Both the position numbers and the translations under genes were made by a program. A DNA stretch of 64,000 nucleotides from Planotetraspora sp. A-T 1434 (GTDB lineage Bacteria > Actinomycetota > Actinomycetes > Streptosporangiales > Streptosporangiaceae), in NCBI RefSeq assembly GCF_025420585.1, contig NZ_JAOEGB010000009.1, positions 62,001 to 126,000 on the forward strand, written 5' to 3'. The notes below the pieces were generated by a model. The model made no database searches. It was not told where the DNA came from and was given only the letters and a program-made list of their open reading frames with translations. Below, piece after piece: positions 1 to 64,000 of the stretch (position 1 is the stretch's first letter; every line of letters starts with the position of its first letter).

Positions 1-103
1 CACGCACCGTCGGGGAGTTGGCGACATTCACCACCTTTCGGACACCTTTTCGAAAATACTTGAGTTCAGTGACTGACCCATTACTTTTCGTGTTGACATA
101 AAC

Positions 104-448
104 ATGTCGGGCGAGGACGCTGGAGCCGTGCGGAGAACCACGGTGCGAATCGACGAGACCCTTCTCAACGAGGCCAAGGCGTTCGCGGCCCGAAACGGCC
201 GAAGCCTCAACTCAGTAATGGAGGACGCGTTGAAACAGTTGCTCGGCCGGGCGGCCACCGTGAGCGAACGCCCCCGGGTGGAGCTTGTCACGGCTGGTGA
301 TGCCCTAGATCAGGGCCTGGTCGATCTGAGCCCCGGCGCGATCAAGGAAATGTTGCTGCAGGAGGACACCGAGCACTACTTGGAGGTAATGCGGGATGAG
401 GCTGCTCGACGTGAACATTCTCGTCAACGCCCATCGACGGGACGCTGA
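104..448 (+). CDS. vapB: VapB-type ribbon-helix-helix antitoxin
   Basis: Probable antitoxin of a type II toxin-antitoxin pair: it should bind and neutralise the PIN toxin encoded next to it and repress their shared promoter. Residues 11-47 (RTTVRIDETLLNEAKAF onward) fit a ribbon-helix-helix DNA-binding fold; the C-terminal half (residues 60-114) is the likely toxin-binding tail. The 3' end overlaps the toxin gene by 53 bases, as expected for coupled translation. The ATG has no clear Shine-Dalgarno sequence, so translation may be leaderless or weak. The exact VapB subfamily cannot be assigned by eye. Confidence 0.85.
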   Translation: MSGEDAGAVRRTTVRIDETLLNEAKAFAARNGRSLNSVMEDALKQLLGRAATVSERPRVELVTAGDALDQGLVDLSPGAIKEMLLQEDTEHYLEVMRDEAARREHSRQRPSTGR

Positions 449-821
449 GCGGCACACGGAGTACCGGGCGTATCTCGAAGACCTCGTCCATGGTGACGAG
501 CCGTATGCGGTGACGGACATGGTGGTGAACGGGTTCATCCGTATCGTGACCCTGCCCCGCCTCCCGAACCGCAGCAGGACCGAGGACGCGTTGCTCTTCG
601 CCGACCAGATCCGCAACCAGCCGCATGCCACCATCGTGAATCCCGGGGGGCGGCACTGGGGGATCTTCACCCGCCTTTGCAAGGAGACACGGGCAGCGGG
701 GAAGCTGATCCCGGACGCCTACCTCGCGGCCCTCGCCATCGAGCATGGATGTGAGTTCATCACCTGCGACAAGGACTTCGCGATCTTCCCCGGGCTCCGA
801 TCGAGGCATCCCCTCAACTGA
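396..821 (+). CDS. vapC: VapC-type PIN-domain ribonuclease toxin
   Basis: A 141-residue PIN-domain protein, expected to be a Mg-dependent endoribonuclease that inhibits translation when not bound by VapB. Acidic residues expected for the active site are D5 (in LLDVN), D107 (in PDAYLAALA) and D125/D127 (in TCDKDF). The VNGFIRIVT segment at 44-52 resembles the mycobacterial VapC family. The start is ATG 396, preceded by GGAGG at 382-386 inside the antitoxin gene. The pair is complete and has no visible defect. The RNA target cannot be predicted from the sequence. Confidence 0.88.
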   Translation: MRLLDVNILVNAHRRDAERHTEYRAYLEDLVHGDEPYAVTDMVVNGFIRIVTLPRLPNRSRTEDALLFADQIRNQPHATIVNPGGRHWGIFTRLCKETRAAGKLIPDAYLAALAIEHGCEFITCDKDFAIFPGLRSRHPLN

Positions 822-908
822 CGCCTCTCCTGCTGCGCCCGTGCGGGGTTCGGGGTGGCGGCGATCCCCTGACGCGATCTTGGTGCGGTGGCGGAGTAAT
901 GTTCTGGC

Positions 909-1871
909 ATGTTCGCCGTAACCGCCACGCAGACCGACCCGGACAACCCGCTCAAGGGCCTGACGCTGGGGGAACATCCCGAGCCCACGGTCCCCGACGG
1001 GTGGACGACGGTCACCGTCAAGGCCGCCGCGCTGAATCACCACGACCTCTGGACGCTCAAGGGCACGGGCATCCGCCAGGAGCAGCTGCCCATGGTCCTC
1101 GGCTGTGACGCCGCCGGCCTCGACGAGGACGGCAACGAGGTGATCGTCCACTCGGTCATCGGCACACCGGTGAACGGCGACGAGACCCTCGACCCCAAAC
1201 GTTCGCTTCTGTCGGAGGTCCACGACGGAACGTTCGCCGAGAAGGTCGCGGTTCCGAGGCGCAACCTCGTCCCCAAGCCGGCGGCGATCACCTTCGAGGA
1301 GGCCGCCTGCCTGCCCACGGCCTGGCTGACGGCCTATCGCATGCTCTTCGACAAGGCCGGGCTGGAGCCGGGCTCGACCGTGCTGGTCCAGGGCGCAGGT
1401 GGCGGTGTGGCCACGGCTCTGATCGCGCTCGGCCGTGCCGGAGGGTTCCGGATGTGGGCGACGAGCCGCTCAGAGGAGAAGCGCGCCCGAGCCCTGGAGT
1501 TGGGCGCCGACCGGGTGTTCGAGACGGGCGCGAGGTTGCCCGAGCGAGTCGACGCCGTGATGGAGACGGTCGGCGAAGCCACCTGGAACCACTCGCTGAG
1601 CGCGCTGCGCCCCGGCGGCCGGATCGTGACCTGCGGGGCCACGAGTGGCCTGGTGGCTCCCACGCAGCTCGCCCAGGTCTTCTTCCTGCAGAAGTCCATC
1701 ATCGGGTCGACGATGGGCACCCGCGAACAGCTCGCCAGACTGGCGGTCTTCCTGGAGCAGACAGGAGTGCGGCCGGTCATCGACCGCGTCCTCCCGCTGG
1801 CTCAGGCCAAGGACGGCTTCAACGCGATGCACCAGGGCGACCTCTTCGGGAAGATCGTCTTCACCGTCTGA
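909..1871 (+). CDS. Zinc-free MDR-family quinone oxidoreductase / enoyl reductase-like protein
   Basis: A 320-residue medium-chain dehydrogenase/reductase. The GroES-like half starts with NHHDLWTLKG, and a Rossmann half carries the NAD(P)H-binding glycine motif VQGAGGGVATALIALGRAGG at about 155-175. The structural-zinc cysteine cluster and catalytic Cys/His ligands of alcohol dehydrogenases are absent, so a quinone oxidoreductase or enoyl-reductase type reaction on an unknown substrate is likely. It stands alone, 87 bases after vapC. An overlapping ATG at 899 is in another frame and is not used. Confidence 0.85.
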   Translation: MFAVTATQTDPDNPLKGLTLGEHPEPTVPDGWTTVTVKAAALNHHDLWTLKGTGIRQEQLPMVLGCDAAGLDEDGNEVIVHSVIGTPVNGDETLDPKRSLLSEVHDGTFAEKVAVPRRNLVPKPAAITFEEAACLPTAWLTAYRMLFDKAGLEPGSTVLVQGAGGGVATALIALGRAGGFRMWATSRSEEKRARALELGADRVFETGARLPERVDAVMETVGEATWNHSLSALRPGGRIVTCGATSGLVAPTQLAQVFFLQKSIIGSTMGTREQLARLAVFLEQTGVRPVIDRVLPLAQAKDGFNAMHQGDLFGKIVFTV

Positions 1872-1895
1872 TCCGCTGTCTGATCCGCTATACGT

Positions 1896-2078
1896 CTATA
1901 CGTCGAGAAGGGCCCGCCACTCCGGGAGGACGGCCTCGAAGGGGGCGCCCTCCAACAGGGCGGGCTCCTGCGGAGGGGCCTCCAACCGGAGGGCCCCGGT
2001 CTGAGCGGCCTCAGGGGCTTCGCGCGGCGGGGGAGGCGGCAGCCGCAGGAACGGGTTGCGCCAGCCGTACGGGCTCAT
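1896..2078 (-). CDS. Small proline-rich protein of unknown function
   Basis: A 60-residue protein beginning MSPYGWRNPFLRLPPPPP and rich in Pro, Glu and Ala. I do not recognise a family. Support for a real gene is a good ribosome binding site (AAAGGAG, about 6 bases before the ATG) and its position as the third gene of the DUF4097-PadR operon, 29 bases after the PadR stop codon. It may be an accessory of that regulatory system or a short membrane-interacting peptide; nothing more specific can be read. It is easy to miss because the same frame stays open upstream through the PadR gene. Confidence 0.6.
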   Translation of the reverse strand: MSPYGWRNPFLRLPPPPPREAPEAAQTGALRLEAPPQEPALLEGAPFEAVLPEWRALLDV

Positions 2079-2107
2079 CGCCGCTCCTTTCACGAGACGG
2101 ACGAGGG

Positions 2108-2875
2108 TCAGGGGCGGAGGGTGTCGCGGATACGCTGGGCGGCCTCGTCCAGGACGGCCCGGCACTGCGTGAGCGAGGCTTCGGTGACCCCGCCCTCGCT
2201 GGCCTCCCGCCTGATCTCCGCGACGAAGTCGGCGAGCAAGCGCCCGAGCTCGGCGTCGTGGACCGGGCCGCCGTCCCTCTGGGGCGGCTGCCCGGTCAGG
2301 GACCAGGTCTCCTCCCAGATGCGACGCCAGTCTCGCTGCCAGCGCTCGGTCTCCTCGCGCAGCCGCTCCTTGTGGTGGCGCCACTCCTCCTTCTGCTGGC
2401 GGAGCGTGTCCTTGGCCTGCTGACGCTGCCGCCGCCACTCCTCCTTCTGCTCCCGCCAGGCGTCGCGGTTCTCCCGCGCGGCGTCCTTGTTGATGTCCCT
2501 GGCCATCTGGGTGAGCTCGTGGCGGAGCGACCGTACGGTCTGCCGCACGTCCTCCTTGACCTCACGGGCGATGTCCTGGACGGAGGCAGTGATCTCCTGC
2601 TCCAGCTCGGCGAGCTCGTCCATCCGGTCGTTCAGCTCGCGCCTGCCCTTGTCGGTGAGGGTGAAGACCTTCTTGCCGTCCACGACCTCGTGGGTGACCA
2701 GGCCCTCCTCCTCCAGCCGCGCGAGCCGGGGATAGATCGTCCCCGGGGAGGGGGAGTAGACGCCGAGGAAGCGGTCCTGCAGGAGCCGGATCACCTCGTA
2801 GCCATGTCGTGGGCTCTCCTCAAGCAGCTTCAGCAGGTAAAGCCGGAGCCGTCCATGCCCGAACACCGGACTCAT
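2108..2875 (-). CDS. PadR-family transcriptional regulator with long coiled-coil tail
   Basis: A 255-residue regulator. Residues 1-85 are a PadR winged helix (LLKLLEESPRHGYEVIRLLQ, SPSPGTIYPRLARLEEEGLV, then a hairpin wing). Residues 85-205 are strongly charged, with repeated EW and RQQ patterns, and should form a long coiled coil. This is longer than the usual 110-180-residue PadR proteins. The start ATG overlaps the stop of the upstream DUF4097 gene (ATGA at 2872-2875), so the two are translationally coupled. In this arrangement the regulator probably senses or controls an envelope function together with the DUF4097 protein; the ligand is unknown. Confidence 0.9.
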   Translation of the reverse strand: MSPVFGHGRLRLYLLKLLEESPRHGYEVIRLLQDRFLGVYSPSPGTIYPRLARLEEEGLVTHEVVDGKKVFTLTDKGRRELNDRMDELAELEQEITASVQDIAREVKEDVRQTVRSLRHELTQMARDINKDAARENRDAWREQKEEWRRQRQQAKDTLRQQKEEWRHHKERLREETERWQRDWRRIWEETWSLTGQPPQRDGGPVHDAELGRLLADFVAEIRREASEGGVTEASLTQCRAVLDEAAQRIRDTLRP

Positions 2876-3693
2876 TCCGCCTCCTCGTGCGCAATGGTGG
2901 CGGGTTGCCCGCTCAGCAGGGTGATGTCGCCGGACACCGTGGTGGCCGAGAGGGAGGCCATGCCTCCGCCGAGGCGGCCGGTGATGGACCTGATCCCCGG
3001 GTGGCTCACGCTCCGCAGCTCGGGGAAGGCGGATTCGATCCTGCCCGAGGTCGAGCGGATGGTCACGTCGCTGTCGGCGGTCCGCGGGAGCCGTACGACC
3101 ACGCTGCCGGAGATGCTGTTCAGCGTGACATGGCCGGTCGGAGTGAGCTCCAGATCGGTGGTGATCCCACCGGAAACGGTGTTGGCGCGCAGCCGCCGCG
3201 GGGTCCCTCCGGCGACGGTCAGCTCGCCCGAGACGCTGCTGAACGACAGATCGCCGGCCAGACCGCGGCTCTCCACCGAACCGGAGACCGTCTCGGCGTG
3301 GACGTCGCCGCTCACGCCGTCCAGGACGATCTCACCGGAGACGCTCTTGACGCTCGTGCGGCCCTCCAGCCCGGCGACCACGGCGGAGGCGGTGATGACA
3401 CCGGCCTGCACCGGGCAGTCCCTCGGCACGGTCAGCGTGAGCGTGGTGGACCGCGAGCCGGGCCGCAACCAGCCCAGGATGCCGTCCCAGGTCAGGTCCT
3501 TGTACGTCACGGTGAGGCGGCCGTCGTCGTCGTGCGTCACGATCAGCGGCGGCGTGCGGATGTCGGTCACCTCAAGGGTGGGTGGCCCATCACTGGCGAG
3601 GACGGCCAGGCGGCCGGCCACGATGCGCACACTCAACCCGGTGACCGGGCCGAATGTGAGCTGTTCGGGTTTCTCGATCGACCAACTAGGCAT
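2872..3693 (-). CDS. DUF4097-family beta-strand repeat protein (putative adhesin-like)
   Basis: A 273-residue protein built of short beta repeats with recurring T/S-V-S-G-x-I/V units (SVSGEI, TVSGSVES, SVSGELTV, TVSGGITT, SISGSVVV, STSGRIES, SITGRLGG, TVSGDITL). This is the DUF4097/DUF4098 right-handed beta-solenoid pattern. No signal peptide or membrane segment is visible, so it is probably cytoplasmic or peripheral. It is the first gene of a minus-strand operon with the PadR regulator (4-base overlap) and a small Pro-rich protein. Such pairs are common in actinomycetes, but their role is not established. Confidence 0.85.
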   Translation of the reverse strand: MPSWSIEKPEQLTFGPVTGLSVRIVAGRLAVLASDGPPTLEVTDIRTPPLIVTHDDDGRLTVTYKDLTWDGILGWLRPGSRSTTLTLTVPRDCPVQAGVITASAVVAGLEGRTSVKSVSGEIVLDGVSGDVHAETVSGSVESRGLAGDLSFSSVSGELTVAGGTPRRLRANTVSGGITTDLELTPTGHVTLNSISGSVVVRLPRTADSDVTIRSTSGRIESAFPELRSVSHPGIRSITGRLGGGMASLSATTVSGDITLLSGQPATIAHEEAE

Positions 3694-3889
3694 TGCACCG
3701 GCCCTTCGACGCGAACTTCACCGCCCTTGGTCCGGGCGTGAGGACAGGTTCACCCGCCCTAAGAACACGATATGTCGCGTCTGGGGAAAGTCAAGATGTA
3801 TCGCGTTTCTCGGGGTGATGCCGTACGCGAAACAGGCGTCTCGTGGCGGCGTCTGTCAGTCGCCCCCGTCTGTCGGTCGTCCTGGTCTG

Positions 3890-4063
3890 TCAGTCGTCCT
3901 CGTCGAGGCGGGCGAGCCAGGTGGCCAGCCGTTCGACGGGGATCTCGAACTCGGGATTGAGGTCGACGAACTCGCGCAGCCGCTCGGCCAGCCAGCCCAC
4001 GCTGACCTCCTCGTCGCCGCGCCGGTCGACGAGCTCCTCGATGCCCCTGTCGGTGAAGTACAT
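3890..4063 (-). CDS. DUF6104-family small protein
   Basis: A 57-residue acidic protein (MYFTDRGIEELVDRRGDEEV at the N-terminus) that matches my memory of the actinobacterial DUF6104 family, usually found beside the 2-oxoglutarate decarboxylase gene, as here. The frame is open further upstream (to 4123), but the family begins MYFTDRGIEEL, so ATG 4063 is chosen; a GGAG lies 11 bases before it. A strong hairpin separates it from kgd, so it probably has its own promoter. Its function is unknown. Confidence 0.78.
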   Translation of the reverse strand: MYFTDRGIEELVDRRGDEEVSVGWLAERLREFVDLNPEFEIPVERLATWLARLDEDD

Positions 4064-4086
4064 GCTGCTGTCTGCTCCAGTTACGG

Positions 4087-4121
4087 GGAAGTCCCCCACA
4101 GCGGGACCGTGGGGGACTTCC
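4087..4121 (-). terminator. Hairpin terminator downstream of kgd
   Basis: A perfect 13-bp stem (GGAAGTCCCCCAC at 4087-4099 with its complement at 4109-4121) and a 9-base loop lies 30 bases past the kgd stop. As usual in high-GC actinomycetes there is no long U-tract. It probably ends kgd transcription before the small downstream gene. Confidence 0.75.
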
Positions 4122-4150
4122 ATGGTGTCGTACGGCTCGCGCCCTCCGCG

Positions 4151-7861
<3,711 letters not shown>

Positions 7862-8032
7862 GGCGGAAATCGCCTTCTTCCGCAGATCGGCGTTGATGTT
7901 AGATGAACCTGTCCAAGGCTACTCGCCCTGAACAGTGAGGTGCGCCCCTGAGGCCGCAGGTCCCGGTCCATCCTCCCAGGACCGATCAAACAGGTCACGC
8001 GCGGGTAGTCCGTCTGGGTGGTGAGGTGACAC

Positions 8033-8698
8033 TTACCGCATGGTCACACTGGCGTCGCCGCTGATCAGGCGGGTCTCCACCCGGATTTCCGGCGTGATGG
8101 CGGTCAGTAGCCCGGCCAGCTCCGCGCCGGCGGCGTCCAGCTCGCCGAGCGAGAGCGGCTCCAGCCGTTCCAGCAGGAACAGCGCGTCCACGGTCTCCTC
8201 GGTGATCCTCGTGCGGACGCACTGCCGCCAGTTCCACCGCCGGCAGGTGACGCCCGCGTCGTCGCGCCAGACGACCTCGCCGATCTCGGGGTCGCCGAGC
8301 GCCTCGTCGGACGGCTCGTCGCCCGCCGCCCGGACCAGGCGGGCGTGGCCCTCGTAGCGGCCCAGGTCCTCGCCGCCGATCGGCAGGCCGTGCCGTACGG
8401 ACACGGCGTTGTAGGCGTCGACCACGAGGTTGATCTCGGGGAGCGGCATCCGGCGGATGAGGGCGTCGACCGACGGCCGGGTCCGCTGCGGCTTGGCGCC
8501 GAACGCCCGGTAGGCCGCGCGCCACGCCTCGATCTTCTCGTGGTCGAGCGGTACGGCTTCCGCCGCCGCGTCGGCGAGCCAGCCGCGCGACCTGTCGTCA
8601 GAGGGCCCGTTGCGCAGGCCGTACGCGCCGATGACCAGCACGGCGAAGTCGGGGCGCAGCGCGGTGACGGCGGGGTCCACCCGGATGTCGTCGATCAC
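8033..8698 (-). CDS. B3/B4 tRNA-binding-domain protein (PheRS beta-like)
   Basis: A 221-residue stand-alone B3/B4 domain like that inside phenylalanyl-tRNA synthetase beta (COG3382). Recognisable parts are the central LPEINLVVDAYNAVSVRHGL and the substrate-pocket strand GEVVWRDDAGVTCRRWNWRQ. Free-standing members are proposed to edit or hydrolyse mischarged aminoacyl-tRNA, but the role is not settled. The start is GTG 8698 with a G-rich stretch upstream. It is divergent from the MBL-fold gene, with a 410-base repeat-filled spacer between them. Confidence 0.8.
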   Translation of the reverse strand: MIDDIRVDPAVTALRPDFAVLVIGAYGLRNGPSDDRSRGWLADAAAEAVPLDHEKIEAWRAAYRAFGAKPQRTRPSVDALIRRMPLPEINLVVDAYNAVSVRHGLPIGGEDLGRYEGHARLVRAAGDEPSDEALGDPEIGEVVWRDDAGVTCRRWNWRQCVRTRITEETVDALFLLERLEPLSLGELDAAGAELAGLLTAITPEIRVETRLISGDASVTMR

Positions 8699-8737
8699 GC
8701 CCCCAGGTTAGAGCCCACCCGACCGCCCAAGTCCGGC

Positions 8738-8989
8738 GTGATCATGCACAGGTTCCCGGGAAGAGGCGCGAGCTGGGCAAACGCTGTTCGTGATCATGCA
8801 CAAAGTCCTTCCGGCGGCGCTCGGCCTGCGGAAACACGGTTCGTGACCATGCATGGCGCGAGGTCAAGCAACTGCATGATCACCAATCGGCAAGCCGCAG
8901 GTGGGGGACGGTACCCGGGAACCCGCGCATGATCACGAAGTGGTGATGCGCAGGTAGGAGCCATTGGCAGGGAAGGTGTGCATGATCAC
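8738..8989. repeat. Six-unit intergenic repeat cluster, three forward and three inverted
   Basis: Forward units of the family GTGATCATGCACnnGTTCCC begin at 8738, 8790 and 8843 (the last is degenerate). Reverse-strand units have their GTGATCATGC core at 8872-8883, 8925-8936 and 8978-8989. Spacing is 52-53 bases within each half, so the cluster is a large imperfect mirror. It fills most of the 8699-9108 gap between divergent genes; apart from a likely promoter and ribosome binding site for the MBL gene, I see nothing else there. Confidence 0.85.
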
Positions 8990-9108
8990 GGCGGAGGGTG
9001 GGGGGCTCTCGGCTGGTGGGACTCGGGCTCCGCTCGCTGTACGGCACCTGCAGTAGAACGTTATTCGGTGAGGGGGCACAATCGGGGGTGCGAAAGGGGT
9101 GCGACGGG

Positions 9109-10185
9109 ATGACCAAGGTGACCAAGGTGATGGTGACGGCGGCGAGCGAGGAGCAGCGCGCCGCGTGGCTCGGCAGGACGCTGCCCGAGGTGGAACGCGT
9201 GCGGCCGGGCCTGTGGTCCATCCCGGTGCCCATCCCCATCAACCCCCTGCGGTACGTCCTGGTCTACGCGCTGGAGATCTCCGGCGGCGTCGCGATCATC
9301 GACGCCGGGTGGAACACCGACGAGGCGTACGAAGCGCTGGAGGCCGGTCTCCGGACCGCGGGATACGAGGTCACCGACGTCAAGGCGGTGCTCGTCACGC
9401 ACATCCATCCGGACCACTACGGCCTGGCGGGGCGGATCCGGGAGGTGTCGGGCGCGTGGATCGGGCTGCACCCGGCGGACGCGCGGCTGCTCCACGACCG
9501 CTACGACGAGTCGGCCATCGACGCGCTGGCGGACCGGGAGCGGAAGCTGCTGCTCAGGTGCGGCGTGCCGCCCCTGACGGCCCAGGAGCTGGCCGGGGCC
9601 TCGATGTTCCTCCGCCAGCTCGTGACGATGGCCGCGCCCGATCGCCTGATCGAGGACGGCGACCGGCTCGACCTGCCGGGATGGGACGTCCGGGCGATCT
9701 GGACGCCGGGGCATTCGCCTGGCCACCTGTGCTTCGTCGAGCCGGAGCGCAGGCTGCTCTTCTCCGGCGACCACGTGCTCGCCAAGATCACTCCGATCGT
9801 CGCGGTGCACCCTCAGTCGTCGGCGAACCCGCTCGCCGACTACCTCGACTCCCTGCGGGCCGTCGGCAAGCTCGACGTGGACGAGGTGCTGCCCGCCCAC
9901 GAGTTCCGGTTCCTGGAGCTGGCGGACCGGGTCGACTACGTGATCGGCCACCACGAGGAGCGGCTCACGGAGGTCGAGCGGGTCCTCGCAGAGTCCGGCG
10001 GCAGCACGTGCTGGGAGCTCGCCACCCGGCTGACGTGGTCGCGGCCGTGGGAGACGATCCCCCCGTTCATGCAGCGGAGCGCCAACAACGAGACGCTCGC
10101 CCACCTCGTGTGGCTGGAGGCCCGCGGGCTGGTGTCCCGTGTCCCCGGGGAACCGGACATCTGGCACCCGGCCGGCCGGGCGTAG
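9109..10185 (+). CDS. MBL-fold metallohydrolase
   Basis: A 358-residue metallo-beta-lactamase-fold hydrolase. The metal-binding motif THIHPDH gives H98, H100, D102 and H103; further ligands lie in GHSPGHLCFV and FSGDHVL. A C-terminal helical extension (about 290-358, CWELATRLTWSRPWETIPPF) has the winged-helix-like look of the LACTB2/glyoxalase-II-like MBL group. ATG 9109 is chosen because AAAGGGG lies about 8 bases upstream and MTKVTKVMV is a normal N-terminus; the frame is open back to 8998 through repeats. The substrate is unknown, probably a thioester or lactone. Confidence 0.85.
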   Translation: MTKVTKVMVTAASEEQRAAWLGRTLPEVERVRPGLWSIPVPIPINPLRYVLVYALEISGGVAIIDAGWNTDEAYEALEAGLRTAGYEVTDVKAVLVTHIHPDHYGLAGRIREVSGAWIGLHPADARLLHDRYDESAIDALADRERKLLLRCGVPPLTAQELAGASMFLRQLVTMAAPDRLIEDGDRLDLPGWDVRAIWTPGHSPGHLCFVEPERRLLFSGDHVLAKITPIVAVHPQSSANPLADYLDSLRAVGKLDVDEVLPAHEFRFLELADRVDYVIGHHEERLTEVERVLAESGGSTCWELATRLTWSRPWETIPPFMQRSANNETLAHLVWLEARGLVSRVPGEPDIWHPAGRA

Positions 10186-10202
10186 GCAGTTCCCACGTAC
10201 GG

Positions 10203-10238
10203 CACGGGCGCCCCCGTCTGGTGACGAGGGCGCCCGTG
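10203..10238. terminator. Bidirectional hairpin terminator between convergent genes
   Basis: An 11-bp perfect stem (CACGGGCGCCC at 10203-10213 with its complement at 10228-10238) lies in the 73-base gap between the MBL gene and the convergent beta-helix gene. It is followed by GTGTTT on the plus strand. Confidence 0.75.
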
Positions 10239-10258
10239 GTGTTTCGTGAGATCCGGCC

Positions 10259-12871
10259 TCAGCTGGTCGGGCCGTAGGCGGCGAGCTCGAAGACGCTGCC
10301 GCCGTTCCAGCTGGAGTCGGTGACGGTGATGCGGATGTAGCGGGCGTTCACCGCGCTGCCACTCAGCGAGTAGTTCGTCTGGGCGGTGGTGTAGGTGGAG
10401 GTGTGGTCGTCCAGCGTGCTCCAGTTGGCCGGTTCGCCGGAGTCGGCCGAGTACTCGATCTTGTACTTGTAGCCGTTCGACTTCTCGAAGGTCGTCACGA
10501 CCGCGGTGATCTGCTTGACCGACCCGAGGTCCACCTGGAGCCAGGACGGGTCGGGCAGCCCGGATCCCTGGGCCCATCGGCTGCTCATGGAGCCGTCGAC
10601 GGCCTTGGCCGGGGTGTAGTCGGACGAGAACTCGGAGGAGGCGGTGGCCGTCTTGCCCAGGGCGAGGTTGACGGCGCCCGGCATGGTCAGCACCACCGGC
10701 GTGCTCTCGTCCGACAGGTTGCCGGCGGTGTCACGTGCCCGGACGGTGTACGGGTAGGTGCTGCCGGGGGTCAGGCCGCTGATCCGCACGGGGGAGGACG
10801 CCCCCGCGCTGACGAGCCGGCCGTCGCGGTAGATCTCGTAGCCGGTCACGCCCGTGTCGTCGGTCGACGGGGTCCAGCTCAGGTCGGCGACCGTGGGGAG
10901 GACGGCGGACGCCTGGAGCCCCGTGGGCGCGCTCGGGGCGGTGTGGTCCGCGGACGGCTGGCCGGGGTCGAGGTCGCGGAAGGCGGGTTCGAGCCCGGCC
11001 TCGCCGGTCACGGACGCCGGGAGCGCGTCGCAGCCCGAGACCGTCGTGTTGTTCGCGACGACGTTGTTGGGGCTGCCCTGCAGGGCCGTCGTGGCGTTGT
11101 CGGTGAAGTTGTACTCCGCCGTGTTGTGCCGGGCCCCGCCGCCGTTGATCAGGAGCCACCTGACCTTGAGGCGGCAGAGCGCGTTCTCGGTGACCCGGAC
11201 GTAGCGGCTGCCCTCGTCGAGGTAGATGGGGCCGTAGCCCGTGTCTCCGACGTCGTGGATGTAGTTGCGCGAGATCACAGTGCCGGGGTCTGCGCCGAGG
11301 TGGTAAATCCCGCCGCCGTCGGACAGCTTCTTCATCACATCGTAGATCAGGTTCGTCTGAATGGTGCTGCCGATACTCGTCGTCGGCGTGTCGTAGATCG
11401 GGACGCCGGAGTTGCCCGGGTAGGACGGGTTGCCCGCCGGGTCGGTCAGCCCGAAGCCCCAGCCGATGGAGATCGCGCTGTACGGCAGGTCGTACAGCTT
11501 GTTGTGGGTGACGGAGGTCCTCGTCGTGTAGCCCACGAAGATGCCCACGGCGTCGGCGTACTCGGCGGCGACGTTCGTCACGACGTTGTCGGCGAGCGTG
11601 TTGTCCTCGGTCACCCGCCGGGGGTCGTCGGGGTGGTGGTCGCCGGCGGAGATGCCGCCGAGCTGGATGCCGGCGGAGGAGATGTCGGCGAACCGGTTGC
11701 CCTTGACCTTGGCGTCCTTGGTGCCGGCGTCGAGGTTGAGCCCGGCGGCGCCGAGCTGGGTGAAGACGTTGCGCTTGAAGGTGATGTCGCGGTCGTTCTC
11801 GAACGTCACCGCGGCGGGCGTCTTGGCCCACAGGTCACGGGTCGCGTCGAAGTTCGGGTTGTCGGCCCCGACGATGTGGAAGCCGGCCTGCACGTCGGCG
11901 TAGCCCTCGTCGGTGTTCGGCGCGAGCCAGGTGGAGTGGGAGAAGGTCAGCCCCTCGAAGCGGATGTTGTGAATCGGCGCGCTGACCGTTCCGGTGCCCT
12001 TGATCAGCGACTCCAGCTTTCCGGCCACTACGGTCACCGTGCGCGGGTCCTGGCCGGCCAGGGGCTTGTAGTAGAGGGCGTGGGCGCCCTTGTCGAGGTA
12101 CCACTCCCCGGGCTGGTCGATCAGCTCGTAGGCGTTCTCGATCCAGGTGGGCTGCTCCATGCCGATGCCGGTGTGCAGGTTGGCGTTGTGCCAGCACGGC
12201 TCCCGCACGGTGATGTCCGACCCGGTGATGGACGCCACCGGGCAGCGGAGGAGCTTCCAGTCCTTCCGGCTCACGATCTCGATGCCGGACTGGTTCTTCC
12301 AGGCGGCCATCGCCGGGTCCGACGTGGTGAACCCGGTGGCGGTCTTGGTGAACGTCGCCGGGTTGTCGGGCGTGCGGGCCCGGGTGGCGCGCTTGCCGTC
12401 CACGTAGAGCTGCCGGGTGTCGAGATCACCGGCGTCGGCGCGGTAGATGTTCTTGGCCGCGTCGTACAGCGTCCAGCCGGTGATCGTACGGCCGCCGCTG
12501 ATCACCGGGTGACGGCCGGGCAGCGCCCGGTAGATGACGTCGTGGCCGTTGGCGCCGGAATCGGCCGCGGTGAGCTCCAGCGGCCTGTCCAGCACGTATG
12601 TGCCGTCGCCGATGTGAACGACGACGTCCTGGTTCATCTGACCGTTGACGCCGCGCACGGCGTCGCGGGCGCGCTCCAGGGTCTTGAAGGGCCGGTCCCG
12701 GGTGCCGGGGCCGCCGTCGTCACCGCGTACGGAGACGTAGAAGTCGGTCGCGCCGTCCGCGCTCGCGCCCGTCGCGGTCACGGAGATGGAGGAGGGGATG
12801 AGCGGGAGAGTGACGACGGCGGAGAGGAGGAGAAGTCTCGAACGCCGCGAGAGGCGGTGCCATGGAACCAT
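10259..12871 (-). CDS. Secreted right-handed beta-helix protein with Fn3 and F5/8-type C (CBM32-like) domains
   Basis: An 870-residue extracellular protein. Residues 1-40 are a signal peptide (SRRSRLLLLSAVVTLPLIPS). Residues about 40-620 are a parallel beta-helix of the polysaccharide lyase/GH type, with many repeated N-x-F/I-x-D/N strands and a DUF1565-like opening (FYVSVRGDDGGPGTRDRPFK). A fibronectin type III domain follows at about 640-730 (APTGLQASAVLPTVADLSWT), then a C-terminal discoidin-like carbohydrate-binding domain at about 735-870. It probably binds and cuts a plant or microbial polysaccharide; the reaction cannot be fixed. It ends near the enolase/ABC sugar locus. Confidence 0.88.
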   Translation of the reverse strand: MVPWHRLSRRSRLLLLSAVVTLPLIPSSISVTATGASADGATDFYVSVRGDDGGPGTRDRPFKTLERARDAVRGVNGQMNQDVVVHIGDGTYVLDRPLELTAADSGANGHDVIYRALPGRHPVISGGRTITGWTLYDAAKNIYRADAGDLDTRQLYVDGKRATRARTPDNPATFTKTATGFTTSDPAMAAWKNQSGIEIVSRKDWKLLRCPVASITGSDITVREPCWHNANLHTGIGMEQPTWIENAYELIDQPGEWYLDKGAHALYYKPLAGQDPRTVTVVAGKLESLIKGTGTVSAPIHNIRFEGLTFSHSTWLAPNTDEGYADVQAGFHIVGADNPNFDATRDLWAKTPAAVTFENDRDITFKRNVFTQLGAAGLNLDAGTKDAKVKGNRFADISSAGIQLGGISAGDHHPDDPRRVTEDNTLADNVVTNVAAEYADAVGIFVGYTTRTSVTHNKLYDLPYSAISIGWGFGLTDPAGNPSYPGNSGVPIYDTPTTSIGSTIQTNLIYDVMKKLSDGGGIYHLGADPGTVISRNYIHDVGDTGYGPIYLDEGSRYVRVTENALCRLKVRWLLINGGGARHNTAEYNFTDNATTALQGSPNNVVANNTTVSGCDALPASVTGEAGLEPAFRDLDPGQPSADHTAPSAPTGLQASAVLPTVADLSWTPSTDDTGVTGYEIYRDGRLVSAGASSPVRISGLTPGSTYPYTVRARDTAGNLSDESTPVVLTMPGAVNLALGKTATASSEFSSDYTPAKAVDGSMSSRWAQGSGLPDPSWLQVDLGSVKQITAVVTTFEKSNGYKYKIEYSADSGEPANWSTLDDHTSTYTTAQTNYSLSGSAVNARYIRITVTDSSWNGGSVFELAAYGPTS

Positions 12872-12883
12872 CGGTTCGCCTTA

Positions 12884-12951
12884 GAGAAGGGCCCTTCGAG
12901 AAGGGCTTTGTGCAAGGGGGTTGTGAGAAGGGACAGGGGTTGTGAGAAGGG
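12884..12951. repeat. Four direct copies of GAGAAGGG in the beta-helix gene leader
   Basis: GAGAAGGG occurs at 12884, 12898, 12925 and 12944; the last two lie in a 19-base tandem duplication with core GGGGTTGTGAGAAGGG. A perfect palindrome GAAGGGCCCTTC spans 12886-12897. The repeats sit directly upstream of the beta-helix start on the minus strand and may be a regulator or RNA-structure site. Confidence 0.6.
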
Positions 12952-12968
12952 GGCGGGGTGATGGGGGC

Positions 12969-14015
12969 TCAGGCGACGGGGTCGCCGAAGCCGGGCTCGG
13001 TGGCCGCGCGGACCATGCCGTCGGCGCCGACGGAGGGGTCGGTGACGATGGGGTTTCCCCAGACCAGCGCCTCGTAGTAGGTCGTGTTGGGGATCGACAT
13101 GCACAGGTGCTGGTTGACGACGCCCATGCCGTGCACCTCGGCGCGGAGCCCGAAGCTCTCGGCCAGGTGGGCGATGCGCATGGCGCCGGTGACTCCGCCC
13201 TTGAAGATGGCGGAGGTCCGGACGTAGGTGGCGGTGCCGGAGCTGATGAAGTCGGCGATGTTCATGTGGGAGCCGTCGCTCGTCTCCCCCACCAGGAGGG
13301 GCACCGGCACCCGCTCGGCCAGCCATCGGTGGCTCGTGATGTTGAACTCCCGCATCGGCTCCTCGTACCAGAGGTAGCCGAGGTCGGAGAGCGCCCGCCC
13401 GAGCCGGACCGCGTCGGCCAGGTCGAAGCCGGCGGAGCCGTCGTACATCAGCGGGAAGCCGTCCCCGACGTGCTCGCGCAGCCTGCGCGCCAGCTCGGCG
13501 TCGCGGTCGACGTCCCCCCAGGCGTGAAGCTTGATCGCGCCGAAGCCGCGCTCGACGCACTGGTCGGCGACGTCGAGATACTCCTCGATCGACCCGTAGG
13601 TCACGGTGGACGCGTAGGCCGGGATGGCGTCGCGGAAGTTGCCGACGAGTTCGTGCACGGGCAGCCCCGCGAGCCGGCCGGCGATGTCCCACAGCGCGAC
13701 GTCGACCAGGCCGAGGAAGTACAGCGGAAACTCCTCGATCCGGTCGAGCTCCCACATGCGGTGCCAGAGCCATTCGCGGCGCAGCGCGTCCTGGCCGACC
13801 AGCTCGTCGCGGACCCGCCGCTCGACGAGATCGGCGGCGATGACGCCGCGGGGCGTGGGCGCGGAGCCCACCACTCCGTCCTCGGTGCGGATCTTCAGGA
13901 CGCCGCCGGTGCGTTCCGGCTCGGGGCCGGGCAGGCCGTCCCGCCAGTGGAGATCCGGTTGGGCGGGCAGCCGGACCAGCTCCACCCAGACGTCCCGGAT
14001 CGTGGTCCCGCTCAT
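12969..14015 (-). CDS. Mandelate racemase/muconate lactonizing-type enolase superfamily enzyme
   Basis: A 348-residue enolase-superfamily member. The N-terminal capping domain is residues 1-120. The barrel shows a catalytic Lys in GAIKLHAWGD, metal ligands in LMYDGSAGFD, LWYEEPM and LLVGETSDGS, and a late catalytic His in LRAEVHGMG. It should abstract the proton alpha to a carboxylate, most likely dehydrating a sugar acid. Its start overlaps the stop of the FadR-type regulator (ATGA at 14012-14015), and a sugar importer lies divergently, so it probably handles an acid derived from the imported sugar. The substrate is not identifiable by eye. Confidence 0.88.
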   Translation of the reverse strand: MSGTTIRDVWVELVRLPAQPDLHWRDGLPGPEPERTGGVLKIRTEDGVVGSAPTPRGVIAADLVERRVRDELVGQDALRREWLWHRMWELDRIEEFPLYFLGLVDVALWDIAGRLAGLPVHELVGNFRDAIPAYASTVTYGSIEEYLDVADQCVERGFGAIKLHAWGDVDRDAELARRLREHVGDGFPLMYDGSAGFDLADAVRLGRALSDLGYLWYEEPMREFNITSHRWLAERVPVPLLVGETSDGSHMNIADFISSGTATYVRTSAIFKGGVTGAMRIAHLAESFGLRAEVHGMGVVNQHLCMSIPNTTYYEALVWGNPIVTDPSVGADGMVRAATEPGFGDPVA

Positions 14016-14806
14016 GACTCATCCCTGGGCTCGCCGACGACGTTGAGCAGCCGGTCTCTGATCTTGCGTTCGAACTGCGCCTGCGTCGTGTCGATGTGCG
14101 CGACCATCGCGGCGGCGGCCGCCTCGGGCTCGCCGGAGGCGATGGCCTCGGCGACGGCGAGGTGCTGGCGGGCCGCGACGGTCAGCGACCCGGGCAGGTC
14201 GCCGTGGAAGAGGAGCAGGTCCGACTGCTGCGCGAAGTCCCGCAGGGTCGTGACCGCCGCCTGGAGGAACACGTTGCCGGAGGCGGCGGCGACGGCGTCG
14301 TGGAAGAGCCGGTCGAAGCGCGCGAACTCACGGTGGTCGGATCCGGGGGCGGCGTTGAGGGACTGCTCCGCCGCCTCGCGGATCGCGCGCACCTGAAGCG
14401 GGGTCGCGAGGCCGGCGGACCGGCGCGCGGTCTCTCCCTCGATGAGCCGCCGATGGTCGAACATCATGAGGACGTGTTCCAGGTTGGTCGGCTGGAAGTA
14501 GGCCACCTGTTCCTCGGCGACGGCGTTCGAGGGCACCGCGACGAAGATTCCCGCACCTTTGCGCACTTTGATCCGGCCCATCGCCGCCAGGACCTTGATG
14601 GCCTCGCGGGTGACCGACCTGCCCGACTGGAAGATCTCCGCCAGCCGCTGCTCGGTTGGAAGACGGTCTCCTGGCTGGAGCTTCTCCTCGGCGATGTAGG
14701 CCAGCAACCGTTCGGCCACGAGCTCGTAGCCGGGGCGGTAGCTCGTCGGCGCGGGAGCCGGCTCGGGCGGGGAGGCGCCCTCGTCGGGGGCGGGGCGTGG
14801 GCTCAT
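14012..14806 (-). CDS. FadR/GntR-family transcriptional regulator (FCD domain)
   Basis: A 264-residue regulator. A GntR winged helix at about 25-95 (AERLLAYIAEEKLQPGDRLP and SGRSVTREAIKVLAAMGRIK) is followed by an all-helical FCD ligand domain with conserved D/H positions (FARFDRLFHDAVAAASGN). ATG 14806 is chosen because GAGAGGA lies 5 bases upstream and no family homology extends into the open frame beyond. It should control the adjacent enolase and the divergent sugar transporter through the GATCTGAT-type inverted repeats between them. The ligand is probably the sugar or sugar acid of this locus. Confidence 0.9.
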   Translation of the reverse strand: MSPRPAPDEGASPPEPAPAPTSYRPGYELVAERLLAYIAEEKLQPGDRLPTEQRLAEIFQSGRSVTREAIKVLAAMGRIKVRKGAGIFVAVPSNAVAEEQVAYFQPTNLEHVLMMFDHRRLIEGETARRSAGLATPLQVRAIREAAEQSLNAAPGSDHREFARFDRLFHDAVAAASGNVFLQAAVTTLRDFAQQSDLLLFHGDLPGSLTVAARQHLAVAEAIASGEPEAAAAAMVAHIDTTQAQFERKIRDRLLNVVGEPRDES

Positions 14807-14835
14807 GTCGTCCTCTCGATACGGCGCCACTGGAA

Positions 14836-14848
14836 GTATCAGATCTAT
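14836..14848. promoter_or_regulatory. Operator half GTATCAGATCTAT near the regulator start
   Basis: GTATCAGATCTAT is the exact reverse complement of the 13-mer at 14983-14995 on the other side of the divergent spacer. It lies 30 bases upstream of the FadR-type regulator start. A third weaker element, AAATAG with its complement CTATTT, lies at 14883-14901. Confidence 0.72.
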
Positions 14849-14914
14849 CCGCGAGCAGCATGGCACATCAGCAACAGATTGGAAATAGACCCGATCTATT
14901 TGCCGGATCCGTCC

Positions 14915-14944
14915 TTGACATTCCGGGTAGGGCGCTCGAATACT
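14915..14944 (+). promoter_or_regulatory. Predicted promoter of the sugar ABC operon
   Basis: TTGACA (14915-14920) and AATACT (14939-14944) are separated by 18 bases, pointing toward the solute-binding-protein gene at 15039. Confidence 0.55.
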
Positions 14945-14959
14945 TACGCTCCAACAGCC

Positions 14960-14995
14960 ATCAGATCTCCATGGTGAGACCAATAGATCTGATAC
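14960..14995. promoter_or_regulatory. Inverted-repeat operator for the FadR-type regulator
   Basis: ATCAGATCT (14960-14968) and AGATCTGAT (14985-14993) form a 9-bp perfect inverted repeat 25 bases apart centre to centre, just downstream of the predicted -10. Bound regulator would block the sugar ABC operon. Confidence 0.7.
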
Positions 14996-15038
14996 ATCAC
15001 TCGGACGGCTGCGTCCCACCCGAACGAAGGGGTCCCCC

Positions 15039-16370
15039 ATGAGCAGTCGACCACGCGTCCGTGCCGTGAGCACCGCCACCACCACTGCCGGCACCGCCCT
15101 CGCCGCCGCTCTCGCGCTCGCCGCCTGCGGCACCGGCGGTGGCGGGACGGCCGCGGCGCGACCCTCCGCCGACCCGAACGCCAAGATCGTGGTCTGGGCG
15201 GACGCGACCCGCGTCCCGATGGTGCAGGAGTACCAGAAGGCGCATCCCGCCGCGAAGATCGACCTGGTCACCATCCCGAACGAGTCCGGTTACATCGAAA
15301 CCAAGGTCCAGCTGGCCAACCGGTCGGGGCGGGGCTGGCCCGACGTCGTGTTCACGGGGGAGAACATCGCGACGTTGCAGGCCAAGCCGTACGACTGGGC
15401 GGCTCCGCTGGACGGGAAGGTCAAGCAGGACGTCGTCGGCCAATTCGCCAAGAGCTCCGTCTCCAACTGCACGATCGAGGGCCACCTCTACTGCCTGCAG
15501 AACGACATCGCCCAGACCGTGCTCTGGTACGACAAGGGCCTGATGAAGCAGTTCGGCTACGCGGTGCCGAAGACCTGGAAGGAGTACCAGGAGCTCGGCG
15601 CCAAGGTGGCCGCCGACCACCCGGGATACGTGGTGGGCGCCCTCGGCGCGCACGGCATGCTGTTCACCTACTACCAGTCGAGCGGCTGCCCGATGACCGA
15701 CGCCCAGTCGAGCACCACGGTCCGCATCAACGCCACGGCGGTGGAGTGCACGCGGGTCAACGACCTGCTCCAGCCGATGCTGGACAACGGCTCGGTGTCG
15801 CGGCTCGACGAGTTCGACCCGGCGTTCGTCGCCCTCGGCACCAAGCGGAAGATTCTGATGCTTCCGTTCGCGTCGTGGGCGGGGGACTTCGCCTTCAAGC
15901 CGACCTACAAGACCCCGGCCGGCCAGCTCGCCGCTGCCCCGATGCCCACCTGGGAAGGTGAGAGCACCGGATACTCCGGCGCCGTGGGGGGCGGGGTCTG
16001 GGCCGTGGGCAAGCACGCCGCCAACCCGCAGGGCGCGGTCGACCTGATCACCTGGCTCACGACCGACGTCGGCCTGCAGAGCAAGCAGCCGACCTACCCG
16101 GCCTTCCGCCCGGCGGCCAAGGCCTGGATGGCGGGCAAGGCGAACGACCCCTACTACGCCGAGGACCCCTCGCCCGTCTTCGAGGCGCAGGCCGACCTGA
16201 TCCGCGAGAACTGGAAGTACACCCGCTACGCGGCGACGGTCATCAACGGCTACAACGAGACGGTCGCCAAGGGCATCCAGGACAAGCAGCCGCTCGCCGG
16301 CCTGCTGCCGAAGTACGCCGAGCAGCTGACCCAGGCGGCGAAGGACGCGGGTTACACGGTGGTCCAATGA
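15039..16370 (+). CDS. Sugar ABC transporter solute-binding lipoprotein
   Basis: A 443-residue extracellular solute-binding protein (family 1, maltose-binding-like). The lipoprotein signal ends in LALAAC with Cys30 as the lipidated residue. The mature part begins with the family opening KIVVWADATR and continues with VHFTGENIATL-like and FASWAGDFAF segments. It should capture a mono- or oligosaccharide outside the membrane and deliver it to the two permeases encoded next. First gene of a tightly packed operon; its stop overlaps the next start (ATGA at 16367-16370). No ATPase gene is present, so a shared MsiK-type ATPase is likely. Confidence 0.92.
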   Translation: MSSRPRVRAVSTATTTAGTALAAALALAACGTGGGGTAAARPSADPNAKIVVWADATRVPMVQEYQKAHPAAKIDLVTIPNESGYIETKVQLANRSGRGWPDVVFTGENIATLQAKPYDWAAPLDGKVKQDVVGQFAKSSVSNCTIEGHLYCLQNDIAQTVLWYDKGLMKQFGYAVPKTWKEYQELGAKVAADHPGYVVGALGAHGMLFTYYQSSGCPMTDAQSSTTVRINATAVECTRVNDLLQPMLDNGSVSRLDEFDPAFVALGTKRKILMLPFASWAGDFAFKPTYKTPAGQLAAAPMPTWEGESTGYSGAVGGGVWAVGKHAANPQGAVDLITWLTTDVGLQSKQPTYPAFRPAAKAWMAGKANDPYYAEDPSPVFEAQADLIRENWKYTRYAATVINGYNETVAKGIQDKQPLAGLLPKYAEQLTQAAKDAGYTVVQ

Positions 16371-17254
16371 CGCAGCCACGGAAGCGGCACGCCGCCCCGT
16401 ACCTGTTCCTCGCGCCATACCTGATCTTCCTCGCCGTGTTCGGCGTGGCGCCCGCCGTCTACGCGGTGTGGGTCTCGTTCGAGACCCCCGAGGCGGCCTT
16501 CGCCGGCCTCGCCAACTGGACGGCGGTCCTGGCCGACGCGCGGCTCCTGCCGTCGGTGCGGAACGTGGGAACGTACCTCGGCCTCTGGCTGCCCACCATG
16601 CTGGTGCTGGTGACCGGGCTGTCGCTGCTCGCCCACCAGCGCGGTGGGCGGCTGTCGGCGGCGAGCCGCTTCGCGTGGTACCTGCCCGGGGCCGTCACCG
16701 GTGCGGCGGCGGCCCTGCTGTGGCTGTTCATGCTCAGCCCGGGGATCAGCCCGTTCTCGCCGCTGCTGCGGCTCGCGGGCGTGTCCTCCGGAACCGATCT
16801 CCTGTCCGGGCAGGGGCTCCCCGTCGTGCTGACGGTGATGGCCACGACGGTCACCGCCGGAGGCTGGATCGTCGTGGTGTACGCCGCGCTCAACACGGTG
16901 CCCCCCGAGATCCTCGAAGCCGCACGCGTCGACGGGGCCACCGCCTGGCAGGTGACGAGGTACATCAAGCTGCGGCACATCCGGCCGCAGCTCTCCCTCA
17001 TGCTCATCTCCAGTTTCGCGTACGGCACGCAGATCTTCGTCGAGCCGCAGGTGCTGCGCTCGGCGTTCACCAGCCAGGTCAGCGAGACGTGGTCGGTGAA
17101 CCAGCTCGCCTACTTCTTCGCGACACAGCGGGGGAACTTCGGCATGGCCGCCTCCCTGTCGCTGATGCTGCTCGGGGTGGGCCTGCTGGTGGCGGCGATC
17201 GTGATCGCCAAGACCGATCTCTACGCGACCGGCGCCAGGAAGGGGGCGCGATGA
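16367..17254 (+). CDS. Sugar ABC transporter permease (MalF/UgpA-like)
   Basis: A 295-residue integral membrane protein with six predicted helices. It begins with the short cytoplasmic RKRHAAPYLFLAPYLIF helix typical of MalF-type permeases. The EAA loop, which contacts the ATPase, is ILEAARVDGATAWQVTRYIK at about 183-203. It partners the next permease and the preceding binding protein. Start and stop both overlap neighbours by four bases, indicating translational coupling. Confidence 0.93.
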   Translation: MTQPRKRHAAPYLFLAPYLIFLAVFGVAPAVYAVWVSFETPEAAFAGLANWTAVLADARLLPSVRNVGTYLGLWLPTMLVLVTGLSLLAHQRGGRLSAASRFAWYLPGAVTGAAAALLWLFMLSPGISPFSPLLRLAGVSSGTDLLSGQGLPVVLTVMATTVTAGGWIVVVYAALNTVPPEILEAARVDGATAWQVTRYIKLRHIRPQLSLMLISSFAYGTQIFVEPQVLRSAFTSQVSETWSVNQLAYFFATQRGNFGMAASLSLMLLGVGLLVAAIVIAKTDLYATGARKGAR

Positions 17255-18180
17255 CCGCGCTGCACGCGAGCACCGCCACGACGGCCGCACCGGACACCGG
17301 CTCGGGGCGACTCCCGCGCCGCGCCGGCTCGGTCGTCGGGGCGGTCGTGATGCTCGTCTCCGCCGCCGCGTTCGTCATCCCGCTGCTGTGGCTCCTGCTC
17401 GCGCCGACCCACACGCGCGACCGGCTGACCTCCGGCTCGTCGCTGACGTTCGGCTCGTTCGCCGACCTCGGCCGCTCGTGGTCCAACCTGATGACGTTCG
17501 GCGACGGGCTGGTCCTGAAGTGGCTCGCCAACTCGCTGGGCTACTCGATGGGGGCGGTGGTGCTCTCGCTGCTCATGGTGGCCCCCGCCGGATACGCCCT
17601 CGCGATGTACGACTTCCCGGGGCGGCGGCTGGTGCTGAACGCCACCCTGGTGACCATGATCATCCCGCAGGCCGCGCTGATCCTTCCGCTCTACCTGGAG
17701 ATGGTGAAGCTCCAGCTGATCGACTCCATCTGGTCGGTCGTGCTGCCGAGCGCGTTCTTCCCCTTCGGGGTCTACCTGACGTACCTGTACTACAACGACA
17801 ATCTGCCGCGCAGCCTCGTCGAGGCCGCCCGGCTGGACGGCGCGTCGGAGTGGCGGGCCTTCCTGTCCCTCGGGCTTCCGCTGGGCCGTCAGGCCCTCGG
17901 ACTCACCGGCTTCTTCTGCTTCGTACAGGCCTGGAACCAGTACTTCCTGCCGTTCGTCATGCTGTCCGACGACGGCAGGTACAACCTCCAGCTCGGCCTG
18001 CAGACCCTGATCAGCTCCACCGGCGCAGTCAACCCGTCGTACGGCGCGACGACGCTGCCGATCCACCAGCCGGAGGCGGCGCTGGCCGCGCTCATCACCG
18101 TCGGGCCGATCTTGGTGATCTTCCTCGTCGCTCAGCGCTATCTGCGGGCGGGGCAGATCGGCGGCGCCGTCAAGGGCTGA
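17251..18180 (+). CDS. Sugar ABC transporter permease (MalG/UgpE-like)
   Basis: A 309-residue membrane protein with a hydrophilic N-terminus (1-30) and six helices. The EAA loop reads LVEAARLDGASEWRAFLSLG, and AWNQYFLPFVMLSDD is the usual MalG-type late loop. It forms the heterodimeric channel with the preceding permease. Start ATG 17251 overlaps the upstream stop as ATGA. The substrate is unknown; the context (isomerase-like cupin, ROK kinase, sugar-acid dehydratase candidate) suggests a hexose or derivative. Confidence 0.93.
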   Translation: MTALHASTATTAAPDTGSGRLPRRAGSVVGAVVMLVSAAAFVIPLLWLLLAPTHTRDRLTSGSSLTFGSFADLGRSWSNLMTFGDGLVLKWLANSLGYSMGAVVLSLLMVAPAGYALAMYDFPGRRLVLNATLVTMIIPQAALILPLYLEMVKLQLIDSIWSVVLPSAFFPFGVYLTYLYYNDNLPRSLVEAARLDGASEWRAFLSLGLPLGRQALGLTGFFCFVQAWNQYFLPFVMLSDDGRYNLQLGLQTLISSTGAVNPSYGATTLPIHQPEAALAALITVGPILVIFLVAQRYLRAGQIGGAVKG

Positions 18181-18238
18181 CGAGCCCCGCACCCACCCTC
18201 TCCTAGCTTTCTCACGACCCCGAAGGTGATGTGACCCC

Positions 18239-19954
18239 GTGTCCACCGTCCGTCCGTACGATCCGGAACCGACCTATCCCGCTCTCGGCGCGGGCGTTCG
18301 CGGCGGCTGGGACGCCCTGGCGGCCGAGTTGCCGGGCGGGGGAGTGCTGGCTGTGGACGGCCCGCAGATCCTCGACTGGGCGGCGCTGGTCAGCGGCCTG
18401 CGGAAGGCCGCCGAGCAGCGGGGCATCCGGGTGCGCGTCCTCGACGCGCGCGACCACATGGTCGAGTGGAAGGAGGTCGTGCGCAGGACCGCGCCGGTAG
18501 AGGAGCTCGCCGACGACCCCGACTTCGCCACCCTGCCCGGCGGCACGCTCGCCGACCTGTTCGACGACGTGCCTCTTCACACGGGCGGGCCAGATTCGAT
18601 GGCCCGGGACCTCATGCTGGTGTACGGCCCCGGCGCGAGCCTGGCGGGCCCGGATGCCATTTGGTACGCCGACCTTCCCAAGAGGTACGCGGAGAGCGCC
18701 GTCGCGGCGGGCCGGGAGCGGAACGTCGGGCAGCGGCCGGACGACGGGCCGCCGACGACCCGGCGTCTCTTCTACATCGACTGGCCCCTGCTCGACCGGC
18801 ACCGCGACGCCCTCGCGGAGACCGTCGATCTCTGGATCGACACCCGGGACGCGGCGTTCCCCACGTCCATCCGCGGGGACGACCTGAGGGACAGCCTGGC
18901 CGCCCTCGCCGGCGGGCCGTTCCGGACCCGTCCCACGTTCAACACCACCTCGTGGGGCGGCCAGTGGGCGAAGGGCACGCTCGGCTTCCCGTCGGAGGGC
19001 CGCAACACCGCCCTCGGCTACGAGCTGATCGCGCCGGAGAGCGGCATCCTGCTGGGTGAGCGCGGCCGGGCGGCCGTGGAGGTCCCCTTCCAGCTCCTGG
19101 TGGCCCTACGGCCGCACGCCGTGCTGGGGGAGGCCGTGCACGAGCGGTTCGGAAGCTCGTTCCCCATCCGGTTCGACTACCTCGACACGGTGGGCGGCGG
19201 CAGCCTGTCCGTGCACTGCCATCCCCGCGACGACTACATGCGCGACGTGTTCGGCTGGCCGTACACGCAGCACGAGACCTACTACATGATGGTCGGCGGC
19301 GAGGACGCCGTCGTGTACCTCGGCCTGCGGGAGGACGTCGACCTGGCCGAGTTCGAGCGGCTCGCCCACGCGGCGGACGACCACGGCCTGCCCTTCGACG
19401 TCGAGCGGTTCGTCCAGACCTTCCCCGCGGAGCTGCATCGGCTCTTCCTCATCCCCGCCGGGACTCCCCACGGCAGCGGCAAGGGCAACGTGGTGCTGGA
19501 GGTCAGCGCGACCCCCTACCTCTACTCCCTGCGGTTCTACGACTGGCTGCGCCGGGACGGCGACGGTGCGCAGCGCCCCGTCCATGTCTCCCACGCCTTC
19601 CGGAACCTCAACCGGAGGCGGAGCGGTCCCGCCGTGGCCACGGATCTCGTGCAGCAGCCGCAGGTCCTCAGCCGTGGCGACGGGTGGGAGGAAGAGGTGC
19701 TCGGTTCCCTGCCCGAGATGTTCTTCGAGGTCCGCAGGCTCCGGATCGACGCCGGAAGAGCCGCGCGGCAGGACACCGATGGGCGGTTCCATGTCCTCAA
19801 CGTGGTCGAGGGCGACGGTGTCGTCCTGGAGACCGCCGAAGGACGGCACCCGCTGGCCTATGCGGAGACGATCGTCGTGCCCGCGGCCGTGGGCCCCTAC
19901 CGCGTGACGGCCGACGATCAGCCCGCCCGTCTCGTCAAGGCTCTCGTCCGTTGA
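18239..19954 (+). CDS. Class I mannose-6-phosphate-isomerase-like cupin protein
   Basis: A 571-residue protein. The C-terminal part (about 300-571) has a metal-binding cupin of mannose-6-phosphate isomerase type: SLSVHCHPRDDYMRDVFGWP gives the metal His pair, then TQHETYYMM and later LIPAGTPHGSG. The N-terminal 200 residues (LDARDHMVEWKEVVRR, LMLVYGPGASLAGPDAIWYA) look like a separate nucleotide-kinase-like region and make the protein longer than ordinary 300-400-residue isomerases. It probably isomerises a phosphorylated hexose or binds a sugar nucleotide. It follows the permeases in the same operon and starts at GTG 18239. Confidence 0.75.
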   Translation: MSTVRPYDPEPTYPALGAGVRGGWDALAAELPGGGVLAVDGPQILDWAALVSGLRKAAEQRGIRVRVLDARDHMVEWKEVVRRTAPVEELADDPDFATLPGGTLADLFDDVPLHTGGPDSMARDLMLVYGPGASLAGPDAIWYADLPKRYAESAVAAGRERNVGQRPDDGPPTTRRLFYIDWPLLDRHRDALAETVDLWIDTRDAAFPTSIRGDDLRDSLAALAGGPFRTRPTFNTTSWGGQWAKGTLGFPSEGRNTALGYELIAPESGILLGERGRAAVEVPFQLLVALRPHAVLGEAVHERFGSSFPIRFDYLDTVGGGSLSVHCHPRDDYMRDVFGWPYTQHETYYMMVGGEDAVVYLGLREDVDLAEFERLAHAADDHGLPFDVERFVQTFPAELHRLFLIPAGTPHGSGKGNVVLEVSATPYLYSLRFYDWLRRDGDGAQRPVHVSHAFRNLNRRRSGPAVATDLVQQPQVLSRGDGWEEEVLGSLPEMFFEVRRLRIDAGRAARQDTDGRFHVLNVVEGDGVVLETAEGRHPLAYAETIVVPAAVGPYRVTADDQPARLVKALVR

Positions 19955-20871
19955 GGGACGTGGGGACGGGCCTGGAGAGTGCGCCGGCGGTGGCCACGCT
20001 GGACGTGGGCGGCACCCACGTCACCGCCGCCCTGGTGGAGACCCGCACCTGGACGACCGTCGCGGGGTCGCGGCACCGTCGCGGCCTGGACGCCAAGGGC
20101 ACGGCCGGCGAGATCGTCGGCACGCTGGCGTCGGCTCTCGACACGCTCGGCTCGATGTCCGGCCGTACGGTCGGCATCGCGATGCCGGGGCCGTTCGAGT
20201 ACGCCACGGGCATCGGGCGGTTCCGCGACGTGGGGAAGTTCGACGGGCTCGACGGCGTGGACGTCCGGGCGGCGCTGACCCGCGCGCTGGATCCCGCACC
20301 TGAGCGGATCGTCTTCCTCAACGACGCCGTCGCCTTCGCGCTGGGAGAGCTCCGCCGCGGGGTCCTGGCCGGACGTCGGCGCGGGGTCGCGATCACCCTC
20401 GGCACCGGCGTCGGGTCCGCGTTCGTCGCCGGTGGCCGGGTGGTGACGGAGGGGATCGGCGTACCGCCGGAGGGACGCGCGGATCTCCTCCGCATCGACG
20501 GCGCCCCTCTGGAGGACGTGGTCAGCCGGCGCGCGATCCTCGCCCGATACCGGCGGCGGTCCGCCAGGGGTGCCACCGACGTGGCCACACTGGCGGGGCT
20601 CGCGCGGGCGGGCGATCCCGGCGCCGCGGAGTCCCTCTCCACACCGCTGACGGCGCTGGGACGCGCTCTCGCCCCCTGGCTGGCGGACTTCGAGGCGGAG
20701 GCGCTGGTGCTCGGCGGCGGCATCGCGGCCTCGTTCGACCTCGTCGCCCCTCCGCTGCGCGCCGGTCTGCTTCGGACGCGCCCGTCGCTGGCCGCCCTCC
20801 CCATCGAGCTGACGACCGGCTTCGAGCAGTCGGTGGAGGCCGGCGCCGCCTGGCACGCGATCACGACCTGA
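19951..20871 (+). CDS. ROK-family sugar kinase / glucokinase-like protein
   Basis: A protein of about 306 residues with the actin-like ATPase fold of ROK proteins: phosphate-1 motif TLDVGGTHVTAAL, substrate loop AMPGPFEYATG, catalytic Asp in FLNDAVAFALGE, and phosphate-2 motif ITLGTGVGSAFV. The cysteine-rich zinc motif of classical ROK glucokinases is missing, as in some sugar-kinase branches. No ATG is available. TTG 19951 overlaps the upstream stop as TTGA, matching the coupling of this operon; GTG 19960 is the alternative. It probably phosphorylates the imported sugar. Confidence 0.82.
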   Translation: MRDVGTGLESAPAVATLDVGGTHVTAALVETRTWTTVAGSRHRRGLDAKGTAGEIVGTLASALDTLGSMSGRTVGIAMPGPFEYATGIGRFRDVGKFDGLDGVDVRAALTRALDPAPERIVFLNDAVAFALGELRRGVLAGRRRGVAITLGTGVGSAFVAGGRVVTEGIGVPPEGRADLLRIDGAPLEDVVSRRAILARYRRRSARGATDVATLAGLARAGDPGAAESLSTPLTALGRALAPWLADFEAEALVLGGGIAASFDLVAPPLRAGLLRTRPSLAALPIELTTGFEQSVEAGAAWHAITT

Positions 20872-20942
20872 GAGGCCCGGAGATGAGGCGTTCACGTTGA
20901 GTGTCGCCTCAAGGGCATTCTATGTAAATCCAGTAGGAATTG

Positions 20943-20971
20943 TTGACTATGCTCCCGGATGCGTTTAGCGT
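20943..20971 (+). promoter_or_regulatory. Promoter of the organosulfur operon
   Basis: TTGACT (20943-20948), 17 bases, then TAGCGT (20966-20971) lie directly before the leader-peptide start. Just upstream is an imperfect inverted repeat, ATTCTA at 20918-20923 and TAGGAAT at 20935-20941, a possible operator. Confidence 0.6.
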
Positions 20972-20978
20972 CTCCGGT

Positions 20979-21062
20979 ATGAGCCAGGGCTTGTACTTGA
21001 TCCGGCGCGCTCACGTGGACTTCGGCCACGTGGTCAGCGCCCAGTGTCGCCGCGCCTTCTAG
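20979..21062 (+). CDS. Cysteine-containing leader peptide of the organosulfur operon
   Basis: A 27-codon ORF whose product contains RRAHVDFGHVVSAQC. This fits the R-x-H-V-D-x-x-R/H-x-x-S-x-x-C pattern of the short putative leader peptides that precede sulfur-uptake genes in actinomycetes. The single Cys at codon 23 sits four codons before the end, where a ribosome stalled for Cys-tRNA would alter folding of the RNA behind it. The 318-base gap 20872-21189 holds this leader, its promoter and two hairpins. It is too short for normal gene callers. Confidence 0.75.
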   Translation: MSQGLYLIRRAHVDFGHVVSAQCRRAF

Positions 21063-21070
21063 GAAAGACC

Positions 21071-21113
21071 CCCGTCCCGGAGACGGGCAGGCCGCCCCAT
21101 CGACGTGGGCGGC
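21071..21113 (+). terminator. Tandem hairpins between leader and transporter (putative attenuator)
   Basis: Hairpin 1 has stem CCCGTC (21071-21076) with GACGGG (21082-21087). Hairpin 2 has stem GCCGCCC (21091-21097) with GGGCGGC (21107-21113) and is followed by a C/T-rich run. They start 9 bases after the leader stop codon, so leader translation and these structures can interact. Confidence 0.6.
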
Positions 21114-21189
21114 TCCTCCCCCCTTCCTATCCCCCGCCGCGCGACCGGATCGGCCGCGCGAGCCAGCGCGTACAGCTCTGAGGGTTTCC

Positions 21190-22200
21190 ATGAACAAGTT
21201 CAGATTAGTCCTAGTCTTTACGTTTCTCGTCGCGCTCAGCGCCTGCGGGTCGTCCGGAGGCGCGTCCGGTGACGGAGAGGTCACCGAGCTGCGCTACCAG
21301 GGCAGCGTCGGCGCCGTCACCCCTCCCGAGCTCGCCGAGGACCTCGGCTACCTGGGCAAGGTCAAGCTCAAGTGGGTCGGCAACACGATCAGCGGCCCCC
21401 AGGACATCCAGTCGGCCGCGACCGGGCAGACCGACTTCGGCGGCGCGTTCAACGGCGCGGTCATCAAGCTCGTCGCCGCGAAGGCGCCGATCAAGGCCGT
21501 CATCAGCTACTACGGCTCGGACAAGGACGCCTACAACGGCTACTACGTCCTCGACGGCAGCCCGATCAAGACCGCGCGCGACCTGATCGGCAAGAAAATC
21601 GCGGTCAACACCCTCGGCGCGCACCATGAGGCGGTCATCAAGGAGTACCTGAAGCGCGCCGGGCTGACCAAGGAGGAGATCAAGCAGGTCGAGTTGGTCG
21701 TCACGCCCCCGGTGAATACCGAGCAGGCGCTCCGGCAGAAGCAGATCGACGTGGGCACGCTCGGCGGGATCCTGCGGGACAAGGCTCTCGAACGCGGGGG
21801 CATCCACCCGCTCTTCACCGACTACGAGCTGCTCGGCGCCTTCAACGCCGGGACCTACGTCCTGCGCGACGACTTCATCGCCAAGAACCCGGCCACGACC
21901 CGGACCTTCGTCACCGGGGTCGCCAAGGCGATCGAGTGGAGCAAGACCCACCCGCGTGACGAGGTCGTCGCCCGGTTCAAGTCCATCATCGCCAAGCGCA
22001 AGCGCAGCGAGGACGCCACGGCAATCGGCTACTGGAAGAGCTACGGCGTCTCCGCCAAGGGGGGCCTGATCGGCGACAAGGACTTCCAGACGTGGATCGA
22101 CTGGCTCCAGCGGGAGGGCGAGCTTCAGCCCGGCCAGGTGAAGCTCTCAGACCTCTACACCAATTCCTTCAACTCCTACGCCAACGGGAGTGCCCAGTGA
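21190..22200 (+). CDS. Aliphatic sulfonate/taurine-type ABC transporter substrate-binding lipoprotein (SsuA-like)
   Basis: A 336-residue NMT1/SsuA-like binding protein. The lipoprotein signal peptide ends FLVALSAC with Cys19. The mature part shows the family segments TDFGGAFNGAVIKLV and KKIAVNTLGAHHEAVIKEYL. It should capture an organosulfur compound for import. The SsuABC order, an LLM monooxygenase, flavin reductases and the cysteine leader peptide together support sulfur acquisition rather than pyrimidine or nitrate uptake. The stop overlaps the ATPase start as GTGA. Confidence 0.88.
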   Translation: MNKFRLVLVFTFLVALSACGSSGGASGDGEVTELRYQGSVGAVTPPELAEDLGYLGKVKLKWVGNTISGPQDIQSAATGQTDFGGAFNGAVIKLVAAKAPIKAVISYYGSDKDAYNGYYVLDGSPIKTARDLIGKKIAVNTLGAHHEAVIKEYLKRAGLTKEEIKQVELVVTPPVNTEQALRQKQIDVGTLGGILRDKALERGGIHPLFTDYELLGAFNAGTYVLRDDFIAKNPATTRTFVTGVAKAIEWSKTHPRDEVVARFKSIIAKRKRSEDATAIGYWKSYGVSAKGGLIGDKDFQTWIDWLQREGELQPGQVKLSDLYTNSFNSYANGSAQ

Positions 22201-23024
22201 CCGCCTCGAGCGAGAGCCGTACGGGCGGCACGAAGATCGGGATTCGCGGGGTGAGCAAGGTCTTCCAGGTCCGGGACTCCGCCGAGGTGTTCACCGCCAT
22301 CGAGGACGTGACCCTCGACGTGCGCGAGGGCGAGTTCCTGACCCTCGTCGGCCCCAGCGGCTGCGGCAAGTCGACGCTCCTCGACCTCGTCGCCGGCCTG
22401 GCCGCCCCCACCTCGGGCGAGATCCTCCTCGACGGCACTCGCATCACCGGTCCGGGCCTGGACAGGGGGATCGTCTTCCAGCAGTACGCGCTGTTCCCGT
22501 GGCGTACGGCTCTGGCCAACATCGAGTTCGGCCTGGAGGCCAAGGGAGTCGCCAAGAAGGAGCGGGCGGAGAAGGCGCGGCACTACCTCGACCTCGTGGG
22601 GCTGACCGGGTTCGACCAGCGATATCCCCACGAGCTGTCGGGCGGCATGCGGCAGCGGGTGGCCATCGCCCGGAGTCTCGCGTTCGACCCCGACGTGCTG
22701 CTGATGGACGAGCCGTTCGCCGCGCTCGACGCCCAGACCCGTGAGTCGCTCCAGGAGGAACTGCTGAGCATCTGGGAGAAGACCGGAAAGACGATCATCT
22801 TCATCACCCATGGGATCGACGAGGCCGTGTACCTCGGCCAGCGGGTGGCGGTCATGACCTCCCGGCCGGGCCGGATCAAGCAGGTCATCGGCGTGGAGTT
22901 CGACACCCGCGAGGGCGACCTGCGGGCCGATCCGGCGTTCGGCGAGTACCGCCATCAGCTGTGGACCCTGCTGCGCGACGAGGTCGCCGCCGCGCGGGCG
23001 CAGGAGGTGGCGGGCGTTGGCTGA
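22197..23024 (+). CDS. ABC transporter ATP-binding protein (SsuB/TauB-like)
   Basis: A 275-residue ATPase with Walker A GPSGCGKST at about 52-60, Q-loop FQQYALFPW, signature LSGGMRQR, Walker B LLMDEPFAALD and switch His in FITHGIDEA. It energises the sulfonate-type importer. GTG 22197 is the start because it overlaps the upstream stop by four bases and gives the normal N-terminus; the open frame upstream lies inside the binding-protein gene. The 3' end overlaps the permease start by 8 bases. Confidence 0.93.
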   Translation: MTASSESRTGGTKIGIRGVSKVFQVRDSAEVFTAIEDVTLDVREGEFLTLVGPSGCGKSTLLDLVAGLAAPTSGEILLDGTRITGPGLDRGIVFQQYALFPWRTALANIEFGLEAKGVAKKERAEKARHYLDLVGLTGFDQRYPHELSGGMRQRVAIARSLAFDPDVLLMDEPFAALDAQTRESLQEELLSIWEKTGKTIIFITHGIDEAVYLGQRVAVMTSRPGRIKQVIGVEFDTREGDLRADPAFGEYRHQLWTLLRDEVAAARAQEVAGVG

Positions 23025-23937
23025 CACCCTGACCTCAGGTCCCGTCCCCTCGCGTACGGCCGCGCGCCCCGGCACAGCGGCCGGCCCGGGAGTGACGGCC
23101 GGGAGACCGGCCCCGGACACGGCCGTCACCGCGCCCGCGCGGGGTGCCGCGCCGTCGCGCAGGTCTCGGGCAGCCCGCCGCCTGCGGGCGGCAGGCGGCC
23201 TCGGCAAGCGATCATTGGCCGTCGGGCTGCTGCTGGCGCTCTGGGAGGTCCTGCCCCGGACGGGAGTGGTCGACCGCGTCTTCCTGCCGCCCGTGTCCGA
23301 GGACCTCGTCGCGTGGTACGGCCTGCTGCGCAGCGGCGAGCTGCTCGACCACACGCAGGCCAGCCTGGTCCGGTCGCTCGCCGGATTCGGCCTGGCCATC
23401 GTGGCGGCGATCCCGCTCGGGCTGCTGATCGGCTGGTACAAGCCGGTGGCCGAGTTCGTCAGCCCGGTGCTGGAGCTGTTCCGCAACACCTCGCCGGTGG
23501 CCCTGCTGCCGGTCTTCACCCTCATCCTCGGTATCGGGGAGACGTCGAAGGTCGCCTTCGTCTTCTACGCCTGCTCCTGGCCGATCCTGCTGAACACGAT
23601 CAGCGGCGTGAAGACCGTCGACCCGCTACTGATCAAGTCGGCCAGGTCGATGGGCCTCTCCTCGATCCGGCTGTTCCAGAAGGTGCTGCTGCCCGCCGCC
23701 GTCCCGACGATCTTCACGGGCATCCGGCTCGCCGGGGCGTACTCGATACTCGTGCTCCTGTTCGCCGAGATGGTAGGCGCCAAGGCGGGGCTCGGCTACC
23801 TCATCAACGCCGCCCAGTCGAGTTTCCGGATCTACGACATGTACGCCGGGATCATCACAATCTCGGTGATCGGCCTGCTCTTCAACCAGCTCCTGGTCCA
23901 TCTGGAGCGTCGATTTTCCACGTGGAGGACCACATGA
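23017..23937 (+). CDS. ABC transporter permease (SsuC/TauC-like)
   Basis: A 306-residue inner-membrane permease. Residues 1-60 are a long Pro/Ala/Arg-rich cytoplasmic tail; six helices follow. The EAA loop is LIKSARSMGLSSIRLFQKVL. The start is TTG 23017, preceded by AGGAGG (23002-23007) at 9 bases. It forms the homodimeric channel of the sulfonate-type transporter. The stop overlaps the monooxygenase start as ATGA. Confidence 0.92.
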   Translation: MADTLTSGPVPSRTAARPGTAAGPGVTAGRPAPDTAVTAPARGAAPSRRSRAARRLRAAGGLGKRSLAVGLLLALWEVLPRTGVVDRVFLPPVSEDLVAWYGLLRSGELLDHTQASLVRSLAGFGLAIVAAIPLGLLIGWYKPVAEFVSPVLELFRNTSPVALLPVFTLILGIGETSKVAFVFYACSWPILLNTISGVKTVDPLLIKSARSMGLSSIRLFQKVLLPAAVPTIFTGIRLAGAYSILVLLFAEMVGAKAGLGYLINAAQSSFRIYDMYAGIITISVIGLLFNQLLVHLERRFSTWRTT

Positions 23938-25334
23938 CCAGGAAACTGCACCTCAACGCCTTCCTGATGGGGGTCGGGCACCACGAGGCGGCCTGGCGGC
24001 ATCCCCTCAGCGAGCCGGACCGGCTGACCGACGTCCGTCACTACCAGAACCTTGCCAGGATCGCGGAGCGGGGTAGGCTCGACTCGGTGTTCCTGGCCGA
24101 CGGCCTCGCGCTGTGGGGCAACGTGAAGCACAACGCGCTGGGCGGGCTCGAGCCCCTGACGCTGTTGTCGGCGCTGGCCGCCGTCACCGACCACGTCGGG
24201 CTGATCGCGACCGTGTCCACGACGTACAACGAGCCGTTCCACGTCGCCCGCAAGTTCGCCTCGCTCGACCACATCAGCGAGGGCCGGGCGGGCTGGAACA
24301 TCGTGACCTCCGCCGGAGAGGCCGAGGCCCACAACTTCGGCATCGACCGTCCCGCACACCGGCAGCGTTACGAGCGCGCCTCCGAGTTTCTCGACGTCGT
24401 CACCAAGCTATGGGACAGCTGGGAGGACGACGCGGTCCTCGGCGACCGGGCCGCCGGCGTCTACGCCGACACCGGCAAGATCCACCAGATCGAGCACACG
24501 GGCGACCACTTCCGGGTGAAGGGCCCGCTCAACACCCAGCGTCCGCCCCAGGGCCGCCCGCTGCTCGTCCAGGCGGGCTCGTCCGAGGACGGCAGGGAGT
24601 TCGCCGCGCGGCACGCCGAGGCGGTCTTCACCGCCCAGCAGACCCTTGAGGAGGGCCAGGAGTTCTACGCCGACCTCAAGGCGCGGGCGTCCCGGTACGG
24701 CAGGCGGCCCGAGGAGATCGTCATCCTCCCCGGCATCTCGCCCATCCTCGGATCCACCGAGCAGGAGGCGCTCCGGCTGGAGAAGGAGCTGGAAGACCTC
24801 ACCATCCCGGCGTACGGCGTGGCCCAGCTGTCCAACATCCTCGGCGTCGACCTGTCGGAGCACCCGCTGGACGAGCCGCTGCCCGAGATCACGCGGCAGA
24901 CCGAGGGCCAGCAGAGCCGGCTGAAGCTCGTCACCGACCTGGCCCGGCGGGAGCACCTGACCCTCCGCCAGCTCATCGGCAGGCTCGCGGGCGGCCGCGG
25001 GCACCGCGTGGTCGCCGGAACCCCGGAGCAGGTCGCCGACCAGATCCAGGAGTGGTTCGTCAACGGCGCGGCCGACGGGTTCAACATCATGCCGCCCATC
25101 CTGCCGAGCGGCCTGGAGGACTTCGTGGACCACGTGGTCCCCGTGCTCCAGGCCAGGGGGCTGTTCCGGTACGAGTACGAGGGACAGACCCTGCGAGACA
25201 ACTACGGCCTGGCCCGCCCCGTCAGCCGTTACGCCGCGAAGCCCGCAGAGGGCCCTTCCGGCGACACGGCGGACAGCACGGGAGAAACCAGGGCGGAGAA
25301 CACGGTGAACGACACGGTGGTGGTCGCCTCGTGA
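23934..25334 (+). CDS. LLM-class FMN-dependent monooxygenase (NtaA/SnaA/DszA type)
   Basis: A 466-residue two-component flavin monooxygenase of the nitrilotriacetate/dibenzothiophene-sulfone group. Recognisable are LHLNAFLMGVGHHEAAWRHP at the N-terminus, GRAGWNIVTSAGEAEAHNFG and RPLLVQAGSSEDGREFAARH. It should use reduced FMN and O2 to cleave a C-S bond or oxidise the imported organosulfur compound. Reduced FMN would come from the reductases downstream. The C-terminal 30 residues (after RYAAKPAEG) are a low-complexity Thr/Glu/Asp tail not typical of the family. It fits the sulfur-scavenging operon. Confidence 0.9.
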   Translation: MTRKLHLNAFLMGVGHHEAAWRHPLSEPDRLTDVRHYQNLARIAERGRLDSVFLADGLALWGNVKHNALGGLEPLTLLSALAAVTDHVGLIATVSTTYNEPFHVARKFASLDHISEGRAGWNIVTSAGEAEAHNFGIDRPAHRQRYERASEFLDVVTKLWDSWEDDAVLGDRAAGVYADTGKIHQIEHTGDHFRVKGPLNTQRPPQGRPLLVQAGSSEDGREFAARHAEAVFTAQQTLEEGQEFYADLKARASRYGRRPEEIVILPGISPILGSTEQEALRLEKELEDLTIPAYGVAQLSNILGVDLSEHPLDEPLPEITRQTEGQQSRLKLVTDLARREHLTLRQLIGRLAGGRGHRVVAGTPEQVADQIQEWFVNGAADGFNIMPPILPSGLEDFVDHVVPVLQARGLFRYEYEGQTLRDNYGLARPVSRYAAKPAEGPSGDTADSTGETRAENTVNDTVVVAS

Positions 25335-25386
25335 CCGCCGGCCGGCGGGGTATCACGAAAGCCCCGGCTCAAGTAAGGAGAACGTG

Positions 25387-26070
25387 ATGAGCATCGTGAC
25401 GCTGGTGGGGAACCCGAGGGACGGATCCCGCACGCTGGCCGTGGCCGTCCGCGCGGCCGAAGCGCTGGCGAGGCGGCTCGGTCCCGGCCCGGTGGCGAAC
25501 GGCGGCTCCCCGCCGAACGGCCCCGCCGCCGGATCGGCGACATCGCCCGGAGCGGAGCTCAACGTGCCGGCCGCCCTCGCGGGGCTGCTCGGCACGGAGT
25601 TGGTCGTCACGGAGCCAGTCGGTATGGAGCGGTTTGACCCGGTGCCGGTCGGCGCGGAGCTGATCGACACGGTGGACCTCGCCGGGCTCGCGCCGCACCT
25701 GTTCGCCCCCGAGCCGTCGCCGGGTGTGGAGGTCGCGCTGGAACTGGTCCGCGACGCGGACGTCCTGGTGGTCGCCAGCCCGACCTACAAGGGCACCTAC
25801 ACCGGGCTGCTCAAGGCGTTCCTCGACAAACTGCCGCATCAGGCGCTGGCGGGAAAGGCGGCGCTGCCGCTGCTGGTCATGGGCGACGCCAAGCACGCGC
25901 TCGCCGTGGAGGTGCACCTGCGGCCCCTCCTGGTCGAGCTCGGCGCGTTCGTGCCGACCCCAGGGCTCGCAATTCTGGAGTCCCAAATTCCCGATCTGGA
26001 TGATGTGCTGGAGAAGTGGGCCGGCGTGGTGGCCCGCCAGCTGTCGTTCCGTCAGGAGGTGCCCGCATGA
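25387..26070 (+). CDS. NAD(P)H-dependent FMN reductase (SsuE-like)
   Basis: A 227-residue flavodoxin-fold reductase. The N-terminus VTLVGNPRDGSRT binds the FMN phosphate, and VVASPTYKGTYTGLLKAFLD is the SsuE/MsuE signature. Residues about 35-95 are a Gly/Ala/Pro-rich insertion that makes it longer than typical 180-residue members. It should supply FMNH2 to the LLM monooxygenase. ATG 25387 has AAGGAG six bases upstream; the GTG three bases earlier is less likely. The stop overlaps a small ORF start (ATGA). Confidence 0.88.
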   Translation: MSIVTLVGNPRDGSRTLAVAVRAAEALARRLGPGPVANGGSPPNGPAAGSATSPGAELNVPAALAGLLGTELVVTEPVGMERFDPVPVGAELIDTVDLAGLAPHLFAPEPSPGVEVALELVRDADVLVVASPTYKGTYTGLLKAFLDKLPHQALAGKAALPLLVMGDAKHALAVEVHLRPLLVELGAFVPTPGLAILESQIPDLDDVLEKWAGVVARQLSFRQEVPA

Positions 26071-26222
26071 CGGCCAGAGGACCACACCGGGCGTCGCGGC
26101 CCGGGGAGACGTCGGCTCGTGCGGTGTGGCCTGGGAAGACGCCGGGTCGTGAGGTGTCTGGGAAGACCTCGGGCCCTGAAGCGTTAGATCGTATGACGTC
26201 GCATTGGGAGGAACGGAAATGA
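26067..26222 (+). CDS. Small coupled ORF between the two flavin reductases
   Basis: A 51-codon ORF that begins at ATG overlapping the FMN reductase stop (ATGA, 26067-26070) and ends with TGA overlapping the next ATG (ATGA, 26219-26222). The predicted protein is basic and low in complexity, with an imperfect internal repeat around GKTPGREVSGKTSGPEA. I recognise no family. It may encode a small protein, or simply keep ribosomes running between the two reductases. The double overlap is the main support. Confidence 0.4.
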   Translation: MTARGPHRASRPGETSARAVWPGKTPGREVSGKTSGPEALDRMTSHWEERK

Positions 26223-26800
26223 CAGCCCTCTACGGCTCTCCCCCGGAGAATCCGGCCCCGTCGACGTCGGAGGACCCGGCCCCGGCGCGGCTCCGCCTCG
26301 TATCCCCCCATGACGCCGAGCACGTCGACGGCGACGAGTTCCGCCGGGCGCTCGCCGTACACGCGGCGGGAGTCGTCGTGGTGACCGCACGGCCGGAGGG
26401 CGTGCCGGTTGGGCTGACCGCCACGTCGTTCTCGTCGGTCAGCCTGGCGCCGCCGCTGGTGTCGTTCTATGTGGCGCAGTCCTCCACGACCTGGCCGTGG
26501 CTGCGGCGGGCCGAGCACTTCGCGGTGAACGTGCTCGCCAGCGATCAGGCCGATCTCGCCGCGAGGTTCGCGAACAGGAGCGTCGACCGGTTCGCCCACC
26601 CCACCCGGTGGACTCCGGGGCCGGAGGACGTGCCGCTGCTCGAGGACGTGTCCGCCCACCTGGTCTGCCGCCCCCACCACACGGTCGAGGTGGGCGACCA
26701 CATCCTCGTGGTCGGCCTGGTGACCTCGACGAACGTTGGCACGCCGGGCCGCCCTCTCCTCTATCACCAAGGCAGGTTCGGCCGCTTCCTGCCGTACTGA
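26219..26800 (+). CDS. Flavin reductase family protein (FMN-binding split barrel)
   Basis: A 193-residue HpaC/DszD-like flavin reductase with a split-barrel fold. Typical strings are FRRALAVHAAGVVVVTARPE, GLTATSFSSVSLAPPLVSFY and HFAVNVLASDQ; the late strand is VGDHILVVGLV. It is probably a second source of reduced FMN for the monooxygenase. ATG 26219 has GGAGG upstream and overlaps the small ORF. The N-terminal 30 residues are Pro/Ser-rich and probably disordered. Last gene of the sulfur operon, convergent with the DapB-like gene. Confidence 0.9.
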   Translation: MTALYGSPPENPAPSTSEDPAPARLRLVSPHDAEHVDGDEFRRALAVHAAGVVVVTARPEGVPVGLTATSFSSVSLAPPLVSFYVAQSSTTWPWLRRAEHFAVNVLASDQADLAARFANRSVDRFAHPTRWTPGPEDVPLLEDVSAHLVCRPHHTVEVGDHILVVGLVTSTNVGTPGRPLLYHQGRFGRFLPY

Positions 26801-26834
26801 CCCTCGCCCCGCCGGCCGGTCACGGGGTCGGAGG

Positions 26835-27893
26835 TCAGGCCAGGCGGACGGCGCCGCGGCCGGTCGCGAGGGGGAGGTCGAGGAACGTGCGGATGCCGGG
26901 CGGGGCCGCGCACACGGAGGCGATCGAGTTGACCGCGTGCGCGGCGGCCCCGGCCAGGCCGTGGGTGACCTCGTCGATCGTGATGGCCATGGTCGGCTGT
27001 CCCTCGATGTGGATCGCGAACCCCGGGTCCGCCCATCGGGCGACCCTCTCGGCGTCGGCCTTGTAGATGCATTCGACCGTCATGAACGGCCTGCTGCGCA
27101 CGAGACCGGTGAACATCCAACGGGAGGCGCACACCGTGCCGGGCAGTACCACGCCCGCCGCGATCTCGAACTCCTCGGCGGCCAGCTCGTATTCGTCGGT
27201 CTCCTCGATCTCGTCGAGCTCCACCCCGAGTGCGGTGGCCACGAGTTGGACGCTCTCGGCGAAGAGTGACCGCTGGAAGGCGCGGAAGGGCCGTACGGCT
27301 CCGGCGTAGTCCTTCGGCGCCCGGGAGAAGCCGATCAGGTCGGTGACGATCTGCCGGGACGGATGACCGCGATAGTCCGACGACTCCCGGACGTAGATGT
27401 GGTCGAGCCGGGCCGACAACCCGGTCAGCGCGAGCGGCAGCAGGTCGCTCATGAACCCGGGGTTGATGCCGGTTCCGTGCAGCGAGGTCCCGCCACGGGC
27501 GCAGGCCGCCTCCAGGCGCTCGACGACGCCGGGGCCGTACGCCTGGGGATAGACGAAGCCGGTGGTGGTGATGACGTTCTTGCCCGAGGACAGCAGAGCG
27601 CAGATGGTCTCGATGTCGGTCGCGTGGTCGCCGCCGAAGTAGGACGCGGGCAGCGGCATGTGGAGCACGCAGTCCGCCTCCAGCGCGAAGATCTGCTCGA
27701 CGTCGTCGGTGCAGGTCACGCCGGCGGGGCTCAGGCCGACCAGCTCTCCGGCGTCTCGCCCCACCTTGTCGGGGTCGTAGACGAGCACACCCGCGAGATC
27801 GAACTCCTTACGTGTGATCACGCTGCGCAACGCGTATCCCCCGACTGCGCCCGTGGCCCACTGGACCACGCGCAGGGGCTGAGATGAGGGCAT
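26835..27893 (-). CDS. Dihydrodipicolinate reductase-like NAD(P)H-dependent oxidoreductase
   Basis: A 352-residue protein with an N-terminal Rossmann fold (VVQWATGAVGGYALRSVI) and a DapB/amine-dehydrogenase-like C-terminal domain. Such proteins are abundant in mycolata and in lipid-degrading actinomycetes. They are not the lysine-pathway enzyme, and their reaction is mostly unknown. ATG 27893 has GGAGG six bases upstream. The gene is divergent from the SDR at 28102; the 208-base spacer holds a possible TetR-type site, AGAATGTTGTTCT. Confidence 0.75.
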   Translation of the reverse strand: MPSSQPLRVVQWATGAVGGYALRSVITRKEFDLAGVLVYDPDKVGRDAGELVGLSPAGVTCTDDVEQIFALEADCVLHMPLPASYFGGDHATDIETICALLSSGKNVITTTGFVYPQAYGPGVVERLEAACARGGTSLHGTGINPGFMSDLLPLALTGLSARLDHIYVRESSDYRGHPSRQIVTDLIGFSRAPKDYAGAVRPFRAFQRSLFAESVQLVATALGVELDEIEETDEYELAAEEFEIAAGVVLPGTVCASRWMFTGLVRSRPFMTVECIYKADAERVARWADPGFAIHIEGQPTMAITIDEVTHGLAGAAAHAVNSIASVCAAPPGIRTFLDLPLATGRGAVRLA

Positions 27894-28070
27894 GCGTGGC
27901 CTCCAGCCAGGTCGCTCTGGGCGGGGGCCGTGCTGGGAGGGTGTCGTCGTTGACCCACGCCCGTCGGGGCCCAGAACTATAGCAGATTTTCACAGGATTG
28001 ATCACTATCCGCGGTGGTGTGTTGCCGACTACTGCCTTGTCGCGATCGGCAAGCTATTGTTTGGGCAACT

Positions 28071-28083
28071 AGAATGTTGTTCT
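28071..28083. promoter_or_regulatory. Possible TetR-type operator AGAATGTTGTTCT
   Basis: An AGAA-N5-TTCT palindrome just before the SDR gene. It resembles the AGAACCTTGTTCT element before fadA5 but does not fit the KstR spacing, so another regulator may use it. Confidence 0.35.
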
Positions 28084-28101
28084 CCTCGAAGGGTGGAGGC
28101 C

Positions 28102-28998
28102 ATGCAGGATCTCAGGTTCGACGGCAAGGTCGCGGTCGTCACCGGCGCGGGACATGGACTCGGCCGCTCGCACGCGCTCCTGCTCGCCGAGCGGGGAGCC
28201 AAGGTGGTCGTGAACGACCTCGGCGGCGCCCTCGACGGCTCCGGCGCGTCGACCGGACCGGCGGCCGAGGTCGTCGAGCTGATCACCAAGAACGGGGGAG
28301 AGGCGCTCGCCAACGCCGACAACGTGTCCACGCCGGAGGGCGCCCAGGCCATCGTGCAGGCGGCGCTCGACACCTTCGGCCGGATCGACATCGTCGTCAA
28401 CAACGCCGGGATCCTCAGGGACAGGTCGTTCGGCAAGATGAGCGTCGAGGAGTTCGACGCCGTGCTGGCCGTACACGTGCGCGGCTCCTTCCTGGTGAGC
28501 CGGGCGGCGTTCTCGCACATGAAGGAGCAGGCCTACGGCCGGATCGTGAACACCTCCTCGCCGGCCGGGCTGTTCGGCAACTTCGGCCAGGCCAACTACT
28601 CCACGGCCAAGATGGGCCTGGTCGGCCTGACCAAGACACTCGGCATCGAGGGCGCCAGGGCCAACATCAAGGCCAACGCGATCGCTCCGGTCGCCTGGAC
28701 GCGCATGACGGAGGAACTCCTCCCGGCCGAGTTCGAGGCCAGGTTCACCCCGGAGCGGGTCAGCCCGCTCGTCGCCTATCTCGCCCACGAGAGCTGCGAG
28801 ACCACGGGCGAGGTGTTCTCGGTCGGCGCCGGCCGGGTCGCCCGCGTGTTCGTCGCCGAGGGGCCCGGCTGGCGTACGGACGACCTCACCATCGAGGCCA
28901 TCCGCGACAACTGGGATGCCATCATGGCCGAGCAGCCCTATATCCAGCCGACCACGCTGGGCCAGCAGGCCGCCGCGTCCATGCAGGCCATGCTGTAG
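28102..28998 (+). CDS. SDR-family 3-hydroxyacyl-CoA dehydrogenase (17-beta-HSD4/ChsB1-like)
   Basis: A 298-residue short-chain dehydrogenase. Cofactor motif TGAGHGLGRSHALLLAERGA is followed by VVVNDLGG, typical of MFE-2/HSD17B4-type hydroxyacyl-CoA dehydrogenases. NNAG (NIVVNNAGIL-like), catalytic Ser in NTSSPAG and YSTAK (Tyr, Lys) complete the site. It should oxidise a 3-hydroxyacyl-CoA to 3-ketoacyl-CoA, plausibly the steroid side-chain step before FadA5 thiolysis. That link is inference from the KstR regulon elsewhere in the window; no exact KstR box precedes this gene. Confidence 0.82.
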   Translation: MQDLRFDGKVAVVTGAGHGLGRSHALLLAERGAKVVVNDLGGALDGSGASTGPAAEVVELITKNGGEALANADNVSTPEGAQAIVQAALDTFGRIDIVVNNAGILRDRSFGKMSVEEFDAVLAVHVRGSFLVSRAAFSHMKEQAYGRIVNTSSPAGLFGNFGQANYSTAKMGLVGLTKTLGIEGARANIKANAIAPVAWTRMTEELLPAEFEARFTPERVSPLVAYLAHESCETTGEVFSVGAGRVARVFVAEGPGWRTDDLTIEAIRDNWDAIMAEQPYIQPTTLGQQAAASMQAML

Positions 28999-29019
28999 GG
29001 CGGCTACCTGCGCCTGCTC

Positions 29020-31257
29020 CTACGGCAACCCCCACGCGGGGGAGCTGCCATTGGCCGGGACGTCTTGTGGCCGTGATGGACGCTGACCTTGCCGAGTGAT
29101 CAGTGCCGTCTCGCCTCTGCGCAGCGGAATCTCGATCGTTTCCGTTCCCCGATATGGCAGGGATTTGCCGTACTCATCGCGGACTTCGATCGGGCCCTCG
29201 ACGCCGTGCCGGATCCGCAGCGGCTCACCCGCCTCGCTGCGGATCCTGATCCATTCGGTACGACTGTCGCTGCGCCAGGCGTCCACCAAGAACGCGCCCT
29301 GCGTGCGCAGTCGTTCGATTGAGACGTCGGCCCAGGTCGCGGAGACGGCGGGGAACACCGTGACCACCCCTCCGTGGCTCTGTATCAGCATGTCGAGCAC
29401 TGACTGGGCAGCGGCCAGCGGGCTCTCGATGGCGAGGTTGCCGCCTTCTCTGTACATGGTGTTGGGGGTGATGGCGCAGTTGTCCACGACGTTGCCGTCG
29501 ATGAAGAAGCGCAGGTACGAGAGCGCCTCCTCCGGATTGCCGAACAGCGTCTCCATCGAGGAGGCCGCTGCGAAGCTGTAGCCGTGCCACCGCTCCCGCA
29601 TGCTTGCCCAGTGCTCAAAGCTGCGCCTGTCGAGCGACTCCTGCAGCGGATACAGCCAGAGCAGGTGCGAGTAGTGCCGGTGCGACTCCGCTAACGGCAC
29701 GTTCGCCCCGATCATTACTCCTTGCTCGCCCGCGTGGTACGGCACCAGCCGCGTGAGGATCTCCTGCCACCGGGGCCTGAGCGGGTCGTCCAGGCGTAGC
29801 CGGTCGGCGCTGTCGAGGAGGGTGCGGCAGCCCCAGCGGATGAGCGAGAGGTCGTAGGTGGCGTCGGAGGCGTTCGCGTACTCGGGGGAGCGGGTCTCGG
29901 GCAGGTGCAGCCTGCCGTCCGAGCCTTCTACGAGAAAGCGGGCGTAGTAGTTGATCGCACCGGTGAGGATGGGGTGGAGGACCTCGCGCAGCACGCGGTC
30001 GTCCATGCTGTGGCGGTACGCGAGCCAGACGTTGTGCATGCCCCAGGTAAGGTTGCCCGTGTGGTCGTTCGGGCTCACGCCTGGCACGCCGACGTATCGC
30101 GGCCCCGGTCTGAGCATGTGGTCGCCCGGATGGCACAGCGCGTATGACTTCCCATCGCGATAATCCGGATTTACGTTAAGCTCCAGATTTTCACGATATT
30201 TCCGGAAAGTCGTAGTTATGGCATCCAATTCCGGGTGATTCGAGCCGTTGATCAGCGGATAGGAGACTTGGACGTTGAGATTCCACCAGATGTTGGTCCA
30301 GCTGTTTCCCGCCTCGGGGAACCACGGGCCCCACTCGGTCACCACAGGCGCGTTTGCTCTGGTGGCCGAGGCTATCTTGTAGAGCTGGATCCAGTAGAAC
30401 CGCTGCAGGAGCTTGTCCGGAATCGACACCAGGCTGCGCCGGTAGAACCGCTGCCACCACCGCCGATGGACCAGGACGTGCGCCTCCGGGTTCCCGTCGA
30501 GCACGTGGCGTACGTTCCGCACCGCCTCCTCGACCCCCGTCGAATCCGGGTACCCGTAAACGATGGTTGCCGCGAGCACTCGCTCGGTCCCGTTCCTGAC
30601 CTCACGCCAGGCCGTGGTGTACCCGCCTCCGGCGTGCATGGGCTGCTCGACGTACCCGTCGGCGACCACCGGCTCGGGATTGCCGCTGTATTCGGGCGGA
30701 CGCCGGATCGTCCTGGTCGTGTATGACGGCAGCGGCGTGAACCCCCACACCACCGACTCCTCTCCAGGGCTCGGCGTCGTGGACACCAGCAGCACGCCGC
30801 GATGGCTGAGCACGAGCGCGCTGAGCCGGACGCTGCCCAAGGTGGTCGTCACGGTCCCGGTCAGTTCGGCCCTCTCCAGGTCCAGCCGCCAGTCCACCGC
30901 CGTGACCGTACCGGCGAAGGTCAGCGTCAGGTAGCCGATGGGCAGCCTTGAGTACCCGATCGCCGCCTCCCACTGCCCACGCTGATCCTGCACGAGGGAG
31001 TGGTTCAGCATGAACCGCAGAACGTTCCCCTCGCCACCCTTGTTGTAGACGTGCACTCCGAGAAACCCGTTGCCTAGGAACGGCCCGTTCTGCCAGCCAC
31101 TCGGCAGCCGCTTCCAGACCATGGTGGCGTCACGCAGGACCTCCCCGTGCACGTCCCTTCCCTCCGGCACGGCCGCGGCCCACGCGGCGGGGGAGGTCAT
31201 GACCACGGCGGAGGCTCCCGCGCCGAGGACGAAGGCGCGGCGTGAGATTTCGGTCAT
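29020..31257 (-). CDS. Tat-exported GH95-like glycoside hydrolase (putative alpha-L-fucosidase)
   Basis: About 745 residues. The twin-arginine signal is SRRAFVLGAGASAVVM at the N-terminus. A beta-sandwich domain (about 45-280) is followed by an (alpha/alpha)6 catalytic barrel with GSNHPELDAI, GNLTWGMHNVWLAY and SHRHYSHLLWLYPL. This is the layout of GH95 and related families; catalytic residues cannot be fixed without alignment. The start is ATG 31257, giving the Tat signal, with AAGGA nine bases upstream, although the frame is open to 31401. Two operators matching the GntR box of the L-fucose regulator lie in its promoter and leader, supporting fucose release as its role. Confidence 0.78.
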   Translation of the reverse strand: MTEISRRAFVLGAGASAVVMTSPAAWAAAVPEGRDVHGEVLRDATMVWKRLPSGWQNGPFLGNGFLGVHVYNKGGEGNVLRFMLNHSLVQDQRGQWEAAIGYSRLPIGYLTLTFAGTVTAVDWRLDLERAELTGTVTTTLGSVRLSALVLSHRGVLLVSTTPSPGEESVVWGFTPLPSYTTRTIRRPPEYSGNPEPVVADGYVEQPMHAGGGYTTAWREVRNGTERVLAATIVYGYPDSTGVEEAVRNVRHVLDGNPEAHVLVHRRWWQRFYRRSLVSIPDKLLQRFYWIQLYKIASATRANAPVVTEWGPWFPEAGNSWTNIWWNLNVQVSYPLINGSNHPELDAITTTFRKYRENLELNVNPDYRDGKSYALCHPGDHMLRPGPRYVGVPGVSPNDHTGNLTWGMHNVWLAYRHSMDDRVLREVLHPILTGAINYYARFLVEGSDGRLHLPETRSPEYANASDATYDLSLIRWGCRTLLDSADRLRLDDPLRPRWQEILTRLVPYHAGEQGVMIGANVPLAESHRHYSHLLWLYPLQESLDRRSFEHWASMRERWHGYSFAAASSMETLFGNPEEALSYLRFFIDGNVVDNCAITPNTMYREGGNLAIESPLAAAQSVLDMLIQSHGGVVTVFPAVSATWADVSIERLRTQGAFLVDAWRSDSRTEWIRIRSEAGEPLRIRHGVEGPIEVRDEYGKSLPYRGTETIEIPLRRGETALITRQGQRPSRPQDVPANGSSPAWGLP

Positions 31258-31370
31258 CGGGCGGATCCTTCCGAGGGAGCGCGAGAAGGTGTAGTTGGTG
31301 AGAGGGGTCAGGGTCAGAAGAGAAACCTCCTTGAAGGCGGTCCACGGTGACGGACGCAGCGAAGCAACAA

Positions 31371-31385
31371 AGACATCCGATGAAT
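31371..31385. promoter_or_regulatory. GntR operator copy in the GH95 leader
   Basis: AGACATCCGATG here is identical over 12 bases to the centre of the perfect palindrome before the GntR gene at 55095-55121. It lies about 75 bases downstream of the predicted transcription start. Confidence 0.7.
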
Positions 31386-31444
31386 CTGCGTCAGCGGCCA
31401 CGATTTCTCGGCACTTCTGCCCGAATGGTGGTGCTAGCGAGTCA

Positions 31445-31459
31445 ATTCATCTGATGATT
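31445..31459. promoter_or_regulatory. GntR operator copy at the GH95 transcription start
   Basis: TCATCTGATGA (31447-31457) keeps the CATC-N-GATG core of the GntR box and sits at the expected +1 of the GH95 promoter. Confidence 0.6.
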
Positions 31460-31464
31460 AAGAA

Positions 31465-31492
31465 GATCTAGTCAGCCGACCATGTCTGTCAA
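31465..31492 (-). promoter_or_regulatory. Predicted GH95 promoter
   Basis: On the minus strand, TTGACA (31492-31487), 16 bases, then TAGATC (31470-31465) point toward the fucosidase gene. The 31258-31638 gap holds this promoter, the two operators and one repeat unit; the rest shows nothing recognisable. Confidence 0.6.
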
Positions 31493-31558
31493 GTCCTGTC
31501 TCGCCCCTTGACTCACGCTGCGGAGAACACAGGGGAGCGAAGCCGTTCGGCGGAGACC

Positions 31559-31570
31559 TTGCATGATCAC
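31559..31570 (-). repeat. Single unit of the GTGATCATGCAC repeat family
   Basis: One reverse-strand core (GTGATCATGCAA) lies 69 bases past the 3' end of the GH65 gene, in that gene's orientation. Confidence 0.6.
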
Positions 31571-31638
31571 GGCGAAATTCGGTTACCTGACCGGCTCTCT
31601 AGCTGTACGGCCGGCGTGGACCAAGCCGGGGATGGCCC

Positions 31639-34014
31639 TCACGGGCCCAGGTCAGGGGCGGAGAGGCGGGTGTGGCGGGGGATGGGCTCGCGGCCGGGAG
31701 GCTGGCGGAGCCGTTCGGTGGGGTCGGGCGTGATGGGGGTGGGGCGGGTCACCGCGTGGTCGCCCACGGTGAACTCGTCGCCGTGGTGCTCCAGCGTGAG
31801 CGGCGGGCCGTCCAGGAGCCGGTAGCTCGTCTGGCCCGCGGTGATGTCCACCCGCAGGAGGCGTCCTCGATAACGCAGCCGGAAGGCGAGCCGCGTGATG
31901 CCGGACGGCAGCCGGGGGGCGAACCGAATCCGCCCCTGGCGGGCGCGCATCCCGCCGAAGCCGGCGACGAGCGCCGTCCAGGCCCCGGCGAGCGAGGCCA
32001 TGTGCACCCCGTCGCGGGTGTTGTTCTCCAGGTCGCGCAGGTCCATCAGCGCCGCCTCGCCCAGGTAGTCGTAGGCGAGGTCGAGCTGACCGACCTCGGC
32101 GGCGAGCACCGCCTGGGTGCAGGCGGACAGCGACGAGTCCCGGACGGTGAGAGCCTCGTAGTAGGCGAAGTTGCGGGCCTTCTCCTCGGCGGTGAACGCG
32201 TCGCCGCGCAAGTGCATGGCGAGCACGAGGTCGGCCTGCTTGACGACCTGCTTGCGGTAGAGGTCGAAGTAGGGCACGTGCAGCAGCAGCGGATACTGCT
32301 CGGGCTTGGTGGCGGCGAAGTCCCACACCGCGTGTTCGGTGAAGCCCTCGCTCTGCGCGTGGACGCCGAGCCGCTCGTCATAGGGCACGAACATCGCGGA
32401 GGCGGCGTCCCGCCACATCGCGATTTCCTCCAGGCCGACCCCGAGCTGCTGAGCGTGGTCGGTGTGACGGGTGGCGGCGTCGGCCGCGGCGCGGAGGTTC
32501 TGCTGGGCCATCAGGTTGGTGTAGACGTTGTTGTCCGCGATCGCGCTGTACTCGTCGGGGCCGGTGACCCCGTCGATGCGATACCGCCCGTCGACGTCGT
32601 GGTGGCCGAGGGCGCACCAGAGCCTGGCCGTACCGACCAGCAGCGGCACGCCGGTGTCCCGCTCGAAGGCGGTGTCCTCGGTGGCGTCGACGTACCGCGT
32701 GACCGCGTCGGCGATGTCCGCGTTGATGTGGAACGCCGCGGTGCCGGCCGGCCAGTATCCCGAGCACTCCTCGCCGTTGATGGTCCGCCAGGGGAAGGCC
32801 GTGCCGTGGAGCCCCAGCTGTTCGGCGCGGTCCTCGGCCTTCGGCAGGATCGACTGCCGCCAGCGCAGCGCGTCCGCCGCCGCCCGCGGATAGGTGTAGG
32901 TGAGAACCGGGAGGACGAAACTCTCCGTGTCCCAGAAGGCGTGGCCGTCGTAGCCCGAGCCGGTCAGCCCCTTGCCCGGGATGGGCCGCCGTTCCAGCCG
33001 GGCGCCCGCCTGCAGCAGGTGGAACAGCCCGAACCGGACGGCCTGCTGCACCTCCGCGTCGCCCTCGACCTCGACGTCCGCGCCGGCCCAGTAGTCGTCG
33101 AGGAACGCCCGCTGCTCGCGCACGAGGCCCTCCCATCCGGCCAGCCTGGCGGCCGCGAGGGCGGCGACGACCTGGTCGTGCATGGCGGGCCGGGAACGCT
33201 TGGCCGACCAGCCGTAGGCGAACAGCTTCACTATGCGGAGCCGTTGACCGGGGCTTAGCCGGGTCGCCACGGTGAGGCGGCTGACGTCGTCGGAGCCGTC
33301 GGCCTCGATCCGCGTGCCCTCCGGGCCGTCGACGTGGTGGCGCATACCGGCGGCGACCCGGAGCCCGCTGGCGCGGGTGGTGTGGATCATCACCGCCATG
33401 GTCTTCGCGGCCGCGTTCTCCTCCAGGACCAGGGGAGCCTGCAGCGCGGCGGCGGCGCGCGGGTCGTTCTCCATGCCGGGCAGGGTCTCGTTCGCCACCA
33501 GCTCCGACTGAACGACCACACCCAGCGGCTGACCCACGGGCTCGACCTCGTAGTGGACGGCGGCGACGGCCCTGTGGGTGAACGACACCAGGCGGGTGGA
33601 GGTGATCCTGACCTCGCCATCGGCGGGGGAGCTCCAGTGCACCCGGCGGGTCAGGGTGCCGGCGCGGAAGTCGAGCACGCGCTCGTGCTCGTGTAGCGTG
33701 CCGTACCGCACGTCGAACGGCTCGTCGTCGACGAGCAGCCGGATCAGCTTGCCGTTGGTGACGTTCACCACGGTCTGGCCGGACTCCGGGTACCCGTAGC
33801 CCGCCTCGGCGTACGGCAGGGGCCGCAGCTCGTAGACGGAGTTGAGGTAGGTGCCGGGGAGGCCGTGCGGCTCCCCCTCGTCGAGGTTGCCACGCAGGCC
33901 GATATGCCCGTTGGACAGCGCGAACACCGACTCGGTCTGGGCCAGCACGTCCATGTGCAGGCGGCACTCGCGGACCGACCAGGGCTCCACCTTGAACGCG
34001 GGATGCTGGATCAT
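31639..34014 (-). CDS. GH65-family disaccharide phosphorylase (trehalose/kojibiose/maltose type)
   Basis: A 791-residue enzyme with an N-terminal beta-sandwich (1-270), linker helices, the (alpha/alpha)6 catalytic barrel and a C-terminal beta-sandwich. The catalytic acid is the Glu in DGVTGPDEYSAIADNN. Phosphate-binding and barrel motifs are KGLTGSGYDGHAFWDTESF and SLSACTQAVLAAEVGQ. It should split a glucose disaccharide with phosphate to glucose plus beta-glucose 1-phosphate. The start overlaps the stop of a beta-phosphoglucomutase gene (ATGA at 34011-34014), the classic partner that turns the product into glucose 6-phosphate. Disaccharide specificity is not readable by eye. Confidence 0.92.
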   Translation of the reverse strand: MIQHPAFKVEPWSVRECRLHMDVLAQTESVFALSNGHIGLRGNLDEGEPHGLPGTYLNSVYELRPLPYAEAGYGYPESGQTVVNVTNGKLIRLLVDDEPFDVRYGTLHEHERVLDFRAGTLTRRVHWSSPADGEVRITSTRLVSFTHRAVAAVHYEVEPVGQPLGVVVQSELVANETLPGMENDPRAAAALQAPLVLEENAAAKTMAVMIHTTRASGLRVAAGMRHHVDGPEGTRIEADGSDDVSRLTVATRLSPGQRLRIVKLFAYGWSAKRSRPAMHDQVVAALAAARLAGWEGLVREQRAFLDDYWAGADVEVEGDAEVQQAVRFGLFHLLQAGARLERRPIPGKGLTGSGYDGHAFWDTESFVLPVLTYTYPRAAADALRWRQSILPKAEDRAEQLGLHGTAFPWRTINGEECSGYWPAGTAAFHINADIADAVTRYVDATEDTAFERDTGVPLLVGTARLWCALGHHDVDGRYRIDGVTGPDEYSAIADNNVYTNLMAQQNLRAAADAATRHTDHAQQLGVGLEEIAMWRDAASAMFVPYDERLGVHAQSEGFTEHAVWDFAATKPEQYPLLLHVPYFDLYRKQVVKQADLVLAMHLRGDAFTAEEKARNFAYYEALTVRDSSLSACTQAVLAAEVGQLDLAYDYLGEAALMDLRDLENNTRDGVHMASLAGAWTALVAGFGGMRARQGRIRFAPRLPSGITRLAFRLRYRGRLLRVDITAGQTSYRLLDGPPLTLEHHGDEFTVGDHAVTRPTPITPDPTERLRQPPGREPIPRHTRLSAPDLGP

Positions 34015-34760
34015 GGCCGCTCCAGCAGTTCGGCGAGGTCGGTGACGACGATGTCCGCCCCGTGTTCGCGCAGCTCGTCCGCCTGGCCGGCCCGGTCGAC
34101 GCCGACCACGAAGGCGAAGCCGCCCGCCCGGCCCGCCTGCACCCCGGCCAGCGCGTCCTCGAACACCGCCGCCTCGGCGGGCTTGAGGCCGAGCGCGTCG
34201 GCGCCCGCGAGGTACATGTCCGGCGCGGGCTTGCCCGAAAGGCCCCGCCGCTGGGCCACCGCGCCGTCGATCCGCGCCTCGAAGAGGTCGGCGATCCCGG
34301 CGGCGGCCAGGATCCGCTCGGTGTTGGCGCTTGACGAGACGACGGCGCGGTGCATGCCCGCTTGGCGGGCGGCGCGCACGTACCTCACCGAGCCCTCGAA
34401 GAGGTTCACGCCCTGCTCCTCCAGGACCTCCCGCACGAGCGCGTTCTTGCGGTTGCTGATCCCATGGACAGTGGGGGTGCCGGGCGGGTCGCCGGGCGTT
34501 CCCTCGGGGAGGCTGATCCCGCGGGCGGCCAGGAAATCCCGCGTGCCGTCGAGCCGCCTCTTGCCGTCCACGTAACGGTCGTAGTCGGCGACCGGGTCGA
34601 ACGGCGTGAACGGCTCTCCCGTCCGCTCGGCCCGCTCCCGGAGGAACCGGTCGAACGTCTTCTTCCAGGCGGCCGCGTGGACGGTGGCCGTGCGCGTCAG
34701 CACGCCGTCCATGTCGAACAGGCAGCCTCGCACCCCGTCGGGCAACCCCAGCATCCGCAT
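34011..34760 (-). CDS. pgmB: HAD-superfamily beta-phosphoglucomutase
   Basis: A 249-residue HAD-IA phosphatase-fold enzyme. Motif I is FDMDGVLTRT with the nucleophile Asp and acid Asp. Motif II is AVVSSSANTERIL, and the late motif is AVFEDALAGVQAGRAGGFAF. The cap insertion between motif I and II fits beta-phosphoglucomutase. It should interconvert beta-glucose 1-phosphate and glucose 6-phosphate. It is translationally coupled to the GH65 phosphorylase that makes its substrate. Confidence 0.9.
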   Translation of the reverse strand: MRMLGLPDGVRGCLFDMDGVLTRTATVHAAAWKKTFDRFLRERAERTGEPFTPFDPVADYDRYVDGKRRLDGTRDFLAARGISLPEGTPGDPPGTPTVHGISNRKNALVREVLEEQGVNLFEGSVRYVRAARQAGMHRAVVSSSANTERILAAAGIADLFEARIDGAVAQRRGLSGKPAPDMYLAGADALGLKPAEAAVFEDALAGVQAGRAGGFAFVVGVDRAGQADELREHGADIVVTDLAELLERP

Positions 34761-34787
34761 CCCTGCTTTGATAGGAGTCCTCGGAGG

Positions 34788-35300
34788 TCACGTACCCCGT
34801 CCGCGGCCCGCTTCCCCCTCCGGGGCCGCGCGGGACGGCGGGCGGTCCGAGGACGGCCACACGTACGGAAGATCGTCGGGGTCGCCGGGGAAGATCGGCC
34901 GGTAGAACGCGGGGTCCTTGCGGAGCAGGGCCGACCGGTGGCTGAGGTGGAGGGCCGGGTCGCCGAGCCACGGCGGGAGCTCGCCGGCGTCCCCGAGGGC
35001 CCGTTGCGATCGCGGTACGGCGATGCCCACGCTGCCGAGCAGTTCGCGCGTGAGCGTGGCCGCGCACGTGTCCGCCCGGCCCATCTCGCGCCAGACGTCG
35101 CAGATCTCCAGGCCGTAGCGGACCAGAGCCTCCTCATATCCGGTCCACATGCGGGCCACGGGATGGTGCCGCCAGCCGTACCCGGGCACCGTCAGCGCGC
35201 GCAGGACCTGGAGCGCCTCGACCCGCTGCTTGCCGAGGCGCAGCGGGTCGAGCACCCGTGCGGTCGCGGCGAAGCCGGGGTAGGGCAGAAAGGTCTGCAT
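34788..35300 (-). CDS. MSMEG_6728-family protein (pyrimidine-dimer glycosylase-like)
   Basis: A 170-residue protein beginning MQTFLPYPGFAATARVLDPL and continuing GKQRVEALQVLRAL, matching the MSMEG_6728/DUF family distantly related to T4 endonuclease V (pyrimidine dimer DNA glycosylase). An N-terminal Thr or nearby Arg would be expected in a true glycosylase; the catalytic state cannot be judged. It is the first of three minus-strand genes with pgmB and GH65 but has no obvious functional link. A GAGGAG directly abuts the ATG. Confidence 0.65.
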   Translation of the reverse strand: MQTFLPYPGFAATARVLDPLRLGKQRVEALQVLRALTVPGYGWRHHPVARMWTGYEEALVRYGLEICDVWREMGRADTCAATLTRELLGSVGIAVPRSQRALGDAGELPPWLGDPALHLSHRSALLRKDPAFYRPIFPGDPDDLPYVWPSSDRPPSRAAPEGEAGRGRGT

Positions 35301-35420
35301 CTCCTCGGATTGGTTACCCGTCCGTCTCCGAAATATCCCAGCTCAGACCGGGCGCCTCCGACCGGGAGTGCGCCACGGGTGTCACCCGAAACCGGGCGAT
35401 TCACCCTTCACGCCTCGCCC

Positions 35421-35448
35421 TTGACAAACGTCACGCGGCTACTACAAA
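35421..35448 (+). promoter_or_regulatory. Orphan plus-strand promoter
   Basis: TTGACA (35421-35426), 16 bases, then TACAAA (35443-35448) fire into the 35301-35622 gap between two minus-strand genes. The only coding option is a 49-codon ORF from GTG 35463 to 35612 (SWSGSWSSSRSSDL inside). The transcript may instead be a small RNA or antisense to the alcohol dehydrogenase 3' end. Confidence 0.5.
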
Positions 35449-35622
35449 AATGCCCAATAGTCGTGCCAATTGCGGTCAGCGACACACCTCTCGTTCGCAG
35501 ATCGTGGTCCGGGTCGTGGAGCAGCAGCAGATCCAGCGACCTTAGGATGCGCTGGGGCACCCCGGCGGAGGGGCCCCCGCTGCGCCGAAATCACTCAGTT
35601 GAAGACCTTTGATCGAAGGCGT

Positions 35623-36708
35623 TCAGTCGAAGACGACGATCTGGCGGAGCACCTCGCCGCTCCTGAGGGCGGCGACGGCGTCGTTGAGGTCGGCCAGCCG
35701 GATCCGCGAGCTGATCATGCTGTCGAGGTCGAGCTTGCCGGCCTTGTAGAGGTTCGCGAAGAAGGGGAAGTCCCGGCGCACATCCGAGCCGCCATAGAGG
35801 GAGCTGAGGATGTTCTTGCCCTCGAACAGCAGGTTGAAGGCGGTGAGCGGGACCAGGTCGTCCATCGCCCCCGCGCCGACGATGATCACATCGCCGCCGC
35901 GCCGGGTGGCCTGCCAGGCCGTCATGATCGCGGCGGACTTGCCGACGACCTCGAAGCCGTAGTCGAAGCCCTGGCCGCCGGTGATTGTCGCGATCGCGTC
36001 CGTGAGCTGGTCAGGTGTGCAGGCGTGCGTCGCGCCGACCTTCTTGGCCAGCTCGTGCTTCGACTCCAGCGGGTCGATCGCGAGGATCGTGGTCGCTCCC
36101 GACACCCGGGCGCCCTGGATGACCGACAGGCCGACCCCGCCGCAGCCGACGACGGCCACGGTCGTCCCCGGGCGGACCTTGGCCGTGTTGATCACGGCGC
36201 CGACGCCGGTGGTGATGCCGCATCCGATCAGCGCGGCCGCCTCGTACGGAATCTCGGGGTCGACCTTGATGGCGCCCTGCCACGGGACAATGATCTCTTC
36301 GGCCCACGTGCCGCAGCCCGCCATGCCGAAGGCCGGCGACTGGCCGCCGTAGACGAACCTGGCCTCCATGAAGCTCTTCATGACGTAGGTCATGCAGAGG
36401 AACGGCTGACCGACGGCGCAGTTGGGGCAGTCCCCGCAGGCGGGGGTCCAGCTGATGACGACGTGGTCGCCGGGCTGGACCGACTTAACGTGCTCGCCCA
36501 CCTCCACGACCTCGCCCGCGCCCTCGTGCCCCGGGATGACCGGCAGCGGCATGGGCAGGACGCCCGAGAGGACAGAGAGATCCGAATGGCAGACCCCCGT
36601 CGCCTTGATCCGCACCCGGACGTCCTCCGGGCCGACGGGCGTGAGGGTGAAGTCGTCCCGGATGTCGAGCTTTTCGTCGCCGACCGCGTGCAACAGAGCG
36701 CCGCGCAT
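35623..36708 (-). CDS. Zinc-dependent alcohol dehydrogenase (NDMA/AdhD-type)
   Basis: A 361-residue zinc MDR enzyme. Catalytic zinc ligands are in GVCHSDLSV and PGHEGAGEV plus a later Cys (CGITTGVGAVI). The structural-zinc lobe is CGDCPNCAVGQPFLC. The Rossmann motif is VVGCGGVGLSVIQGA. It resembles mycobacterial AdhD and nicotinoprotein-type dehydrogenases. AGGAGG lies just before the ATG. A 3Fe-4S ferredoxin gene is 48 bases upstream on the same strand, so an operon of ferredoxin and dehydrogenase acting with a P450 is plausible but unproven. Confidence 0.92.
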   Translation of the reverse strand: MRGALLHAVGDEKLDIRDDFTLTPVGPEDVRVRIKATGVCHSDLSVLSGVLPMPLPVIPGHEGAGEVVEVGEHVKSVQPGDHVVISWTPACGDCPNCAVGQPFLCMTYVMKSFMEARFVYGGQSPAFGMAGCGTWAEEIIVPWQGAIKVDPEIPYEAAALIGCGITTGVGAVINTAKVRPGTTVAVVGCGGVGLSVIQGARVSGATTILAIDPLESKHELAKKVGATHACTPDQLTDAIATITGGQGFDYGFEVVGKSAAIMTAWQATRRGGDVIIVGAGAMDDLVPLTAFNLLFEGKNILSSLYGGSDVRRDFPFFANLYKAGKLDLDSMISSRIRLADLNDAVAALRSGEVLRQIVVFD

Positions 36709-36756
36709 AAGGACCTCCTGGGGGTGACTCGTCTTCGAGCGTGGGTGTTTGTCCGG

Positions 36757-36960
36757 TTACTCCGGCGATGACTCTTCGAGTGAGAGTGCGGCTTTGGGGC
36801 AGGCGCGGACCGCGTGCCGCACGCGGTCCAGCATCTCGGCGGGAGGCTCCGGGATCAGGACGTGCAACTGGTCGTCGTCGTCGACCTCGAAGACCTCTGG
36901 GGCCAGGCCCATGCAGACGGCGTTGGCCTCACAGACCAGGTAATCGACCTTGACCTTCAT
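36757..36960 (-). CDS. 3Fe-4S ferredoxin (FdxD-like, P450-type)
   Basis: A 67-residue ferredoxin with three cluster cysteines: C-x5-C in VCEANAVCMGLAP and a later ACPKAAL. The missing fourth Cys indicates a [3Fe-4S] cluster, as in ferredoxins that feed electrons to P450s. It closely resembles mycobacterial FdxD, found in the steroid side-chain region, so it may serve the CYP125-like P450 at 44851. ATG 36960 is chosen with GGGAG nine bases upstream; an in-frame TTG two codons earlier is possible. Confidence 0.88.
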   Translation of the reverse strand: MKVKVDYLVCEANAVCMGLAPEVFEVDDDDQLHVLIPEPPAEMLDRVRHAVRACPKAALSLEESSPE

Positions 36961-37030
36961 AACCAAGCTCTCCCTTTGTACGGCTGCTCGTCCCGCGATC
37001 CCGTGCCCACCTGTGAGATCGCGAAGACCG

Positions 37031-37522
37031 CTATCGCCCCACGTTAGCGCCGGACAGCTTGCGGTGATCCCAGGAGACGACGCGGGACGGCTCGACGACG
37101 AAGGCGACCCGCTTGCGGCCGGTGTGCGCGACGTACTCCCGGAGCGGTTCGACGTCCGCCTCGGGTGCCGTCATGCCGGTCATCCGCCGGGTGACGTCCA
37201 TGCCGACCCCCAGGACGTCCGACGGGTCGTCGATGAGCCGGGCCGTGCCGTAGATCATGACACCGCGCAGCTCGAAGTAGTCGTCCCCCGCTTCGATCAG
37301 GCAGGTGACCCGTGGGTCGCGCCCGAGGTTGCGGGTCTTCTGGGCCTTGCCGTACGTCCAGAAAGTGATCTTCCCGTCGCGGAGGCCGTAGAACATCGTG
37401 ACCATGTGCGGCGTGCCGTCGGGATTGATCGTGCCGAGCTGGAGCTTGCGGGCGTCTCGCAGGAAACCGGCGATCTCCGCCTCGTCCATCGTGATGCCGG
37501 CGCGCTGGTTCGCTTGGTTCAC
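37031..37522 (-). CDS. PPOX-class, probably F420-dependent oxidoreductase
   Basis: A protein of about 163 residues with the pyridoxamine-phosphate-oxidase split barrel: LQLGTINPDGTPHMVTMFYG, ITFWTYGKAQKTRNLGRDPR and VTCLIEAGDDYFELRGVMIY. In actinomycetes this group mostly binds F420 and reduces hydrophobic or quinone-like substrates. GTG 37522 is chosen because an exact KstR box lies at 37532-37545, directly upstream. ATG 37489 and ATG 37546 are alternatives, none with a strong ribosome binding site, so leaderless expression is possible. The KstR box suggests a role in steroid metabolism. Confidence 0.8.
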   Translation of the reverse strand: MNQANQRAGITMDEAEIAGFLRDARKLQLGTINPDGTPHMVTMFYGLRDGKITFWTYGKAQKTRNLGRDPRVTCLIEAGDDYFELRGVMIYGTARLIDDPSDVLGVGMDVTRRMTGMTAPEADVEPLREYVAHTGRKRVAFVVEPSRVVSWDHRKLSGANVGR

Positions 37523-37531
37523 GCTGCAAAG

Positions 37532-38299
<768 letters not shown>

Positions 38300-38311
38300 C
38301 GCCTCTAGCGC

Positions 38312-38431
38312 GTGATCATGCACGGGTTCCGCGGTTTGCCGTGTGAACTGCGCCTCCGCCGTACGTGATCATGCACGCGTTCCGTCGAGTGTCGCATGGC
38401 CTGCGGTCATGCCGTACGTGATCATGTAGGC
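38312..38431 (+). repeat. Three-unit repeat cluster downstream of the methyltransferase
   Basis: Units of GTGATCATGCACnnGTTCC begin at 38312, 38365 and 38418 (the last is degenerate), exactly 53 bases apart. They fill the 173-base gap between convergent genes. Confidence 0.85.
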
Positions 38432-38472
38432 GTCGGCGTGCGGCGCTCTGTGGCCGTGTGGTTTTGCCGTAC

Positions 38473-39534
38473 TCAGGCCCTGGCGCGCTCGCAGCCGCAT
38501 TCGCCGGTGATGCGGACCTGCTGACGCCCGGCCTCGCGGAAGATGCCGGACCCGGGCGTGGCCTCGGCCAGGGCGTCGGCCGCCAGGATCACCGCGGCGG
38601 CCGTGTACCCCGACCGCTCGTGCGGGAAGTGCTTCTCGTTGACGAACTGCCAGCCGGTCCAGTAGGAGCCGTCCTCGTGCCGCAGGTGCTGCATGTCCGC
38701 GAACACCGCCAGGGCCCGCTCCCGGTCTCCGGCCGCGTCGAGGGCGAGCACCAGCTCGCAGGACTCGGCCCCCGTGACCCACGGCTGGTCCGACACACAG
38801 CGGACCCCGAGGCCGGGCACGACGAAGGTGTCCCACTCCAGGTCGAGCCGCCGGCTCGCCTCCGCGCCGCGTACGGCACCGCCCAGGATCGGGTAGTACC
38901 AGTCCATCGAGAAGCGGCTCGTGTCCGCGAACGCCTCCGGATGGGCCGACAGGACGTGTCCGAGCTGGTCGGCGGCGAGCTCCCAGTCGGGCTGCGGGTC
39001 GTTCAGCCGTTCGGCGAGCAGGACCCCGCTGCGCAGCCCCTGGTAGATCGACGACGACCCGGTGAGCAGGGCGTACGCCGCGGGCCGGCCGTTGGCGTCG
39101 CGCTCCCAGGCGATCTCGCCACGGGTCGTCTGGAGGCCGACGACGAAGTCGAGCGCCATGGCCACCGTCGGCCACATGGCGCGGGCGAAGCCCTCGTCAC
39201 CCGTCACGAGCAGGTCGTGCCAGACCCCGACGGCGACGTAGGCGGCGTGGTTCGACTCGCCGTTGGTCTCCGTGGGCTCGCCGCCCACGAGCTTCATCGG
39301 CCAGGATCCGTCCGGCCGCTGGTGCCGGACCAGCCAGTCGTAGCCTCTGCGCGCCTCTTCACGGAGCCCGGCCACGGTCATGGCCATGAGGCACTCGACG
39401 TGGTTCCAGGCGTCCACGTGCCCCTCGGGCCACGGCACGCCGCCCTCCGCGTCCTGGATCGCCGCGATGCTCCTCGCCGTCTGGATCACCTGCTCGGCGG
39501 TGATGATCCCCGGTACGGCGGGGACCCCCGTCAT
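38473..39534 (-). CDS. Prenyltransferase/squalene-cyclase-fold (alpha/alpha barrel) protein
   Basis: A 353-residue alpha-helical barrel protein with repeats like those of prenyltransferases and squalene cyclases (YDWLVRHQRPDGSWPMKL, EDGSYWTGWQFVNEKHFP). No DxDD or class II cyclase motif is visible, so cyclase activity is doubtful; a glycan-processing or scaffold role is as likely. Its ATG overlaps the stop of the upstream methyltransferase (ATGA at 39531-39534). It belongs to a conserved actinomycete neighbourhood of a GT4 glycosyltransferase and two methyltransferases. Confidence 0.72.
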   Translation of the reverse strand: MTGVPAVPGIITAEQVIQTARSIAAIQDAEGGVPWPEGHVDAWNHVECLMAMTVAGLREEARRGYDWLVRHQRPDGSWPMKLVGGEPTETNGESNHAAYVAVGVWHDLLVTGDEGFARAMWPTVAMALDFVVGLQTTRGEIAWERDANGRPAAYALLTGSSSIYQGLRSGVLLAERLNDPQPDWELAADQLGHVLSAHPEAFADTSRFSMDWYYPILGGAVRGAEASRRLDLEWDTFVVPGLGVRCVSDQPWVTGAESCELVLALDAAGDRERALAVFADMQHLRHEDGSYWTGWQFVNEKHFPHERSGYTAAAVILAADALAEATPGSGIFREAGRQQVRITGECGCERARA

Positions 39535-40244
39535 GCGGGTTTCCGGACGTAGACCACCACACTCTTCCCGATCAGAGGGTTCAGTACGGCTTCCGCGATC
39601 CGGGTGGCGGCGGGGCGCTTCATGATGTCCCACACCAGGAGCTCGTGATAGGCCTTGGCCAGGGGGTGGTCGTCGTTGTTGACGCCGACCGCGCACTTGA
39701 TCCACCAGTACGGCGAGTGCAGGCCGTGGGCGTGGTGATGGGGGCCCACCTCCAGGCCGGAGGACTTGAGCTTGGCCTCCAGCTCGGCCAGCGTGTAGAT
39801 GCGGATATGTCCGCCGGGGGCGGTGTGGTAGTCCTCGGACAGGGCCCAGCAGATGCGCTCGGGCAGGAAGCTCGGGACCGTGATGGCCGCCCGGCCGCCC
39901 GGCTTCAGTACTCGGGCGATCTCCCGCATCGCGGCCATGTCGTCGGGGATGTGCTCCAGGACCTCGGCGGCGATCACCCGGTCGAAGGAGGCGTCGGGGA
40001 ACGGCATGTCGAGCGCGTCGCCGACCACGGTCTCCCCGGAGGCCCCGTCAGGGATCTGGCCTTCCTTGTCCATGGCCGCGAACATGGACGCCACGCCTTC
40101 GAGCTCGGCGGCGTCCATGTCGAAGGCGACCACGTCGGCGCCCCGGCGCAGCACTTCGAAGGCATGCCTGCCACCACCGGCGCCGAGGTCCAGAACACGG
40201 TCTCCTCGCCCGACGGGCAGCCGGTTGAAGTCGACGGTCAGCAC
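39531..40244 (-). CDS. Class I SAM-dependent methyltransferase (UbiE/Methyltransf_11 type)
   Basis: A 237-residue methyltransferase. Motif I is VLDLGAGGGRHAFEVLRRGA, motif II VVAFDMDAAELEGV, post-motif FDRVIAAEVLEHIPDD. The end is basic and probably membrane-associated (IGKSVVVYVRKPA). The start is GTG 40244 with GGAAAGG upstream. It is the middle gene of the minus-strand cluster; 266 bases of tandem repeats separate it from the glycosyltransferase gene upstream. The substrate is unknown, possibly a glycolipid. Confidence 0.88.
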   Translation of the reverse strand: MLTVDFNRLPVGRGDRVLDLGAGGGRHAFEVLRRGADVVAFDMDAAELEGVASMFAAMDKEGQIPDGASGETVVGDALDMPFPDASFDRVIAAEVLEHIPDDMAAMREIARVLKPGGRAAITVPSFLPERICWALSEDYHTAPGGHIRIYTLAELEAKLKSSGLEVGPHHHAHGLHSPYWWIKCAVGVNNDDHPLAKAYHELLVWDIMKRPAATRIAEAVLNPLIGKSVVVYVRKPA

Positions 40245-40261
40245 TCACGCCACCTTTCCAT

Positions 40262-40516
40262 GATCGTGCGGATTTGCCGTGCGGAAGCCGTAAGCGCGTG
40301 CGTTCCCGTGCCGGGAGCGTGCGGGAGCCGTACGGGGCCGGGGCGAGTGGAGTCGCCAGGCCGCGCCATCCTGCGGGGGCCGTGCGGGTTTGCCGTGCGG
40401 GAGCCGTACGCGCGTGGGTTCCCGTGCGGGTTTGCCGTGCGGGAGCCGCACGGGCGTGGGTTCCCGTGCGGGAAGCGTGCTGGAGCCGTACGGGGCCGGG
40501 GCGGGCGGGGTCACCG
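40262..40516. repeat. Nested 42-bp tandem repeats inside the glycosyltransferase operon
   Basis: A 42-base unit (opening CGTGCGGGTTTGCCGTGCGG) occurs as two near-perfect tandem copies at about 40379-40462, with a diverged copy at about 40264-40305. Each set ends in a shorter GTACGGGGCCGGGGCG element. The repeat runs a few bases into the glycosyltransferase 3' end. Confidence 0.8.
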
Positions 40517-41770
40517 GTCGGAGGCCGTGCGGGCGGGCGCCGTGCGGGCGGCGATGGCCTCGCGGTACGCGCCCACGGTGCGCTGGGCGACGACGGGCCA
40601 CGCGTAGCGCTCCATCACACGGTCGTAGCCCCTGCGGCCGACCGCCGCGCGCTCCTCGGGGGAGTCGAGCAGGCGGCGCAGGACCGCGGCGAGCTCCTCC
40701 GGGTCGCCCGGGGCGACCTGGAGGGCGGCGTCGCCGACCACCTCCGGCAGGGCGCCCGTCCTGGAGGCGACGAGCGGCGTGCCGCAGGCCATGTGCTCCA
40801 CGGCGGGCAGCGAGAAGCCCTCATAGAGCGAGGGGACGACCGAGACCTCCGAGGTGGCGATCAGCTCCGCCAGCTCCTCGTCCGAGATGCCGTGGACGAA
40901 TTTCACGTGGTCGTGCAGTGAGAGCTCCGCGACAAGCTTCTCGGTGGGCCCTCCCGGCGTGGGCTTGCTGACCACGGTCAGGTTGACGTCCCGTTCGGTG
41001 GCGAGCTTGGCGACCGCCCGCAGAAGCGTCGCGACGCCCTTCATGGGGGAGTCGGCGCTGGCCACGGCCACGATCGAGCCCTCGCGCTTGGGCAGGTGGG
41101 GGCGCGGGTGGAAGAAACGGGTGTCGACGCCGAGCGGGATCAGCCGCATGTTCGACTGGGGGACGTTGAAGTCGCGGTGGATGTCGGCCAGGGACGACTC
41201 GCTGACCGTGAGGATCGGGTTGAGCCGGGGGGCGACGATGCTCTGCATGCGCACGAACCCGTACCAGCGCCGCATGGAGAGCCTCTTCCAGCCCTTGGCG
41301 GCCTTCAGCTCGATCCGCCGGTCGACGCTGATCGGGTGGTGGATGGTCCCCACGACGGGGAAGAGCTTCTGGATGCCCAGCACGCCGTAGCCGAGGGTCT
41401 GGTTGTCCTGGACGACGTCGAAGTCGCCCTGCCGCTTCTTGAGCTCGCGGTAGGCCCGCAGGCTGAAGGTGAGCGGCTCGGGGAAGCCGGCCGTCCACAT
41501 CGTGGCGACTTCCAGGGCGTCGATCCAGTCGCGGTATTCGCCCAGCTTGGGCGTCCGGAACGGGTCGTCGTCGTTGTAGAGGTCGAGGCTCGGGACCTTG
41601 TTGAGGATGACGCCCTCGTCGAGCTCCGGGTACGGCTGGCCGGAGAAGACCTCCACGTGGTGCCCGAGGGCCACCAGTTCACGGCTGATGTGGCGTAAGT
41701 ACACCCCCTGGCCGCCGCAGGTGGGCTTGCTGCGATAGGACAGCAGCGCGACTCGCAGCCTCTCCGCCAA
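40511..41770 (-). CDS. GT4-family glycosyltransferase
   Basis: A 419-residue GT-B glycosyltransferase. The N-terminal Rossmann domain starts RVALLSYRSKPTCGGQGVYL. The C-terminal domain has the donor-binding EX7E-type segment PSLYEGFSLPAVEHMACGTP and then VASRTGALPEVVGDA. The start is TTG 41770 with GGAAAGGGG seven bases upstream, and the frame beyond shows no homology. Expected role: transfer of a sugar to a lipid or glycan at the inner membrane. It is divergent from gmd across a spacer holding a KstR-type box. Confidence 0.9.
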   Translation of the reverse strand: MAERLRVALLSYRSKPTCGGQGVYLRHISRELVALGHHVEVFSGQPYPELDEGVILNKVPSLDLYNDDDPFRTPKLGEYRDWIDALEVATMWTAGFPEPLTFSLRAYRELKKRQGDFDVVQDNQTLGYGVLGIQKLFPVVGTIHHPISVDRRIELKAAKGWKRLSMRRWYGFVRMQSIVAPRLNPILTVSESSLADIHRDFNVPQSNMRLIPLGVDTRFFHPRPHLPKREGSIVAVASADSPMKGVATLLRAVAKLATERDVNLTVVSKPTPGGPTEKLVAELSLHDHVKFVHGISDEELAELIATSEVSVVPSLYEGFSLPAVEHMACGTPLVASRTGALPEVVGDAALQVAPGDPEELAAVLRRLLDSPEERAAVGRRGYDRVMERYAWPVVAQRTVGAYREAIAARTAPARTASDR

Positions 41771-41918
41771 GGGGTACCCCTTTCCAGCTGTGCCCCCCGA
41801 GGGGCTGCCACCGAACCCTACCATTTGACCTTAGAGGGGGCAGATAAGGTGAAATTGTCCCTCGCCTGGCCCGCACCATGCCGGAACTGCGACGTTAGCT
41901 TACCTGAACGCCGTTCGG

Positions 41919-41932
41919 TGTAACACGTTCTA
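41919..41932. promoter_or_regulatory. KstR operator, exact match, in an unexpected place
   Basis: TGTAACACGTTCTA fits TnnAACnnGTTnnA at all fixed positions. It lies midway between the divergent glycosyltransferase and gmd genes, neither of which is a known steroid gene. A second palindrome-like element, GAACGCCGTTC, lies at 41906-41916. Confidence 0.6.
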
Positions 41933-42023
41933 TCTAGCGTGGTCGGGTGATAGCGCCCGGACATTAGCAGGGCGGTACATTCGCCTCTCACAGACCAAAG
42001 TTGGGCACAGCGAGGAGGACCCG

Positions 42024-43049
42024 TTGGCCAGACGTGCGCTGCTCACCGGCATCACCGGTCAGGACGGCTCCTATCTCGCGGAGCATCTGCTCAGTGAGGG
42101 CTACGAGGTCTGGGGGCTCGTCCGCGGCCAGGCCAACCCGAGGGTGCCGCGCGTACGGAAGCTCCTCCAGGACGTCCAGCTCGTGCGGGGCGACCTGCTC
42201 GATCAGGGCTCGCTGATCTCGGCCGTCGAGAAGGTGCAGCCGGACGAGGTCTACAACCTGGGCGCCATCTCGTTCGTCCCGATGTCGTGGGAGCAGGCCG
42301 AGCTGACGGCCGAGGTCACCGGGATGGGCGTGCTCCGCATGCTGGAGGCGATCCGGGTGTGCTCCGGGATCACGGCCTCGCGGGGGTCGGCGTCCGGACA
42401 GATCCGCTTTTATCAGGCTTCGTCCTCTGAGATGTTCGGCCAGGTCAGGGAGACCCCGCAGACCGAGCGGACCCCCTTCCACCCCCGCTCGCCGTACGGC
42501 GTGGCCAAGGCGTACGGGCATTTCCTGACGCAGAACTACCGCGAGTCCTACGGGATGTACGCGGTGTCGGGCATCCTGTTCAACCACGAGTCGCCCCGAC
42601 GGGGAGCGGAGTTCGTCACCCGCAAGGTCACGCTGGGGGTGGCGCGGATCAAGCTCGGTATGGCGACCGAGCTGCGCCTCGGCAATCTGGAGGCCCGCCG
42701 GGACTGGGGTTACGCGGGGGACTTCGTCCGGGCCATGCACCTCATGCTGCGCGCCGCCGAGCCGGAGGACTACGTCATCGGCACAGGCCGGACGCAGTCC
42801 GTACGGGAGCTGGCCGAAGCCGCCTTCGGTGCGGCGGGTCTGGACTGGGAGCAGTACGTCGTCTGCGACCAGGCGTTGCACCGCCCGGCGGAGGTCGATC
42901 TCCTGTGCGCCGACCCGAAGAAGGCACGGACCCAGCTCGGCTGGGAGCCCACGGTGTCGTTCGAGGAACTCGTCGCCATGATGGTGGAGGCCGACCTGCG
43001 CCTCCTCGCCGGCGGGGGAGACCCCGACCAGGACTCCTCCTGGCCCTGA
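42024..43049 (+). CDS. gmd: GDP-mannose 4,6-dehydratase
   Basis: A 341-residue SDR-extended enzyme. Cofactor motif TGITGQDGSYLAEHLL, SSSEMFGQV (catalytic Thr position occupied by Ser/Glu region) and YGVAKAYGH (Tyr, Lys) are all present. NHESPRRGAEFVTRK and GNLEARRDWGYAGDFV are characteristic of Gmd. It makes GDP-4-keto-6-deoxy-mannose, precursor of GDP-L-fucose, GDP-rhamnose or deoxyhexoses for surface glycans. The start is TTG 42024 with GAGGAGG five bases upstream. It is divergent from the GT4 cluster, consistent with glycan assembly. Confidence 0.93.
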   Translation: MARRALLTGITGQDGSYLAEHLLSEGYEVWGLVRGQANPRVPRVRKLLQDVQLVRGDLLDQGSLISAVEKVQPDEVYNLGAISFVPMSWEQAELTAEVTGMGVLRMLEAIRVCSGITASRGSASGQIRFYQASSSEMFGQVRETPQTERTPFHPRSPYGVAKAYGHFLTQNYRESYGMYAVSGILFNHESPRRGAEFVTRKVTLGVARIKLGMATELRLGNLEARRDWGYAGDFVRAMHLMLRAAEPEDYVIGTGRTQSVRELAEAAFGAAGLDWEQYVVCDQALHRPAEVDLLCADPKKARTQLGWEPTVSFEELVAMMVEADLRLLAGGGDPDQDSSWP

Positions 43050-43074
43050 CCCCACCCCTCCCCTCCCTCCCGCC

Positions 43075-43147
43075 GTGATCATGCACAGGTTCCTGCGGGG
43101 TGCTCCCCACCTGGCCCCCCTCCCGCCGTGATCATGCACGGGTTCCC
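43075..43147 (+). repeat. Two repeat units downstream of gmd
   Basis: Full units GTGATCATGCACAGGTTCC and GTGATCATGCACGGGTTCCC begin at 43075 and 43128, 53 bases apart. Four bases after the second unit comes AGGGCCTGTCTGAGAA, which resembles an IS terminal repeat. Confidence 0.85.
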
Positions 43148-43216
43148 GCCTAGGGCCTGTCTGAGAATGCCCAGGGCCGTATCGGCGGTGTCTATGAGGG
43201 CAATGTGGGACGCGGT

Positions 43217-43705
43217 CTAGGACACGCCGTCGCTGGCAGCCTCGCTGCGGTGCGGCTCCAGGCGATCGACTGCTTGCTCGCTCCATGCCCGGATGACTGA
43301 TGCCTGCTCGGGGGTCAGTGAGTCGAGGAAGTGGCGGCGGATGTTGCCGCCGTGCACGAGGATGGCAGTCTGGGCGGCGCGGAGCCCCTCGGCGGTCAGC
43401 CCGATCCCCGCGCGGCGACCATCGGCCCCGTACTGGGTGCGCTTGACGAAGCCGCGTTTTTCCATGCGCGTCAGCTGATGTGAGACGCGGCTCTTGTCCC
43501 AGTCGAGTGACTCGGAAAGCTCACCGACACGCATCTCGCGGCCAGCGGCCTGCCACAGCGTCACCAGCACGCTGAACTCGGCCTTCGAAATGTCGCAGTC
43601 ATGCTGTAGACCACGCTCCAGCTCCCTGGTGAGCAGGCGCTGCGCGCGCATCCAGGTATCCCAGAACTCCCACTCCTCCGGTTCCAGCGATCGAGTCTCC
43701 GTCAT
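43217..43705 (-). CDS. MarR-family transcriptional regulator
   Basis: A 162-residue winged-helix repressor: FSVLVTLWQAAGREMRVGEL, then the recognition helix SRVSHQLTRMEKRGFVKR and wing DGRRAGIGLTAEG. It is divergent from an FMN reductase gene, and a long inverted repeat lies between them, so it probably represses that gene and itself until a quinone, diamide or aromatic ligand appears. Both genes sit between repeat units and beside a transposase remnant, suggesting acquisition. Confidence 0.92.
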   Translation of the reverse strand: MTETRSLEPEEWEFWDTWMRAQRLLTRELERGLQHDCDISKAEFSVLVTLWQAAGREMRVGELSESLDWDKSRVSHQLTRMEKRGFVKRTQYGADGRRAGIGLTAEGLRAAQTAILVHGGNIRRHFLDSLTPEQASVIRAWSEQAVDRLEPHRSEAASDGVS

Positions 43706-43729
43706 GTCGCCGAGGATACCGCGACCAGC

Positions 43730-43778
43730 AGAGTTGTCACTTCAACTCCGCCCAATCTAGAGTTGACGTGACAACTCT
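43730..43778. promoter_or_regulatory. MarR operator and promoter region
   Basis: AGAGTTGTCA (43730-43739) pairs with TGACAACTCT (43769-43778). Nested inside, TCAACTC (43742-43748) pairs with GAGTTGA (43760-43766). A likely promoter for the FMN reductase gene, TTGTCA then TAGAGT (43758-43763), overlaps both. Confidence 0.72.
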
Positions 43779-43793
43779 CTCGGAAGGAAGACC

Positions 43794-44381
43794 ATGCCAC
43801 TTCGCATCGCAGTCATCCTCGGAAGCACCCGCCCCGGACGCCGCGGCGACAAGATCGCCGCCTGGGCACTGGAGGCCGCCCGTGCCCACGGCGGAGCCGA
43901 CTACGAACTCATCGACCTCGCCGACCACGACCTCGGCAACCTCGACGAGCCCGGCAACCCGAACTTCCAGCAGTACCAGCACGACCACACCCGCGCCTGG
44001 GGCGCACTCATCGACAGCTTCGACGGCTACGTCTTCCTCGTCCCCGAGTACAACCACTCCTTCCCCGGAGCCCTGAAGAACGCCCTGGACTACGTCTACC
44101 GGGAATGGAACGACAAGGCCGCCGGGATCATCAGCTACGGCGGCTGGGTCGCCGGGGCCCGGGCCGCCGAAGCGCTGCGGCTCGTCCTCGCCGAACTCCA
44201 GGTGGCCACGGTCCGCGCCCAGCCCACCATCTCGACACACCCCTCGTTCCACACCGGCACCTTCGTCCCCCAGGATGGCCTCCACACCGCCGTAGGCGAC
44301 ATGCTCGACCAGCTGATCGCCTGGTCCGGCGCCCTGCGCGGGGTGCGCCAGGCCAAGACGCAGACGCCCACGGCTGCATGA
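43794..44381 (+). CDS. NADPH-dependent FMN reductase / azoreductase-like
   Basis: A 195-residue flavodoxin-fold protein: FMN phosphate loop VILGSTRPGRRGDKIA, then VFLVPEYNHSFPGALKNALD, the signature of the NADPH-dependent FMN reductase group. It probably reduces quinones or azo compounds as a detoxification step under control of the divergent MarR protein. GGAAGGA lies eight bases before the ATG. It ends 10 bases before a truncated transposase gene. Confidence 0.9.
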   Translation: MPLRIAVILGSTRPGRRGDKIAAWALEAARAHGGADYELIDLADHDLGNLDEPGNPNFQQYQHDHTRAWGALIDSFDGYVFLVPEYNHSFPGALKNALDYVYREWNDKAAGIISYGGWVAGARAAEALRLVLAELQVATVRAQPTISTHPSFHTGTFVPQDGLHTAVGDMLDQLIAWSGALRGVRQAKTQTPTAA

Positions 44382-44391
44382 GGCCCAGTTC

Positions 44392-44821
44392 GTGACCGAT
44401 CACGTGATACGACGCGGCGAGCTGACGGACGCAGCATGGGAGGCGCTGAAGCCCCCTGCTGCCGGCTACCGATGGACCAGGCCGTCCGTGGCGCGACCAC
44501 CGGCAAGTAATCAACGGCGTGTTATGGCGGTTGCGAACGGGTGCTCCCTGGCGTGACCTGCCAGAACGCTACGGGCCGTGGCAGACTTTTTATGAGCGGT
44601 TCGCCCGTTGGGAGCGGGACGGGACCTGGACCCGCCTCCTCGAGCAGATTCAGGCGCGGGACGACTCCGTCGGAGCGGTGGAATGGACGGTGCCGGTGGA
44701 CTCCACCATCAACCGCTCCCACCAGCACGCGGCCGGTGCGCGGAAAAGGGGACGGGCGCGAACGGCGTTCACGGCGGAAGTCCGCACAGGTGGGAACGGC
44801 CGTCCGGGAACCTGTGCATGA
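44392..44821 (+). pseudogene. Truncated, frameshifted IS5-family transposase
   Basis: The start matches an IS5-type N-terminus (ELTDAAWEALKP), but a five-C run at 44452-44456 carries one extra C. Removing it joins the frame to PLLPATDGPGRPWRDHRQV and then VLWRLRTGAPWRDLPERYGP. Homology continues to INRSHQHAAGARKRG near 44755 and stops; the DDE catalytic core is missing. The reading frame then runs into a unit of the intergenic repeat family. It cannot encode an active transposase. Confidence 0.85.
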
Positions 44822-44825
44822 TCAC
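44806..44825 (-). repeat. Inverted repeat-family unit at the end of the transposase remnant
   Basis: On the minus strand this reads GTGATCATGCACAGGTTCCC, identical to the unit at 8738. It lies 26 bases past the 3' end of the P450 gene, in that gene's orientation. Confidence 0.85.
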
Positions 44826-44850
44826 GCCGAGAAGGGTGGGGTGTTGATCA

Positions 44851-46098
44851 TCACGCGGAGAGGGTGACGGGGAGGGTCTTGATGCCGTTGATGAAGTTGG
44901 ACCGCAGCCTGGTGGCGTCGCCGGTCTGGCGGATGCCCGGGAGGCGCTCCGCCAGGACTTCGAAGAGGACCCTCAGCTCTAGCTTGGCCAGGTGGTTGCC
45001 CAGGCAGAAGTGGGCGCCGCCGCCGCCGAAGCCGATGTGCGGGTTGGGGTCCCGCCCGATGTCGAAGACGTCCGGCGTGGCGAAGACGTCCGCGTCCCGG
45101 TTGGCCGAGGCGTAGAACACGACGACCTTGTCGCCTTCGGCGATCTTCGTGCCCCTGATCGCGGTGTCGGCCGTGGCCGTACGGCGGAAGAGGTTGACGG
45201 GCGACACCCATCGGACGATTTCGTCGGCCGCCGTGCGGGCGAGCGCCGGATTCTCGACCAGCCGCGCCCACTGCTCGGGATGCTCGAAGAGGGTGAGCAT
45301 GCCGCCGGACGCCGCGTTCCTCGTGGTCTCGTTGCCCGCGACGACGAGCAGCAGGACGAACAGGTCGAACTCGTCCTCCGCCAGCACCTCGCCGTTGTCG
45401 GCCGGCTGGATGAGCTTGGAGACGATGTCGTCCCTCGGCTGCTCCCTGCGCGCGGCGGCGAGGGCGTTGGCGTACGCGTAGACCTCGGCGGCCGCCACGG
45501 CGCCCTCCTCCGGGGTGGTGGCGTAGTCCGGGTCCTCGCTGCCGATCATCCGGTTGGACCACTCGAAGATCTTGTCCCGGTCCTCGACCGGCGCGCCGAG
45601 CAGCTCGCAGATCACGTACAGCGGCAGCGGCGCGGAGATGTCCCTGACGAAGTCGACTTCAGCGATCTCAGAAGTCGGCATGAGATCGCGCGACAACGCG
45701 GACTTGCGCTGCGCTTCGTCGACGAGCTGGTGGCAGATGTCTCGGATGTGCTCTTCGAGCTGGCCGATCGCGCGGGGTGTGAAGCCGCGGTTGACCAGCG
45801 ACCGCCGCCGGGTGTGCTCCGGGGGGTCCTGGTTGAGCATCATGAGCCGCTGGAGGTCGCGCTGCTCCTCCGGCATCTCGTTGAACAGCGCGAGCCGCCG
45901 CGCTGACGAGAACAGGTCCGAGTGACGGGACACGTGGACGACGTCCTCGTGCTTGGTGATCGCCCAGAAGCCGGGCCAGCCGCGCTCGGCGTCGCCCTCG
46001 TGCCAGAAGACCGGGGCGTTGTCCCGGAGCCATCGCAGCTGGTCGTGCGGGACACCTTGGCTGGCGTAATCGTCCTGGTCGACGAGGTCGATGTGCAT
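44851..46098 (-). CDS. Cytochrome P450, CYP125/CYP142-like (steroid C26-hydroxylase candidate)
   Basis: A 415-residue bacterial P450. The I-helix is VVAGNETTRNAASGG, the K-helix ExxR is in ADEIVRWVSPVN, and the haem-ligand Cys is in FGGGGAHFCLGNHLAKLELR. ETTRN and the N-terminal pattern resemble the CYP125/CYP124/CYP142 clade, which oxidises the sterol side-chain terminus to an acid. An exact KstR box lies 101 bases before the start, supporting membership in the steroid regulon. AGGTGG lies four bases before the ATG. The exact CYP family needs alignment. Confidence 0.9.
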   Translation of the reverse strand: MHIDLVDQDDYASQGVPHDQLRWLRDNAPVFWHEGDAERGWPGFWAITKHEDVVHVSRHSDLFSSARRLALFNEMPEEQRDLQRLMMLNQDPPEHTRRRSLVNRGFTPRAIGQLEEHIRDICHQLVDEAQRKSALSRDLMPTSEIAEVDFVRDISAPLPLYVICELLGAPVEDRDKIFEWSNRMIGSEDPDYATTPEEGAVAAAEVYAYANALAAARREQPRDDIVSKLIQPADNGEVLAEDEFDLFVLLLVVAGNETTRNAASGGMLTLFEHPEQWARLVENPALARTAADEIVRWVSPVNLFRRTATADTAIRGTKIAEGDKVVVFYASANRDADVFATPDVFDIGRDPNPHIGFGGGGAHFCLGNHLAKLELRVLFEVLAERLPGIRQTGDATRLRSNFINGIKTLPVTLSA

Positions 46099-46198
46099 GG
46101 GACCACCTAGTTGCGTTCGGCTGCCGTTGTCGAGGGGCGATTCCGGCCCATGACGGTGAGATATCCGTTTGATCAATCGCTTGTTCGGAGCCTCTTAC

Positions 46199-46212
46199 TG
46201 AAACGTGTTCTA
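46199..46212. promoter_or_regulatory. KstR operator before the P450 gene, exact match
   Basis: TGAAACGTGTTCTA fits TnnAACnnGTTnnA. It is in the 310-base spacer 46099-46408 between the P450 and the L-fucose operon, on the P450 side. Confidence 0.8.
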
Positions 46213-46313
46213 TTACGGCCTCGTGCGCTCGTCAAGGCTGCCTCCCCGGTAGTGATCCCTGGTAACGATGATGTAACGACACCTGTTTTCAGTAACCGAC
46301 AGTCGTCATCGCA

Positions 46314-46328
46314 GGTCATCCGATGTCT
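46314..46328. promoter_or_regulatory. GntR operator copy upstream of the L-fucose operon promoter
   Basis: CATCCGATGTCT keeps the core and the right half of the palindrome seen at 55095-55121. It lies 15 bases before a TTGACA (46343-46348) that is the likely -35 of the operon. Confidence 0.65.
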
Positions 46329-46382
46329 TTACGCTTGTGGACTTGACATCACCGCCACCTCCCACGAACCTTCTCTTGGAGA

Positions 46383-46397
46383 AAACATCGGATGTAT
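46383..46397. promoter_or_regulatory. GntR operator copy just before the L-fucose operon
   Basis: ACATCGGATGT (46385-46395) is a perfect 11-bp palindrome matching the GntR box at 12 of 14 flanking positions. It ends 11 bases before the first gene, where bound regulator would block transcription. Confidence 0.72.
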
Positions 46398-46408
46398 AGG
46401 GGGACCTT

Positions 46409-47266
46409 GTGAAGCTGCTTCGGGTTGGATCCAAAGACGCCGAGCGCCCGGCGGTGCTCGACGGCGAGGGTCGCCTGCGCGACCTGACCGGCGTCTTGAA
46501 CGGAGCGGATCTCGACGGGCGGTTCCTGGCCGGCGATGGGGTGGAACGTGTGCGTGCCGCCCTCGCCGATGACGACCTGCCCGTCCTGGACGCCGAAGGG
46601 CTGCGCATCGGGGCGCCCGTCGCGCGCCCGGGAAAGGTCGTGTGCATCGGTCTCAACTACCGCGACCACGCCGCCGAGTCCGGTGCGGCGATCCCGGACG
46701 AGCCGGTCGTCTTCATGAAGGCATCCAACACAGTCGTCGGACCTTTTGACGACGTCCTCGTTCCGAGGAAAAGCGAGAAGACCGACTGGGAGGTCGAGCT
46801 GGCCGTGGTGATCGGCAAGACAGCCCGCTACCTGGAGTCCCATGAGGACGCGCTGTCGGTGATCGCAGGTTATGCCATCTCCAACGACGTCTCCGAGCGC
46901 GAGTTCCAGCTGGAGCGCGGCGGCCAGTGGGACAAGGGCAAGTCGTGCGAGACCTTCAACCCGCTCGGCCCGTGGCTGGTGACGGCCGACGAGGTCCCCC
47001 ACCCCCAGAGCCTGGGCCTGCGGCTGTGGGTCAACGGCGAGCTCCGCCAGAACGGCGACACCAAGGACATGGTCTTCGAGGTGGCCGAGATCGTCCGCTA
47101 TCTGAGCTGGTTCATGGTCCTCGACCCGGGAGACGTGATCAACACCGGGACCCCGGCGGGCGTGGCACTCGGCATGCCCAGCCAGCCGTACCTGCGGAAG
47201 GGCGACGTGATGGAGATCGAGATCGACGGCCTCGGCCGGCAGCGCCAGACGGTTGGCCAGGCATGA
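46409..47266 (+). CDS. Fumarylacetoacetate-hydrolase-family enzyme (2,4-diketo-3-deoxy-L-fuconate hydrolase candidate)
   Basis: A 285-residue FAH-family hydrolase. Metal and substrate segments are [31 protein letters not shown] (Glu/Asp ligands) and [12 protein letters not shown]. In the oxidative L-fucose pathway this enzyme splits 2,4-diketo-3-deoxy-L-fuconate to pyruvate and L-lactate. It is the first gene of an operon with all other steps of that pathway. GTG 46409 has AGGGGG six bases upstream. Its stop overlaps the dehydratase start (ATGA). Confidence 0.88.
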
Positions 47267-48573
47267 CGGCGGAGCAGGTCACGTCGAGAGAGTCCTCCGT
47301 GATCACGGCGATGGAGACCTACGACATCCGGTTCCCGACGTCGGTCGAGCTCGACGGCTCCGACGCGATGAACCCGGACCCCGACTACTCGGCGGCCTAC
47401 CTCGTGCTCCGCGACGGCGAGCACGAGGGCCACGGCTTCGCCTTCACCATCGGCCGGGGCAACGACATCCAGACCGCCGCCATCAAGGCCCTGGAGCCGT
47501 ACGTCATCGGCAGGTCCACCGACGACATCGGCGCGGTGTACCGCGAGATGGTCTACGACTCCCAGCTCCGCTGGCTCGGCCCGGAGAAGGGCGTCATGCA
47601 CATGGCGATCTCCGCGGTCGTCAACGCCCTGTGGGACCTCAAGGCCAAGCAGGCGGGCAAGCCGGTCTGGCTCCTTCTGAGCGAGATGTCCCCCGAGGAG
47701 ATCGTCGACCTCGTCGACTTCCGGTACATCACCGACGCCATCACGCCCGAGGAGGCCCTGGCGATCCTCCGCGCGGCCGAACCCGGCAGGCAGGAGCGGA
47801 TCGCGCACCTCAAGGAGCACGGCTACCCCGGGTACGCCACGTCGCCCGGCTGGCTCGGCTACAGCGACGACAAGCTGCGCCGCCTGTGCAAGGAGGCCTG
47901 CCAGGACGGCTTCACGCAGATCAAGCTGAAGGTGGGCGCCAACCTCGACGACGACATCCGGCGCATGCGGATCGCCCGAGAGGCGTGCGGCGACGACATC
48001 CGGATCGCCGTGGACGCCAACCAGCGCTGGGACGTCGGCACGGCCATCGCCTGGGTGAACGCGCTCGCCGAGTTCGACCCGTGGTGGGTGGAGGAGCCCA
48101 CGAGCCCCGACGACGTGCTCGGCCACGCGACCATCGCGCGGGAGGTCGCCCCCATCAAGGTCGCGACCGGGGAGCACGTGCAGAACCGGGTGATCTTCAA
48201 GCAGCTCCTGCAGGCGGGCGCCATCTCCTACCTCCAGCTCGACGCCGCCCGCGTCGCCGGGGTCAACGAGAACATCGCGATCCTGCTGCTCGCGGCCAAG
48301 TTCGGCGTGCCGGTCTGCCCGCACGCCGGCGGTGTGGGCCTGTGCGAGCTGGTCCAGCACCTGTCGATGTTCGACTACGTCGCCGTGAGCGCCTCCATGG
48401 AGGACAGGGTCATCGAGTACGTCGACCACCTCCACGAGCACTTCGTCGACCCCGTCGTGATCAGCAACGGCGCTTACCGGGCACCGCTCGCCCCCGGCTT
48501 CAGCGCCACCATGTACCCCGAGTCCATCGCGGCCTACTCTTACCCCGATGGACCGGTCTGGAGATCCTCATGA
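47263..48573 (+). CDS. L-fuconate dehydratase (enolase superfamily)
   Basis: A 436-residue enolase-superfamily enzyme, the usual length of L-fuconate dehydratase. The proton-abstracting Lys is in [12 protein letters not shown]. Metal ligands are in [19 protein letters not shown] and [10 protein letters not shown], and the general-acid/base His is in [11 protein letters not shown]. The N-terminal [20 protein letters not shown] is typical of the fuconate dehydratase group. It should convert L-fuconate to 2-keto-3-deoxy-L-fuconate. The neighbouring dehydrogenase, hydrolase and lactonase genes support this specificity. Confidence 0.92.
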
Positions 48574-48613
48574 GCTGTTCGACCCCCCGAAGCATGCAAG
48601 GGATGAGTGACCG

Positions 48614-49366
48614 ATGAGCGCGGAATTCGACGGCCTTGCCGCACTCGTGACCGGCGGCGGCTCCGGAATCGGGCTCGCCACGGCGACCCTGCTCGCCGAG
48701 CGCGGCGCCCGCGTCGCCTGCCTCGACATCAACCCGCCCGGCGAGCCGTTCCTCGGTCTCAAGGCCGACGTCAGCGACGACTCCTCGGTCCGTACGGCTG
48801 TCGCCGCGGCGGCCGAGCACTTCGGCGGGATCGACATCGTCATCAACAACGCCGGGATCGGAGCCGCCGGGACCGTCGCGGACAACCCCGACGACGAGTG
48901 GCTCCGGGTCCTCGACATCAACGTGGTGGGCATGGTCCGCGTGGCCAGGGCGGCCCTGCCGTACCTCCGGCAGTCGCAGCACGCGGCCATCGTCAACACC
49001 TGCTCGATCGCCGCGACGGCCGGGCTGCCGAACCGGGCGCTCTACAGCGCATCCAAAGGGGCCGTACTATCGTTGACCCTCGCGATGGCGGCAGATCACG
49101 TGCAGGACGGCATCCGGGTCAACTGCGTCAACCCGGGCACGGCGGACACCCCCTGGGTCGGCCGCCTGCTCGACGCCGCGCCCGACCCCGTCGCCGAGCG
49201 GGCCGCGCTCGAACAGCGCCAGCCGATGGGCCGGCTCGTGAGCGCGCAGGAGATCGCGCACGCCATCGCGTACCTCGCCAGCCCGCTCGCCTCCGCCACC
49301 ACCGGTACGGCTCTCGCCGTCGACGGCGGCATGCAGGGCCTGCGGCTGCGGCCCCGCTCGTCCTAG
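48614..49366 (+). CDS. SDR dehydrogenase (2-keto-3-deoxy-L-fuconate dehydrogenase candidate)
   Basis: A 250-residue classical SDR: cofactor motif TGGGSGIGLATATLLAERGA, NNAG in VINNAGIGAAG, catalytic Ser in NTCSIAATAG and YSASKGAV (Tyr, Lys). The Asp in CLDINPPGEP suggests NAD preference. In this operon it should oxidise 2-keto-3-deoxy-L-fuconate to the 2,4-diketo acid that the FAH enzyme cleaves. It starts 40 bases after the dehydratase; AAGGGA lies about 12 bases before the ATG. Confidence 0.88.
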   Translation: MSAEFDGLAALVTGGGSGIGLATATLLAERGARVACLDINPPGEPFLGLKADVSDDSSVRTAVAAAAEHFGGIDIVINNAGIGAAGTVADNPDDEWLRVLDINVVGMVRVARAALPYLRQSQHAAIVNTCSIAATAGLPNRALYSASKGAVLSLTLAMAADHVQDGIRVNCVNPGTADTPWVGRLLDAAPDPVAERAALEQRQPMGRLVSAQEIAHAIAYLASPLASATTGTALAVDGGMQGLRLRPRSS

Positions 49367-49397
49367 TCGTCCCGGTTTCCCAGCAGAAGGCTCACCC

Positions 49398-49703
49398 ATG
49401 CAAAGGATCGCTCTGCGCACCCGCATCAAGGCGGGCAGCGAGGAGGAGTACGAGAAGGTCCACGCGATCATTCCGGCCGACCTGGACGCCGCCCTGAGGG
49501 AGGGCGGCGTCCACACCTGGCGGATCTGGCGCGACGGCCTCGACCTCTTCCACTACGTGGAGGTGGAGGACTACGCCCGGCTGCAGGAGTTCCTCCGCGA
49601 CCACCCCGCTGACCAGGCGTGGCAGGCCCGGATCAACCCCCTCCTCGACGGCGACTTCGACCCCTCCTCCACCGGGCTTCACCAGGTATGGGAGCTCCCG
49701 TGA
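49398..49703 (+). CDS. L-rhamnose/L-fucose mutarotase family protein
   Basis: A 101-residue protein of the RhaM/FucU-like mutarotase family: IALRTRIKAGSEEEYEKVHA, then VHTWRIWRDGLDLFHYVEVE with the substrate-binding His and Tyr. It interconverts sugar anomers so that the dehydrogenase receives the correct form. In this operon L-fucose is the likely substrate. Its stop overlaps the next start as GTGA. Confidence 0.88.
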   Translation: MQRIALRTRIKAGSEEEYEKVHAIIPADLDAALREGGVHTWRIWRDGLDLFHYVEVEDYARLQEFLRDHPADQAWQARINPLLDGDFDPSSTGLHQVWELP

Positions 49704-50635
49704 ACCTGACCAGGCACGGTTTCGGAGCCGCGCCCATCGGCAACCTGTTCTCGGCCCTGACGGACGAGGAGGCGTTCGCGGCCGTGGACGCCGCCTGGGA
49801 CACCGGGATCCGGCTCTTCGACACCGCACCTCACTACGGCCTCGGCCTGTCCGAGCGGCGGCTCGGGGCGGCGCTGCGGGAGCGGCCGCGCGAGGAATTC
49901 GTGGTGTCGACGAAGGTCGGACGCCTGCTCGTGCCGAGCTCGGCCGGCGGGCGCGACGACCATGCCTTCCGTGACGACCAGGGCTTCGACGTGCCGGCGA
50001 CCCACAAGCGGGTCTGGGACTTCTCCCGCGACGGCGTCCGCCAGTCGCTGGAGGAGTCCCTGGAGCGCCTCGGCCTCGACACGATCGACATCGCCCTCAT
50101 CCACGACCCGGACGACCACTGGAAGGAAGCCGTCTCCGAGGCGTACCCGGCGCTGGCCGAGCTCCGCGACCAGGGCGTGGTCAAGGCGATCGGCGCGGGG
50201 ATGAACCAGTGGCAGATGCTCGCCGGCTTCGTCAGGGAGACGGACATCGACGTCGTTCTGCTGGCCGGGCGCTACACGCTGCTCGACCAGTCGGGCGCGG
50301 ACGAGCTGCTCCCGCTGTGCGTGGAGCGTGGAGTGTCCGTCCTCGCCGGAGGAGTGTTCAACAGTGGCCTGCTGGCCACCCACGATCCGAGCGGGACGTT
50401 CAACTACGCGCCGGCGCCTCCCGAGCTGCTCGAACGGGCCCGGGAGATGGCCAGGGTGTGCGAACGTCACGGCGTCACGCTTCCGCAGGCGGCGATGGCC
50501 TTCCCGCTCCGGCATCCGGCGGTGAAGTCGGTCGTCATCGGCATGCGATCGGCAGCCGAGGTCGAGCAGAACATGACCCTGGCCGCCCAGCCCATCCCCG
50601 ACGCCCTCTGGCCCGATCTCTTCCCCTCGGCGTGA
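49700..50635 (+). CDS. Aldo/keto reductase (L-fucose dehydrogenase candidate)
   Basis: A 311-residue aldo/keto reductase of the D-threo-aldose/L-fucose 1-dehydrogenase type. Catalytic residues are in FDTAPHYGLGLSERRLG (Asp, Tyr) and STKVGRLL (Lys); DIALIHDPDDH carries the His. It should oxidise L-fucose to L-fucono-lactone. GTG 49700 overlaps the mutarotase stop. The TGA stop codon (50633-50635) lies inside the first unit of an intergenic repeat cluster. Confidence 0.88.
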   Translation: MNLTRHGFGAAPIGNLFSALTDEEAFAAVDAAWDTGIRLFDTAPHYGLGLSERRLGAALRERPREEFVVSTKVGRLLVPSSAGGRDDHAFRDDQGFDVPATHKRVWDFSRDGVRQSLEESLERLGLDTIDIALIHDPDDHWKEAVSEAYPALAELRDQGVVKAIGAGMNQWQMLAGFVRETDIDVVLLAGRYTLLDQSGADELLPLCVERGVSVLAGGVFNSGLLATHDPSGTFNYAPAPPELLERAREMARVCERHGVTLPQAAMAFPLRHPAVKSVVIGMRSAAEVEQNMTLAAQPIPDALWPDLFPSA

Positions 50636-50857
50636 TCATGCACGGGTTCCGGATGTGTCCTCTGGCCAGCCGCAACCTTGTGCGTGATCATGCACGCTTT
50701 CCTGGATATGCCCTCTGGCCAGCCCCAGCCCTCGTCGTGATCATGCGCAGGCTCCCGGCCGGGCCGTCGACCAGCGCGAACCCCTTACGTGATCTTGCAT
50801 TGATTCCTCTTTGACCCATCTGACCATGGACATCCCCCATCGTGATCAGGCATGGGG
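50632..50857 (+). repeat. Five-unit repeat cluster between two fucose-pathway genes
   Basis: Units begin at 50632, 50684, 50737, 50789 and 50842, spaced 52, 53, 52 and 53 bases. The first two match the consensus closely and the last two are degraded. The cluster fills the 240-base gap within what is otherwise one operon. Confidence 0.88.
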
Positions 50858-50875
50858 CGTACCGGGAGACTTGAC

Positions 50876-51724
50876 GTGATCGACGCACACCATCATCTGT
50901 GGGATCCGTCTCGGCGGAAATATCCGTGGATGTCCGGCGACGCCCTGACGCCGTTGCGGAAGCCGTACACGCTGGAGGACCTTCGGCGGGAGACGGCCGC
51001 GGCGGGCGTGAGCGGGACGGTGCTCGTGCAGACCGTCTCCGACTCGGACGAGACGGCCGAGTTTCTCAGCACGGCCGCCGCGTCGGACGGCCTGATCGCC
51101 GGAGTAGTCGGCTGGGTGGACCTCACCGCGGCCGACGTGGCCGACCAGGTGGACAAGCTGCGCCACCTGGTGGGCGGCGACCGGCTCGCCGGCTTCCGCC
51201 ATCAGGTGCAGGATGAGGCCGACGCCGCCTGGATCGCCCGGCCCGACGTCCGCCGGGGGCTGCGCGCGATCTGCGACGCCCGCTTGGCCTACGACCTGCT
51301 GGTGCTGCTGCCGCAGCTTCCCGTGGCCCGTGCCGTGGCGCGGGAGACCCCCGACCTGCGGTTCGTGCTCGACCACGCCGCCAAGCCGCCGATCGCCTCC
51401 GGGGAGATGGAGCCCTGGGCGAGCGAGATCAAGGAGATCGCCAAGCTGCCCAACGTGGCGTGCAAGCTGTCCGGCCTCGTCACCGAGGCGTCGTGGACGT
51501 CATGGGAGACGCCGCAGATCTCGCCATATGCCGCCCATGTTCTGGAGTGCTTCGGCCCTGACCGTGTGATGTTCGGCTCGGACTGGCCGGTCTGCGAACT
51601 CGCCGCGTCGTACGGCCAGGTCGTCGAGCTGGCTCGCGAACTCACCGCCGGCCTCTCCGAGCCCGAGCGCGCGCAGGTCTTCGGCTCCACCGCCCAGGAA
51701 TGGTACGGCCTGCCCCGCACCTGA
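50876..51724 (+). CDS. Amidohydrolase-family lactonase (L-fucono-lactonase candidate)
   Basis: A 282-residue TIM-barrel amidohydrolase-2 protein. IDAHHHLWDPSRRKYPWM carries the metal His pair; FVLDHAAKPP and MFGSDWPVCELAAS supply the later His and the catalytic Asp. This is the lactonase/2-pyrone hydrolase group (COG3618), and in this locus it should open L-fucono-lactone to L-fuconate. GTG 50876 has GGGAG eight bases upstream; ATG 50852 is an alternative inside a degraded repeat. With it the oxidative L-fucose route is complete. Confidence 0.9.
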   Translation: MIDAHHHLWDPSRRKYPWMSGDALTPLRKPYTLEDLRRETAAAGVSGTVLVQTVSDSDETAEFLSTAAASDGLIAGVVGWVDLTAADVADQVDKLRHLVGGDRLAGFRHQVQDEADAAWIARPDVRRGLRAICDARLAYDLLVLLPQLPVARAVARETPDLRFVLDHAAKPPIASGEMEPWASEIKEIAKLPNVACKLSGLVTEASWTSWETPQISPYAAHVLECFGPDRVMFGSDWPVCELAASYGQVVELARELTAGLSEPERAQVFGSTAQEWYGLPRT

Positions 51725-52021
51725 GGCTGGATCCTCAACCGGGAGAAACATCACGGATCCCCGGGTGCGTGCGGTCCGGGCGGCCCGGCGCGCCAGGAGT
51801 GCCGAGGTGTGTCGTGAATGTGAGGCGCCGAGGGCCCTCCCGCACCATCGCGCCCTTGCCCTTTCGAAGGGCCCCCCGCAGCGAGAACGGCACCGTTCAG
51901 ACGTTGAACGCCGTGCCTCACCATGGCGGAACATGCGCAGCCGTGCAACAAGATCGGGTGCAACCTCCACGAGTGTCCCGCTCCCGATGGTCGTTTGGCC
52001 CGTAGCCCGCCCGTGGATTAC

Positions 52022-52288
52022 CCAGCGTCCGGCCTCGGCGATTTTCGTCATGACCGGATCATTGTCCACCGAGACCAGCGACACGTCGTCGCGACCAGCC
52101 ATTCCGTGGACTAGCCAGCCCGTCCCCACACCGGCGCCGCTGCCCAGTTCCAGTACCCGTCCGCCCGGCGGGACCGCGGCTCCGAGAGTCGCCAGAAGGC
52201 GGCCCACGAGAGGCTCGCTGGAGAAAGTGAATCCATGCTCTTCGGCACGGACCAGAGCATCGGCGACGACCGCAGGAAAATCCTCCAC
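52022..52288 (-). pseudogene. N-terminal fragment of a SAM-dependent methyltransferase
   Basis: About 89 residues match an O-methyltransferase-like N-terminus: VEDFPAVVADALVRAEEHGF and SAM motif I RVLELGSGAGVGTGWLVHG, then VSVDNDPVM. After IAEAGRW (near 52022) similarity ends, although the frame stays open to 51500 across unrelated sequence and antisense to the lactonase gene. The catalytic half is missing, so this is a deletion remnant. The 235 bases between 51725 and 51960 show no gene or repeat that I can recognise. Confidence 0.6.
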
Positions 52289-52298
52289 GTAGGTCAGC

Positions 52299-53018
52299 CT
52301 AGCCGGAGCCCCCAATTATGGTCCGCACCACGTCCAATATCCCTACAGCGGCAAGGGCAGAAGCCATCAGGTTAAAACAGATAGCGATAAGGCAGCCTTG
52401 ACCACCGCCCATCCGACCAACGTAGGCCGGCCCCTGAGGTCCGGGCCCGCACCAGATCGGACGGGGTTCGAAAAACAGGAACGCGATGGCTCCGATCTCA
52501 CCAACCGTGAAAAGCCAAAACCACGCCCAGCGATTGCCCAGGCGGGGCCGCGCTGTCCCGAGCATGATCACGAGCGTGGCTATCCACGCCGCCTTGACCA
52601 GCCAGCTCAGCCGGGGAACGGGGACCTGGAACGGCCAATCAAGAAACAGTCCCTTGCCATCGTCATGCCGCGAAACCCTCCGCACGACCGGGCCTGGACC
52701 CGCCGCGCTGAGATCGTGCGACAGATCGCGCCTGGTATAGGTCAGGTTCCACAGCTCTTTCGCCTGATACCAGAACAGAGGGCCGCTGGACCAGCGTAAA
52801 TCGTCCAGGCAATTACCGGTGCCCTTATAGATCACGTACGTGACCTGCCCTGCCCGCAGCGCCGTCTGGAAATCCGCAGCGGAACGCTCCAGGGGAGCCG
52901 CGCTTAGAACAGTTATGAGGCCGCCCCATAGCAGCACGACCAGCAGGGCCACACGCACCCACAAGCCGGCGATCCGGTACGGGTCACGCAGGACCAGCGT
53001 TTCCTCGTGCGGACGCAC
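52299..53018 (-). CDS. Membrane protein of unknown function
   Basis: About 239 residues with four likely membrane helices: VRVALLVVLLWGGLITVLSA, then LVKAAWIATLVIMLG, WFWLFTVGEIGAIAFLFF and LIAICFNLMASALAAVGIL. An extracytoplasmic segment of about 90 residues lies between helices 1 and 2, with a single Cys and many Trp/Tyr. I do not recognise a family. GTG 53018 has GGGGGAG four bases upstream; GTG 53042 is also possible. No neighbour suggests a role. Confidence 0.65.
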   Translation of the reverse strand: MRPHEETLVLRDPYRIAGLWVRVALLVVLLWGGLITVLSAAPLERSAADFQTALRAGQVTYVIYKGTGNCLDDLRWSSGPLFWYQAKELWNLTYTRRDLSHDLSAAGPGPVVRRVSRHDDGKGLFLDWPFQVPVPRLSWLVKAAWIATLVIMLGTARPRLGNRWAWFWLFTVGEIGAIAFLFFEPRPIWCGPGPQGPAYVGRMGGGQGCLIAICFNLMASALAAVGILDVVRTIIGGSG

Positions 53019-53211
53019 GCGTCTCCCCCTGGTGTCGTTCACTTTCTCAAGCCGGAGCCATTCTGCTCCGAACAGGCACAGAATAATATGCGATCGCCGT
53101 ATTGCGACTCAAAGAGACGGCCCGCTCATCCCACTCCCTACCCCAATGAAAGGCACTCGTCTGCGCGGTTGCGTCACAGGAGTGGTGTAAGAGTTTCCGC
53201 AGCTCAGGCGC

Positions 53212-53239
53212 GTAGCAACGTCCCGACCGGGGCTGAAAC
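53212..53239 (+). other. Solo sequence resembling a CRISPR repeat
   Basis: A 28-base stretch opening GTAGCAACGTCCCG and ending GGGGCTGAAAC has the shape of some actinobacterial CRISPR repeats. No second copy or cas gene is in the window. It lies in the 381-base gap 53019-53399, which otherwise holds the DnaA-box pair and an 11-base tandem repeat. Confidence 0.2.
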
Positions 53240-53272
53240 GATCTCTTGGCCGTCTACAGGAGCTCTCCGTTC

Positions 53273-53302
53273 TTCTGTGGAAAACGCCAGTTATCCACAG
53301 AA
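53273..53302. promoter_or_regulatory. Inverted pair of DnaA-box-like sites
   Basis: TTATCCACA (53291-53299) is a perfect DnaA box, and TGTGGAAAA (53276-53284) is a near-perfect one in opposite orientation. They sit in an inverted repeat TTCTGTGGA/TCCACAGAA with a 12-base loop. Confidence 0.55.
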
Positions 53303-53349
53303 CTGGGTTCGGCGGCGGGCGGCTGTGGCCGGGATCGCATCCTGAGGCT

Positions 53350-53381
53350 CGATTTCCCATCGATTTCCCATCGATTTCCAT
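53350..53381. repeat. Three tandem copies of CGATTTCCCAT
   Basis: Copies begin at 53350, 53361 and 53372 (the last one base short). They end 19 bases before the NlpC/P60 start codon. Confidence 0.8.
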
Positions 53382-53399
53382 CGAGTGCGGGAGGAAACA

Positions 53400-54254
53400 G
53401 TGATCCCATTCATCCTGGCCATCAGTCTCGGCGCCGGGGCCGTCGCCGGAGCAGCATTCAACGCGCCTTGGAGAGAGGAGGTGAATCCGGGCCGAACGAC
53501 ACCCGCTTCTGCTCTGCGGAGCAGCTCGGGGCCGAGCAGGTCAGCGCCCGGGGGAGCGCTGCCGAGCAGGTCGGCGCCGGGTGGACCCATGCCGCCGATT
53601 GGAGCAGAGCGAGGTTGGGAGGAGCTCGGCTGGGTGTGGTACCGATCGGAACGCCCAGGACGAGGAGAGCCGCATGGGCAGGCCAGAGGTGTGAGGCCAC
53701 CCAAGGCTCCCACTGAGTGGTGGGTTCGTCCCGGCGGCCCGCCGCCCGACCGGCGAAGCGAGGCGGAGCAGGAGAAACGCTCCGGCAAGACGTCTTCGAG
53801 GCATAAGACGACGAAGATCGCGACGGAGAGGACCACGCGGACGACGCGGGGCGAGATCGCGGTCCACGCGGCGGAGAGGTGGCTCGGCCTGCCGTACACC
53901 TGGGGTGGCGGCTCGCTGAGCGGGCCGAGCCGGGGGATCGGTAAGGGCGCGGTCCGTGTCGGGTTCGACTGCTCAGGCCTTGCCGTGGCGGCGTGGGCGA
54001 GGGCCGGAGTGAAGCTGGCTCACTACACGGGGACGCAGTTCCACCAGGGCCGTCGGGTGTCCCTCCACGGCATACGGCCTGGCGACCTGCTGTTCTTCGG
54101 CGGCGGCTCTGGGGCTCCCGCCCACGTGGGGTTGTACGCCAAGGGCGGGATGATGATCCACGCGCCGAAGACGGGAGATGTCGTGCGCAAGGTCGACGTC
54201 CTGCACTCGGCCTTCTACCTGCAGACCTTCCGCGGGGCCGTACGGCCCGGCTGA
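53400..54254 (+). CDS. Secreted NlpC/P60 peptidoglycan endopeptidase
   Basis: A 284-residue exported cell-wall hydrolase. Residues 1-22 (IPFILAISLGAGAVAGAAF) are a signal peptide or anchor. Residues 30-150 are a basic Pro/Ser/Arg-rich linker. The NlpC/P60 domain (about 155-284) has WLGLPYTWGGGS, the nucleophile Cys in FDCSGLAVAAW, the catalytic His in PAHVGLYA and a third polar residue in MIHAPKTGD. It should cut gamma-D-Glu-diaminopimelate bonds during growth or separation. GTG 53400 has GGGAGG eight bases upstream. Confidence 0.9.
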   Translation: MIPFILAISLGAGAVAGAAFNAPWREEVNPGRTTPASALRSSSGPSRSAPGGALPSRSAPGGPMPPIGAERGWEELGWVWYRSERPGRGEPHGQARGVRPPKAPTEWWVRPGGPPPDRRSEAEQEKRSGKTSSRHKTTKIATERTTRTTRGEIAVHAAERWLGLPYTWGGGSLSGPSRGIGKGAVRVGFDCSGLAVAAWARAGVKLAHYTGTQFHQGRRVSLHGIRPGDLLFFGGGSGAPAHVGLYAKGGMMIHAPKTGDVVRKVDVLHSAFYLQTFRGAVRPG

Positions 54255-54369
54255 CCGCACCCGGTGGCACACCCATTCGGTTGCCCAGGGGGTTCCGCAT
54301 TGTGGCGCGCAGGGGCATGCGCGGCGGTATGTGGGCGGCACGTGCGGCGGCACACGCGCTGAGGAGGAA

Positions 54370-55041
54370 TCAGAGGGCTTGGCGGAGCCACTCCTCGACG
54401 CCGGCGACGTGGACGGTCGCCCAGGCCCTGGCCACCTCGGGCTGGCGGGCGGCGATCGCCTCGTAGATCGCCACATGCTGCTCCCGCGTCTTGCCGAGCG
54501 CGCCCTCCTGGGTGAGACCACGCCACACCCGCGCCCTGGTAGTCGGCCCGGACAGGCTCTCTATCAGGGAGCAGAGCACGGCGTTGCCCGAGCCCGCCGC
54601 GATCCGCTGGTGGAACTCGAGGTCGTTGGCCACGAGCTGCTCGACACTGGGCTCTGGGGGCAGCGAGTCGAGGATCTTGCGCAGGTTCTCGATGTCGGTG
54701 TCGCTCATCTGCGTCGCCGCCATCGCCGTCGCGGCAGGCTCCAGAATCCTTCTCACCTGGAAGAACTGCAGGACCGTGTCGTCCCGGTGGAAATCGACCA
54801 CGAACGACAACGCGTCCAGAAGGAGGTGCGGCTCCAGGCTGGTGACATAGGTGCCGTCGCCCTGCCGTACGTCAAGGACATTGATCAAAGCGAGCGCTCG
54901 GACCGCCTCACGGAGCGAGTTGCGGGACAGGCCCAGCCGCTCCGCCAGATCGGCCTCTTTGGGCAGCCGATCGCCCGGGGCCAGCTCCCCCGAGATGATC
55001 ATGTCTTTGATTCTGTCGATAGCCGCGTCGGTAACTGCCAC
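54370..55041 (-). CDS. FadR/GntR-family regulator (proposed L-fucose regulator)
   Basis: A 223-residue regulator with a GntR winged helix (DRIKDMIISGELAPGDRLPK; LSRNSLREAVRALALINVLD; RQGDGTYV) and an FCD ligand domain (LEFHQRIAAGSGNAVLCSLI with metal-binding type His/Asp). GTG 55041 has AAGGGG eight bases upstream; GTG 55050 abuts the same site. A perfect 27-bp palindrome lies 54 bases before the start, and variants of it occur at the L-fucose operon and the GH95 gene. It therefore probably represses fucose catabolism until a pathway intermediate binds. The role is inference from operator sharing. Confidence 0.88.
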   Translation of the reverse strand: MAVTDAAIDRIKDMIISGELAPGDRLPKEADLAERLGLSRNSLREAVRALALINVLDVRQGDGTYVTSLEPHLLLDALSFVVDFHRDDTVLQFFQVRRILEPAATAMAATQMSDTDIENLRKILDSLPPEPSVEQLVANDLEFHQRIAAGSGNAVLCSLIESLSGPTTRARVWRGLTQEGALGKTREQHVAIYEAIAARQPEVARAWATVHVAGVEEWLRQAL

Positions 55042-55094
55042 GCCATGCACCCCTTGGAGCCCCTGCCGACAGGCGATATGTCACGTTTGCCCGG

Positions 55095-55121
55095 ACTCTT
55101 AGACATCCGATGTCTAAGAGT
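55095..55121. promoter_or_regulatory. Perfect 27-bp palindrome, GntR autoregulatory operator
   Basis: The half-site ACTCTTAGACATC (55095-55107) is repeated as its exact complement at 55109-55121 around a central C at 55108. The AGACATC-N-GATGTCT core recurs at 31371, 46314 and 46383. Confidence 0.85.
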
Positions 55122-55202
55122 CTATGACGAAGTGCCTCGTCACCCGATCCGACCCGAGCCTATTCCTGCTGTAAGAAGGCAGGTTACGGATTTGGTGGCG
55201 CC

Positions 55203-55275
55203 CACGGGCGCGCACGGGCGCGCACGGGCGCGCACGGCGGGTGTGGTGGGTTGGGGTGGGTTGGGGTGTGGTGGG
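55203..55275. repeat. Ten-base tandem repeats followed by a G-rich telomere-like run
   Basis: CACGGGCGCG is repeated three times from 55203. From 55239 to 55275 come seven G runs of two to four bases, including GGTTGGGGTGGGTTGGGG, immediately past the fadA5 stop codon. Confidence 0.75.
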
Positions 55276-56451
<1,176 letters not shown>

Positions 56452-56453
56452 TC

Positions 56454-56466
56454 AGAACCTTGTTCT
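56454..56466. promoter_or_regulatory. Second palindrome before fadA5
   Basis: AGAACCTTGTTCT has AAC and GTT three bases apart, one more than a KstR box. It may be a weak KstR site or that of another TetR protein. Confidence 0.45.
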
Positions 56467-56475
56467 GGTTCAGAA

Positions 56476-56489
56476 TGTAACCCGTTCTA
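56476..56489. promoter_or_regulatory. KstR operator before fadA5, exact match
   Basis: TGTAACCCGTTCTA fits TnnAACnnGTTnnA. It lies between fadA5 and kstR. Confidence 0.82.
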
Positions 56490-56564
56490 CTTTCGACTGG
56501 AAGAAGCCAGGTCCAGCGGGGGGGGGGGACGTCGTTCCGCCGGCGAGAAACTCGACGCCCGGAG

Positions 56565-57239
56565 TCAGAAGTCGGCGAGGAGGCGTGCGGCGGCGATCTC
56601 GATGCGCCGCTGGATCTGGTCGTAGGTCCGGCGGCCACGCAGCATCTCCAGCAGCTCGTGGACCCAGACGCTGGAGAGGGATCCGGCAAGGGCGAACTGC
56701 TCCTCGGAGGCGTCCTCCTCGGTGAGGCCCTCTCCGGCGACCCGCAGGAGGAGCCCGGCCATCCGGTCGCCGAACGGCGTCTCCACCTCCGCCAGGATCA
56801 GCGAGCGGATGAGGGCGTCGGCGAGTTCCGGCTCACGCATGAGGCCGCGAGTCGCCCGCATGAGGACGTCGACGCCCCGCCCGGCGGCCGTGGACGCGCT
56901 CGGCGGCCGTCGCTCGATGCTCGACTCGAGCAGATCGATCTCCTCGCCTACCACCGCCACGACGAGATCCATCTTCGACGGGAAGTAGCGGTAGAGCGTG
57001 CCAAGAGCGACGCCCGCGCGCTCGGCCACCGTGCGCATCTGCATGGCCTCGACGCCGCCCCGAGAGGCGAGCGCGGCCGCCGCCTGGACGATGCGCTTGC
57101 GCCGCTGATGCTGACTCCGGGTCCGGACGCCGGGGGCGGCAGCGGTAGAGATCGGATGGCTTTCCACGCTGGGCGCTCCCTCCGGAGGTGGCGTGAGGGC
57201 ATCAGTGGCGGCATCCGAGACGGCATGCGGGGTACGCAT
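56565..57239 (-). CDS. kstR: TetR-family steroid-degradation repressor KstR
   Basis: A 224-residue TetR regulator. After a 40-residue Ala/Pro-rich extension comes a helix-turn-helix, QRRKRIVQAAAALASRGGVE, MQMRTVAERAGVALGTLYRY then FPSKMDLVVAVV, which matches mycobacterial KstR nearly residue for residue. Known KstR is released by 3-oxo-cholestenoyl-CoA and represses the sterol regulon. KstR boxes across the window support the call. Its own ATG is immediately preceded by AACACGTT (57243-57250), so it is probably autoregulated. Confidence 0.9.
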   Translation of the reverse strand: MRTPHAVSDAATDALTPPPEGAPSVESHPISTAAAPGVRTRSQHQRRKRIVQAAAALASRGGVEAMQMRTVAERAGVALGTLYRYFPSKMDLVVAVVGEEIDLLESSIERRPPSASTAAGRGVDVLMRATRGLMREPELADALIRSLILAEVETPFGDRMAGLLLRVAGEGLTEEDASEEQFALAGSLSSVWVHELLEMLRGRRTYDQIQRRIEIAAARLLADF

Positions 57240-57242
57240 AGG

Positions 57243-57250
57243 AACACGTT
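57243..57250. promoter_or_regulatory. KstR half-consensus at the kstR start
   Basis: The AACACGTT core is present, but the outer T and A of the box are missing. It lies 4 bases before the kstR start codon. Confidence 0.5.
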
Positions 57251-57372
57251 ATCTGATTTCCTCGTGTCCGGCTGGGTTACTCACCAGTCACAAAGAACCG
57301 CGTCCATCCATGACTTTCGTGTTTCATCTACGTGTCATGGATGGTTCAAGAAGTTACCCCCTAGACAGAGAT

Positions 57373-57386
57373 TAGAATCCGTTCTA
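57373..57386. promoter_or_regulatory. KstR-like operator before the fadD17 operon
   Basis: TAGAATCCGTTCTA is a near-perfect palindrome with one mismatch to the KstR box (AAT for AAC). It lies 37 bases before fadD17, the first gene of the side-chain operon. Confidence 0.72.
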
Positions 57387-57422
57387 GTTTGCGGTTCTGT
57401 CGACATTCGCGAGGAGGCGGGA

Positions 57423-59315
57423 TTGGGAGAGGCGAGCGAGTCCTCACACTCTCCGATGACGCCCGCCGCCGCAGAGGCGGCGGAGACGCTCGCGGGGTCA
57501 GCCGCGGGGTCAGCCGCGGGGTCAGCCGCGAAGTCAGCCGCGGAGACCGTCGGGGAGACAGCTGCGGAGACACTGGCGGCGCTGATCGAGCGGCGCGGCG
57601 CGGACGACCGCCCCGGGCTGCTGTTCGAGGACCGCGTCTGGACGTGGCGGGAGTACGTCGCGGAGTGCCGCTCGCGGGGCGCCTGGATGGCCGGCCGCGC
57701 GGCGGAGCTGGGCAAGGACGCGCTCCACGTCGGGGTGCTCCTCGACAACGTCCCGGAGCTCGTCTTCCTGCTGGGGGCGGCCGCTCTGTCGGGCAACGTC
57801 CTCGTCGCCCTCAACACCACGCGGGCCGCGTCCGAGCTGGCGCGGGACGCGCGGGCCACCGACGTCGACCTCCTCGTCGCCGAGGGCTCCTACGTCACCC
57901 TCGCGGACGAGATGGCGGCCGAGCTTCACATCCCCGTCATTTCAGCCGATGCCGTATGGCCCGGCAGGGCGTACACAGGTCCAGGGGCTGATGCCGTCCG
58001 GGGGGACGCGCTGACGATGCTGATCTTCACGTCGGGGACGTCGGGGAGGCCGCGGGCGGTCAGGGTCACCCAGCGGAAGATCGCGGTGCCGGGTATGAGC
58101 CTGGCCGCCCTGCTCACGCCCGAGGACGTCGTCTACTGCTCCATGCCCCTCTTCCACTCGGGCGCGATCATGGCGGCGTACGCTCCGGCCGTCGCGTCGG
58201 GGGCCGCTCTGGTGCTGCGGCGCAGGTTCTCGGCCAGCGGCCTCATGCCGGACGTCAGGAAGTACGGCTGCACTTACCTCCACTACGTCGGTAAGGCCCT
58301 GTCCTATGTGCTGGCCACCCCCGAGCGCCCGGACGACCGAGACAACACGCTGAAAATCGCCTTCGGCAATGAGGGCAGCGCGATCGCCACCAGGCGCTTC
58401 GGGGAGCGCTTCGGGTGTCACGTGATCGACGCGTTCGGCTCCACGGAGACCGCGATCTCGATCTCGCCGGACCCCGCCGGGCCGCCGGGATGCCTGGGAC
58501 GCCTGCCCGGCGGCGTCGAGATCCGCGACCCGCTGACCGGCAGGCCGTGCCCGCCGGCGGTCATCGAGGGCGGACGGCTCCGCAACGCCGGGGAGGCGAT
58601 CGGCGAGCTGGTCAACACGGCCGGGCCCGGCCTGTTCGACGGCTACTACAACGACCCCGAGGCCGACGTCGAGCGGGTCCGCGACGGCGCCTTCTGGAGC
58701 GGCGACCTCGCGTACGCCGACAAGGAGGGATACGTCTTCTTCGCCGGGCGGGGCACCGAGCGGCTCCGCGTCGACGGGGAGAACCTCGCCGTCGCCCCCA
58801 TCGAGGGTGTGATCAGGGAGTTCCCCGGTGTCGTGGAGGCCGCCGTCTATCCCGTGCCGGACGCGGCGGCGGGAGACCAGGTCATGGCCGCGCTCGTCCT
58901 CACACGCGAGCGGGGCACGCCGGAGCGAGACATGCCGGAGGGAGACGCGGTGGCGGGAGACACGCCCGAGCGAGATACGCCCGAGCGAGATACGCCCGAG
59001 CGAGATACGCCCGAGCAAGACACGCCGGAGCGGGATGACTTCGACATCGCGTCGTTCTCCGCTTTCCTCGCACGCCGCGATGACCTTGGCGCGAAAGCCG
59101 TACCTCGATATATCCGGATCAGCACCGCACTTCCGCAGACGCCGTCCAACAAGGTCATCAAGCGCCGCCTCGCCTCCGAAGGATGGCGGGTCGGCGACCC
59201 CGTCTGGTGGCGGCCGCCCCGTGAGGACGGCTGGCGGCGGCTCACCCCGGAGGACACCACGGAGATCGCCAACGAGTTCGCCCGGCACGGCCGGCAACAC
59301 CTTCTGGAGAGCTAG
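57423..59315 (+). CDS. fadD17: Steroid side-chain acyl-CoA synthetase, FadD17-like
   Basis: A 630-residue AMP-forming ligase, about 130 longer than mycobacterial FadD17. Motifs: P-loop LIFTSGTSGRPRAV, YCSMPLFHSGAIM, DAFGSTETAIS, LVNTAGPGLFDGYYND and GDLAYADKEGYVF. It activates a steroid side-chain acid as its CoA thioester. TTG 57423 is the start, with GAGGAGG five bases upstream; ATG 57456 lacks a ribosome binding site. The extra length comes partly from two repeat tracts: GSAA-type repeats near residues 25-41 and TPERD repeats near residues 500-540. First gene of the igr-like operon. Confidence 0.92.
   Translation: MGEASESSHSPMTPAAAEAAETLAGSAAGSAAGSAAKSAAETVGETAAETLAALIERRGADDRPGLLFEDRVWTWREYVAECRSRGAWMAGRAAELGKDALHVGVLLDNVPELVFLLGAAALSGNVLVALNTTRAASELARDARATDVDLLVAEGSYVTLADEMAAELHIPVISADAVWPGRAYTGPGADAVRGDALTMLIFTSGTSGRPRAVRVTQRKIAVPGMSLAALLTPEDVVYCSMPLFHSGAIMAAYAPAVASGAALVLRRRFSASGLMPDVRKYGCTYLHYVGKALSYVLATPERPDDRDNTLKIAFGNEGSAIATRRFGERFGCHVIDAFGSTETAISISPDPAGPPGCLGRLPGGVEIRDPLTGRPCPPAVIEGGRLRNAGEAIGELVNTAGPGLFDGYYNDPEADVERVRDGAFWSGDLAYADKEGYVFFAGRGTERLRVDGENLAVAPIEGVIREFPGVVEAAVYPVPDAAAGDQVMAALVLTRERGTPERDMPEGDAVAGDTPERDTPERDTPERDTPEQDTPERDDFDIASFSAFLARRDDLGAKAVPRYIRISTALPQTPSNKVIKRRLASEGWRVGDPVWWRPPREDGWRRLTPEDTTEIANEFARHGRQHLLES
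57495..57542 (+). repeat. Four tandem 12-bp units in fadD17 (N-terminal)
   Basis: GGGTCAGCCGCG is repeated at 57495, 57507 and 57519, with a variant at 57531. It encodes GSAAGSAAGSAAKSAA. Confidence 0.9.
58962..59036 (+). repeat. Five tandem 15-bp units in fadD17 (C-terminal)
   Basis: ACGCCCGAGCGAGAT is repeated at 58962, 58977 and 58992, then two variants to 59036. It encodes TPERD repeats inside the flexible C-terminal domain. Confidence 0.9.
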
Positions 59316-60385
59316 TGGACTTCAATCTGGACGAGACCCAGGCAGAGCTGCGCACGCTGGCATCCGGCGTGCTCGCCCGCGAGGCCACCCAGGCCAGGAT
59401 CGACGCGCACGAGAAGAGCGGCCAGCCGTACGACACCGGGACCTGGAAGGCGCTGGCCCAGGCGGGGCTGCTCGGCGTGTGCCTCCCCGAGGAGGCGGGC
59501 GGCGCGGGGCTGGGCGCGGTCGAGATGGCGGTGATCCTGCGGGAGGTGGGCGCGCACGTCGCGCCGGTCCCCGTGCTGTCCAGCCTGGTCGCCGCGCTCA
59601 CCATCGCGCAGTACGGCACGGCGGCCCAGAGGGAGGCGCTCGCGCCGCTGGCCGAAGGGGAGATCGTGCTCACGTTCGCCCTCCGGGAGCCGGGCGCGGA
59701 TCTCGCCGAGCCTCCCACGGCCACGGCGGCGGACGGCAGGATCACGGGCCGCAAGAGCATGGTGTCCTATGCCGCCGAGGCGGCGAAGATCCTCGTTCCG
59801 GCCCAGGTCGAGGGAGCCGGGATCGGGCTCTTCCTGGTCGAGCCGGGGGCGGTGGCAGTGCGGGACACGCCGCTCTCGACGGGAGAGCCGGGCGCGGTGA
59901 TCACCCTGGACGACGCCCCCGGCGAGCTCGTCGGCCGGCCGGACGGACGGGCGTGGGAGTCGCTGCGGCTCCACGCGCTCGCGGGGATCACCGCCACCGC
60001 CTCGGGAGTCCTCGCGGGAGCGCTCAAGCTGACCACCGACTACATCCGGACCCGCAAACAGTTCGACCGGGCGCTGGCCGAGTTCCAGGCCGTGACCATG
60101 CAGATCGCCGACGTGTACATCGCGGGGAGGGCGCTCGACGTGGCCGTGTGGTCGGGCGCGTGGCGGCTGGCCGAGGGGCTGCCCGCGGAGGAGGACTTGG
60201 CGATCGCCGCCTACAACACCGCCGACGCCGCGCTGCGGGCGCTCTACACCTGCCAGCACCTGCACGGCGGCATCGGCCTCGACGTGACCTACCCGCTGCA
60301 CCGCTACTTCGCCTGGGGCAAGCACGCCGCCCACCTGCTGGGCGGCGCGGAGGCCCAGCTCGACCTGATCGGAGCGCTGGTCTGA
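59315..60385 (+). CDS. fadE28: Acyl-CoA dehydrogenase subunit, FadE28 (ChsE1)-like
   Basis: A 356-residue acyl-CoA dehydrogenase fold protein beginning MDFNLDETQAELRTLASGVL. In mycobacteria FadE28 and FadE29 form an alpha2beta2 enzyme that dehydrogenates the 2'-propanoate CoA side chain of the steroid. The C-terminal domain has KQFDRALAEFQAVTMQIAD, HLHGGIGLDVTYPLHRYFAW, typical of this subunit. GTG 59315 overlaps the last base of the fadD17 stop. Subunit order and sizes match the igr operon. Confidence 0.88.
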   Translation: MDFNLDETQAELRTLASGVLAREATQARIDAHEKSGQPYDTGTWKALAQAGLLGVCLPEEAGGAGLGAVEMAVILREVGAHVAPVPVLSSLVAALTIAQYGTAAQREALAPLAEGEIVLTFALREPGADLAEPPTATAADGRITGRKSMVSYAAEAAKILVPAQVEGAGIGLFLVEPGAVAVRDTPLSTGEPGAVITLDDAPGELVGRPDGRAWESLRLHALAGITATASGVLAGALKLTTDYIRTRKQFDRALAEFQAVTMQIADVYIAGRALDVAVWSGAWRLAEGLPAEEDLAIAAYNTADAALRALYTCQHLHGGIGLDVTYPLHRYFAWGKHAAHLLGGAEAQLDLIGALV

Positions 60386-61557
60386 TGTTCATCGAACTGA
60401 CACGGGAGCAGCGACGGCTCCGCGACGAGCTGCGTGACTACTTCGCCGGCTGCCTGAGCGACGAAGATCGCGCGAAGATCGCCCAGGACCCGTTCGGGCA
60501 CGCCTACATGGAGCACTGCCGCAGGCTCGGCCGGGACGGCAAGCTCGGCCTCGGCTGGCCGAAGGAGTACGGCGGGGGCGGGTACGGCCCGCTGGAGCAG
60601 CAGATCTTCGCCAACGAGATCGCCAGAGCCGAGGTGCCCTACCCGATCATCACGCTGCAGACCGTGGGCCCCACCCTGATGCAGTACGGCACGGCCGAGC
60701 AGAAGGAGTTCTTCCTGCCGCGCATCCTCGCGGGGGAGTGCCACTTCGCGATCGGCTACAGCGAGCCGGAGGCGGGCACGGACCTGGCCTCGCTCCGGAC
60801 GACGGCCGTCAGGGACGGCGACCACTACGTCGTCAACGGCCAGAAGATCTTCACATCCGGGGCGCACTACGCGCAGTACATCTGGCTGGCCGCCCGCACC
60901 GATCCGCAGGCGAAGAAGCACCGCGGGATCACCATGATGATCGTGAACTGCGACGATCCCGGCTACTCCTGGACGCCCATCATCACGATGGACGGCCGGC
61001 ACCACACCAACTCGACCTACTACTCCGACGTCCGCATCCCGGTGGACATGGTCGTCGGTGAGGTGAACAAGGGCTGGGACCTCATCGTCAACCAGCTCAA
61101 CCACGAGCGGGTGACCCTCGGCCCGGCGGGCAACATCGCGCACACCTACCTGCGGTTCGTCCGGTGGGCCAAGGACAAGCCCGGCAGGAACGGCAGGCCG
61201 CTCTACGACGAGCCGGCCGTACGGCGGGCGATCGCCCGGGTTTACGCGTACTTCCGGACGAACGAGCTGCTCAACTGGCAGGTCGCCGCGAACATGGATC
61301 TCGGCTGGCTGGGGGCCCCCGACGCCTCGGCCACCAAGATCTACGGCTCTGAGCGGATGCAGGACGTCGGCCGGATCGTCGGCGACACGCTGGCCCGGTT
61401 CGGAGATCCTGGCGACGAGGAGACCCGTGACCTCATCGACCGTGTCGACCACGGCGTCAAGGGCGCGATCGTGCTGACCTTCGGCGGAGGCGTCAACGAG
61501 GTGCAGCGGGAGCTCATCGCCATGCTGGGCCTCCAGCTCCCCAAGCCGCCGAGATGA
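60385..61557 (+). CDS. fadE29: Acyl-CoA dehydrogenase subunit, FadE29 (ChsE2)-like
   Basis: A 390-residue acyl-CoA dehydrogenase: MFIELTREQRRLRDELRDYF, HFAIGYSEPEAGTDLASLRT (FAD/substrate contact), VNGQKIFTSGAHYAQYIWLA and the C-terminal FGGGVNEVQRELIAMLGL. It closely resembles mycobacterial FadE29. It pairs with the FadE28-like protein to make the heterotetrameric side-chain dehydrogenase. The start overlaps the previous stop (TGATG) and its stop overlaps an ATG of the next gene. Confidence 0.92.
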   Translation: MFIELTREQRRLRDELRDYFAGCLSDEDRAKIAQDPFGHAYMEHCRRLGRDGKLGLGWPKEYGGGGYGPLEQQIFANEIARAEVPYPIITLQTVGPTLMQYGTAEQKEFFLPRILAGECHFAIGYSEPEAGTDLASLRTTAVRDGDHYVVNGQKIFTSGAHYAQYIWLAARTDPQAKKHRGITMMIVNCDDPGYSWTPIITMDGRHHTNSTYYSDVRIPVDMVVGEVNKGWDLIVNQLNHERVTLGPAGNIAHTYLRFVRWAKDKPGRNGRPLYDEPAVRRAIARVYAYFRTNELLNWQVAANMDLGWLGAPDASATKIYGSERMQDVGRIVGDTLARFGDPGDEETRDLIDRVDHGVKGAIVLTFGGGVNEVQRELIAMLGLQLPKPPR

Positions 61558-61607
61558 GCCCTGGAGCCGGGATGAGCCGTGGAGCCGGGATGAGCCGTGG
61601 AAAGGGG
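61554..61607 (+). repeat. Three tandem 18-bp units at the chsH2 start
   Basis: ATGAGCCGTGGAGCCGGG-type units begin at 61554, 61572 and 61590 (the last is diverged). Each carries an in-frame ATG, giving three extra possible starts before the preferred GTG 61617. Confidence 0.85.
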
Positions 61608-61616
61608 AGCGAGACG

Positions 61617-62585
61617 GTGACGGCGGAGTCGGATGTGCGCGATCAGCTCATGGCGGTGGCGGAGAAAGCCATCGAGGCGGGAGAGGGCCCTCGGCTGGCC
61701 ACGCCGTACCCGGTGAACGCGACCATGATCCGGCACTGGACCGAGGCGATGGGAGATCGCAATCCCCGCTACACCGGTCCGGACGCCGTCGCACCGCCGG
61801 CGATGATCCAGGTCTGGTCGATGCAGGGGCTCGACCGCGACGCGGCCAGGCAGACGAGGGTGCCGCTGGACGACGTGCTCGACGCCCTCACCGAGGCCGG
61901 GTACACGGGGGTGGTCGCCACCAACTGCGAGCACACGTATCACCGGTACGTGCGGCCCGGAGAGGAGCTGACCGTCGGCACGCGGATGGCCGACCTGGCC
62001 GGTCCCAAGCAGACCGCGCTCGGCGAGGGCTACTTCGTCACGTGGAACGTCACCTGGTACTCCCGCGACGAGCCGGTGGCGGAGATGCTGTTCCGGCTCC
62101 TCAAGTTCCGTCCTCGGCGTAAGCCGGCGGCGCGCGAGCCGTACCCGCTGAAACCGGCCGTCAACAGGGACACCGAGTTCTTCTGGGAGGGGGTGGCCAG
62201 GGGGGAGCTTCGCATTCAGAAATGCCGTGGCTGCGGCGAACTGCGGCATCCCCCTGGGCCGATCTGCCCCTCGTGCCGTTCGACCGACCGGACCTACGCC
62301 GTGGCGAGCGGTGTGGGCACGGTCTACAGCTACGTGGTCCACCACCATCCGCCGGTGCCGGGACGGGAGACGCCTTTCGTGGTCGCTGTGGTCGAACTGC
62401 CGGAAGGAGTGCGGATTGTAGGCAACGTCGTGGACTGTCCCCCTTCGGAGGTGGGTATCGGTATGCCGGTGTGGGTGACCTACCGCGAGATGGACGACGA
62501 GCTGACCTTGCCGATGTGGGGGCCGATTCAGGCGCCGATTCAGGGGCCGGTTCAGGCGACGATACGGGTTCCGAGGGAGTCGTGA
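61617..62585 (+). CDS. chsH2: ChsH2-like steroid enoyl-CoA hydratase subunit (MaoC plus DUF35/OB-fold)
   Basis: A 322-residue two-domain protein. An N-terminal hot-dog MaoC-like domain (about 25-180; MIRHWTEAMGDRNPRY, NCEHTYHRYVRPGEELTVG) is followed by a DUF35 part with a zinc ribbon CRGCGELRHPPGPICPSC and an OB fold. In mycobacteria ChsH2 pairs with ChsH1 as hydratase, and its DUF35 domain binds Ltp2. GTG 61617 is chosen with GGGGAG seven bases upstream and a natural N-terminus; ATGs 61554, 61572 and 61590 in tandem repeats are alternatives. Confidence 0.92.
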   Translation: MTAESDVRDQLMAVAEKAIEAGEGPRLATPYPVNATMIRHWTEAMGDRNPRYTGPDAVAPPAMIQVWSMQGLDRDAARQTRVPLDDVLDALTEAGYTGVVATNCEHTYHRYVRPGEELTVGTRMADLAGPKQTALGEGYFVTWNVTWYSRDEPVAEMLFRLLKFRPRRKPAAREPYPLKPAVNRDTEFFWEGVARGELRIQKCRGCGELRHPPGPICPSCRSTDRTYAVASGVGTVYSYVVHHHPPVPGRETPFVVAVVELPEGVRIVGNVVDCPPSEVGIGMPVWVTYREMDDELTLPMWGPIQAPIQGPVQATIRVPRES

Positions 62586-62995
62586 TGCAGAGCCGCACGT
62601 CGACGGAGGAGCAGGTCGTAGCCGGAAAGACGCTGCCGCCGCTCACGATCGAGCTCACCCCCACGGTGATCGTCTCGACCGCGATCGCGACCAGGGACTT
62701 CACGCCGGTTCACCATGACACCGAGGGCGCCCGGGCACAGGGGTCGAAGGACATCTTCCTCAACATCCTCACGACGATGGGGCTGGTCGAGCGGTACGTC
62801 ACCGACTGGGCCGGTCCCGGCGCCCTGCTCCACGGCATCAAGGTCAAGCTCGGCGTGCCGGCGTACGCGGGCGACACCCTCACCTTCTCCGGCACGGTGG
62901 CCGGGGTGGCGGACGGCGAGATCACGATCGAGGTGATCGGCATGGTCAGCCTCGGCCCCCACGCCACCGCCACCGTCCGCCTCACCCGCGCGTGA
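62585..62995 (+). CDS. chsH1: ChsH1-like MaoC-family steroid enoyl-CoA hydratase subunit
   Basis: A 136-residue single hot-dog protein with the hydratase-2 motif ATRDFTPVHHDTEGARAQGS carrying the catalytic Asp and His. It partners ChsH2, which supplies the complementary hot-dog fold, to hydrate the unsaturated steroid side-chain CoA. ATG 62585 overlaps the previous stop. The TGA stop (62993-62995) lies inside a unit of the intergenic repeat family. Confidence 0.92.
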   Translation: MQSRTSTEEQVVAGKTLPPLTIELTPTVIVSTAIATRDFTPVHHDTEGARAQGSKDIFLNILTTMGLVERYVTDWAGPGALLHGIKVKLGVPAYAGDTLTFSGTVAGVADGEITIEVIGMVSLGPHATATVRLTRA

Positions 62996-63114
62996 TCATG
63001 CACAAGTTCCCGTGAGAGGCCGCGACCTCCGGGTCCCCTTTGGTGATCATGCACAAGTTCCCGCGCAGCGGCTCCGGCCTCCCGGATGCCGTTTCGTGAT
63101 CATGCAGGAGGTCC
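62992..63114 (+). repeat. Three-unit repeat cluster between chsH1 and ltp2
   Basis: Units begin at 62992, 63043 and 63096 (spacing 51 and 53). The first contains the chsH1 stop codon. The third has mutated to GTGATCATGCAGGAGGTCC and provides the AGGAGG ribosome binding site of ltp2. Confidence 0.88.
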
Positions 63115-63119
63115 TTCCC

Positions 63120-64000
63120 ATGCAATCACTTTCCGGCCGTACGGCTGTCGCCGGCATCGGCACGACCGAGTTCTCCAAGGAGTCCGGGCGCTCGGAGCTC
63201 CAATTGGCCGCCGAGGCGGTGTTCGCCGCGTTGGACGACGCCGGGCTCCAGCCGTCCGACGTGGACGGCATGGTGACCTACACCCAGGACACGAACCAGG
63301 AGATCGCCGTCGCCCGCGAGGCCGGCATCGGCGATCTGTCGTTCTTCTCCCGCGTGGAGTATGGCGGTGGGGCGGCCTGCGGCACGGTTCTTCATGCCGC
63401 CATGGCGGTGGCGACGGGGGCCGCTCACACGGTCGTGTGCTATCGGGCGTTCAACGAGCGGTCCGGTCGCCGTTTCGGCCAGCCGGACGCCCGGTTGGGG
63501 GGCCAGCCCTCGTCGCAGGGACTGGAGATGAGCTGGCATGTGCCGTACGGGCTGATGACCCCGGCGGCGTGGGTGGCCATGTTCGCCCAGCGCTACATGT
63601 ACCAATACGGCGTTACGTCGGAAGACTTCGGGCGGGTCGCGGTGGCCATGCGGCGGCACGCCTCGACGAATCCGGCCGCGTGGTTCTACGGCAGGCCGAT
63701 CACCTTGGCGGAGCACCAGAGCTCCAGGTGGATCGTGGAGCCGCTGCACCTGCTGGACTGCTGTCAGGAGAGCGACGGCGCGGTCGCGCTGGTCGTGACC
63801 TCCGCCGAGCGCGCCAGAGATCTGCGCCGCCCGGCGGCGGTCATCACGGCCGCCGCCCAGGGTGCGGGCGCGGGGCAGATGATGATGACCAGCTACTACC
63901 GCGACGACATGGCCGGTCTGCCCGAGATGGGGGTTGTCGGAAGGCAACTGTGGGAGAAGTCGGGTCTCACTCCGGCCGACATTCAGACGGCCATCTTGTA
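63120..64000 (+). CDS. ltp2: Ltp2-like steroid side-chain aldolase (thiolase superfamily), cut by window end
   Basis: The first 293 residues of a thiolase-fold lipid-transfer-type protein, running off the window. It begins MQSLSGRTAVAGIGTTEFSK and continues RSELQLAAEAVFAALDDAGL, TQDTNQEIAVAREAGIG and EYGGGAACGTVLHAAMAVAT, which match mycobacterial Ltp2. Ltp2 carries out the retro-aldol cleavage that removes propionyl-CoA and leaves the C17-ketosteroid, bound to the DUF35 domain of ChsH2. ATG 63120 has AGGAGG at 63105-63110, nine bases upstream. It completes the operon order fadE28-fadE29-chsH2-chsH1-ltp2. Confidence 0.92.
   Translation, partial: MQSLSGRTAVAGIGTTEFSKESGRSELQLAAEAVFAALDDAGLQPSDVDGMVTYTQDTNQEIAVAREAGIGDLSFFSRVEYGGGAACGTVLHAAMAVATGAAHTVVCYRAFNERSGRRFGQPDARLGGQPSSQGLEMSWHVPYGLMTPAAWVAMFAQRYMYQYGVTSEDFGRVAVAMRRHASTNPAAWFYGRPITLAEHQSSRWIVEPLHLLDCCQESDGAVALVVTSAERARDLRRPAAVITAAAQGAGAGQMMMTSYYRDDMAGLPEMGVVGRQLWEKSGLTPADIQTAIL

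Follow-up and report, generated by a model that had tools for sequence, protein, structure and literature searches.

The MIRU elements of mycobacteria are intergenic tandem units of 40–100 bp that vary in number and overlap stop codons, and the BOX elements of pneumococcus, also intergenic, contain a variable number of internal tandem units in an A-B-C order. The repeat described here, from Planotetraspora sp. A-T 1434, resembles MIRU in being made of intergenic tandem units within this range of lengths, in overlapping stop codons and in changing by whole units so that their number varies, and it resembles BOX in its variable internal tandem units. MIRU are not known to have its inverted dyads, its C-rich leader, its short invariant core or its dialects, and it differs from BOX in having symmetric dyads and no A-B-C box order. 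With REP/BIME elements, including the GTAG- and CGTC-tagged superfamilies, it shares a high copy number and an extragenic position downstream (3′) of genes (accessible parts of PMC3733652 and PMC2817692), and the available text of PMC3733652 describes further features that are also found here: a location mostly in same-direction and convergent gaps, units that are often paired in opposite orientation, and a constant tag beside a variable remainder. The GTAG or CGTC tag that REPs carry at one end of a 20–40 bp palindrome was not seen; the repeat has instead GTGATCATGC(A), as read from the consensus, an 11-bp, near-palindromic tag that is combined with tandem 53-bp units. GTAG REPs are associated with a tyrosine transposase (RAYT), whereas the domain PF01797 is absent in 15 of 17 carriers of the present repeat. 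The available text of PMC3733652 contains none of the terms actinobacteri, Streptomyces, Actinomycetales and Mycobacterium, and, in the accessible part of PMC6006769, the Actinobacteridae sampled carry only subclass 1.1 Y1 transposases. In the open-access literature no description of the repeat was found by core letters or by topic, the listed papers among those matching the core letters being unrelated by title save for a table of ARG boxes. We consider the chances about even that the repeat is a dispersed extragenic element of a REP/BIME-like kind, with a core that a putative factor reads as DNA.

Repeat units in the window and the genome

The window, by which we mean the whole 64-kb stretch of DNA that was analysed, contains 15 units matched at ≤3 mismatches by the pattern GTGATCATGCACnnGTTCCC, which was used for window and genome alike; the mean was 0.03 in 100 shuffles, none of which reached 15. 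When degraded copies were added (12-base core, ≤2 mismatches) the number rose to 21 (Table 1). An earlier note on this DNA had claimed about 21 intergenic units, and this figure and its coordinates are correct, although it spoke of eight places and listed seven. The alternating spacings of 52, 53, 52 and 53 bp that it gave for the five-unit array follow from the starts in Table 1, and the spacing of 53 at 38312 and 43075 was reproduced with the 12-base core at ≤2 mismatches. The place at 8738-8989 was also rightly located, but its nature as an inverted dyad, with three cores facing three and no direct array, had been overlooked. The gene at 50876 begins GTGATCGACGC, and because this is close to the core, the start of the gene could stem from a decayed unit.

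Table 1. Repeat units and flanking genes in the window
Feature	Position	Strand	Remark
Complete dyad with outer flanks (left C-rich, right G-rich)	8723..9004		three + cores facing three - cores
Dyad left arm, unit 1	8738..8757	+	pattern match, ≤3 mismatches
Dyad left arm, unit 2	8790..8809	+	pattern match, ≤3 mismatches
Dyad left arm, innermost core, degraded	8843..8862	+	12-base core match
Dyad right arm, innermost core	8864..8883	-	12-base core match
Dyad right arm, unit 2	8917..8936	-	pattern match, ≤3 mismatches
Dyad right arm, outer unit	8970..8989	-	pattern match, ≤3 mismatches
Single unit	31551..31570	-	12-base core match
Array unit 1, 12 bp past a stop codon	38312..38331	+	pattern match, ≤3 mismatches
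Array unit 2	38365..38384	+	pattern match, ≤3 mismatches
Array unit 3, degraded	38418..38437	+	12-base core match
Array unit 1	43075..43094	+	pattern match, ≤3 mismatches
Array unit 2	43128..43147	+	pattern match, ≤3 mismatches
Single unit	44806..44825	-	pattern match, ≤3 mismatches
Upstream gene, aldo/keto reductase (PF00248)	49700..50635	+	flanks five-unit array
Five-unit array, unit 1	50632..50651	+	overlaps stop codon TGA 50633-50635 of upstream gene
Five-unit array, unit 2	50684..50703	+	pattern match, ≤3 mismatches
Five-unit array, unit 3	50737..50756	+	pattern match, ≤3 mismatches
Five-unit array, unit 4, degraded (GTGATCTTGCAT), in phase	50789..50808	+	12-base core match
Five-unit array, unit 5, degraded (GTGATCAGGCAT), in phase	50842..50861	+	12-base core match; directly ahead of downstream gene
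Downstream gene, amidohydrolase (PF04909)	50876..51724	+	start codon inferred
Array unit 1, overlapping upstream stop codon	62992..63011	+	pattern match, ≤3 mismatches
Array unit 2	63043..63062	+	pattern match, ≤3 mismatches
Array unit 3, runs into AGGAGG and ATG	63096..63115	+	possible ribosome site and next-gene start, by sequence reading

Across the whole genome (7.78 Mb, 136 contigs) there were 805 matches at ≤3 mismatches, against 6 for the reversed pattern, and 667 at ≤2 mismatches, against 2. Since 59 non-carrier relatives gave 1–42 matches at ≤3 mismatches (reversed controls 0–12), the reversed control is too lenient and the true background lies nearer 20 than 6; the 60th relative in this comparison, G022, is a carrier with 728 matches. 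The genomic excess of units stands against a background of about 20. The earlier note had named chance frequency and random spacing as the two signs that the family is not an organised element: the units are far above chance, and randomness of spacing is ruled out because, of the 128 same-strand neighbours no further than 120 bp apart, 110 sit at 51–54 bp. The latter count was made with the 9-mer GTGATCATG in the 864-kb sample used for anatomy (two 400-kb stretches of the genome plus the window), where facing cores, located by the same 9-mer, show no fixed distance. Neighbours with unlike spacers are still in register (90 of 96 at 51–54 bp). The consensus of 173 units from this sample has a strong core at positions 1–12 and 16–19 and a variable remainder, which bears out the 20-base core described previously, and a weak second motif, TGACCTGCG, appears around unit positions 33–41. 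The elementary core is (C)GTGATCATGCA, with CnnGTTCCC as its extension in this genome; read from the sequence, (C)GTGATCATG(C) is a near-palindrome, CRTGA/TCAYG.

Placement, dyads and RNA structure

Placement was taken from a home-made gene caller, the errors of which blur the counts: 131 of 236 units lie in same-direction gaps, 69 in convergent and 11 in divergent gaps, 22 in called genes and 3 at stretch edges. Expressed by gap, elements occupy 21 of the 74 convergent gaps, 41 of the 287 same-direction gaps and 3 of the 108 divergent ones, and only 13 of 180 exact cores are inside called genes, though 84% of the 864-kb sample is coding. Among the arms with at least two units, 76 of 77 could be assigned a position; 51 of these come after a stop codon in sense and 25 do not, the distance from stop codon to sense arm having a median of 16 bp (43 of 51 within 50 bp). 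Within same-direction gaps, arms pointing away from the stop are barely commoner (26 vs 20), a bias that is weak because dyads carry both orientations. One array lies inside a called gene near its 3′ end, probably a gene for a membrane protein (G000 contig C1 239714-241192, L024-L025); the reverse strand of this array would read as the amino acids NLCMIT, and some copies may be translated.

Two layouts occur, namely single arms (+++ or ---) and dyads such as +++---. A dyad measures about 300 bp, each arm comprising two outer 53-bp units and an inner core, and the two arms face a centre. The leader ahead of the outer core is C-rich (52% C in sense arms, 55% in other arms), compared with 34–38% C shortly past stops in gaps without units. 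Alignments of whole dyads from different loci reach 80% over 299 bp, and 479 of the 1653 possible pairs among 58 elements match at E≤1e-8, many of them through cores alone. Dyads fold much better than shuffles (median z -6.8, 18 of 21 dyads folded), with an RNA fold of -150.5 kcal/mol and a z of -7.5 for the window dyad at 8723..9004. Single arms were found to be without RNA structure (median z -0.74 for the sense and -0.65 for the reverse strand, 25 of 32 folded), control convergent gaps are intermediate (median z -2.2, 25 of 39 folded), and the five-unit array of the window has a z of -2.2. The RNA-structure element suggested by the earlier note is therefore upheld for dyads and fails for single arms on either strand. 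There were 0 matches to Rfam in the window at the gathering score.

The same data bear on a host 3′-end module, in which arrays and dyads would be terminators or insulators between genes and the core would be kept as an RNA or termination signal. C-rich leaders recall Rho loading sites, and the placement past stop codons and in convergent gaps, the folding of dyads, and an apparent hairpin followed by a T run at the last core of one locus (locus A below; five species, by eye) are all as this explanation expects. Single arms, however, are even less structured than the control convergent gaps. Compensatory change was not found in the central hairpin, where both arms match at 16 of the 295 positions that deviate, in a test that is blurred because the core is near-palindromic. 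In addition, the five-unit array is flanked by genes of one direction, relatives have it in reduced form or lack it, and the core is patchy within one genus (328 exact cores in G432 and 0 in G388). We regard such a module as unlikely; termination by dyads is plausible but secondary.

Turnover and constraint between species

Comparison of orthologous gaps, which the earlier note had proposed, was made in a frame of one 55–59 kb contig from each of five species of genus g23, these contigs being collinear, and revealed arrays that differ by whole units or are absent between species. Four cores are retained in all five species at locus A, arms differ by whole 53-bp units at locus B, and at locus C the unit number varies, the array being nearly lost in G239. 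Locus D is filled only in G237 and locus E only in G240, each being empty in the other four species; at locus D, the one clean filled/empty case, inspection by eye showed no target-site duplication of the sort left by a classical MITE. The locus of the five-unit array has 5 cores in the window, 3 in G240 and 1 each in G237 and G239, with no intact core in G022 or G238, where a decayed one may remain. Of the interpretations first offered, a mobile or VNTR-like repeat fits best, in view of the whole-unit differences, loci D and E, and the similarity of whole dyads.

Cores and spacers evolve at different rates. Divergence at locus A is 0.046 in the core vs 0.316 in the spacer across five species (0.024 vs 0.226 without G240), and at locus B 0.025 vs 0.221 across four species, so that cores diverge 7–9 times less than spacers. 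Spacer indels are scarce, with 2 gap openings per 223 substitutions (26 comparisons) vs 96 per 1856 (108 comparisons) in core-free gaps (Fisher p 0.003), G022 being a member of every pair, so that the pairs are not independent. Given the slow divergence of cores and the few indels in spacers, both the core and the spacing look constrained.

A passive VNTR- or MIRU-like repeat, whose units tandem duplication and gene conversion would keep alike without a function or a dedicated factor, would account for the gain and loss of whole units between species. It also agrees with the finding that neighbouring units within an arm are more similar than random pairs (0.387 vs 0.316, p 0.0009), whereas outer units of opposite arms are not (0.327 vs 0.316). 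Slippage nevertheless leaves unexplained the slow cores beside fast spacers, the low-identity neighbours that stay in register, and the occurrence of the same 11-mer with different extensions in distant families, and we think it very unlikely that the repeat is passive.

Carriers, dialects and candidate partners

Nine of 341 genomes of the family have 57–667 matches at ≤2 mismatches (the present genome 667, five species of genus g23 113–398, G074 103, G075 130 and G128 57) and the other 332 have 0–7; other dialects are undercounted here because the pattern is that of the present genome. The bare core GTGATCATGCA was sought in 296 genomes of the class, a sample that contains none of g23, g60 or G128, and nine have at least 24 exact copies (the present genome 824, G373 413, G432 328, G579 106, G491 90, G371 45, G414 35, G109 28 and G399 24), the rest having 0–11. 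These carriers are scattered over several distant actinobacterial families. Presence is also uneven among close relatives: besides the contrast of G432 and G388, G074 and G075 carry hundreds of copies vs almost none in the less complete G076. A wider pattern, CCCCN{0,8}GTGATCATG, gave more than 22 matches in six of 394 genomes, all already known carriers, and 11 and 4 matches in the weak core carriers G399 and G414. At least nine stretches match the single-unit pattern: three belong to Planotetraspora and one to Actinomadura alba, and the five others each show a lone exact unit. In two of the Planotetraspora stretches (L059, L060) there are 53-bp arrays, in which the core is mostly followed by TTCG. 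A paired-unit pattern gave 0 matches across genome contigs, a search from which own or near records may be left out, and no viral contig had an exact match to the dialect of the present genome.

The constant part GTGATCATGC(A) was recovered in 14 genomes sampled by that core (4–218 sites per genome), and the extension that follows it is fairly uniform within a genome, less so in G399 and G239, and differs between lineages. It is AATCCCGCCACCC in G373, ACGTTCGCCCC in G491, ACGCCAGCGCACC in G579 of the same genus, A(C/G)ATCnTGGG in G432 and AGTTGTTC in G074 and G075. Within g23, G240 has mostly GTGATCATGCAGAA (AGAA) vs mostly GTGATCATGCAC (AC) in its four congeners, and this holds also at the retained loci A and B. 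The shared 11-letter core in scattered distant relatives suggests a putative protein that recognises the repeats and spreads or maintains them.

The period is less widespread than the core. In g23 it is exactly 53 bp in 49 of 53 neighbours, but 51–54 bp was found in only 3 of 12 neighbours in G373, 1 of 34 in G432 and none of the three in G491 and G579 together; among the carriers measured, a survey that left out G074, G075 and G128, the 53-bp period is seen only in the present genome and this one related genus. Because the other carriers sampled differ, phasing does not extend to the family as a whole. This weighs on the phased array for a nucleoid protein or regulator that the earlier note had raised, a host protein being bound to cores five helical turns apart: the constraint on the core, the indel deficit in spacers, the regular spacing here and in g23 and the register kept by neighbours with unlike spacers speak for it, and the little phasing in G373 and G432, the strong differences in copy number between species and the dispensability of arrays at some loci speak against it. 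It is, in our estimation, distinctly unlikely. ArgR is regarded as general in actinobacteria and for that reason would not explain the patchy carriers. One ARG box listed in the available part of PMC5839063 contains the core.

Other arrangements were noticed in individual carriers. In G399 and G414, two genera of one family, facing cores start exactly 49 bp apart in 8 of 8 pairs among the matches listed (L129, L187, L188, L236), and one G399 pair viewed in full is a 60-bp hairpin; such pairs may represent a young and compact version of the element. In G373 (L112, L115, L118, L120, L121) a second repeat with CAGAATGCTGGGTT-like arms, which often form inverted pairs, lies between or beside the repeat arms.

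The dialects also invite comparison with the DNA uptake sequences of competence systems, which act through a pilin receptor. In Neisseriaceae these sequences combine a constant core, species dialects, high copy number and terminator-like inverted pairs at gene ends (PMC3630211, accessible part). The present cores are rare in genes (13 of 180, at a coding fraction of 0.84), whereas intragenic uptake sequences are called common in the same part of that paper; phased tandem units, whole-dyad paralogues and carriers scattered over several families are likewise unlike uptake sequences. An uptake function thus appears extremely improbable. No literature was found that joins uptake sequence, Actinobacteria, inverted repeat and terminator.

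With regard to a partner protein, RAYT was rejected, PF01797 being present in 9 of 32 genomes, of which 2 are among the 17 carriers and 7 among the 15 others. DUF222/13E12-HNH proteins were rejected as a universal partner: all 17 carriers have them, as do 9 of the 15 other genomes, and linkage to the core is not general. In G432 a core is found at 23 of 27 DUF222-HNH loci (L191-L217), all 23 exact and upstream of the domain in the direction of the gene, and these paralogues may share one ancestral association with cores. Among the matches listed elsewhere, upstream cores accompany 1 of 4 DUF222 loci in G373, 0 of 2 in G579 (one with a downstream core) and 1 of 1 in G022, and cores accompany 0 of 4 in G491, 0 of 5 in G388, 0 of 1 in G399 and, near the gene, 0 of 1 in G414; in the present genome 2 of 18 loci have a core, one of them with one mismatch. 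For L218-L237 core positions were used and not ORF limits, which have a one-base offset. The sequence TTCGAACATGCGTT lies upstream at 12 of the 27 G432 loci and resembles a LexA (SOS) box. Ten proteins beside or between elements, translated and judged by eye, included none resembling a transposase, and no trans-acting factor was found among PF01797, DUF222-HNH and element-adjacent proteins.

The REP/BIME-like reading rests on two lines of argument. Whole-dyad paralogues, filled and empty sites and patchy carriers suggest a dispersing element, and cores that evolve slowly beside fast spacers of fixed length, together with dialects that change in concert, suggest a core that is recognised as DNA. 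The elementary site is the near-palindromic core (C)GTGATCATGCA with a lineage-specific extension of about 8–12 bp, packed in the present genome and one related genus into 53-bp tandem units, and arms of two to five cores after a C-rich leader stand alone or face each other as a ~300-bp dyad. Copies would spread to new intergenic places, their arms grow or shrink by whole 53-bp units, and they would persist chiefly at the 3′ ends of genes, being least harmful there, and rarely in divergent promoter gaps. A putative trans-acting protein would recognise the core as double-stranded DNA and would either mobilise the element or bind it in the service of the host. If several cores on one helix face were bound, this would account for the slow divergence of the core, the fast divergence of the spacer and the scarcity of indels, and the hairpin or terminator behaviour of dyads would be a secondary effect. 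A shift in the specificity of the factor would explain the change of dialect at several loci at once, although gene conversion without any factor could also change dialects in concert. More tentatively, and with the balance of probability against it, there may be a recognition system scattered over Actinobacteria in which a putative protein reads the fixed 11-bp core together with a lineage extension, dialects are rewritten jointly at many sites and, in one lineage, sites five helical turns apart place several copies of the protein on one face of the DNA.

REP-like repeats have been treated mainly in Proteobacteria, as far as the accessible parts of the REP papers go, and the kind known best is linked with a single transposase family. 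The element described here would be their counterpart in Actinobacteria, distinguished by a long core that does not vary, by strict spacing in one lineage and, in most carriers, by the lack of a REP transposase. Its dialects differ even within a genus (G491 vs G579; G240 vs its congeners), and the contrasts between close species (G432 and G388; G074 and G075 vs the less complete G076), along with the filled and empty loci, make both its spread and its partner directly testable. If the reading as a recognition system is true, the protein could represent a new class of partner for REP-like repeats that lack a tyrosine transposase.
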